DNA of 35,703 nucleotides, taken from the NCBI GenBank assembly GCA_017857175.1, contig JAFMDS010000019.1:1-35703 (forward strand). The letters are read 5' to 3'. Source of the DNA: Candidatus Nanopelagicales bacterium. Lineage in GTDB: Bacteria; Actinomycetota; Actinomycetes; S36-B12. A program made the position numbers and the translations under genes. Shown here piece by piece: positions 1 to 35,703 of this stretch (within the stretch, counting starts at the first letter, position 1; each line of letters starts with the position of its first letter). The notes beneath the pieces are model-generated. The model had not been told where the DNA came from. It was given only the letters and a program-made list of their open reading frames with translations, and did no database searches.

Positions 1-194
1 CCTGGGTCCTGGGGCGCGGGACCACCGAGTTCGGCACGCAAGTCTTCATTATTTGCAACGCTTATGGCTGGGCGATCACGAAGACTAAGAATGTGATCGA
101 TGGTTAGATCAACAACCTGATGACCCAGTGCACGCATCTGCTCAGGGTCAAAACTTAAGTCGAAGCTAATGGAGTCCTCCGAGTTTTCACTCAT
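1..194 (-). CDS. PLP-dependent amino acid decarboxylase, N-terminal part (cut by window edge)
   Basis: Reading leftward from the ATG at 192-194, about 64 codons are open to the window edge. The N-terminus contains DPEQMRALGHQVVDL followed by TIDHILSLRDRP, the entry helix typical of group II pyridoxal-phosphate decarboxylases (aromatic amino acid, glutamate or tyrosine decarboxylase-like). The PLP lysine and the substrate-determining part lie outside the window, so the substrate cannot be named. A TAGTCT box ends six bases before the ATG, and no Shine-Dalgarno sequence is seen, which suggests a leaderless transcript. Assignment to the family is an inference from this short conserved segment. 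Confidence 0.75.
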   Translation of the reverse strand, partial: MSENSEDSISFDLSFDPEQMRALGHQVVDLTIDHILSLRDRPAISVANNEDLRAELGGPAPQDP

Positions 195-200
195 GTGTGA

Positions 201-206
201 AGACTA
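201..206 (-). promoter_or_regulatory. -10 box of leaderless decarboxylase promoter
   Basis: TAGTCT on the minus strand lies exactly six bases upstream of the decarboxylase ATG. A weak TTGGTG lies 18 bases upstream as a possible -35. The same box and spacing recur at plsC (2983-2988). Confidence 0.5.
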
Positions 207-208
207 GA

Positions 209-225
209 GGCTGAGGAGATCAGCC
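209..225 (-). repeat. Short inverted repeat over the stop codon of the Cys-rich gene
   Basis: Perfect 6-bp arms, GGCTGA and TCAGCC, flank a 5-base loop. The repeat covers the stop codon of the 57-residue gene and sits in the -35/-10 spacer of the decarboxylase promoter. On the minus strand only a few scattered T residues follow, so it would be a weak terminator at best. It could equally be an operator. Confidence 0.35.
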
Positions 226-393
226 ACCAAAGAGTCGTGAGAAGAACCCACCCTTATTTGCAGCTGCTTTCTCGGCAGCGGTGCAGGAGCAGCGCTGGTT
301 CTTGGGAATTCCACGGAGAACTTCGTTCTTGTGTTGACCACAGCCGGCCCAGGTTGCCTTCTTGCACGCTTTACATGTTGTTTGACGGCACAT
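220..393 (-). CDS. Small Cys-rich putative metal-binding protein (57 aa)
   Basis: The ATG at 391-393 has a good ribosome binding site (AAGGA, six bases upstream) and the frame ends at TGA 220-222. The protein begins MCRQTTCKACKKATWAGCGQH and has Cys at positions 2, 7, 10, 18, 35 and 37 plus His21, an arrangement suited to binding Zn or Cu. Small proteins with the pattern MCRxxxCxxCxKxTWAGCGxH are, from memory, widespread in Actinobacteria and usually annotated as hypothetical. The C-terminus (GGFFSRLFGG) is a short amphipathic tail. The start lies about 50 bases downstream of a CsoR-like palindrome, which suggests metal or persulfide control. The metal and function are inferred, not shown. 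Confidence 0.8.
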   Translation of the reverse strand: MCRQTTCKACKKATWAGCGQHKNEVLRGIPKNQRCSCTAAEKAAANKGGFFSRLFGG

Positions 394-444
394 GGTTGAT
401 CCTTAGGTCGAGGGAATGGAAACCCACTCTTCAGTGGTGAGTGG

Positions 445-463
445 ACTATACCCCAGGGGGTAT
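445..463 (-). promoter_or_regulatory. CsoR-like operator overlapping a -10 box
   Basis: ATACCCC-AG-GGGGTAT at 448-463 is a perfect palindrome with 7-bp arms. A-T flanked C-tract/G-tract dyads of this kind are typical operators of CsoR-family repressors (Cu(I), Ni/Co or persulfide sensors). On the minus strand TATAGT (445-450) overlaps its edge and would serve as the -10 box for the 57-residue Cys-rich gene, so a bound repressor would block the promoter. No CsoR-family gene is in the window. The identification rests on the motif alone. Confidence 0.55.
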
Positions 464-497
464 CAAGTTCGGCTCCATGGTGTGCCGCTTTTCGCTT

Positions 498-2216
498 CTA
501 ACAGCATTTGCCCTGAGTCGTTGCCAGGTTCGCGTGCTCACTCGGATCAATGGCGGTGATTTCGCTGAGAAATGAGTCGAGATCAATTTTGTGGCCGCCC
601 AGCCAAGTGCCTTGAACTTTGACTTGCGTTGCCAACTTGGTGGGATCGGCCATATAGGGATCCATGGACAACTCAACAAAATCAGCCATCTTGCCCACGC
701 TGATCGAGCCCACGAGGTCATCACGATGCAGCATGTGCGCAGCGTTAATTGTTTGAGCTTTTAATGCATCATCCAAAGAAATAATTTGCTCGGGCCCATG
801 CACCGTTCCACTATCACTCAAGCGCGTAATGGCAGTTTGCATGTTAAGAAGAACATTTGGCGGTGAGACAGAGCCATCGTTGTGAAATGAATATGTTGCT
901 CCAGATTTAACAGCATCTCCCCAACGCATCCAGTTCGCGCCAACCTCGGTAGGGAACATCGTGCCATCGAGCAAATCGCCCCAGTAAATGAATTGGAAGA
1001 CACCGAGTGAGATTCCTACACCAAGTGATGCTGCACGATCAAATTGATCACCCCTGCAGGCACCAACATGCTCAACGCGCCAGCGGTGATCGGTTCCCAA
1101 GAGCTTGTTTGCAACTAATGCATGTTCGTAAGCATCCAACACAATGTCCAGTCCAATATCGCCGTTAACGTGGAATGAGAACTGCCATCCCATCGGTGCA
1201 TATCGTGCGAGCACCTGATCGAGTTCAACTCGGGAGTAGTTCATCATGGCTTCGCCACCGGGCCCAATGGGGATTTGAGCATTCTGAGTTATCTCGTTGT
1301 CCAGGTAGGGGAATGACGCGGCGATAGTTCCAACCCATGGTGAACCATCGGCCCACAACTTGATGCCCTGCTTGTGAAGCATGTCCGTTGAAATGGGGGA
1401 ATCGAGTGGATCTCCTGCATCAGCATTGATAGACATATGAAAAAGGGAAACCCTGACGGGACAATCTTTTGCTGATGCCAGAGCTTCATAGCCTTTGAGC
1501 ATCCCTGTGTTGTAGGTCATTTCAGAGACACTTGTGATCCCGTATGTGGCGAGCATTTGATAAAACTTGGCCGAGGATTGCAACGGATGTGGAATCGCCG
1601 TAGCCATCAATGGAGAGGCAACTGCCAGGACCGCACCCGTTTCATAAGCACGTCCGTTTGAAGTGCCATCCACGTTACGTCCATAACGAGCACCTACAGG
1701 ATCCGCTGGTGGCTTGGCATCGGCCCAATTGAGATATTTGATGGTTGCGCTGTTGAAGTAAATTTCATGGCCTGAGTTGTCAAGAACTGCCACGGGGCGA
1801 TCCGGAAAGAAAACGTCAAGTTCAGTATTTGTGAGTTCCGGTGCACCTTGGAGGAGTCGATCAAGACCGTTAAACAGCACGGGTGTCTGTCCTGCTACTT
1901 CTTTATTGACTTTGTTCCAAAGGTTTTGAACATCCGAGTAGGTGGGATAGCCAATATACGGTGCGATCCAATAGGCCGGCGCTTGCGTGACAACACCAGT
2001 AAGGATGGGATGACTATGAGGCTCAACAAAGCCCGGCATGAGAACCGTGGTACCAAGATTCTGAACCGGTGCACCGGGTGCAGAAGCTTGACATTGCTCC
2101 AATGTTCCAATTGCAGTGATCTTGTTGGAATCGGTATCAAAGGCAACTGCGGTTGCGCGGGGGAGAGCCGGATCCATGGTGATGATGCTTTGTGCCTGAA
2201 GAATTTCAATGGACAC
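498..2216 (-). CDS. Amidohydrolase family 3 (YtcJ-like) metal-dependent hydrolase
   Basis: This 572-residue protein has the N-terminal beta-strand region and first metal motif of the amidohydrolase superfamily (PGFVEPHSHP, His67 and His69). Later blocks fit the family 3 (YtcJ/exoenzyme-regulatory-like) order: LWADGSPW, HVNGDIGLDIVLDAYEHAL, WRVEHVGAC, and SFHNDGSVSPPN, whose Asp is the likely catalytic residue. These enzymes hydrolyse C-N bonds, but the substrate of most members is unknown, and nothing here fixes it. No signal peptide is seen, so it is probably cytoplasmic. The start is GTG with AAAGGG seven bases upstream, four bases after the plsC stop, so the two genes are probably cotranscribed. 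The protein ends in an unusual Cys-Cys pair. Confidence 0.88.
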   Translation of the reverse strand: MSIEILQAQSIITMDPALPRATAVAFDTDSNKITAIGTLEQCQASAPGAPVQNLGTTVLMPGFVEPHSHPILTGVVTQAPAYWIAPYIGYPTYSDVQNLWNKVNKEVAGQTPVLFNGLDRLLQGAPELTNTELDVFFPDRPVAVLDNSGHEIYFNSATIKYLNWADAKPPADPVGARYGRNVDGTSNGRAYETGAVLAVASPLMATAIPHPLQSSAKFYQMLATYGITSVSEMTYNTGMLKGYEALASAKDCPVRVSLFHMSINADAGDPLDSPISTDMLHKQGIKLWADGSPWVGTIAASFPYLDNEITQNAQIPIGPGGEAMMNYSRVELDQVLARYAPMGWQFSFHVNGDIGLDIVLDAYEHALVANKLLGTDHRWRVEHVGACRGDQFDRAASLGVGISLGVFQFIYWGDLLDGTMFPTEVGANWMRWGDAVKSGATYSFHNDGSVSPPNVLLNMQTAITRLSDSGTVHGPEQIISLDDALKAQTINAAHMLHRDDLVGSISVGKMADFVELSMDPYMADPTKLATQVKVQGTWLGGHKIDLDSFLSEITAIDPSEHANLATTQGKCC

Positions 2217-2220
2217 GTCT

Positions 2221-2976
2221 TTACCCTTTCTTCGCCTTTTTTAGTTTCCGGAGTTCACGCGCATGGGCTTCGATCTCAATGGCTTGCTCAAGTGTGGGCG
2301 CACTGCCACCAAGGCGCTGCGGGATCCAAGGAGAACCTGGCGCTTGATCTTTGTAACGCGCCACGGTGATTGCCAGGAGATCTTTCAATGCATGGCTCAA
2401 CATCACATTTGCTGCGTCGGAGTCCGTCCCCGCTGGAATCTCCAGTGGTTGACCAACGGTGATGCATATTTGTTTGCCGCGGGAAAAATCACGAGTGTTG
2501 TAGGACAGGATCCTGTGCCCACCGAAAATAATCATGGGAATGAGTGGCACTTTCGCCGCACTTGCCATGCGAATGGAACCGCTTTTGAGTTCCTTGATGT
2601 CATAGGACAAACTCATGGTTGCTTCGGGGAAAACACCAACCAACTCGCCAGCCTTCAACGCTTTAACGGCGTCGCGGAACGCTTGCGAGCCCGCATCGCG
2701 ATCCACCGGGATATGTTTCATGCCACGCATGAGTGGGCCAGCTACCTTGTGTTTGAAAATCGAATCCTTGGCCATAAACCTGACGAGTCGCCGGCCGCGC
2801 ATGTCCGCTGGAATTCCACCCAGGGCAAAATCCAAGTAGCTCGTGTGATTGATAGCAAGAAGTGCTCCACCTTTGGTGGGAATGTTCTCGGCACCGACAA
2901 TGTCGATCGATAGATCAAGACCCTTAAAAAGCGTCTTAGCGGTGAAGATGATTGATCGATACAGAGGCTCGGCCAC
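2221..2976 (-). CDS. 1-acyl-sn-glycerol-3-phosphate acyltransferase (PlsC family)
   Basis: The 251-residue protein has the LPLAT/PlsC signatures: the catalytic H-x4-D box NHTSYLD (His44, Asp49), the block around KHIPVDRD (about residues 88-94), and FPEAT (116-120), which binds the glycerol phosphate. It should transfer an acyl group to lysophosphatidic acid or a related acceptor at the inner face of the membrane. A Lys-rich tail (KLKKAKKG) ends the protein. Several PlsC paralogues are common in actinobacteria, and some act on mannoside or glycolipid acceptors, so the exact acceptor is uncertain. The start is GTG, six bases after a TAGTCT box, suggesting leaderless transcription. The amidohydrolase follows after four bases. 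Confidence 0.9.
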   Translation of the reverse strand: MAEPLYRSIIFTAKTLFKGLDLSIDIVGAENIPTKGGALLAINHTSYLDFALGGIPADMRGRRLVRFMAKDSIFKHKVAGPLMRGMKHIPVDRDAGSQAFRDAVKALKAGELVGVFPEATMSLSYDIKELKSGSIRMASAAKVPLIPMIIFGGHRILSYNTRDFSRGKQICITVGQPLEIPAGTDSDAANVMLSHALKDLLAITVARYKDQAPGSPWIPQRLGGSAPTLEQAIEIEAHARELRKLKKAKKG

Positions 2977-2982
2977 TTGCCA

Positions 2983-2988
2983 AGACTA
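2983..2988 (-). promoter_or_regulatory. -10 box of leaderless plsC promoter
   Basis: TAGTCT on the minus strand lies six bases before the plsC GTG. It falls in the 21-base gap after bldC, so plsC and the amidohydrolase may start their own transcript. No convincing -35 is visible. Confidence 0.45.
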
Positions 2989-2997
2989 GCGAATCAG

Positions 2998-3216
2998 TCA
3001 GTACGCAGAATCACCCAAGCGAGCACCGCTTTTGTCAAGCAACGCTTGCACTTCCGATGAGCGATAGCGCCGGTGACCGCCCAGTGTCCGAATGCTGGCT
3101 AGTTTGCCGGATTTGGCCCAACGTGTAACAGTCTTGGGGTCCACCCGAAAGAGAGCCGCAACTTCTCCGGGTGTCATGAGGTGCTCCGTCTCGGGAATTG
3201 CTCCGTAGTTCAACAT
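2998..3216 (-). CDS. bldC: BldC-like MerR-type DNA-binding regulator
   Basis: The 72-residue protein is a lone MerR-type winged helix-turn-helix: MTPGEVAALFRVDPKTVTRWAKSGKL, then IRTLGGHRRYR. It closely matches Streptomyces BldC, which lacks the MerR effector and dimerisation domains and binds direct repeats as a cooperative multimer. The frame stays open to 3435, but the ATG at 3214-3216 has a strong ribosome binding site (GAGAGG, five bases upstream), gives the family's usual length, and avoids overlap with the divergent dehydrogenase. In Streptomyces bldC also lies next to vdh, DUF3073, purM and purF, so orthology is likely. Its targets in this organism are unknown. A perfect dyad lies in its upstream region. 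Confidence 0.92.
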   Translation of the reverse strand: MLNYGAIPETEHLMTPGEVAALFRVDPKTVTRWAKSGKLASIRTLGGHRRYRSSEVQALLDKSGARLGDSAY

Positions 3217-3262
3217 GTCACCTCTCAATTCTGCGCCCGGTAGAGAAAAAGCTCTTACCCAC

Positions 3263-3288
3263 TGCCAGAACGCTATTGCTCTCTGGCA
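3263..3288. promoter_or_regulatory. Perfect inverted repeat in the bldC-vdh divergent region
   Basis: TGCCAGA at 3263-3269 and TCTGGCA at 3282-3288 form perfect 7-bp arms with a 12-base spacer. The half-sites are centred 19 bp apart, about two helical turns, which fits an operator for a dimeric repressor or activator. It lies 47 bases upstream of the bldC start and 83 bases upstream of the dehydrogenase start, so it could control either or both. Confidence 0.45.
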
Positions 3289-3371
3289 AATGTGCAACTC
3301 CAGTCTATGTGCGTGTCCGCTACGCTGAGAGGGATTAGATGCCCGAATAACGCGAGAGGCCCCGAAAAGAC

Positions 3372-4430
3372 ATGAATCTGAATCCATGGTCCGAATTTGA
3401 TGGTCACGAGGAGGTCGTGGTGGCTCAGGACCCAAAAACAGGTATTCGATCCGTCATCGCCATTCATTCCACTGCCCTTGGGCCGGCTCTCGGGGGCACC
3501 CGAATGTCGCTCTACTCCGACGCCCCTGACCCCTATGCGGCAGCGCACGCCGATGCCCTGCGGTTGGCCCGCGCCATGACACTCAAGAACTCCCTCGCCG
3601 GGCTACCCCATGGTGGTGGAAAGGCCGTAATCATCGGTGATCCCCACAACAAATCCCGTGAACAACTTCTGGCCTACGGAGACCTCATTGAGTCCTTGGG
3701 CGGTAAGTACGTCACGGCGGGCGATGTAGGTATGCAGGTCGCCGACATGGACGTCCTCGGGGAACGCAGCAAGTGGGTCACCGGTCGCTCTCCCGAGAAC
3801 GGCGGTGTGGGTGATTCAGGCATCTTGACAGCTTTGGGCATCTGGCAAGGAATGCGGGCTGCCGCTCAATTCGCCTACGGTTCACCGGATTTGGGCGACC
3901 GGACAATCGCCGTTGTCGGCGCTGGCAAAGTAGGTGGGCGCCTTATTGGCCATCTCATCGAGTCAGAGGGGGCTCGTGTGGTGGCAATCGACCCTGTTCC
4001 CGAGGTCCGGGCAGCGTTGAGTGCTCAGTATCCCGCGGTGACCTTCGTTGAGACCGTTGATGAACTCCTCGACTCGAATCCCGATGTGCTTTCCCCCAAT
4101 GCCATGGGTGGGTTCATCACCCCTGAAATGGCTGCACGCCTCGAGGTCAAAATGGTCTGCGGGGGGGCCAATAACCAGTTGGCTAGCCCTGAGGTGGGCG
4201 ATCTCTTGGCCGAGAGAGGGATTCTCTATGCCCCTGATTTCCTGGTCAACTGTGGTGGCGTGATTCAGGTGGCTGAAGAACTGGTCGGCGCTGATGTTGA
4301 GCGGGCACGAGCCAAGGTCATGGGGGTCTACGACACGGCCAGCACCGTCTTTGCTCGGGCAGCCTCAGAGGGGATTACCCCTGTGGCGGCCGCGGAGGCA
4401 GAGGCCTGGGCCCGCATCTCCGCGGCCTAA
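3372..4430 (+). CDS. vdh: Valine/leucine dehydrogenase (Glu/Leu/Phe/Val dehydrogenase family)
   Basis: The 352-residue protein belongs to the amino acid dehydrogenase family. It has the substrate domain with the two lysines spaced as in leucine dehydrogenase (Lys72 and Lys84 in LKNSLAGLPHGGGKAVI) and a Rossmann domain with the dinucleotide loop VVGAGKVGG. It should oxidatively deaminate branched-chain amino acids with NAD to 2-oxo acids and ammonia, feeding branched-chain acyl-CoA. Length fits Streptomyces Vdh (about 360 residues), and the neighbours bldC and DUF3073 are the same. Valine versus leucine preference cannot be read from the sequence. The ATG lacks a strong Shine-Dalgarno sequence (only GAGAGG, too far upstream). 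Confidence 0.9.
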   Translation: MNLNPWSEFDGHEEVVVAQDPKTGIRSVIAIHSTALGPALGGTRMSLYSDAPDPYAAAHADALRLARAMTLKNSLAGLPHGGGKAVIIGDPHNKSREQLLAYGDLIESLGGKYVTAGDVGMQVADMDVLGERSKWVTGRSPENGGVGDSGILTALGIWQGMRAAAQFAYGSPDLGDRTIAVVGAGKVGGRLIGHLIESEGARVVAIDPVPEVRAALSAQYPAVTFVETVDELLDSNPDVLSPNAMGGFITPEMAARLEVKMVCGGANNQLASPEVGDLLAERGILYAPDFLVNCGGVIQVAEELVGADVERARAKVMGVYDTASTVFARAASEGITPVAAAEAEAWARISAA

Positions 4431-4454
4431 TCGAGGCAAATTTTTGGGTCATTC

Positions 4455-4482
4455 TTCACTCCAACTGAACCAGAGATAAGAT
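4455..4482 (+). promoter_or_regulatory. Promoter upstream of the DUF3073 gene
   Basis: TTCACT (4455-4460) and TAAGAT (4477-4482) are separated by 16 bases and resemble -35 and -10 elements of the primary sigma factor. Transcription would start near 4490, giving a 5' leader of about 95 bases before DUF3073. There is therefore room for regulation in the leader. Confidence 0.5.
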
Positions 4483-4512
4483 CCTCTAGTGGCGGTTACG
4501 AGAACGCCGCGT

Positions 4513-4567
4513 GTTAATCAGAAAGTTAATCAGTCAACGTACTACCGGGGTTACCCAATCGGTGACC
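4513..4567 (+). repeat. Paired direct repeats with 12-bp period in the DUF3073 leader
   Basis: GTTAATCAG occurs at 4513-4521 and again at 4525-4533, a period of 12. GGTTACC at 4549-4555 and GGTGACC at 4561-4567 form a second pair, also with period 12. Direct-repeat sites are the kind bound by BldC-type proteins, but assignment to a regulator is speculative. Confidence 0.4.
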
Positions 4568-4586
4568 TGGAAGAGAGGGTCGAGCC

Positions 4587-4802
4587 ATGGGGCGAGGCCG
4601 AGCCAAGGCTAAGCAAACAAAAGTTGCGCGGGAACTGAAGTACGGCGGTCCGCAGACCGATTTTGAGCGCCTGCAGGCAGAACTCAGTGGGCAACCTGTT
4701 TATGTTCCCGAGCCGGATACTGATTCATCAGATTCTGATGACCTCGATGACCCTTATGCCAAGTACTACTCCGATGACGACGAAGAAGACGAGTCGGCGT
4801 AG
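4587..4802 (+). CDS. DUF3073 family small protein
   Basis: The 71-residue protein opens MGRGRAKAKQTKVARELKY, a basic motif diagnostic of the actinobacterial DUF3073 family. It ends in an acidic tail, DPYAKYYSDDDEEDESA. Its function is unknown; the basic head and acidic tail suggest nucleic acid or ribosome contacts (inference). The ATG has GAGAGGG seven bases upstream. It has its own promoter, separate from the upstream dehydrogenase. The last 37 bases overlap the convergent purM gene, so its acidic tail and the serine tail of PurM are read from opposite strands of the same DNA. Confidence 0.93.
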   Translation: MGRGRAKAKQTKVARELKYGGPQTDFERLQAELSGQPVYVPEPDTDSSDSDDLDDPYAKYYSDDDEEDESA

Positions 4803-5887
4803 TCGCCTGTCAGGAACACTGCTCCACCCCCACCGCCCTTGGCTGGTGAGTCGCCTGCTTCTCCATCGTTGCGATCGCGGACTGTGCCACATACCCATGC
4901 GTCCAAGTTTCGCCCTGCTAACACAGCGAGCGCCTGATCCACCGATGATGCGTCAACAACAGCGAACATTCCCACTCCCATGTTGAAGGTTCGCTCCGCG
5001 TCGGCCAGCGGTACAGAACCTTCACGCTGAATCAATTCAAAGATTGGCGCGGGCTGCCAGGTCTGCCGATACACATCAACTGAAACATGTGCTGGCAAAA
5101 CCCGCGCAAGGTTTGCCGCAATTCCTCCGCCAGTGACATGACTGAATGCGTGCACATTTGATTGCTTGATCATTTCAAGGCAGTCGCGTGCATAGATGTG
5201 GGTAGGTTCGAGGAGCTCCTCGCCCACAGTTCGACCAAGACTCTCAACTTCCGCATCGAGTCCAAGTTTTCCATCACCCAAAAGAACATGGCGTGCAAGT
5301 GAATACCCATTGGAGTGCAGCCCACTTGAACCCATGGCAATGACGACATCGCCCACCTGAACGCGGTCTGGTCCGAGCAGGTTGTCAGCGTCGACTATCC
5401 CCGTGCCTGCGCCCGCGATGTCGTATTCATCGGGTGCCATGAGTCCCGGGTGTTCAGCGGTCTCGCCGCCAACGAGTGAACAACCTGCCAATTCACATCC
5501 CTGCGCGATACCGGCAACAATGCTTGCGACCCGCTCGGGGTTAACAGAACCAACGGCAATGTAATCGGTCATGAATAAGGGCTCAGCACCACAGACCACG
5601 AGGTCGTCAACCACCATTGCAACGAGATCAAGGCCAACAGTGTGGTGAATGTCTAATGCGCGCGCGACCGCGATTTTGGTGCCAACGCCGTCCGTTGATG
5701 TCGCCAACAATGGGCGCTTCATTGTCTTTGCTGCTGATATGTCAAAGAGTCCCGCGAAACCGCCAAAGTCACCAACAACCTCTGGTCGCGTACTTGCGGC
5801 AATTGATGCACGCATTAATTCAACGGCGCGCTCACCTGATTCGACATTAACGCCAGCTGCCGCATAGGTGGCTTCATTTTGGGTCAT
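4766..5887 (-). CDS. purM: Phosphoribosylformylglycinamidine cyclo-ligase (AIR synthetase)
   Basis: The 373-residue protein converts FGAM to AIR with ATP, step five of purine synthesis. It shows the PurM motifs GDFGGFAGLFD, STDGVGTKI, LVGGETAEHPG and HVTGGGIAANLARVLP. It is about 20-25 residues longer than usual. The extension is low complexity (a GGGGG stretch, then ADSSSSSSSE) and its last 37 bases lie opposite the DUF3073 acidic tail, so it probably arose by stop-codon loss into the convergent gene. The start ATG overlaps the purF stop (ATGA), indicating translational coupling. The protein should be cytoplasmic and functional, since the core is complete. Confidence 0.97.
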   Translation of the reverse strand: MTQNEATYAAAGVNVESGERAVELMRASIAASTRPEVVGDFGGFAGLFDISAAKTMKRPLLATSTDGVGTKIAVARALDIHHTVGLDLVAMVVDDLVVCGAEPLFMTDYIAVGSVNPERVASIVAGIAQGCELAGCSLVGGETAEHPGLMAPDEYDIAGAGTGIVDADNLLGPDRVQVGDVVIAMGSSGLHSNGYSLARHVLLGDGKLGLDAEVESLGRTVGEELLEPTHIYARDCLEMIKQSNVHAFSHVTGGGIAANLARVLPAHVSVDVYRQTWQPAPIFELIQREGSVPLADAERTFNMGVGMFAVVDASSVDQALAVLAGRNLDAWVCGTVRDRNDGEAGDSPAKGGGGGAVFLTGDYADSSSSSSSE

Positions 5888-7422
5888 GGTCTATTCAGAG
5901 CATCTGATGCAACTGGATCAATTCTAAGAGTGTCGTCCTTGTTGACCCTGCGTTCGATTCCATCAAGTACTTGTAGGTTCACTTTGTGTTCCTCTGCCAA
6001 TTCCACGGGATAAACCCCATCAAAGCAGGCACGGCACAGTTCGTCTTTGGGAACGTGGGTTGTCTCAATCAAAGCGTCAAGTTCGACGTATGCCAATGAA
6101 TCGGCACCGATCGATGCGCAGATTTCATCCACGGTAAGACCATTTGCAATCAACTCTGCGCGCGATGCGAAATCGATGCCATAAAAGCATGGCCACTTCA
6201 CAGGAGGGCTCGAAATTCTTACGTGCACCTCCTTTGCTCCGGCCTCGCGGAGCATGCGAACTAGCGCGCGCTGAGTGTTACCGCGAACAATCGAGTCATC
6301 AACCACAACGAGCCGTTGTCCAGCAATCACTTCTTTCAAAGGATTGAGTTTCAAACGAATACCGAGTTGACGAATTGTTTGGGAGGGTTGAATGAAGGTT
6401 CGACCGACATAGGAGTTTTTGACCAATCCTTCAGCGAATGGAATGCCGGATTCTTGGGCATAGCCAATTGCTGCGTAACGCCCCGACTCGGGAACAGGAA
6501 TAACTAGATCCGCGTCAACAGGGTGCTCGACGGCAAGCTTGCGACCGATGTCGACTCTCGCTGAGTGAACGTTTCTCCCGGCAATCGTTGTGTCGGGTCG
6601 TGCCAAGTACACGTACTCAAAAAGGCAACCCTTGGGCGCAGCGGGTGCAAACCTGTGTGCGCGAAGCCCCTCGGAGTCAATGACAATTAATTCGCCTGGT
6701 TCGATTTCGCGCACCACTGAGGCGCCAACAATGTCTAAGGCCGCTGACTCGCTTGCCACAACCCAGCCCGCTTCAAGCCGACCAAGCACGAGGGGACGGA
6801 TACCCTGCGGATCGCGGGCGGCATACAGGGTTGTGTCATCCATGAATACGAGTGAATAGGCACCTTTGACCGAGGGGAGTTCAGCCATTGCCGCGGCTTC
6901 CAAAGAAAGGTCTGGGTGGGCGGCAAGCAGCGCGGAAAGGATCTCGGTGTCGGTGGTGGCATTAACACCTGAACTCAGGGGCAGTTCGCCTGAATTTGAT
7001 TGCAGTTCACTGATTCGATTGCGCAGCTCCGCAGTATTTGTCAGGTTGCCGTTGTGACCCAGAGCCAAGTGTCCCGTGGCCGTTGTGCGGAAAGTGGGTT
7101 GCGCGTTTTCCCACACACTCGCACCGGTCGTTGAGTAGCGAGTGTGACCAATCGCGACATAACCTTGCAGTGATTCCAGTGCACCCTCGTTAAAGACTTG
7201 TGAGACAAGCCCCATGTCCTTGTACACCACAATGCGCGAGCCATCGCTAACTGCGATGCCGGCTGATTCTTGGCCGCGATGTTGTAGTGCGTAGAGGCCA
7301 AAGTATGTGAGTTTGGAAACTTCTTCGCCCGGTGCCCACACACCGAAGACACCGCAGGCATCTTGAGGGCCTTTATCGTCAGAGAGGAGATCGTGGGTCA
7401 GTAGACCATCACCGCGGGACAC
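5884..7422 (-). CDS. purF: Amidophosphoribosyltransferase
   Basis: The 512-residue protein makes phosphoribosylamine from PRPP and glutamine, the first committed purine step. After a propeptide of 22 residues the catalytic Cys23 begins DACGVFGVW, the class II glutaminase nucleophile, exposed by processing as in the Bacillus-type enzyme. The PRPP-binding loop is VVVDDSIVRGNT. The Cys residues in PPVKWPCFYGID and LCRACFDGVYP match the ligands of the [4Fe-4S] cluster found in that type. The GTG start follows a TAGGCT box by six bases, so purF-purM may have its own leaderless promoter within the cluster. The stop codon overlaps purM. Confidence 0.97.
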   Translation of the reverse strand: MSRGDGLLTHDLLSDDKGPQDACGVFGVWAPGEEVSKLTYFGLYALQHRGQESAGIAVSDGSRIVVYKDMGLVSQVFNEGALESLQGYVAIGHTRYSTTGASVWENAQPTFRTTATGHLALGHNGNLTNTAELRNRISELQSNSGELPLSSGVNATTDTEILSALLAAHPDLSLEAAAMAELPSVKGAYSLVFMDDTTLYAARDPQGIRPLVLGRLEAGWVVASESAALDIVGASVVREIEPGELIVIDSEGLRAHRFAPAAPKGCLFEYVYLARPDTTIAGRNVHSARVDIGRKLAVEHPVDADLVIPVPESGRYAAIGYAQESGIPFAEGLVKNSYVGRTFIQPSQTIRQLGIRLKLNPLKEVIAGQRLVVVDDSIVRGNTQRALVRMLREAGAKEVHVRISSPPVKWPCFYGIDFASRAELIANGLTVDEICASIGADSLAYVELDALIETTHVPKDELCRACFDGVYPVELAEEHKVNLQVLDGIERRVNKDDTLRIDPVASDALNRP

Positions 7423-7428
7423 AGCCCT

Positions 7429-7434
7429 AGCCTA
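7429..7434 (-). promoter_or_regulatory. -10 box of leaderless purF promoter
   Basis: TAGGCT on the minus strand ends six bases before the purF GTG, and no Shine-Dalgarno sequence is present. This suggests purF-purM is transcribed separately from purL onward. No good -35 is visible; a GTCC tandem repeat (three copies) lies just upstream. Confidence 0.45.
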
Positions 7435-7454
7435 CGCGGACGGACGGACACACA

Positions 7455-7610
7455 TCATGAACGACCTACCGTCTTAACAGATTCAATCCACAGTTCCGGT
7501 GCATTCAAATCTCGCTCACCCACACCCACGGCTGAAATGCTTCGATAAATCTCAATCTGATCAGTCACGAGATCCCGCCCATTGAGTTCTGCAAAGTTGA
7601 CACCGGACAC
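7455..7610 (-). CDS. Possible small protein of 51 aa between the SCP-like gene and purF (tentative)
   Basis: A GTG at 7608-7610, two bases after the stop of the SCP-like gene, opens 51 codons to TGA at 7455-7457. The translation begins GVNFAELNGRDLVTD after the initial residues and later contains IYRSISAVGVGERDL and ELWIESVKTVGRS. The composition looks like ordinary protein. The same frame remains open upstream, inside the SCP-like gene, where it includes CPDCGG, but no ATG was found there. It fills the otherwise unexplained 190-base gap almost exactly. I do not recognise the family. It lacks a Shine-Dalgarno sequence and would depend on coupling, so it may be a chance ORF. Confidence 0.35.
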   Translation of the reverse strand: MSGVNFAELNGRDLVTDQIEIYRSISAVGVGERDLNAPELWIESVKTVGRS

Positions 7611-7612
7611 AA

Positions 7613-7966
7613 TTAATCGAGAGGGAAGAGTCTCGATAAATCGGACCTCTCGCCCCCCGCAATCAGGGCACCCGAGGTCACTGCCTCCGCCCAGGTGAGA
7701 TCCCCATGTGCCAGGGCAATAAGCGTCCGCGCACTTGTCTCGACAACAGCCGATGGTGTTCCACGCCTGTGGGTGTGACCGGCAACCAACTGGATTGCGG
7801 CATAGGGCGGGATTCGCAGTTCGACGCTTCGACCCGGCTCGATTTCTGAGAGGTGAGCGAGGATCGCTTTCACCACCATCCGTTCAGTGCTCAAATCAGG
7901 AGTCAGACCTTGCAAATAACTGGCCGCAATGGCGTGCAACAGTTCCTGGTCGTGAGGAGCAAGCAT
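7613..7966 (-). CDS. SCP2-like (bacterial sterol carrier-type) domain protein
   Basis: The 117-residue protein matches the stand-alone form of the actinobacterial SCP-like domain (SCP_3 type): SVELRIPPYAAIQLVAGHTHRRGTP, then TSARTLIALAHGDLTWAEAV and SGERSDLSRLFPLD-like ending. In many actinobacteria this domain is fused to a maleylpyruvate isomerase-like N-terminal domain; here that part is absent. A lipid-binding role is the usual guess, without direct proof. The gene's place between purL and purF is conserved in Streptomyces as I recall it. I chose ATG 7964-7966, two bases after the purL stop; a TTG at 7970-7972, overlapping that stop, would add two residues. Confidence 0.78.
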   Translation of the reverse strand: MLAPHDQELLHAIAASYLQGLTPDLSTERMVVKAILAHLSEIEPGRSVELRIPPYAAIQLVAGHTHRRGTPSAVVETSARTLIALAHGDLTWAEAVTSGALIAGGERSDLSRLFPLD

Positions 7967-7968
7967 GA

Positions 7969-10260
7969 TCAAGTGTTAAAAATTGCAGGCAGAGTTGCTT
8001 CGTGGACCTGACGCAATTGATTAATGGTGAATGTGAACAACTCACCCATCACGATGACCTGCTCGCCCGGATGACCTGCATCCGCTCCAAGACCTGAGTC
8101 GACAACTCCCACGCGGTAGGCCGGCAAGCCTCGCGCAGCGCACATTTCGGTGAACCGAAGTTCCTCACTGCGTGGGATAACCACGACCGCACGAGCAGTG
8201 CTCTCTGAGAATAGGAAGACAAATGGCGCAATGTCATCTTGCACCCAAAAGCGCGCGCCAATGTTTGCACGCATCGCCATCTCAGCAATTGCAATGGCAA
8301 TGCCGCCATCGGAGACGTCGTGCGCTGCCGTGATCATGCCATCGCGTGATGCGGCAACAAGAATTTCACTGAGAAGTTTCTCGCGTTGCAAATCGACGCG
8401 AGGCGGTAAGCCGCCCAAATGACCATGGATATGCGCCCACTCGCTGCCACCGAATTCATCTGAGGTGTCTCCCAGAACGTAAATCAACTCGCCATCGGAA
8501 TCTGCATTCCAGGTCATTGGTGTTCGACGCTCAACGTCGTCGATCACTCCGAGTACACCGACAACGGGTGTCGGATGGATGGCGGTATCCGCGGTTTGGT
8601 TGTAGAAGGACACGTTGCCACCGGTCACGGGCACACCGAGTTCTAAGCAGCCATCAGCCAATCCCCGAGTAGCTTCAGCGAACTGCCACATGACCTCGGG
8701 GTCTTCGGGGGAACCAAAATTTAGACAGTTGGTGACAGCAAGTGGAATCGCTCCACTGACACTGACATTGCGATAAGACTCCGCCAGAGCAAGTTTGGCT
8801 CCGTTATATGGATCAAGTTTGGCAAATCGAGCATTGCAATCTGTAGCAATGGCAACGCCAAGTCCGGATTCCTCATCGATTCGGATCATTCCGGTATCTT
8901 CTGGTTGCGCAAGAATTGTGTTGCCCAAAACATAACGGTCATACTGTGAGGTGACCCACGACTTTGACGCAAGATTGGGTGAGCCGATCAGATCAAGAAG
9001 GGTCTGCTTGAGGGCATCGCCCGACTCTGGTCGTGTAATTACCTCAGGAGTGGGGGCATTGGCTTGCAATGCATCCTGCCACTGGGGTCGGTGGTACGGA
9101 CGCTCGTAAACAGGACCTTCATGTGCGACCGTGCGCGGTGGGACATTAACAATTTCCTCGCCATGCCAATCAACAACTAGGCGGCCCGTGTTGGTGACTT
9201 CACCGATCACGATTGCTTCGACATCCCACTTTTTACAAATGTCCATGAATGCATCCACATGTTGCGGTGTGACAATTGCACACATGCGTTCCTGTGATTC
9301 ACTCATCAGGATTTCTTCAGGTGAGAGTGACGCATCACGCAACGGAACTCGATCAAGCCACACGTGCATGCCACCCTCACCATTGGACGCAAGTTCACTG
9401 GTTGCACAAGAAATCCCAGCGCCACCAAGATCCTGGATACCTTCAACCAATCCGGCATGTAAAACTTCAAGGGTTGCTTCTATCAGGAGTTTCTCCATGA
9501 ATGGGTCGCCCACCTGAACGCTAGGACGCTTGGCGGGTCCGTCGGCATCAAATGTTTCTGAGGCAAGAACCGAAACTCCACCGATGCCATCGCCACCCGT
9601 GCGGGCACCGTACAGAACTACGAGGTTCCCAATGCCTTTTGCGCTGGCAAGGTGAATATCTTCATGGCGCATGGAGCCAACACACAATGCATTGACAAGT
9701 GGGTTGCCCAAATAACTGTCATCAAAAACTAATTCGCCGCCAATGTTGGGCAAGCCCAGACAGTTTCCATAGCCACCCACTCCAGCAACAACTCCGGGCA
9801 GAACCCGTCGGGTGTCGGGGGCATCAGCGGCGCCAAAACGCAGCGGATCCATTACTGCGAGCGGTCGAGCACCCATGGAAATAATGTCTCGAACAATGCC
9901 ACCCACGCCTGTCGCAGCCCCTTGATACGGCTCGACGTAGGAGGGGTGATTATGGCTCTCAACTTTGAAGGTCACGGCCCAACCCTGCCCAATGTCAACA
10001 ACGCCAGCGTTCTCACCGATACCCACGAGAAGGGCGTCAGTCTTGGGGGCTTTCTCCCCGAACTGGCGCAGGTGGACTTTGCTGGATTTGTAGGAGCAGT
10101 GCTCACTCCACATGACGCTATACATGGCCAGCTCACTGCTGGTTGGTCTGCGGCCGAGGATTTCCTTGATGCGGTCGTACTCATCAGGCTTGAGGCCCAA
10201 TTCAGCAAATGGTTGCTGAGTGTCAGGTTGCTGCTCAGCGTGGGAAACGGAATCAATCAT
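7969..10260 (-). CDS. purL: Phosphoribosylformylglycinamidine synthase, large subunit
   Basis: The 763-residue protein is the small-type PurL that works with separate PurQ and PurS, both encoded just upstream. It converts FGAR to FGAM with ATP and ammonia delivered by PurQ. Recognisable blocks are [12 protein letters not shown] near the N-terminus, [23 protein letters not shown], and in the second half [10 protein letters not shown] and [19 protein letters not shown]. The duplicated AIR-synthetase-like halves are both present and the length is normal. The start ATG overlaps the purQ stop by one base (TAATG), implying coupled translation of the complex. Confidence 0.97.
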
Positions 10261-10937
10261 TACGCATTCACCAACGTATTGATGGCACTGGTAAAGAAGC
10301 CGAGGCCATCAAGGCTTGGGCCAGTGAGAGCCTCCACCGCATGTTCCGGGTGGGGCATGAGACCAACAACATTGCCCCGGGAATTAGTAATTCCCGCGAT
10401 GTCGCGGTAGCTGCCATTGGGATTTCCATCTTGATACGTGGCAATCACGCGTCCTTCAGCAAAAAGTTGATCGAGAGTTTTTTCATCTGCGACATAACCA
10501 CCCTCACCGTTTTTCAATGGGATAACAATTTCCTGTCCCATTGAATAATCGCGTGTCCAGTACGACTCAGTATTTTCAATGCGAAGTTTTTGATCACGGC
10601 AAATGAAATGTTGATGGTCGTTACGCGTCAATGCTCCTGGGAGCAAATGACTCTCGCACAGAATCTGGAAACCATTACAAATGCCTAGCACGGGAAGCCC
10701 TTGATGGGCTTTTTCAATGATGAGGGACATGACCGGAGCAAACTTCGCAATAGCACCGCAGCGCAGGTAGTCGCCATAAGAAAAGCCGCCCGGTAATACA
10801 ACGGCGTCAACATTTTTCAGGTCGGCATCGCCGTGCCAAAGTGCTACGGGCTCTCCGCCAGCAATGGAAATGGCCCTCGCTGCGTCCCTGTCATCAAGGG
10901 AACCTGGAAAAGTCACAACACCAATGCGCGCGCTCAT
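10260..10937 (-). CDS. purQ: Phosphoribosylformylglycinamidine synthase, glutaminase subunit
   Basis: The 225-residue class I glutamine amidotransferase has nucleophile Cys87 in GICNGFQIL and the His196/Glu198 pair in MPHPEHAVE. It hydrolyses glutamine and channels ammonia to PurL. The N-terminus [20 protein letters not shown] is typical of PurQ. The ATG is preceded by AGGGGG and AGGA. It lies 12 bases after purS and overlaps the purL start by one base, so purS, purQ and purL should be translated in balance. Confidence 0.97.
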
Positions 10938-10949
10938 TTTCCTATCCCC

Positions 10950-11195
10950 CTATTCAACAACTGTGAGGGTGAAGTCTTCGATGACCGGGTTGCTCAGGAG
11001 TTCACCCGCGAGTTCTTCGAGTTTCGCAGAACGATCGGCATCGAGGTCACCCTCAAGGTCAATGACAAACTGCTTGCCCTGTCGAACATCTGAGACCCCT
11101 GTGAGCCCTAGCCGGCCTAATGCCCCTTGAACAGCACGGCCCTGGGGGTCAAGGATTTCGGGTTTAAGCATGACGTTGACAACGACGCGGGCCAC
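10950..11195 (-). CDS. purS: Phosphoribosylformylglycinamidine synthase subunit PurS
   Basis: The 81-residue protein begins VARVVVNVMLKPEILDPQG and is the dimeric PurS that bridges PurL and PurQ. The frame is open back to an ATG at 11225, but the GTG at 11193-11195 has an excellent AGGAGA five bases upstream and gives the family's usual N-terminus, so I chose GTG. It lies 48 bases downstream of galE, the widest gap in the galE-purS-purQ-purL run. Confidence 0.95.
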   Translation of the reverse strand: MARVVVNVMLKPEILDPQGRAVQGALGRLGLTGVSDVRQGKQFVIDLEGDLDADRSAKLEELAGELLSNPVIEDFTLTVVE

Positions 11196-11243
11196 TAGTT
11201 CTCCTGTTTTTGGTGGATAGCGCAATCCTATCGGTGCGCTCTG

Positions 11244-12236
11244 CTAATGAACCGACTGCCAAGCCGACCAAGCTGAAGACACCATGGCCGATAAATCCTT
11301 GCTCGCCCTCCACCCCAGCACATGGTGACTAAGGTCCACATTGGCATAGGTCTCTGCAGGGTCACCATCCCGACGACCCACTACCTCCGCATTCACATTG
11401 CGGCCAATGACCTCGCTGACCACATCCATCACTTCACGCACGCTGACACCTTGGCCGCGGCCCACGTTGACCGCGATGCCCACAGTTGCATCGGAAGTTA
11501 CATCGGTAGAACTATTGCCTCGCTCGCACAGGTCAACGGCGGCCACGTGCGCGGCGGCTAGATCCTGTACGTGGATGTAGTCCCGGATACAGGTACCGTC
11601 GGGTGTTGAGTAGTCGTCACCAAAGATTTGGGGGCGCTGACCGTTCTCCAGGGCCCGAAACACCATCGGAATTAAATTATTCACGCTGTTGTCGCCAAGT
11701 TCATCAGCCGCGGCGCCCGCCACATTGAAATACCTCAGGGCCACCCAGTTCATGCCCGAACTCTTGGCTAGGTCTCGGGATAACCATTCACCGATCACTT
11801 TTGTTTCCCCGTAAGGCGACTCAGGTAGTAGTGGCTCGTCCTCATTCACGGGATTGGACCGCGGAGTTCCGTATACCGCAGCGGATGATGAATAGACAAA
11901 ATTTTTGACTCCCACGACCTGCATACTTTCCAACAGCGAGACCAGTCCCGCCACATTTTCCCGGTAGTAGAACAGCGGCATGTCCACAGATTCCCCAGCA
12001 GCTTTCTTAGCGGCTAAGTGAATGACTCCGGTGACATTGAAACCGCGCAGAGCATTTTGAACTGCTTCACTGTTGGAAACATCGGCTTCGACAACCGGCA
12101 CACCCTCAGGGATTCGCGAGCGAAGTCCAGCAGAAAAGTCATCGAGGATCACAACGTCAATGCCCTGATCGATCAGTTCACGCACAACATGCGCACCGAT
12201 GTAACCAGCCCCACCCGTTACCAGCCAGGTGTTCAT
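11244..12236 (-). CDS. galE: UDP-glucose 4-epimerase (extended SDR)
   Basis: The 330-residue protein has the NAD loop VTGGAGYIGAH (Gly8, Gly11, Gly14), the SSSAAVYG segment (Ser116-118) and the catalytic pair Tyr142/Lys146 in PYGETK. A later LRYFNVAGA block is typical of GalE. It interconverts UDP-glucose and UDP-galactose for cell-envelope glycans; some relatives act on UDP-GlcNAc or UDP-sugar acids, so specificity is not certain. Its ATG overlaps the purC stop (ATGA), which places it inside the purine operon between purC and purS. That is unexpected, since it has no role in purine synthesis. Confidence 0.9.
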   Translation of the reverse strand: MNTWLVTGGAGYIGAHVVRELIDQGIDVVILDDFSAGLRSRIPEGVPVVEADVSNSEAVQNALRGFNVTGVIHLAAKKAAGESVDMPLFYYRENVAGLVSLLESMQVVGVKNFVYSSSAAVYGTPRSNPVNEDEPLLPESPYGETKVIGEWLSRDLAKSSGMNWVALRYFNVAGAAADELGDNSVNNLIPMVFRALENGQRPQIFGDDYSTPDGTCIRDYIHVQDLAAAHVAAVDLCERGNSSTDVTSDATVGIAVNVGRGQGVSVREVMDVVSEVIGRNVNAEVVGRRDGDPAETYANVDLSHHVLGWRASKDLSAMVSSAWSAWQSVH

Positions 12237-13120
12237 TCGAATTTTTCACCCGTGATGCGCACATAGGCCTCGATGTATTTAGCCCGAGTTTTTTCAACGA
12301 TTTCGTCGGGCAGTGGTGGTGGCGCCTCACCCGAGTTCTTGTCCCACCCGGAGGCAGAAGAAGTCAGCCAGTCACGCACGTACTGCTTGTCAAATGATGG
12401 TTGCGCTCCACCCGGACTCCATTCATCACGCTCCCAGTAGCGCGATGAATCAGGGGTGAGAACTTCATCACCCAAAACAATGCGGCCCTTGTACTTGCCG
12501 CCAAGAGCAGTGCCGAATTCAAACTTTGTGTCAGCGAGAATCAACCCACGTCGCGCAACCTTCTCTGCCGCGTATTCGTACACGGCAAGTGACATCCGTT
12601 TTAACTCCTGAGCTTCTTCTTGACCCAACTCAACGATGACTTCGTCGTAGGTGATGTTGATATCGTGCTCGCCGATCGCGGCTTTAGTCGCCGGAGTAAA
12701 AAGTGGCTTGGGAAGCAGGGCGCCGTCCTTGAGTCCCGGTGGCAGTCCTTGCCCACAGATTTTGCGCTCACGCTGGTAGTCGGCAAAACCTGAACCTGCG
12801 AGGTAACCGCGGACAACGCACTCCACGGGGAACATTTCCAAGGGTTCACACACAACCGCGCGCCCTGCAACAGATTTGGGAACCTTGGAGGTCGTTGTGT
12901 GATTCGGCACTAATCCTTCAAGGGCTGCAAACCACCACTGGGAGATCCCGTTAAGAATCTTGCCTTTGTCTGGGATCTCGGTCGGGAGCACCCAGTCATA
13001 TGCAGAAATACGATCACTTGTCACAAGCAGAAAGCGGCCTTGGGTGTTGCGGTAGATATCGCGCACCTTGCCCGAGTAAACATGTTCGTATTCCTCGGGG
13101 AGATCATATTTATTGGTCAC
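12233..13120 (-). CDS. purC: SAICAR synthase
   Basis: The 295-residue protein joins CAIR and aspartate with ATP to give SAICAR. It shows YSGKVRDIY and LLVTSDRISAYD near the N-terminus, CVVRGYLAGSGF in the middle and DTKFEFG, one of the SAICAR synthase signatures. Its length matches the longer actinobacterial form. The GTG start overlaps the purB stop (GTGA), and its own stop overlaps the galE start. Confidence 0.97.
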   Translation of the reverse strand: MTNKYDLPEEYEHVYSGKVRDIYRNTQGRFLLVTSDRISAYDWVLPTEIPDKGKILNGISQWWFAALEGLVPNHTTTSKVPKSVAGRAVVCEPLEMFPVECVVRGYLAGSGFADYQRERKICGQGLPPGLKDGALLPKPLFTPATKAAIGEHDINITYDEVIVELGQEEAQELKRMSLAVYEYAAEKVARRGLILADTKFEFGTALGGKYKGRIVLGDEVLTPDSSRYWERDEWSPGGAQPSFDKQYVRDWLTSSASGWDKNSGEAPPPLPDEIVEKTRAKYIEAYVRITGEKFE

Positions 13121-14544
13121 AGAATTCCGCCCGGTGAGTATGTTGCCGCTTGAGGGTATTGCAAGGATATTTGTTCAACGCGATCTGCCAGAGTGCGAAC
13201 TTGATCGCGGGCTGCTCCCGTAAATTCAATGGGCTCTGCCAACAACGCCTGAAGTTCGGCCAGGTTGAAATTTAACCGCGAATCTAATGCGAGTTTTTCA
13301 AGAAGATCATTGTCGGCGTCAGGTGTTTCGCGCATGCGTAATGCTGTTGCCACCGCGTGTTCCTTGATTGCCTCATGAGCGGTTTCACGGCCAATGCCTG
13401 ACTGTACGGCAGCCATCAAGATTTTGGTTGTGGCAAGAAAAGGCAAGAACCTGTCTAACTCACGGTCAATCATGGCGGGGAAGGCACCAAAGGCATCGAG
13501 CACCGTCAAGAATGTTTCAAACAATCCATCAATGGCAAAAAATGAGTCGGGTAAAGCAACGCGACGAACAACGGAGCAGGCAACATCGCCTTCATTCCAT
13601 TGTTGTCCTGCAAGATCCGCGGTCATGTTCATGTACCCGCGAAGCAAGACGTGGAACCCATTGATGCGCTCACATGAACGCGCATTCATTTTGTGGGGCA
13701 TGGCTGACGACCCAACTTGGCCGGGCAGGAATCCTTCTGTTGCCAACTCTTGCCCTGCCATCAGCCTTACCGTGGTGGCGAAATTGGATGGACCCGAAGC
13801 GAGTTGGACGAGCAGTGCGCTCACTTCAAAATCAAGGGAGCGTGGGTATACCTGACCCACGCTAATGAATGTTTGTTCAAAACCCAGATGAGTTGCAATG
13901 CGTTGCTCCAGCTGGGCCAAGGTTTCCTGGTTGCCCTCGAGCAGAGTCAACATATCCTGCGCAGTTCCCACCGGACCTTTAATTCCTCGGAGCGGATAAC
14001 TGGCAAGTAGTTCTTCCAAGCGATTAAAAGCAATGAGAAGTTCTTCAGCGAAAGTCCCCATTCGTTTGCCCAGAGTTGTGATCTGAGCTGCAACATTATG
14101 CGAACGCCCCGCCATTGCGACCTCTGAGTAAACAACAGCTAATCCCGAGAGTCGATCAAGAGCAGCAACGCATTTATCCCTGATCAATTCCAAACTGGAA
14201 CGAATTTGCAGTTGCTCAACATTTTCTGTCAGATCGCGTGAGGTCATTCCCAGATGGACAAACTCGGCACCGGCTAGCGCATTGAACTCTTCAATGCGGG
14301 CCTTCACATCATGTTTGGTGACCCGCTCACGCGCATCGATGGACGCTAGGTCGATCTGATCGAGCACGGAAACATAGCGGTCAATTGCATCCTGCGGAAT
14401 ATCAACGCCGAACTCCAATTGAGCGCGCATGACGGCTATCCAGAGTTGGCGTTCCATACGGATCTTGGCCTCGGGTGACCAGATGTCAACCATCGCGCCC
14501 GATGCGTAGCGAGCGGCCAGAACGTTATGCGGAGTGCCTGTCAC
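13117..14544 (-). CDS. purB: Adenylosuccinate lyase
   Basis: The 475-residue fumarase/aspartase-superfamily lyase acts twice in the pathway, on SAICAR and on adenylosuccinate. The family signature appears as GSSAMPHKMNA, and THLGMTSRDLTEN-like sequence (VHLGMTSRDLTEN) and RSHNVAAQITTLGKR fit the other two conserved regions. The start is GTG, preceded by G-rich sequence (GGAAGGA). The stop overlaps purC. It lies 38 bases downstream of purD. Confidence 0.96.
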   Translation of the reverse strand: MTGTPHNVLAARYASGAMVDIWSPEAKIRMERQLWIAVMRAQLEFGVDIPQDAIDRYVSVLDQIDLASIDARERVTKHDVKARIEEFNALAGAEFVHLGMTSRDLTENVEQLQIRSSLELIRDKCVAALDRLSGLAVVYSEVAMAGRSHNVAAQITTLGKRMGTFAEELLIAFNRLEELLASYPLRGIKGPVGTAQDMLTLLEGNQETLAQLEQRIATHLGFEQTFISVGQVYPRSLDFEVSALLVQLASGPSNFATTVRLMAGQELATEGFLPGQVGSSAMPHKMNARSCERINGFHVLLRGYMNMTADLAGQQWNEGDVACSVVRRVALPDSFFAIDGLFETFLTVLDAFGAFPAMIDRELDRFLPFLATTKILMAAVQSGIGRETAHEAIKEHAVATALRMRETPDADNDLLEKLALDSRLNFNLAELQALLAEPIEFTGAARDQVRTLADRVEQISLQYPQAATYSPGGIL

Positions 14545-14582
14545 CCCCCTATCCTTCCACCTGCGAACGCGCCCAAGGTCGC

Positions 14583-15854
14583 CTAGGTGATGGAGATGCC
14601 TCCTTGCGCCGCCAACTGCGCAATATCGCCTCGATAATGGGAGCCGTCTATCGAAATCATCGCGGTCGCCGCGAGTGCGAGTTCCCGGGCCTGAACCAAC
14701 GTGTCGCCTTCTGCCGTAACCGATAGAACGCGCCCACCTGAGGTGATCAGGACGCCATCTATCGCACTGGTTCCGGCATGGAACACCTTCGTATTGCCCT
14801 GGGACTCAGCCAATTCAATACCCCCAATTGGGGTTCCCGTAACAGGGGCGGCTGGGTAGCCCGAAGCGGCGAGGACCACCGTGACGGCGAATCCCGGCTT
14901 CCACTCCAGCGCACGGAAGTCGGCAAGTTTGCCCGTTGCGGCTGCAAGAAGGAACTCACCCAGTGGGGTGACCAATCGATTGAGAACGACCTGTGTTTCA
15001 GGGTCGCCAAAACGTGCATTGAATTCAATGACGCGGATCCCCCTGGAGGTCATGGCTAGCCCTGCATAAAGAACACCAATGAACGGTGTTCCACGCTCAC
15101 GCATGGCGGTCGCCATGGGTTGCAACACTCGTTCGGTTACTTCCGTGACCGTGGAGTCCGGCACCCATGGCAATGGTGAATACGCACCCATGCCCCCTGT
15201 GTTCGGACCAACATCACCCTCGCCCACTCGTTTGAAGTCCTGAGCCGGCTGCATGGCAACAACCGTGGTGCCATCGGAAATACCAAAAAGTGATACCTCT
15301 GGGCCATCAAGATATTCCTCGATCACGACGGTGCCGCCGACTGCAAAGCAATCGCGCGCATGGCCGAGCGCCTCGGTGCGATCAGATGTGACAACAACAC
15401 CTTTGCCCGCTGCTAGCCCATCATCTTTAACAACGTATGGGGCACCAAATGCATCGAGGGCATCAGCCGCCTGTGACTCGGTTGTGCAAACCCTCGCCAT
15501 TGCGGTGGGGATTCCAGCCTCCGCCATTACCTCTTTGCAAAAGGCCTTGCTTCCCTCAATCAGTGCAGCGGCCTTGGATGGGCCAAAGCAAGGAATGCCA
15601 CGTTCACGCAATGCATCCCCAGCGCCAGCCATCAAGGGAACTTCTGGTCCAACGACAACGAGATCAACATCGCGCTCAGTTGCGAGATCAGCAATTGCTT
15701 GCGGGTTCTTAACGTCAACGGATACGCATTCAACAACTTGAGCGATTCCAGCATTTCCCGGAGCGACGATCACCGAACTCACACTCGGATCACGGAGCAG
15801 CGATTCAGTGATCGCGTGCTCTCGTGCACCCGATCCAATGACTAAAACCTTCAA
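14583..15854 (-). CDS. purD: Phosphoribosylamine-glycine ligase (GAR synthetase)
   Basis: The 423-residue ATP-grasp ligase starts KVLVIGSGAREHAI and contains VVVGPEVPLMAGAGDAL, IPCFGPSKAAALIEGSK, NTGGMGAYSP and RFGDPETQ, all PurD hallmarks. It joins glycine to phosphoribosylamine, the step after PurF. The start is TTG, six bases after the stop of the upstream aminotransferase; the family N-terminus leaves no other good choice. A weak start close behind another gene suggests coupled, modest expression. Confidence 0.96.
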   Translation of the reverse strand: MKVLVIGSGAREHAITESLLRDPSVSSVIVAPGNAGIAQVVECVSVDVKNPQAIADLATERDVDLVVVGPEVPLMAGAGDALRERGIPCFGPSKAAALIEGSKAFCKEVMAEAGIPTAMARVCTTESQAADALDAFGAPYVVKDDGLAAGKGVVVTSDRTEALGHARDCFAVGGTVVIEEYLDGPEVSLFGISDGTTVVAMQPAQDFKRVGEGDVGPNTGGMGAYSPLPWVPDSTVTEVTERVLQPMATAMRERGTPFIGVLYAGLAMTSRGIRVIEFNARFGDPETQVVLNRLVTPLGEFLLAAATGKLADFRALEWKPGFAVTVVLAASGYPAAPVTGTPIGGIELAESQGNTKVFHAGTSAIDGVLITSGGRVLSVTAEGDTLVQARELALAATAMISIDGSHYRGDIAQLAAQGGISIT

Positions 15855-15860
15855 CGTGGC

Positions 15861-17204
15861 TCAGCCTTCGTAGTACGAACCGATAGCGCTGAGTGCTTGA
15901 TCAATGATGGCCAAGCCCTCCTTCGCCTCAGCTTCGGTGACCACGCACGGTGGCACCACATGCATTCGGTTGAAGTGCACGAATGGCATCAACCCGCGGT
16001 TCTTGCATTCCACAACCAGCTGCTGCATGGCTGGTGAAGTTCCAGCGAAGGGTGCAAGTGGCGCCCGGGTCGCACGATCAGTCACCAGATCCATGGCCCA
16101 GAAGACTCCAAGTCCACGAACTTCACCGATCAGCATGTGCTTCTCTGCCAATTCCCGCAGGCCTGGGCCAATGACGTTTTCACCGATTGATGCAGCGTTC
16201 TCAATGATTTTTTCCTCTTTCATTGCATCAATTGATCCAACGATCGACGCTGCCGCAAGTGGGTGACCCGAGTAGGTGAGACCACCGGGAAATACTCGCT
16301 CATCAAATGTCGCTGCAATTTCACCAGAGATAATTACGCCACCAACTGGCACGTAGCCTGAGTTTGAACCTTTGGCGAACACAACAAGGTCAGGCTGGAC
16401 ATCCCAGTTTTGATACGCGAACCATTTGCCCGTGCGCCCGAAGCCCGACATGGTTTCGTCGAGGATCATGACGATTTCGTACTTGTCACACAGTGCACGC
16501 ACGCCTTCGAGGTAACCGGGGGGTGGAACCAAAATTCCATTTGTCCCCACAACGGTCTCCATCAGGATTGCACCGACCGTTGATGGGCCTTCAAACTGAA
16601 TGACATGCTCAAGGTGCGTCAATGCACGCTCTGACTCTTCTTCAGGAGTTGTTGCCCAAAACTCACTGCGATACAGGTATGGACCAAAAAAGTGCAGTTG
16701 CTGAGCCGAGTATTCATTGGGCCACCGACGAGGATCACCCGTTGCTTGGATCGCGGCACCCGTGTTGCCGTGGTACGAGCGGTACTGCGAGAGCACCTTG
16801 TGTTTGTGGGTGTGTATGCGAGCCATGCGAATTGCGTTCTCTACTGCATCGGCTCCACCATTGGTGAAGAACACCTTCTGAGCCTTGCCTCCGGCAAGCT
16901 CAACGATCCGTTGAGCAGCCTCGCCTCGCTTGTCGTTGGCATGCTGTGGAGCAACCGTCGCCAGCACTGCCGCCTGCTCTTGAATGGCAGCGATCACCTT
17001 GGGGTGCTGGTGACCAATGTTGACGTTGACCAACTGCGAGGAAAAGTCGAGAAACTTGTTGCCGTCGTAGTCCCAAAAGTGACTACCTTCGGCACCAGCA
17101 ATAACCATGGGCTTCAGTGCTTTTTGGGCACTCCAGGAATGGAACACATATTCGCGGTCGAGGTCATAAACACGCTTGCCTTCGGCAGGATTCGCATTAG
17201 TCAT
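15861..17204 (-). CDS. Class III PLP-dependent aminotransferase, substrate uncertain
   Basis: The 447-residue protein belongs to the class III (omega) aminotransferases. It has FWDYDGNKFLDFSSQLVNVNIGH near residues 43-65, FFTNGGADAVENAIRMAR, SYHGNTGAA, ILDETMSGFGRTGKWFA, and the PLP lysine in VVFAKGSNSGYVPVGGV. The sequence most resembles taurine-pyruvate or beta-alanine-pyruvate type enzymes, but the amino donor cannot be settled by eye. The ATG follows a TAAAGT box by six bases, so it probably begins a transcript continuing into purD, six bases downstream. A link to purines is not obvious; nitrogen or C2-C3 amine metabolism is possible. Confidence 0.88.
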   Translation of the reverse strand: MTNANPAEGKRVYDLDREYVFHSWSAQKALKPMVIAGAEGSHFWDYDGNKFLDFSSQLVNVNIGHQHPKVIAAIQEQAAVLATVAPQHANDKRGEAAQRIVELAGGKAQKVFFTNGGADAVENAIRMARIHTHKHKVLSQYRSYHGNTGAAIQATGDPRRWPNEYSAQQLHFFGPYLYRSEFWATTPEEESERALTHLEHVIQFEGPSTVGAILMETVVGTNGILVPPPGYLEGVRALCDKYEIVMILDETMSGFGRTGKWFAYQNWDVQPDLVVFAKGSNSGYVPVGGVIISGEIAATFDERVFPGGLTYSGHPLAAASIVGSIDAMKEEKIIENAASIGENVIGPGLRELAEKHMLIGEVRGLGVFWAMDLVTDRATRAPLAPFAGTSPAMQQLVVECKNRGLMPFVHFNRMHVVPPCVVTEAEAKEGLAIIDQALSAIGSYYEG

Positions 17205-17210
17205 AGCAGC

Positions 17211-17216
17211 ACTTTA
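17211..17216 (-). promoter_or_regulatory. -10 box of leaderless aminotransferase-purD promoter
   Basis: TAAAGT on the minus strand lies six bases before the ATG of the class III aminotransferase, in an 80-base gap after the GNAT gene. This may be the start of the aminotransferase-purD-purB-purC-galE-purSQL transcript. Confidence 0.5.
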
Positions 17217-17284
17217 GAAGCCATTGACAAGCCTGGTGATATCGGGGCAATGATTCAATTGATACACGTCTGGGTCCAGAGCAC

Positions 17285-19302
<2,018 letters not shown>

Positions 19303-19310
19303 TCGGAGTC

Positions 19311-20291
19311 TTATACGGATTTCTGAGCGAGGCTACGGCCGAGGTCCCGGCCGGAAAGCCACGCTGCTTCAACACGAGGCTTTGCCGAAAATTCATCGCC
19401 TGCAAGGCAAATGTCCGCCACGTGACTCGTTGGAAGATCTGATGTGCTCCCTTCAGCCGGTTTCGCATAGGTCCAGCGGTGAGCATGAGCCCACACAGGT
19501 GTCTCAATGAAACCCAAAATTCGTTGCACGGCGCGGAGCGCATATGGGATTACGGCCTGCGGGTCGCTCAGATGATGTGAAGCGAGAACGGGATGAACGT
19601 GCGCGACGAGTGCGGGTGCATCGTCTCCTCGCCTGGCACCGTCGTTAGCAATCCACGTAATTTCATTGTCACCGTTAACAAATATTCCATCAAAATCACG
19701 CCATATTTTTTGCTCGAAGAGAAATGACACAGCAATGACCGGCTCCCAATGCGCGGGGGAAATTGAGTCAGCCTGGGGATAGATCTTTGCAGCTTGCGGT
19801 GTGGGCATGCATAGCGCAATCGTGGAGTATTCCCCTTGAGACTGTAATTCAGCGAGATCGGTTATTTCGCCCTCTTCAATATTCAAATCTCTGGCGAGAT
19901 ATTCAACAACGTTGCGAATTCCCTTGGGTGCGGTGTAGCGCATGGGTCCCACTTTGACACCACCAATGCCTTGAGCATCAGAGACATGAAATGTATCCGT
20001 CCACTGAGTGACAACTCCAGCGTTGATCATGGAGTCGGTAAGACTTTTGAAATCAGGATCACTCACGGTGAAGTATGACGCCCCGATATCAAATACTCTG
20101 CCGTCATATTTCGTTCCTGAGTCACGCACCCTCTTGGAAGCCATGCGGCCACCAATTTTCCTACCCTTGTTGATCATGGTGAAAGGAACACCACGATCGC
20201 GCAGCTCCCGTGCGCAGGCGACTCCACTAATTCCCGCCCCAACTATCAATACAGGTTTATTGACCAGAGATTCACCCAAGAGTTGGATCAC
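19311..20291 (-). CDS. FAD-dependent oxidoreductase, renalase/amine oxidase-like
   Basis: The 326-residue protein has an N-terminal FAD-binding Rossmann motif, VLIVGAGISGVACARELRDRG, followed by GRKIGGRMASKR, the second dinucleotide-contact block of the amine oxidase/renalase group. The C-terminal WTYAKPAEG, then DICLAGDEFSA and AAWLSGRDLGRSL, match the end of the family, where FAD is held again. The substrate is unknown; renalase-like bacterial enzymes may oxidise aberrant dihydronicotinamides, which is only a possibility here. I used GTG at 20289-20291, which overlaps DUF3151 by 20 bases; a TTG at 20277-20279 is an alternative. Confidence 0.85.
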   Translation of the reverse strand: MIQLLGESLVNKPVLIVGAGISGVACARELRDRGVPFTMINKGRKIGGRMASKRVRDSGTKYDGRVFDIGASYFTVSDPDFKSLTDSMINAGVVTQWTDTFHVSDAQGIGGVKVGPMRYTAPKGIRNVVEYLARDLNIEEGEITDLAELQSQGEYSTIALCMPTPQAAKIYPQADSISPAHWEPVIAVSFLFEQKIWRDFDGIFVNGDNEITWIANDGARRGDDAPALVAHVHPVLASHHLSDPQAVIPYALRAVQRILGFIETPVWAHAHRWTYAKPAEGSTSDLPTSHVADICLAGDEFSAKPRVEAAWLSGRDLGRSLAQKSV

Positions 20292-20670
20292 AGTCGACTA
20301 TGAACTCATTGATGCGCACTGTTTCGTCCACTTCACCGATTGCTTCAGCCGCGCGACCAAGGTCTTGTAAACAGCGCAAGAAACCTTGATTGGGCACGTG
20401 GCTCCAGGGAACTGGACCATGACCCTTCCATCCGTTGCGGCGCAAAGCATCAAGGCCGCGGTGATACCCAACCCGCGCGCAGGCGTACGAGGCAATGACA
20501 TCGCCTGAATCCCAAGCTTTCTCACTCAACATGGCCCAAGCAAGCGAGCTAGTTGGATATTTTTTTGCAACCTCCTGGGGATTTTCACCAGCGGCGAGTG
20601 CTGCTTGCGCAGCATCGCCCTCTGGCAAATATGTTGGTTCTGGTCCGCCAAGCAGATTTACGCCCGCCAT
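20272..20670 (-). CDS. DUF3151 family protein
   Basis: The 132-residue protein matches the actinobacterial DUF3151 family: a leading NLLGGPEPTYLP, then SSLAWAMLSEKAWD, ASYACARVGYHRGLDALRRNGWKG and VPWSHVPNQGFLRCL. It appears helical and cytoplasmic. Its function is unknown. It sits directly after fbaA, with its ATG overlapping the fbaA stop (TAATG). Adjacency of DUF3151 and aldolase genes is, as I recall, common in actinobacteria and may mean a link to glycolysis. Confidence 0.92.
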   Translation of the reverse strand: MAGVNLLGGPEPTYLPEGDAAQAALAAGENPQEVAKKYPTSSLAWAMLSEKAWDSGDVIASYACARVGYHRGLDALRRNGWKGHGPVPWSHVPNQGFLRCLQDLGRAAEAIGEVDETVRINEFIVDCDPTLG

Positions 20671-21692
20671 TACTTCATTTTCGTTCCGACAGAGCGCAGA
20701 TCTTCACATGCAAGTTTGACGCGATCGGCCATTCCCTTTTCAGCAGCTTTGCCATAGGAGCGAGGGTCGTACTGCTTCTTATTGCCCACTTCACCGTCAA
20801 TCTTGAGCACGCCGTTGTAGTTCACAAACATGTGGTCAACGATGGGACGGGTAAAGGCATATTGGGTGTCCGTGTCAATGTTCATTTTCACAACACCGTA
20901 ATCCAATGATTCACGGATTTCGCTGAGTAACGAACCTGAACCACCATGGAATACCAAGTCAAATGGCTTGTCCACGCCATATTCCTTGCCCACTGCGGTT
21001 TGAATGTCATTAAGAATGGACGGTGTAAGAACAACATTGCCGGGCTTGTAAACACCGTGAACGTTGCCGAAAGTTGCTGCGACCATGTAACGGCCGCGCT
21101 CACCTAACCCAAGCTTTTTCGCTGTAGCTAGGCCATCTTCGACCGTTGAGAAGAGTTTCGCATCATGCTTAGCTTCGACTCCGTCCTCTTCTCCACCCAC
21201 AACACCAATTTCAATTTCTAGGATGATGTTGGCCTTGACACAAGCGTCCAGCATCCGCTCTGCAATGTCTAGGTTTTCGGCCAGAGGTACCGCGGAGCCA
21301 TCCCACATATGAGATTGGAACAACGGCTCAAGTCCCTTGGCCACTCGCTCCTGAGAAATGGCGATGAGCGGTTCCATGAAGCCAGGCAACTTATCCAGTG
21401 GGCAATGGTCAGTGTGGAGGGCAATATTTACGTCGTACTTTGCAGCGACAACATGTGCGAATTCAGCGAGGGCAACGGCACCGGTGACCATGTCCTTGAC
21501 GCTCTGGCCGGAGGCAAATTCGGCGCCACCCCATGAAACCTGAACAATTCCGTCACTTTCAGCTTCAGCGAAACCACGGATAGCTGCGATGATGGTTTGG
21601 GAGGATGAGGTGTTTATCGCCGGATAGGCGAATTTGTCGGCTTTAGCCCGATCGAGCATTTCGCCGTAGACCTCTGGTGATGCGATTGGCAT
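20670..21692 (-). CDS. fbaA: Class II fructose-bisphosphate aldolase
   Basis: The 340-residue protein cleaves fructose 1,6-bisphosphate in glycolysis and works in reverse in gluconeogenesis. Zn and substrate motifs are visible: ALHTDHCPLDK (metal His and catalytic Asp), IEIGVVGGEEDGVE, AATFGNVHGVYKPGN and VFHGGSGS. Its length and the IEIGVVGGEEDGVE loop fit the class IIA type of actinobacteria. The ATG has AGGGGA seven to eight bases upstream. A 69-base gap separates it from the upstream methyltransferase gene, so it probably has its own promoter. Confidence 0.96.
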   Translation of the reverse strand: MPIASPEVYGEMLDRAKADKFAYPAINTSSSQTIIAAIRGFAEAESDGIVQVSWGGAEFASGQSVKDMVTGAVALAEFAHVVAAKYDVNIALHTDHCPLDKLPGFMEPLIAISQERVAKGLEPLFQSHMWDGSAVPLAENLDIAERMLDACVKANIILEIEIGVVGGEEDGVEAKHDAKLFSTVEDGLATAKKLGLGERGRYMVAATFGNVHGVYKPGNVVLTPSILNDIQTAVGKEYGVDKPFDLVFHGGSGSLLSEIRESLDYGVVKMNIDTDTQYAFTRPIVDHMFVNYNGVLKIDGEVGNKKQYDPRSYGKAAEKGMADRVKLACEDLRSVGTKMK

Positions 21693-21741
21693 GTGAATTC
21701 CCCTTATTTGTGAATGCGTGGATCTAGTCTTTCACTGTTGC

Positions 21742-21765
21742 GTTAACACCATATTAACTGGTTAA
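21742..21765 (-). promoter_or_regulatory. GTTAA repeats upstream of fbaA
   Basis: GTTAA (21742-21746) and TTAAC (21754-21758) form a small dyad with a 7-base spacer, and a third GTTAA lies at 21761-21765. They are about 50-75 bases before the fbaA start. They may be a regulator site or simply an A/T-rich upstream element. A poor TAGATC box lies closer to the gene. Confidence 0.25.
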
Positions 21766-22424
21766 AGGGCCCATTGACGGATCCAGCCGTGCATCGCTAT
21801 TGCAGCAGCAGCAGAGACATTTATAGAGCGAGTTGATCCAAATTGACTGATTTCTATGAGGGAATCACAGGCTGTGCGCATGGGTTCAGATAGCCCTGTG
21901 CCCTCCTGCCCAACAACCAGCACGCATTTCTTGGGATAACTAAAAGTTTCCACGGGAACGGATCCATCCATATTGTCCACCCCGATGATGGGGATCTCCG
22001 ATTCCTGAGCCCACTGGGCGAACATCTCAGCATTCTCGTGATGGTGAACATGCTGGTATCGATCGGTCACCATGGCACCACGGCGATTCCAGCGCTTTTT
22101 GCCCACAATGTGAACTTCGCCAACGAGGAATGCATTGGCGGTGCGAACAATGGTTCCAATGTTGAAATCATGCCCAAGGTTCTCAATGGCCATGTGCATG
22201 GAGTGCCGCTTGGTGTCGAGGTCAGAAACAATTGCCTCAAGTTTCCAATACCGATACTGATCGGTCACATTGCGCTTGTCCCCATCCCGCAAAAGTTCCC
22301 GGTCATAAAAATCCTCGGTTGGCCACGGGCCTTCCCATGGGCCAACGCCTATGACGGTGAACGGCTCCCCCTGGGGTTCCTCATCATTCGCCGATGACTC
22401 AACGTGCCCACCTACTTGCTCCAT
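21762..22424 (-). CDS. SpoU/TrmH family RNA 2'-O-methyltransferase
   Basis: The 220-residue protein has the SPOUT motifs: AIENLGHDFNIGTIVRTANAF (motif 1), VLVVGQEGTGLS (motif 2) and GSTRSINVSAAAAIAMH (motif 3), which form the knotted SAM site. It should methylate a ribose 2'-OH in tRNA or rRNA; the target position is not evident. GPWEGPWP and RYQHVHHHE are shared with an actinobacterial subgroup, as I recall it. The frame runs back to a GTG at 22442, but ATG 22422-22424 fits better because a TAAGTT box lies seven bases upstream (leaderless) and overlap with the divergent gene is avoided. Confidence 0.9.
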   Translation of the reverse strand: MEQVGGHVESSANDEEPQGEPFTVIGVGPWEGPWPTEDFYDRELLRDGDKRNVTDQYRYWKLEAIVSDLDTKRHSMHMAIENLGHDFNIGTIVRTANAFLVGEVHIVGKKRWNRRGAMVTDRYQHVHHHENAEMFAQWAQESEIPIIGVDNMDGSVPVETFSYPKKCVLVVGQEGTGLSEPMRTACDSLIEISQFGSTRSINVSAAAAIAMHGWIRQWAL

Positions 22425-22431
22425 GGGAAGC

Positions 22432-22448
22432 AACTTAACCACTACCCT
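22432..22448. promoter_or_regulatory. Back-to-back leaderless promoters between trmH-like and DUF368 genes
   Basis: TAAGTT on the minus strand (22432-22437) is seven bases before the methyltransferase ATG. TACCCT on the plus strand (22443-22448) is six bases before the DUF368 GTG. The two start codons are separated by only 30 bases, so each promoter's -35 region must lie inside the other gene. Confidence 0.45.
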
Positions 22449-22454
22449 GTCGGT

Positions 22455-23372
22455 GTGCTGAAAACTCTTGCAAATCTTTTTCGCGGTGGACTCATGGGTG
22501 CCGCCGAAGTTGTTCCCGGTGTCAGCGGCGGAACCCTCGCATTGATTGTTGGCATCTATGAAACTCTGATCAATTCAATTGCGAACGTTGTCCTCGCCGT
22601 CCGACAATTTTTGGGCTTTTCTGGGGGCAAGCCGTCGGCTGCGCGCGGGACTGCAACCCTGAAAGCCTTGCCCTGGTCGCTATTGATACCTGTTGCAATC
22701 GGCATGGGCGCGATGGTGGTTCTCGGGGCGAAAATTATTGAACCCTTGCTCGAAGAACAACCCATTGCCATGAAGGCACTCTTTTTCGGCCTAGTAATCG
22801 CCGGCGCTTATGTTCCAGCACACATGGTCACCAAAGTCGGCGGATGGAATCCTGTCTACGCTCTTGTCGGACTTGTTGCAGCGGTCGCTGTGTTCTTCTT
22901 GACCGGACTACCGCAAGGAAACGTCACGGACCCTAGTTTGATCGCTGTATTTTTCTCGGCGGCAATTGCAATTTGTGCATTGGTCTTGCCAGGAGTATCC
23001 GGGTCCTTCTTACTTCTCACCGTTGGAATGTACGACCCAACAATCGCGGCTGTAAACGACCGTAACTTTGCTTACCTCGCGGTATTCGCTCTCGGGGCGA
23101 TTCTGGGCCTAGCCATCTTCGTCTCACTCTTGAAATGGTTGCTCGAGAACCGCGCCCGAATAACCCTTGTGATCATTACGGGATTAATGATCGGTTCATT
23201 GCGAGCATTATGGCCGTGGCAAGGAGCGGACAGGGAACTCCTTGCACCTAGCGATCAAGTCGGCACCGCAATAATCATGTTCGTTATCGGTGCGCTCTTT
23301 GTGTCAGTGCTGTTGATTGTTGAGCGCCGACTGGGTGCTAGCGAAGAACAAGTAGATTTACTCGAGTCCTAG
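22455..23372 (+). CDS. DUF368 membrane protein, probable polyprenyl-phosphate transporter (PopT-like)
   Basis: The 305-residue protein is strongly hydrophobic with about eight predicted membrane segments. It carries the DUF368 hallmark MGAAEVVPGVSGGTLALIVGIYE at residues 15-37 (read in parts) and a second copy-like block, LVLPGVSGSFLLLTVGMYD, in the middle, consistent with an internal duplication. DUF368 proteins have been linked to recycling of undecaprenyl phosphate across the membrane for cell-wall synthesis. The frame extends back to 22404, but GTG 22455-22457 is preferred: it follows a TACCCT box by six bases and matches the family's usual short N-terminus. The 3' end overlaps pyrE by 15 bases. 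Confidence 0.9.
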   Translation: MLKTLANLFRGGLMGAAEVVPGVSGGTLALIVGIYETLINSIANVVLAVRQFLGFSGGKPSAARGTATLKALPWSLLIPVAIGMGAMVVLGAKIIEPLLEEQPIAMKALFFGLVIAGAYVPAHMVTKVGGWNPVYALVGLVAAVAVFFLTGLPQGNVTDPSLIAVFFSAAIAICALVLPGVSGSFLLLTVGMYDPTIAAVNDRNFAYLAVFALGAILGLAIFVSLLKWLLENRARITLVIITGLMIGSLRALWPWQGADRELLAPSDQVGTAIIMFVIGALFVSVLLIVERRLGASEEQVDLLES

Positions 23373-23903
23373 GTCCTGCAAGGAGTAAGCCGCGGTGTAT
23401 TCATAACCGCGTTCTACCACCGTTGCACGAGCACCGCGATCAACAATCACACTGACTCCCGCAATGACAGCATTGTCAGCCAAGAGCGCGTCAACAGCGG
23501 TGAGGACAGATGAACCGGTTGTTGAAGTGTCTTCAACGGCAAGCACCCGAACACCTGAAACATCAGGGCCTTCAATTCTTTTTTGCAGTCCGTGCTGTTT
23601 TTCTGCCTTGCGCACGACAAAAGAATTGAGAAGCACACCTTCGTTTGCAGCGTCATGCATCATCGCGGTAGCAACTGGGTCGGCACCGAGCGTGAGGCCG
23701 CCAACCGCTGCGTAATCAAATTGTTGGTTTACCTGGCGCATGACCGCTCCAACCAACGGAGCAGCTACCGCATCAAGGGTCACGCGACGCAGGTCAATGT
23801 AATAGTCCGCCTCGCGTCCGCTCGACAAAATGACCTTGCCTCGAACAACTGCCTTGTCCAAGATCTGTTGGCGTAATTGCAGCCATTCATCCGTGTTGGT
23901 CAT
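23358..23903 (-). CDS. pyrE: Orotate phosphoribosyltransferase
   Basis: The 181-residue protein attaches PRPP to orotate, giving OMP in pyrimidine synthesis. It has SGREADYYIDLRRVTLD near residues 27-43 and the PRPP-binding loop VLAVEDTSTTGSSVL. The frame starts at 23927, but ATG 23901-23903 has a near-perfect GGGAGG seven bases upstream and was chosen. It is isolated from other pyrimidine genes here. Its 3' end overlaps the convergent DUF368 gene by 15 bases. Confidence 0.95.
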   Translation of the reverse strand: MTNTDEWLQLRQQILDKAVVRGKVILSSGREADYYIDLRRVTLDAVAAPLVGAVMRQVNQQFDYAAVGGLTLGADPVATAMMHDAANEGVLLNSFVVRKAEKQHGLQKRIEGPDVSGVRVLAVEDTSTTGSSVLTAVDALLADNAVIAGVSVIVDRGARATVVERGYEYTAAYSLQDLGLE

Positions 23904-23945
23904 GATAGATCCTCCCTGTAGCGGCATCGAATGGAAAAGACAGAC

Positions 23946-24248
23946 TTACACCTGATACAGGTGAATCAGATCTAATTCCGTGCGCTCAGGTGCGTCGGTG
24001 ATGAATTCAGCGATTGCCTCATTGAATTGCGCAAAGAAAGGCATGCTGTTCACATCAGCAGCAATCTGTGCTTCAGTGAACACTCCAATGCCCCGAATGA
24101 GCCCGCTTGCAGGGTCTCCCGTGATGAGAATCAAGCGATCCTGTGGCACTGCATCTTGGAAAGCCTTGGCAAATTCGCTGTACGCGGCGAGTACATCGGC
24201 ATAGCGACCTGGCTTGGCATACATGGTGAATTCGACGACTGATTCCAT
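23946..24248 (-). CDS. Small dimeric alpha/beta-barrel protein (antibiotic monooxygenase-like), function unknown
   Basis: The 100-residue protein begins MESVVEFTMYAKPGRYADVLAAYSEF-like sequence (given in short: FTMYAKPGR, then VLAAYSEFAKAF). The strand-helix pattern, with DRLILITGDPASGLIRGIGVF in the middle and PFFAQFNEAIAEFI later, resembles ferredoxin-like dimeric barrel proteins such as ABM or EthD relatives. The assignment is by pattern only, and no catalytic residue is evident. ATG 24246-24248 has GAGGAG six bases upstream and was chosen over the upstream in-frame start at 24305. The leader holds a perfect 9-bp inverted repeat reaching into this ribosome binding site. Confidence 0.7.
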   Translation of the reverse strand: MESVVEFTMYAKPGRYADVLAAYSEFAKAFQDAVPQDRLILITGDPASGLIRGIGVFTEAQIAADVNSMPFFAQFNEAIAEFITDAPERTELDLIHLYQV

Positions 24249-24257
24249 GGTTTTCTC

Positions 24258-24309
24258 CTCGGTGGTGTTGGGCGCGTGCGGGAAACTTATCAGACTATTT
24301 ACCACCGAG
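24258..24309 (-). promoter_or_regulatory. Inverted repeat that could sequester a ribosome binding site
   Basis: CTCGGTGGT (24258-24266) and ACCACCGAG (24301-24309) are perfect 9-bp arms separated by 34 bases. In a minus-strand transcript the downstream arm includes the first bases of the GAGGAG Shine-Dalgarno sequence of the small barrel gene. If transcription begins upstream of 24309 the mRNA could fold and hide that site. If it begins in the loop (TAGTCT or GATAAG there), the dyad would instead be a DNA operator flanking the promoter. Confidence 0.45.
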
Positions 24310-24374
24310 TTCTGCTAGCGGACTCGCCACGCGCTCGATAGCCACAGTTCGTCACCCGCAGCATATTGGGAACC

Positions 24375-24380
24375 TAGAGT
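24375..24380 (+). promoter_or_regulatory. -10 box of leaderless promoter for the 143-aa gene
   Basis: TAGAGT lies seven bases before the ATG at 24388, and there is no Shine-Dalgarno sequence. It is the likely promoter for the unknown gene and perhaps the secreted protease downstream. Confidence 0.5.
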
Positions 24381-24387
24381 TAGGGTC

Positions 24388-24819
24388 ATGTCGCACGTTA
24401 TACATCTTGTGAGCTACGAGTCCCCCTCAGGGTTAACAGCAGAACTTGAGAAACTTGATGTTCCAGTTGTGGAAATTCTCGCAAATAATTCGGTTTCCTC
24501 AGTGTGCCTCGCATTGAATTCAACCGGAATCGATGGACCTCTCATCTTCATCGCAACAGCACAAACGTGTCGGGATCTCCCAGTGATCGCGTCAGCCCAA
24601 AGAGCAGCTCACCGAGCCGTTATTTCTTATGCACTGATTGATCCTGACTATCCAGTTAGTACCGATGCGTGGCCTAATGCGCCAGTGAGCGCTTATTTAT
24701 CTTCACCTGAGCACATGGGTTCTCGAACAATTTCCCTACGCGGAGTCGAGGTACAGGGCTTCATAACTGTCACGGACCTCGCTGGCTTAATCAAAGTGCA
24801 GGTTGATGCTGCACAGTGA
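24388..24819 (+). CDS. Conserved-looking protein of unknown function (143 aa)
   Basis: I do not recognise the family. The sequence opens MSHVIHLVSYESPSGL and contains PLIFIATAQTCRDLPVIASAQ, AVISYALIDPDYP and VQGFITVTDLAGLIKVQ. The alternating strand-helix pattern and an ISYALIDPDYP segment are reminiscent of a small alpha/beta (hydrolase- or Rossmann-like) fold, but no nucleophile motif is seen. No signal peptide or membrane segment is present, so it should be cytoplasmic. It starts behind a leaderless-type promoter and is followed after 34 bases by the secreted protease. Confidence 0.7.
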   Translation: MSHVIHLVSYESPSGLTAELEKLDVPVVEILANNSVSSVCLALNSTGIDGPLIFIATAQTCRDLPVIASAQRAAHRAVISYALIDPDYPVSTDAWPNAPVSAYLSSPEHMGSRTISLRGVEVQGFITVTDLAGLIKVQVDAAQ

Positions 24820-24841
24820 GAAATCGCGCTGAAAGTTGGCG

Positions 24842-24847
24842 TACATT
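24842..24847 (+). promoter_or_regulatory. -10 box of possible leaderless protease promoter
   Basis: TACATT lies six bases before GTG 24854, which supports that start for the protease over the upstream TTG at 24836. Confidence 0.4.
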
Positions 24848-24853
24848 GGGGGA

Positions 24854-26362
24854 GTGAAAAGGCATGCGCGGGGGATTTTTCAGAGATTTAGAGGGTTGAG
24901 GCCCTCCATTCGTACTGCAGGTGCCTTCGCGGTTGCTATTTCGTTACTCCTTGGGTGTGGATCCTTCATTCCTTCGACTCAAGCAATTACGCCCAAAGTT
25001 GTCAACGGAGTCGAAAGTTCAGCGGGAGAGTTCCCATTTCTGGTCGCGTTACTAGACCCAGCCGACCTCGAATCGGAGGGAGCATTCCAGGCTCAATTTT
25101 GCGCCGCAAGCTTGGTTGCTCCCACAAAATTAATCACAGCAGCTCACTGCGTGGTTAACCAAAAATCAGGAGTCACGGACAAACCCGCCAACATCGTTGC
25201 GGGGTTCGCACGGGATCTCGATACTCGCAATGTTCCAACAATCAATGTTTCCGCTATTGACGTTCACCCTGATTACGCAATCCGATCGTCACGAAATGAC
25301 ATCGCGGTCTTAACACTTGCATCGCCAGCGACAAACGTTCCTTTGATTTCAGTGCTGACTCCTGAGTTGGCCGGTGAGTACACGGCTCCCGGACATCTCA
25401 CGGAAGTCGCAGGGTGGGGAAACACCAGCACCTCAGGCAACCGGTATCCGCCGATTTTTCATACAGGCAATCTTGTTGTCTTTCCTGATGCAACCTGCGG
25501 GGGAGATAGGTCCTATGTGGTCAATGGTGTCAAATTTGAAGGATTTAACCCCCGAGAGGTGGACACCGAGGTCATGCTCTGCGCGGGTGGAGCCACACCA
25601 GCGGGCAAAATTGTCGATGCCTGCCAGGGAGATTCTGGTGGTCCACTCATTGCATCCGGGTCTGCCGGGCCCATGCTTATCGGCATTGTCAGTTGGGGTG
25701 AGGATTGCGCCAGCCGGTACCCCGGCGTGTACACGCGAGTCAGTGCGGAGTTCACATTCTTGAATAATGCTGGTGCTATCACCATATTGACACCCACGCT
25801 AGCACCTCAAGTATCCATAGTGCCTCTCAACAATTCACTGCAATTCACAATTACCCCTGGCGCCGATGGCATCTCGGTGACGCAATATGCAGTGAGCATT
25901 CTCGGGCCAACGCAGACAAGTCCAGATACTCAGAATGCACTGAGCTGCTTTGCGGCACCGTCGGAGAAAAAAGTTGCAGGCACATGCGCTATCGATGGGC
26001 TCATTAATGGTGCCGAGTACACCGTCACAGCTATCTCGGCGAACACCACTGGAAATTCTCCACCGTCAGCGCCCGTCAGCGCTTCCCCCAGTGACCTTCC
26101 TATTGCTGGCACTATTCGTAAGGTCAAATTCTCTGGCGCCAGAGCACTTTTTAGTCTCACCTCGTCGAATGCCAATTCGGCAGAGGTGCTCCGTGAGCAA
26201 GTGGTGTGTGTACCCACAGGCACTGGGCCAACACGGTCAGGATCAATCGATCGAAATGAGGCGACGGTCACCAAAATGACCAAGAAGAATTATCGATGTT
26301 CAGTGCACATCACCACCACGGCGGGCAATGCTGTGTCGGCTCAACGTCGCGTGAAACGCTGA
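24854..26362 (+). CDS. Secreted trypsin-like serine protease (S1 family) with C-terminal Fn3-like region
   Basis: The 502-residue protein has a basic N-terminus (KRHARG), a hydrophobic stretch AGAFAVAISLLLG and a probable cleavage after STQA. LLGC could also be read as a weak lipobox. The mature N-terminus VVNGVE follows Lys48, the zymogen cleavage point of trypsins. The triad is His98 (LITAAHC), Asp149 (RNDIAVL) and Ser261 (CQGDSGGP); Asp255, six residues before the serine, predicts cleavage after Lys or Arg. Beyond about residue 310 a fibronectin III-like segment (ITQYAVSI-type, NGAEYTVTAISANTTGNSPPS) and a Ser/Thr-rich tail follow, perhaps for surface or substrate binding. The start is GTG behind TACATT. 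The 3' end overlaps the convergent gene by 22 bases. Confidence 0.9.
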   Translation: MKRHARGIFQRFRGLRPSIRTAGAFAVAISLLLGCGSFIPSTQAITPKVVNGVESSAGEFPFLVALLDPADLESEGAFQAQFCAASLVAPTKLITAAHCVVNQKSGVTDKPANIVAGFARDLDTRNVPTINVSAIDVHPDYAIRSSRNDIAVLTLASPATNVPLISVLTPELAGEYTAPGHLTEVAGWGNTSTSGNRYPPIFHTGNLVVFPDATCGGDRSYVVNGVKFEGFNPREVDTEVMLCAGGATPAGKIVDACQGDSGGPLIASGSAGPMLIGIVSWGEDCASRYPGVYTRVSAEFTFLNNAGAITILTPTLAPQVSIVPLNNSLQFTITPGADGISVTQYAVSILGPTQTSPDTQNALSCFAAPSEKKVAGTCAIDGLINGAEYTVTAISANTTGNSPPSAPVSASPSDLPIAGTIRKVKFSGARALFSLTSSNANSAEVLREQVVCVPTGTGPTRSGSIDRNEATVTKMTKKNYRCSVHITTTAGNAVSAQRRVKR

Positions 26363-27480
26363 TCGCCGTAGGTCAAGTCCTTCAGTGCCGCATTTCGGGT
26401 CTCATTGGTTTGGGCCTGAACTTGCAAGAACATGGCCTCCCGCACTCGTCTTTCAGCGGCACGGCCTGCCATCATGGCAGCTCCTGCTTGCGCGATGACA
26501 ACGGCTTCCGTGCAGGTTCGCGCCAAATCCAAAATGTCGACACGACAAGTTATTGCTTCTTCGCGGCTGAATTCTTGCGGAGCATCGAGAATGGCATAAG
26601 CCCTCGCACGCAGGCGCATGAACTTCTCAGTCAAGAATGACGCGGCAGCCTTCATCACTTCGCTACTGCGCTTCTCCCCTGTTGCAGCAAGTTCATCGAT
26701 CGCGGCGCGCGCCACGCCTAACCCTGCAGGGTTCGGCAAAATTGTCTTCATTGCATCCGCTGCTGACCACTCATTCATTGATTGAGTGGAGAATACGTAT
26801 TCGGTCGGAATCACCGTATGATCAAAATGCACTGGACGGGTGTGCGTGCCACTCATTGCTAGGAGTTGAAGTGGTGCGTCAACTCGGGAACCAGGCAATC
26901 TTTTTTCGAAATCCTTGGTGGGGATGAAGAAAGTAACAATTGATCTCTTGTCTTCTGTTGCCGCCATAATCATCACGACGTCAGCTATATCCCAACTCGT
27001 CACCCAATCTAGGGTTCCATGCAGCTCCCACATGCCATCCGACTCAAGGGCAACTGGGTTAACTGGTCCTGGACGGCGAATATGAGCAAATGCAACTGCG
27101 GCCAAAAGTTCACCGCTTTCCAAACCGGGCAACCAACGATTTCGCAAGTCCTCCGAATCGGGCTGATTCCCACCTGTCTGGAGAGTTTTCAATGGTGTTT
27201 GATGCTGGGACCAGCAAAACCACGTGCTGGCATCGGCTCCAGCAATGCGTTCGGTGAGTTCGCGTTGCAGCCTCGATTCATTGGGCACACCGTGGGCTCC
27301 GACTTTGGCGAGTTCATCGAAATGACTGCGAGGAACTCCGTAACCATCGGAGTCGGCTGCAGATCGAGCAATCATTTCAATTACTGCGTCCCACTCGTGG
27401 GGCAATTGCACTGATGAATCGATCACGGGATCACCTAACCACGGCTCATGGCCCCGAGCGAATCCGGTGCAACAGCACAT
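26341..27480 (-). CDS. Acyl-CoA dehydrogenase-like flavoprotein
   Basis: The 379-residue protein has the layout of acyl-CoA dehydrogenase/DszC-type enzymes: an N-terminal helical part (HFDELAKVGAHGVP), a middle beta domain (GMWELHGTLDWVTSWDIADVVMIMA) and a C-terminal four-helix part (GVARAAIDELAATGEKRSSEVMKAAASFL, ITCRVDILDLARTCTEAVVIAQAGAAMMAG). No clear catalytic glutamate or usual family signature is visible, so it may act as a flavin monooxygenase or a divergent dehydrogenase. The ATG at 27480 gives a strange MCCCTGF start; GTG 27424-27426, with AGGTGA four bases upstream, is a plausible true start and would remove 18 residues. Confidence 0.8.
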   Translation of the reverse strand: MCCCTGFARGHEPWLGDPVIDSSVQLPHEWDAVIEMIARSAADSDGYGVPRSHFDELAKVGAHGVPNESRLQRELTERIAGADASTWFCWSQHQTPLKTLQTGGNQPDSEDLRNRWLPGLESGELLAAVAFAHIRRPGPVNPVALESDGMWELHGTLDWVTSWDIADVVMIMAATEDKRSIVTFFIPTKDFEKRLPGSRVDAPLQLLAMSGTHTRPVHFDHTVIPTEYVFSTQSMNEWSAADAMKTILPNPAGLGVARAAIDELAATGEKRSSEVMKAAASFLTEKFMRLRARAYAILDAPQEFSREEAITCRVDILDLARTCTEAVVIAQAGAAMMAGRAAERRVREAMFLQVQAQTNETRNAALKDLTYGDQRFTRR

Positions 27481-27546
27481 GGTTGCTGCTTGTCCGGCGA
27501 CTAGGGTCGAGGCGAGAGGATTAGACGCTTATCCACACCGCGGCGC

Positions 27547-27552
27547 TACGCT
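27547..27552 (+). promoter_or_regulatory. -10 box of leaderless promoter for the class I aminotransferase
   Basis: TACGCT ends six bases before GTG 27559 in a 78-base divergent gap. No Shine-Dalgarno sequence is present. Confidence 0.45.
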
Positions 27553-27558
27553 TAACTT

Positions 27559-28728
27559 GTGATCGATAGCCCCCTGGTCCCCCGAATGCAGCCCCATGCA
27601 CTATCAATTTTCGGTGAAATGTCGCGTCGGGCACTTGAAACGGACTCGATCAACCTTGGGCAAGGCTTCCCTGACACGGATGGGCCACTTGAACTCAAGG
27701 AGGAAGTCGTTCGGTGTTTAACCGAGGGAATCGGCAACCAATATCCGCCTGCACACGGGTTCCCACAATTACGCCAAGCGATTTGCGAACATCAAGCACG
27801 CTTTTATGGACTGCCACTCGATCCTGACACGGATGCCGTTGTAACCACGGGCGCATCCGAAGCGATTTCGGCTTCATTGCTTGCTCTCGTTGAATCTGGA
27901 GACGAAGTAGTCATGTGTGATCCCGCATTCGACGTGTACCGGGCAGCGGTTGATCTCGCGGGTGCCACGCCGGTGGGAGTTCCCATGACCACAACCGACC
28001 TGAGGCCAGATATCGAGGCTATTGCGCTTGCTATCACTCCTCGAACCAAAGTCCTCCTGCTCAATTCACCACACAACCCAACCGGGGTGGTGTTCACGCG
28101 GGAAGAAATGATCGCGTTGGCGAACTTAGCCATTACCCATAACCTGGTAGTTATATCCGATGAGGCGTATGAACACCTCTGGTTCGACAACCACCAACAC
28201 ATACCAATGGCCACCTTGCCCGGAATGTTTGAGCGCACCATCACAATTGGTTCAGGCGGAAAGAGTTTTTCATTCACCGGCTGGAAGGTTGGGTGGGCAA
28301 CTGGACCTGCAAATTTGATTCATGCTGCCAGAACTGTGCGCCAACACTTGAGTTTTGTCTCCGGCGGGCCATTTCAATTGGCAATTGCTCATGGACTTCG
28401 TTTCCCCGACACATATTTCGATGACTTCCGCCAAGACTTGACTGACAAGCGTGATCAACTTGCCGTGGGTCTGGCTAGTGCTGGGTTTTCAGTACTACCG
28501 ACCGAGGGGACCTATTTCATAACAACCGATATTTCCGGTCTTGGATTTACCGATGGCCTAGATTTCTGTCAACAGCTTCCGGAACTCAGCCGTGTGGTCG
28601 CCATCCCACACCAAGTTTTTTATGGCGATCCAAGAAACGGCACAAACCACGTGCGGTGGGCTTTCTGCAAGAAGCCAGAAGTTCTCGCAGAAGCCACCGA
28701 CCGTCTACAGGTATTACTTCAGCGTTAG
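27559..28728 (+). CDS. Class I/II PLP aminotransferase, probable N-succinyldiaminopimelate aminotransferase (DapC-like)
   Basis: The 389-residue protein is a fold-type I aminotransferase with INLGQGFPDTDGP near residue 31, SPHNPTG (Asn173), ISDEAYEHL (Asp201), PLP lysine Lys235 in GSGGKSFSFTGWKVGW, and a C-terminal VRWAFCKK containing the carboxylate-binding Arg. The GQGFPDTDGP opening and overall length match mycobacterial DapC and kynurenine/methionine aminotransferases. DapC, which makes succinyl-diaminopimelate for lysine and peptidoglycan, is the best guess, but no dap genes are adjacent. Its 3' end overlaps the convergent barrel protein gene by 15 bases. Confidence 0.85.
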   Translation: MIDSPLVPRMQPHALSIFGEMSRRALETDSINLGQGFPDTDGPLELKEEVVRCLTEGIGNQYPPAHGFPQLRQAICEHQARFYGLPLDPDTDAVVTTGASEAISASLLALVESGDEVVMCDPAFDVYRAAVDLAGATPVGVPMTTTDLRPDIEAIALAITPRTKVLLLNSPHNPTGVVFTREEMIALANLAITHNLVVISDEAYEHLWFDNHQHIPMATLPGMFERTITIGSGGKSFSFTGWKVGWATGPANLIHAARTVRQHLSFVSGGPFQLAIAHGLRFPDTYFDDFRQDLTDKRDQLAVGLASAGFSVLPTEGTYFITTDISGLGFTDGLDFCQQLPELSRVVAIPHQVFYGDPRNGTNHVRWAFCKKPEVLAEATDRLQVLLQR

Positions 28729-29211
28729 GTTGAACTTCATGGCAACGGGGCTACCCAGTGCCGAAGCTCGAGTCCCCGTCATCGTTCCAATTCCTTCGGC
28801 ATTTTTGTATTTGCCGGATCCGCCAATAATTGTGATGGATCCACTGAAACGGGCATCCGCAGTTGATTCGTCCTTTGCCAAAGATAACCCACGCCCAGAG
28901 ACGCTAAGACCAAGCTTGTCGCCACTCGCGGTTGTAATGGTGATGAACCCGTTGAAGGGTCCAGAGCCATCAAAGTAGTTGACCGAGCCTAGGAACTCAA
29001 CCGTTGCGGATTGCTTGTTGATCCGCGTTGGGCTCGTTAATCTGTTCCAGCCATAAACGATTCCGCCGGGCAACGTGGTCAGTGTTGTTTCTTGACTCAC
29101 AAAGACAGTTTTGAACGAAAGTTTCTCACCCTTGGTAGCCGCTTGAGCAGCTCCTACAAACAGGAGTGAAAAGACTGTTATGAGACTGACGAGAATTCCA
29201 GTTTTTTTCAT
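28714..29211 (-). CDS. Secreted allene-oxide-cyclase/dirigent-like barrel protein
   Basis: The 165-residue protein starts with a classical signal peptide: [18 protein letters not shown], cut after AQA at about residue 24. The mature part is strand-rich, with FNGFITITTASGDKLGL, SGRGLSL and SGSITIIGGSGKYKNAEGIGT, then TMTGT. The GGSGKYKNAEGIGTMTG pattern resembles the barrel of allene oxide cyclase-like and dirigent-like proteins. No function is known for bacterial members that I can name. Its ATG overlaps the clpB stop (ATGA), so it appears coupled to the heat-shock operon, an odd place for an exported protein. Confidence 0.75.
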   Translation of the reverse strand: MKKTGILVSLITVFSLLFVGAAQAATKGEKLSFKTVFVSQETTLTTLPGGIVYGWNRLTSPTRINKQSATVEFLGSVNYFDGSGPFNGFITITTASGDKLGLSVSGRGLSLAKDESTADARFSGSITIIGGSGKYKNAEGIGTMTGTRASALGSPVAMKFNLTLK

Positions 29212-31790
29212 GCCCGAAGTGTAAGCGAGTCCCCATTTTCGGCTACACCGATCTGCACGGTGTCACCATCGCGCACGGTGCCATCAAGGATCGCCATGGC
29301 CAACTTGTCACCAACAGCGGTTTGAACGAGTCGGCGTAGTGGACGTGCGCCATAAACCGGATCAAAGCCGTGATCGACCAACCAAGCACGAGCATCCTGA
29401 TCTAGATCGAGTTGAATCCGCCTGTCATCGAGGCGCTTTTGCAACTGCTCAATTTGAATACCTGCAATGCGAGCAAGTTCCTCGCGATCGAGTGGATCAA
29501 ATGTCACCATCGCATCAAGGCGGTTCAGGAATTCAGGTCGGAACTGTTGCCGAACTACTTCCATGACTTTCACTTTGCGCTCTTCAAAGGGCATATCGGT
29601 GTCTATCAGGAACTGAGAGCCCATGTTGGATGTCAGAATCAGGATCACGTTGCGAAAGTCAACTGTCCGACCGTGGCCATCGGTTAAACGGCCATCGTCC
29701 AAAACCTGAAGCAAAATATCGAACACCTCCGGATTTGCTTTTTCTACTTCGTCCAGTAGAACAACCGAGTACGGGCGTCGACGCACCGCTTCGGTGAGTT
29801 GTCCACCCTCGTCATAGCCCACATAACCTGGAGGGGCGCCCACCAGCCGCGAAACTGAGTGCTTTTCGGAGTACTCACTCATGTCAATGCGAATCATGGC
29901 GCGCTGGTCATCAAAGAGGAACTCAGCCAGAGCTTTGGCCAATTCCGTTTTACCAACACCCGTCGGCCCTAGGAACATGAATGATCCTGTTGGGCGATCT
30001 GGGTCGGAGATTCCAGCGCGGGACCGTCGCACCGCATCACTGACCTCACGCACCGCTTCTTTTTGACCAATAACACGATGTCCGAGTTCGTCCTCCATGC
30101 GAATGAGCTTTTCGGTTTCACCCTCGAGCAAACGTCCAGCAGGAATGCCGGTCCATGCCGCAACGACCTCTGCAATGTCATCAGCTGTCACTTCTTCTTT
30201 GACCATGGCTGATTCGCGCGCATTTGTCTCGGCAGTGACGCGCTCTAGTTCCTCCTCGAAAGTTGGGATCTCTGAGTAAAGGATGCGCGATGCTTGCTCA
30301 AAGTCACCATCCCGCTGCGCTTTTTCTGCTACCGCTCGAAGATCGTCGATCAAAACTTTGATTTCACCGATGCGATCAAGGCCCTGCTTTTCTGAATCCC
30401 AACGGGTGCGCAAACCGCGCAATTCTTCTTCTTTGTCTGCGATCTCAGAACGAATTTTTTCTAGTCTGTCTTTTGATGCTTCATCAGTTTCTTTCGCAAC
30501 TGCCAGCTCCTCCATTCGAAGGCGATCAACTTGGCGCTGAAGCACATCGATCTCAACAGGCGAGGAATCGATTTCCATGCGCAAACGACTGGCTGATTCA
30601 TCCATCAAATCAATCGCTTTGTCTGGTAGGAAACGACTCGTGATGTAGCGGTCGGACATTGTTGCCGCGGCAACAAGAGCTGAGTCCGAGATAACAACTT
30701 TATGGTGGGCTTCGTATTTCTCTTTGATACCTCGCAAAATTGCGATGGTGTCTTCCACCGAAGGCTGGTCAACAAAAACCTGCTGGAATCGACGCTCCAG
30801 GGCTGGATCCTTTTCAATATATTCGCGGAACTCATCAAGAGTTGTTGCACCAATCATGCGAAGTTCACCTCTCGCAAGCATTGGCTTAAGCATGTTTCCC
30901 GCATCCATGGCGGAGTCACCACTGCTGCCTGCTCCCACCACAGTGTGGAGTTCATCGATGAACGTGATGATTTGACCGTCACTTGATTTGATTTCATCGA
31001 GAACCGCTTTGAGGCGTTCCTCGAATTCACCGCGATACTTTGCGCCAGCAACCATCGAACTCATATCGAGAGAAATCAGGGTCTTGCCTGCAAGTGAAGT
31101 TGGGACATCACCTTCAACGATTCTCCGAGCCAGTCCCTCAACCACTGCCGTTTTGCCAACACCTGGTTCACCGATGAGTACTGGGTTGTTCTTGGTGCGC
31201 CGTGAAAGGACTTGCATTGTGCGCCGCACTTCTTCATCACGTCCAATGACCGGGTCGATTTTGCCTTCCCGGGCCAGTGCCGTGAGATCTACTCCATATT
31301 TTTCTAACGCTTGAAATGTGCCCTCGGGCTCTTGTGTGGTCACGCGTGCACTTCCTCTCGTCTCCTGTAGCGCCGCAAGTAATGCTTGTGGAGTCGCACC
31401 CACTGATGCAAGTCGATCGGCAACATTAGAACCACCATCCTCGGCGAGGCCAATCAAAATATGCTCGGTACTGACGTACTCGTCGCCTCGTTCCTTGGCA
31501 AGCTTCTCAGCAGCCGTTAATACTTTGAAACTCAATTGACTCAACTGGGGAGCTGCGACCGTGCTCCCTGAGGCGGAAGGTAATGACTGCAAAGCTTCGC
31601 GGACCGAAGCCGTAAGAGCAGCAACGTTGACCCCAAGATTTTCCAAGAGGGCTGTGGCAATTCCTGGTCCCTGTTGCAGGAGGGAGTCAAGGAGATGAAT
31701 CGGCTCAACTGATGGATTTCCCTGGGCAGCGGCTATGCGCACAGATGCACCTAGTGCATCTTGGCTCTTAGTAGTGAATTGAATATCCAT
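29208..31790 (-). CDS. clpB: ATP-dependent disaggregase ClpB
   Basis: The 860-residue Hsp100 protein has an N-terminal Clp repeat domain (about 1-145), first AAA+ module with Walker A GEPGVGKT (207-214), a coiled-coil middle domain (about 400-520, rich in [10 protein letters not shown]-type heptads), and a second AAA+ module with Walker A GPTGVGKT near residue 605. The middle domain distinguishes it from ClpC, which also carries a UVR motif that is absent here. It rescues aggregated proteins together with DnaK, DnaJ and GrpE, all encoded upstream. The ATG has GAGGGGAG about 10 bases upstream, 24 bases after the hspR stop. The stop overlaps the barrel-protein start. Confidence 0.97.
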
Positions 31791-31814
31791 TGTGGTACTC
31801 CCCTCGTGAATTTT

Positions 31815-32168
31815 TTAAGACTTTTTGCGTTGTGGACGCCACACCACGAGTGCCCGTGAAGAACGTTCACGGTGGAACTCATCAAGTCGTCCACGCAAAT
31901 GACTGATTTCGCTTTCTAATTCCAAAACTCGGCGGATGCCCTCGATACTGAGCCCCTCCGCTGACAACTGCGCGACATATCGCAACCGTTGCACGTCGCG
32001 GGCGCTATAGAGGCGATTGCGCCCACCCACACGTTGTGCGACTACGAGGCCAACGCGGTCATACTGACGCAGTGTTTGCGGGTGCAAGCCCGCGAGTTGC
32101 GCAGCAATAGATATTGCATAAACAGGAGTTTCGCTGGCTACGACTACTTCTTCATAGGGCGAGCTCAT
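31815..32168 (-). CDS. hspR: HspR heat-shock repressor (MerR family)
   Basis: The 117-residue protein has the MerR-type helix-turn-helix [25 protein letters not shown] (about residues 18-42) and the wing [20 protein letters not shown], then a coiled-coil helix ([20 protein letters not shown]). HspR represses the dnaK operon by binding HAIR inverted repeats, with DnaK as corepressor in Streptomyces. The C-terminal basic tail (RPQRKKS) is typical. Its ATG overlaps the dnaJ stop (ATGA). The expected HAIR operator would lie upstream of dnaK, outside the window. Confidence 0.96.
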
Positions 32169-33340
32169 GATGTTGCAGCCTTTGCATGAGAGGCAAATGC
32201 TTCCTGTCGCGGATCGTGATCGACCGTGGCTGCAGCGAATGCATCAAGTGCCGCGCGTGCTTCCTCGGAGAGATTTTCTGGCACGGCAACTTCAACTACG
32301 GCGAGAACATCATGGTTCACACCATTCTTGCCGCGAATTCCTTTGCCTTTGATTCGGAATGCTCTGCCATTTGCAGTCCCAGCCGGAATGCGTACTTTTA
32401 CGGTTCCACCGCGTGGAACGGGTACTGCAATATCCGCGCCGAGTGCAGCTTCGTGGAAAGTAACTGGGACCTCTATAGACAGGTTGTCGCCCTTGCGAGT
32501 GAACAACTTGTCTGGCGTCACCCTGACTTTGATGAAAAGGTCTCCGCTGGGGCCACCATTTTCCCCTGGACTGCCTTTGCCTTTCAAGCGAATCTTGCTG
32601 CCATCCTTGACACCAGCTGGGATGCGCGCTTGTACGGTTCGCGTTTTTTTACCGCGACCTGAACCGTGGCACAGAGTGCAGGGATCATCAACATAAAGCC
32701 CGCGACCGTGGCACGTGGGGCATGGTTCTGCGAATGCGAAACCACCCGCATTGCGGGATACCTGACCGTTGCCACCACAGGTGGGGCACACCGATGGTGT
32801 GCTTCCTGCCTTTGCGCCTGTTCCGTGGCACATGGTGCAAGGTGCATCTTCAGACAATCGCAGTGGAAGGGTTACACCATCGAGTGAGTCCTCAAAAGAC
32901 AGTGTCGCTGAGGATTCCATGTCGGCACCACGGCGAGGTTGCGGTGAGCGCCTTCCACCCGCGCGCCCACGGTTGAACATGCCACCGAGGAAATCCCCAA
33001 AACCACCTTGGTCGCCGCCAAAGAGATCTTCGTAGTTGACGTTATAGCCGCCACCACCAAAGCCTCCACCGCCGAAACCTCCACCACCAGGAGAGTAGCC
33101 GCCGGATGCGAAGAGTTCACGGGCTTCGTCGTATTCCTTGCGCTTGGCTGGATCAGACAACACGTCGTAGGCCTCGGACATTTCCTTGAACTTGTCCTCA
33201 GCTTTTTTATCACCCGGATTCTTATCAGGGTGGAGTTCGCGTGCGAGTTTGCGGTACTTCTTTTTCATCTCATCAGGTGTTGCATCTTTAGCAACACCGA
33301 GAGAGGCATAGAAGTCCTTCTCGAGCCAGTCCTTATTCAT
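32165..33340 (-). CDS. dnaJ: Chaperone protein DnaJ
   Basis: The 391-residue co-chaperone has an N-terminal J domain (about 6-72) with HPD in [11 protein letters not shown], a Gly/Phe-rich linker, four CxxCxGxG zinc repeats ([32 protein letters not shown]) and the C-terminal substrate-binding region. It is the DnaJ1 type normally encoded with dnaK and grpE in actinobacteria. It stimulates DnaK ATPase and delivers unfolded clients. The ATG at 33338-33340 has only a weak AGAAAG-like ribosome binding site, and a seven-codon ORF ends on it (MKAESE, 33337-33357). A perfect dyad lies in the 39-base gap after grpE. Confidence 0.97.
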
Positions 33341-33362
33341 TCACTTTCTGCCTTCATGGTTT

Positions 33363-33379
33363 CACGTTGTAGCAACGTG
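33363..33379 (-). repeat. Perfect hairpin between grpE and dnaJ
   Basis: CACGTTG-TAG-CAACGTG is a perfect 7-bp stem with a three-base loop starting directly after the grpE stop codon. No T-tract follows on the minus strand, so it is not an intrinsic terminator. It could mark an RNA processing or stability site that sets dnaK-grpE and dnaJ-hspR-clpB levels apart. Confidence 0.5.
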
Positions 33380-33982
33380 TCACGTACCTGCAACACTGAC
33401 GCGTGCAGGCCTCAAAATTCGCTCACCTTGACGGTAGCCTGGCTGAAACACAGCAACAACTGTTGGATCAGTGACACCTTCAGCTTCAACACTGGCAAGT
33501 GCTTCATGCAGATTTGGATCGAATGGTTCGTTCGCGGATCCAAATCGCTCGAGACCAAGTTTGGTCAAAACTGCGTCAAGGCTGTCACCCACTGTTTTGA
33601 AAGTTCCAGCGAGCTCGTTGTGCTCACGAGCTCTATCAATGTCATCGAGGATTGGCAGAAGTTCAACAAAGACGGAACCCATTGCTACCTGACGATTGAT
33701 CTCGCGGTCACGCTCAATGCGCTTGCGGTAATTAGCATATTCAGCATGGACACGCTGTAGGTCCGAGGTCAGTTCAGCAACCTTGGATTCAATGTCGCCC
33801 ACTTCACCCTCGATCAGATCAGCTTCAGCTACAGCCGCTTCTGCATCGCCCTGGTCACCTTGTGGCGAGGAGTCGTCAGCCCAGCTTTCACTGGGCTGAC
33901 GCACCTCAAAAGTGTCGGGGTCGATGCGGCGTTTATCGTTTACGCGCACTCCCTCTTCACTCGGATCGAATTCCTGTGTCAC
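33380..33982 (-). CDS. grpE: Nucleotide exchange factor GrpE
   Basis: The 200-residue protein has a disordered acidic N-terminus (to about residue 60), the long dimerising helix ([37 protein letters not shown] region) and the C-terminal wing with [29 protein letters not shown], all characteristic of GrpE. It releases ADP from DnaK. The GTG start overlaps the dnaK stop (GTGA), indicating coupled translation. The gene is followed by a hairpin and dnaJ. Confidence 0.96.
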
Positions 33983-35703
33983 TTGTTGTCGTCCTCATCG
34001 GCTGTTTCTTCGTCAATTATCTCGGCGTCAACAACATCGTCTTCAGACATGTCTGCTGCTTCGCCAGCTGCATCTGCTGAAGCGCTGGTGCCGTCTTGTT
34101 CCGCTTGCGCATACATTGCGGCGCCCAGTGCCTGGCTTGCGGCCGCTACCTTGTCAGTTGCCGTACGCATGCCTGCGGCATCGTTCTCTTCAACTGCCTT
34201 TTTGAGTTCGTTCAAGGGCTCTTCAACATTGGCTTTCGCTTCTGCTGGAACCTTGTCGGCATTGTCTGCCAAGAACTTCTCGGTCTGGTAGATGAGCGCT
34301 TCAGCGTTGTTGCGAACTTCGGCTTCCTCGCGGCGTGCCTTGTCCTCTTCAGCGTGCTGCTCAGCATCGCGCATCATGCGGTCAATGTCTTCCTTGTTCA
34401 AGGACGATCCACCGGAGATGGTCATTGACTGCTCTTTGCCCGTTGCGTTGTCCTTTGCGGAAACGTGGACGATTCCGTTGGCATCGATGTCGAAGGTGAC
34501 CTCGATCTGTGGGATGCCCCGTGGTGCTGGTGGCAAACCGGTGAGTTCAAATGTTCCGAGCTGCTTGTTGTAAGCAGCCATTTCACGCTCACCCTGATAG
34601 ACCTGAATCAACACGGAAGGCTGATTGTCTTCAGCGGTGGTGAATGTCTCAGAACGCTTGGTGGGAATCGTTGTGTTGCGCTCGATCAACTTAGTCATCA
34701 CGCCGCCCTTGGTCTCAATACCGAGAGACAGTGGTGTGACGTCAAGGAGAAGAACGTCCTTAACATCTCCGCGCAGTACACCGGCTTGAAGTGCAGCACC
34801 TATGGCAACGACCTCATCAGGGTTAACACCCTTGTTTGCGTCTTTGCCCGTCATTTCCTTGACGAGTTCTGCAACTGCAGGCATGCGGGTTGATCCACCA
34901 ACCAGAACTACCTGGTCAATGTCTGAAACCTTGACGCCGGCATCCTTAACAACAGCCTCGAAAGGTGCCTTGGTGCGCTTGAGCAAGTCTGCGGTCAATG
35001 ACTCAAACTTGCTGCGACTCAATGTCTCTTCGAGGTGAAGGGGGCCATCAGCACTTGCGGTGATGTAGGGCAGGTTGATACTGGTTTCGGTTGAACTGGA
35101 CAGTTCAATCTTTGCCTTTTCTGCTGCCTCACGCAGGCGTTGCATTGCCATTTTGTCCTTGGACAAATCAACACCGTGTGCGTTCTTGAACTGAGTGACC
35201 ATCCAGTCAACTACCGCGTTGTCCCAGTCGTCGCCACCGAGGTTGTTGTCACCACTGGTTGCTTTAACTTCAACGACGCCATCGCCGATTTCAAGGAGTG
35301 ATACGTCGAACGTTCCGCCACCAAGGTCAAAAACCAGAATGGTTTGCTCGGTATCGCCCTTGTCCAGGCCGTAGGCCAAAGCAGCCGATGTTGGCTCGTT
35401 GATGATGCGCAACACGTTCATGCCGGCAATTTCGCCAGCTTCTTTTGTTGCTTGGCGCTGTGCATCACTGAAGTACGCGGGGACGGTGATGACAGCATCG
35501 GAGACTGTATCGCCGAGGTATGCCTCAGCATCGCGCTTGAGCTTCATGAGCGTGCGAGCGCTGATTTCTTGTGAGGTGTACTTCTTGCCATCAATTTCAA
35601 TATCCCAGTTCGTGCCCATGTGGCGCTTAACCGAACGGATAGTGCGGTCAACGTTGGTGACCGCCTGGCGCTTGGCAACCTCGCCCACGAGGACTTCGCC
35701 ATT
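33979..35703 (-). CDS. dnaK: Chaperone protein DnaK (Hsp70), N-terminus cut by window edge
   Basis: 575 codons are present, running to the right edge; about 45 N-terminal residues (with the first phosphate loop, DLGTTNS) lie outside. Visible blocks are [89 protein letters not shown] and the substrate-binding domain starting [17 protein letters not shown]. The acidic C-terminal tail ends [10 protein letters not shown], which contacts co-chaperones. It is the ATP-dependent core of the operon. The stop overlaps the grpE start. Confidence 0.97.

Follow-up and report, generated by a model that had tools for sequence, protein, structure and literature searches.

A gene for a 57-residue cysteine-rich protein near the start of the window (the whole stretch of 35,703 nucleotides analysed here, which is contig C49 of a 2.0-Mb genome in 83 contigs) appears, with a probability that we place at about 0.78, to be a member of a persulfide (sulfane-sulfur) response regulon governed by the CstR branch of the CsoR family, and its product most likely contributes, in a way so far overlooked, to the handling of excess reactive sulfur. 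The persulfide branch was favoured over copper because of the eight-base (N8) spacing of the operator, the lack of the copper-site histidine in adjacent regulators, the sulfur genes found near the small gene, and the targets of N8 sites in its own genome. A conserved and mostly unannotated family, present in most of the sampled genomes of the order and at hundreds of other actinobacterial loci, would in this way be placed in a defined stress response, which makes the small protein directly testable.

A small cysteine-rich gene and its family

The ORF starts with an ATG at position 393 of the minus strand, its last sense codon ends at 223 and the stop codon occupies 220-222 (Table 1). The translation, MCRQTTCKACKKATWAGCGQHKNEVLRGIPKNQRCSCTAAEKAAANKGGFFSRLFGG, contains six cysteines (positions 2, 7, 10, 18, 35, and 37) in addition to His21. 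Homologues were found in 119 of 146 relatives of the same order and the ORF is under purifying selection, with a median dN/dS of about 0.22 over 271 pairs and changes located mostly at codon position 3; judged from these comparisons, the gene is real. It stands alone in the window, and the CstR-type regulator gene csoR2 lies on a different contig. About 26 bp downstream lies a decarboxylase-like gene (3-194, minus strand) that is truncated by the end of the contig and does not recur as a neighbour at homologue loci. Besides, a short hairpin whose T tail is weak (424-437, minus strand) was noted in the 5' leader between the operator and the start codon, where about 0.6 such structures are expected by chance.

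Table 1. Features of the small gene and its upstream region (window coordinates)
Feature	Position	Strand	Basis
57-residue cysteine-rich protein, long form of the family	220..393	-	ORF read from sequence
Long-form core C2-C7-C10-C18-H21-C35-C37 with basic/aromatic tail GGFFSRLFGG	220..393	-	
Probable ribosome-binding site TAAGGAT, a few nucleotides 5' of the ATG	399..405	-	read directly from sequence
-10-like TATAGT overlapping the gene-proximal operator arm	445..450	-	sequence; TATANT conserved in 90 aligned homologue promoters
Operator dyad ATACCCC-AG-GGGGTAT (TAC-N8-GTA, CstR/ScCsoR spacing)	448..463	.	sequence, conservation, and spacing classes

Scanning a genome contig collection with a profile built from the closer homologue set returned at least 551 stretches matching the family, whose members range from 37 to 70 residues and share the core C2, C7, C10, G17-C18-G-x-H21, and C35, followed by C37 or by G-H. 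Among 243 domains, the C-terminal part of the core was C-x-C in 175 and C-x-G-H in 68. Part of this counting used a strict pattern that required the core residues, and a profile search without any residue requirement recovered the same core, the differences being the GH swap, a single C-x-G-Q-H copy, and a few hits that were fragments or in wrong frames. Longer forms usually carry a tail such as FFSRLFG, while the short form stops after RCTCR. A second paralogue in this genome is a 38-residue protein (contig C42, 25818-25986), which has its own N8 operator and is closely followed by a mycoredoxin/glutaredoxin-like gene. Relatives commonly carry short forms, and in some cases these are arranged divergently to the long form, with operators that are shared or paired.

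The AlphaFold2 model of the small protein (mean pLDDT 83) has two short strands plus a helix at the C terminus, and a Foldseek search of the PDB found no fold matching it (best E 3.4). Profile searches of Pfam (58 members), NCBIfam, and the PDB gave no match to the small protein above the curated cut-off, metallothionein families of Pfam and NCBIfam included, and a literature search on its sequence motifs returned nothing relevant. The exchange of C-x-C for C-x-G-H suggests a metal ligand within a metal-thiolate site, and the small protein itself is therefore likely to bind metal, although probably not as a copper-response peptide.

These same properties bear on an alternative that we regard as somewhat unlikely, in which the protein is part of the same persulfide regulon yet carries no sulfur, acting instead as a zinc-binding adaptor whose structural site tethers or modulates a partner such as the dioxygenase, thioredoxin, or the repressor. 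The swap seen in 68 of the domains is typical of a metal ligand, the small fold is predicted with fair confidence, and the conserved basic-aromatic tail, restricted to the long form, could be read in the same way. However, seven ligand-type residues exceed the need of one tetrahedral zinc site, which leaves spare thiols, and no partner was identified.

The operator and its spacing

The original prediction had described a six-cysteine ORF preceded by a perfect palindrome overlapping a TATAGT box, and each of these elements was confirmed (223-393 on the minus strand, 448-463, and 450-445 on the minus strand, respectively). The dyad, ATACCCCAGGGGGTAT, was the only match in the window when up to two mismatches were allowed, while shuffled sequences are expected to yield a mean of 0.02. 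TATAGT overlaps the dyad arm nearest the small gene, and a consensus scan detected no full sigma-70 promoter at this box. An alignment of 90 homologue promoters showed the TAT of the gene-proximal arm running into a TATANT-like -10 box, and the overlap of operator and -10 box is accordingly a conserved feature of promoter design.

The DNA around approximately 130 homologues was fetched, and the genes with 60 bp or more of upstream sequence, 136 in number, were scored for ATACCCC-N2/3-GGGGTAT at 12 or more of the 14 positions, with dinucleotide shuffles as the control. The palindrome proved to be conserved upstream of homologues, as the original prediction supposed: it was present at 104 of the 136 genes, usually 30-60 bp before the start codon, compared with 2 of 2720 shuffles, and a clear dyad was absent from the upstream region of the other 32. 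When all gaps from 0 to 11 between the half-sites TACCC and GGGTA were scanned, only gaps of four bases (95 genes, N8) or five bases (5 genes, N9) were found. In the 90 aligned promoters identity reached 96% in the arms and 29% in the flanks, and the two central bases varied. The genes neighbouring the small gene in the window are not conserved at homologue loci, and since the flanking genes differ among these loci, the operator travels with the small gene; conservation of the dyad through synteny was rejected on the same ground.

We consider the probability negligible that the dyad arose by chance or is purely architectural and plays no regulatory part at the small gene. A loose form of the pattern (TACCC-N2-6-GGGTA) is indeed no commoner in this genome than its reversed control (12 versus 14 occurrences), that is, it is not enriched genome-wide, unlike the stringent form, which occurred in 59 of the 81 relatives listed and for which the reversed control gave zero in each of the 81 genomes. 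Conservation of the dyad at homologues without synteny refutes a chance origin.

Regulators and genomic neighbours

Two CsoR-family genes are present in the genome, in agreement with the expectation in the original prediction that a gene of the CsoR/RcnR family would be found. The first (csoR1, contig C4) precedes copZ-copA, has the copper-site histidine (GDHLNHC), and finds its best PDB match in the copper CsoR structures 4adz/4uig. The second (csoR2, contig C45, 4239-4454; CTDVVTQ...ATGMQEC) has two cysteines 29 residues apart and no copper-site histidine, as expected for the regulator of a CstR/ScCsoR regulon, and its best PDB match is 7MQ1/7MQ2, of which 7MQ2 is identified as CstR in the literature, according to a review. 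Where CsoR-family proteins encoded next to the small gene could be clearly read, the copper-site histidine was missing, a few wrong-frame pattern hits having been disregarded in this reading.

Operators of copper CsoR have been described as TAC-N9-GTA (PMC3902906), and the sulfane-sulfur site of ScCsoR from Streptomyces coelicolor as ATACC-N6-GGTAT, which corresponds to N8 (PMC7533328). This division was also seen in the sampled genomes, where copper csoR loci had N9 in 29 of 30 cases and N8 in none, the 8-kb loci around the small gene had N8 in 71 of 80 and N9 in two, and random 8-kb windows scored 0 of 60. Moreover, each of the 15 CstR-type regulators checked has an autoregulatory site of the N8 class. 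The site at 448-463 is a TAC-N8-GTA operator over a promoter, as in CstR/ScCsoR regulons, and does not have the TAC-N9-GTA form of copper regulons of the CsoR/RicR type; a literature search on the RicR operator itself gave no usable spacing. Nevertheless, a single MEME motif in one paper pools the ScCsoR site with those of copper CsoR and RicR, so that the inducer may not be determined by spacing alone, and N8 spacing is best taken as strong, but not sole, evidence for the persulfide branch. As a sequence rule, the split between N8 at CstR-type and N9 at copper-type operators would separate persulfide from copper regulons, and it is useful where both regulators are annotated merely as "metal-sensitive transcriptional regulator."

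Genus g14 apparently provides a natural switch of regulator and operator. Its His-type regulators have N9 at five of five sites; in three genomes (G051, G063, and G068) the small gene has an N9 site and a His-type regulator was the only one found, while in G030 the small gene has N8 and a CstR-type gene is present. Additionally, in four relatives a regulator of the N8 type without the histidine is followed by copA, in some of them with copZ, which may point to crosstalk between copper and sulfur or to an exchange of regulators.

The neighbourhood of the small gene was surveyed at 80 loci from named actinobacteria across Actinomycetota and compared with 60 random 8-kb windows. Genes for CstR (46 of 80 loci), rhodanese (40), persulfide dioxygenase (27), TauE (22), and thioredoxin (14) were found near the small gene and in none of the random windows, whereas CopA occurred at one locus and in one random window. 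At least one of CstR, rhodanese, persulfide dioxygenase, and TauE was encoded within 4 kb at 55 of the 80 loci, mostly on the same strand. An operator or operon shared with rhodanese, persulfide dioxygenase, and TauE genes, as in a CstR/ScCsoR regulon, was thus observed, and linkage to copZ/copA or to a His-type CsoR, the mark of a CsoR/RicR copper regulon, was not the pattern found (copA/copZ at 1 of 80 loci). On plasmids of Curtobacterium, Arthrobacter, and Rhodococcus the small gene, unannotated or labelled "hypothetical," is surrounded by genes of the CsoR family and for MBL, rhodanese, DsrE, and TauE proteins, and a Microbacterium copy follows a CsoR-family gene. The plasmid records matching the family numbered 61, all from actinobacterial genera.

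In the genome under study, N8 sites precede csoR2, a rhodanese gene together with one for an MBL-fold/rhodanese protein resembling persulfide dioxygenase, and a gene for a rhodanese lipoprotein. Two further sites, one flanked by a thioredoxin gene and a divergently oriented DUF3039 gene (contig C45, 9039-9052) and the other before a transporter gene of the SLAC1/TDT family (contig C46, 9275-9288), suggest additional members of the regulon, while a few imperfect intragenic sites look like chance.

The claim that a CsoR-family operator controls a small cysteine-rich protein without an assigned family was supported, and persulfide was among the inducers originally listed. The accompanying suggestion of a metal-buffering or metal-delivery peptide akin to those under RicR was not supported, in view of the N8 spacing, the adjacent regulators without histidine, and the scarcity of copA/copZ. 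A response to copper or another metal, in which the gene would be under a copper sensor of the CsoR/RicR type and its product would buffer Cu(I) as MymT does, appears improbable to us. Some observations are compatible with it, namely the CsoR-family type of the operator, the abundance of cysteine, the copper-type csoR-copZ-copA locus in the genome, the regulators lacking the histidine that precede copA in some relatives, and the three genomes of genus g14 in which the small gene has an N9 site and the regulator found is of the His type. It is disfavoured, however, by the spacing, by neighbours that include rhodanese, persulfide dioxygenase, and TauE at many loci, and by the type of the adjacent regulators, as well as by the lack of a metallothionein match.

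Proposed role and comparison with known systems

In S. coelicolor ScCsoR and Staphylococcus aureus CstR, the two cysteines of the repressor react with persulfide or polysulfide, after which ScCsoR dissociates from the DNA. The CstR-type repressor encoded on contig C45 most probably occupies the N8 dyad across the -10 box, and upon its release production of the small protein would accompany that of rhodanese, MBL-fold persulfide dioxygenase, thioredoxin, the mycoredoxin-like protein, and an anion transporter. The protein may form a metal-thiolate mini-domain, probably with zinc, whose cysteines accept, carry, or buffer sulfane sulfur; this sulfur could be handed to rhodanese or persulfide dioxygenase, or the protein could be reset by thioredoxin or mycoredoxin, and the long form might use its basic-aromatic tail to dock on a membrane or on a partner. 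The role of carrier or buffer, taken by itself, is put forward tentatively and seems less likely than not. With similar reserve, we envisage a possible new kind of metal-thiolate sulfane-sulfur carrier, widespread in Actinomycetota and made on demand in tailed longer and 38-residue forms, that would relay persulfide sulfur between the CstR-regulated rhodanese, dioxygenase, and thioredoxin/mycoredoxin.

Mycobacterial MymT is likewise a small cysteine-rich protein under a CsoR-family repressor, RicR, with copper as the inducer and Cu(I) as the bound metal; by description, the gene studied here differs from it in having N8 spacing and sulfur-gene neighbours. The CstR/cst operon of S. aureus resembles the present system in that csoR2 matches 7MQ1/7MQ2, with two cysteines 29 residues apart, and in its sulfur-detoxification targets, and the portion of the source available to us describes no member of the small family (PMC9774590). 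The sulfur (SUL) module of the Arthrobacter plasmids pA58H2, pA8H1, and pA40H2 contains the small family together with a CsoR-family gene, a sulfur dioxygenase, two rhodaneses, TauE/SafE, and DUF302, and a "small hypothetical protein" is recorded there, for which the accessible text of that study gives no function, motif, operator, or wider distribution (PMC6305408). The ScCsoR (SCO0620) circuit of S. coelicolor consists of the regulator, persulfide dioxygenase, rhodanese, and a sulfite transporter, four genes that do not include a small cysteine-rich protein, and the small gene in the window differs from it in having its own operator away from csoR2; nonetheless, the two systems are alike in the operator (ATACC-N6-GGTAT, N8), the classes of target genes, the two-cysteine CsoR-family regulator, and the actinobacterial host (PMC7533328).
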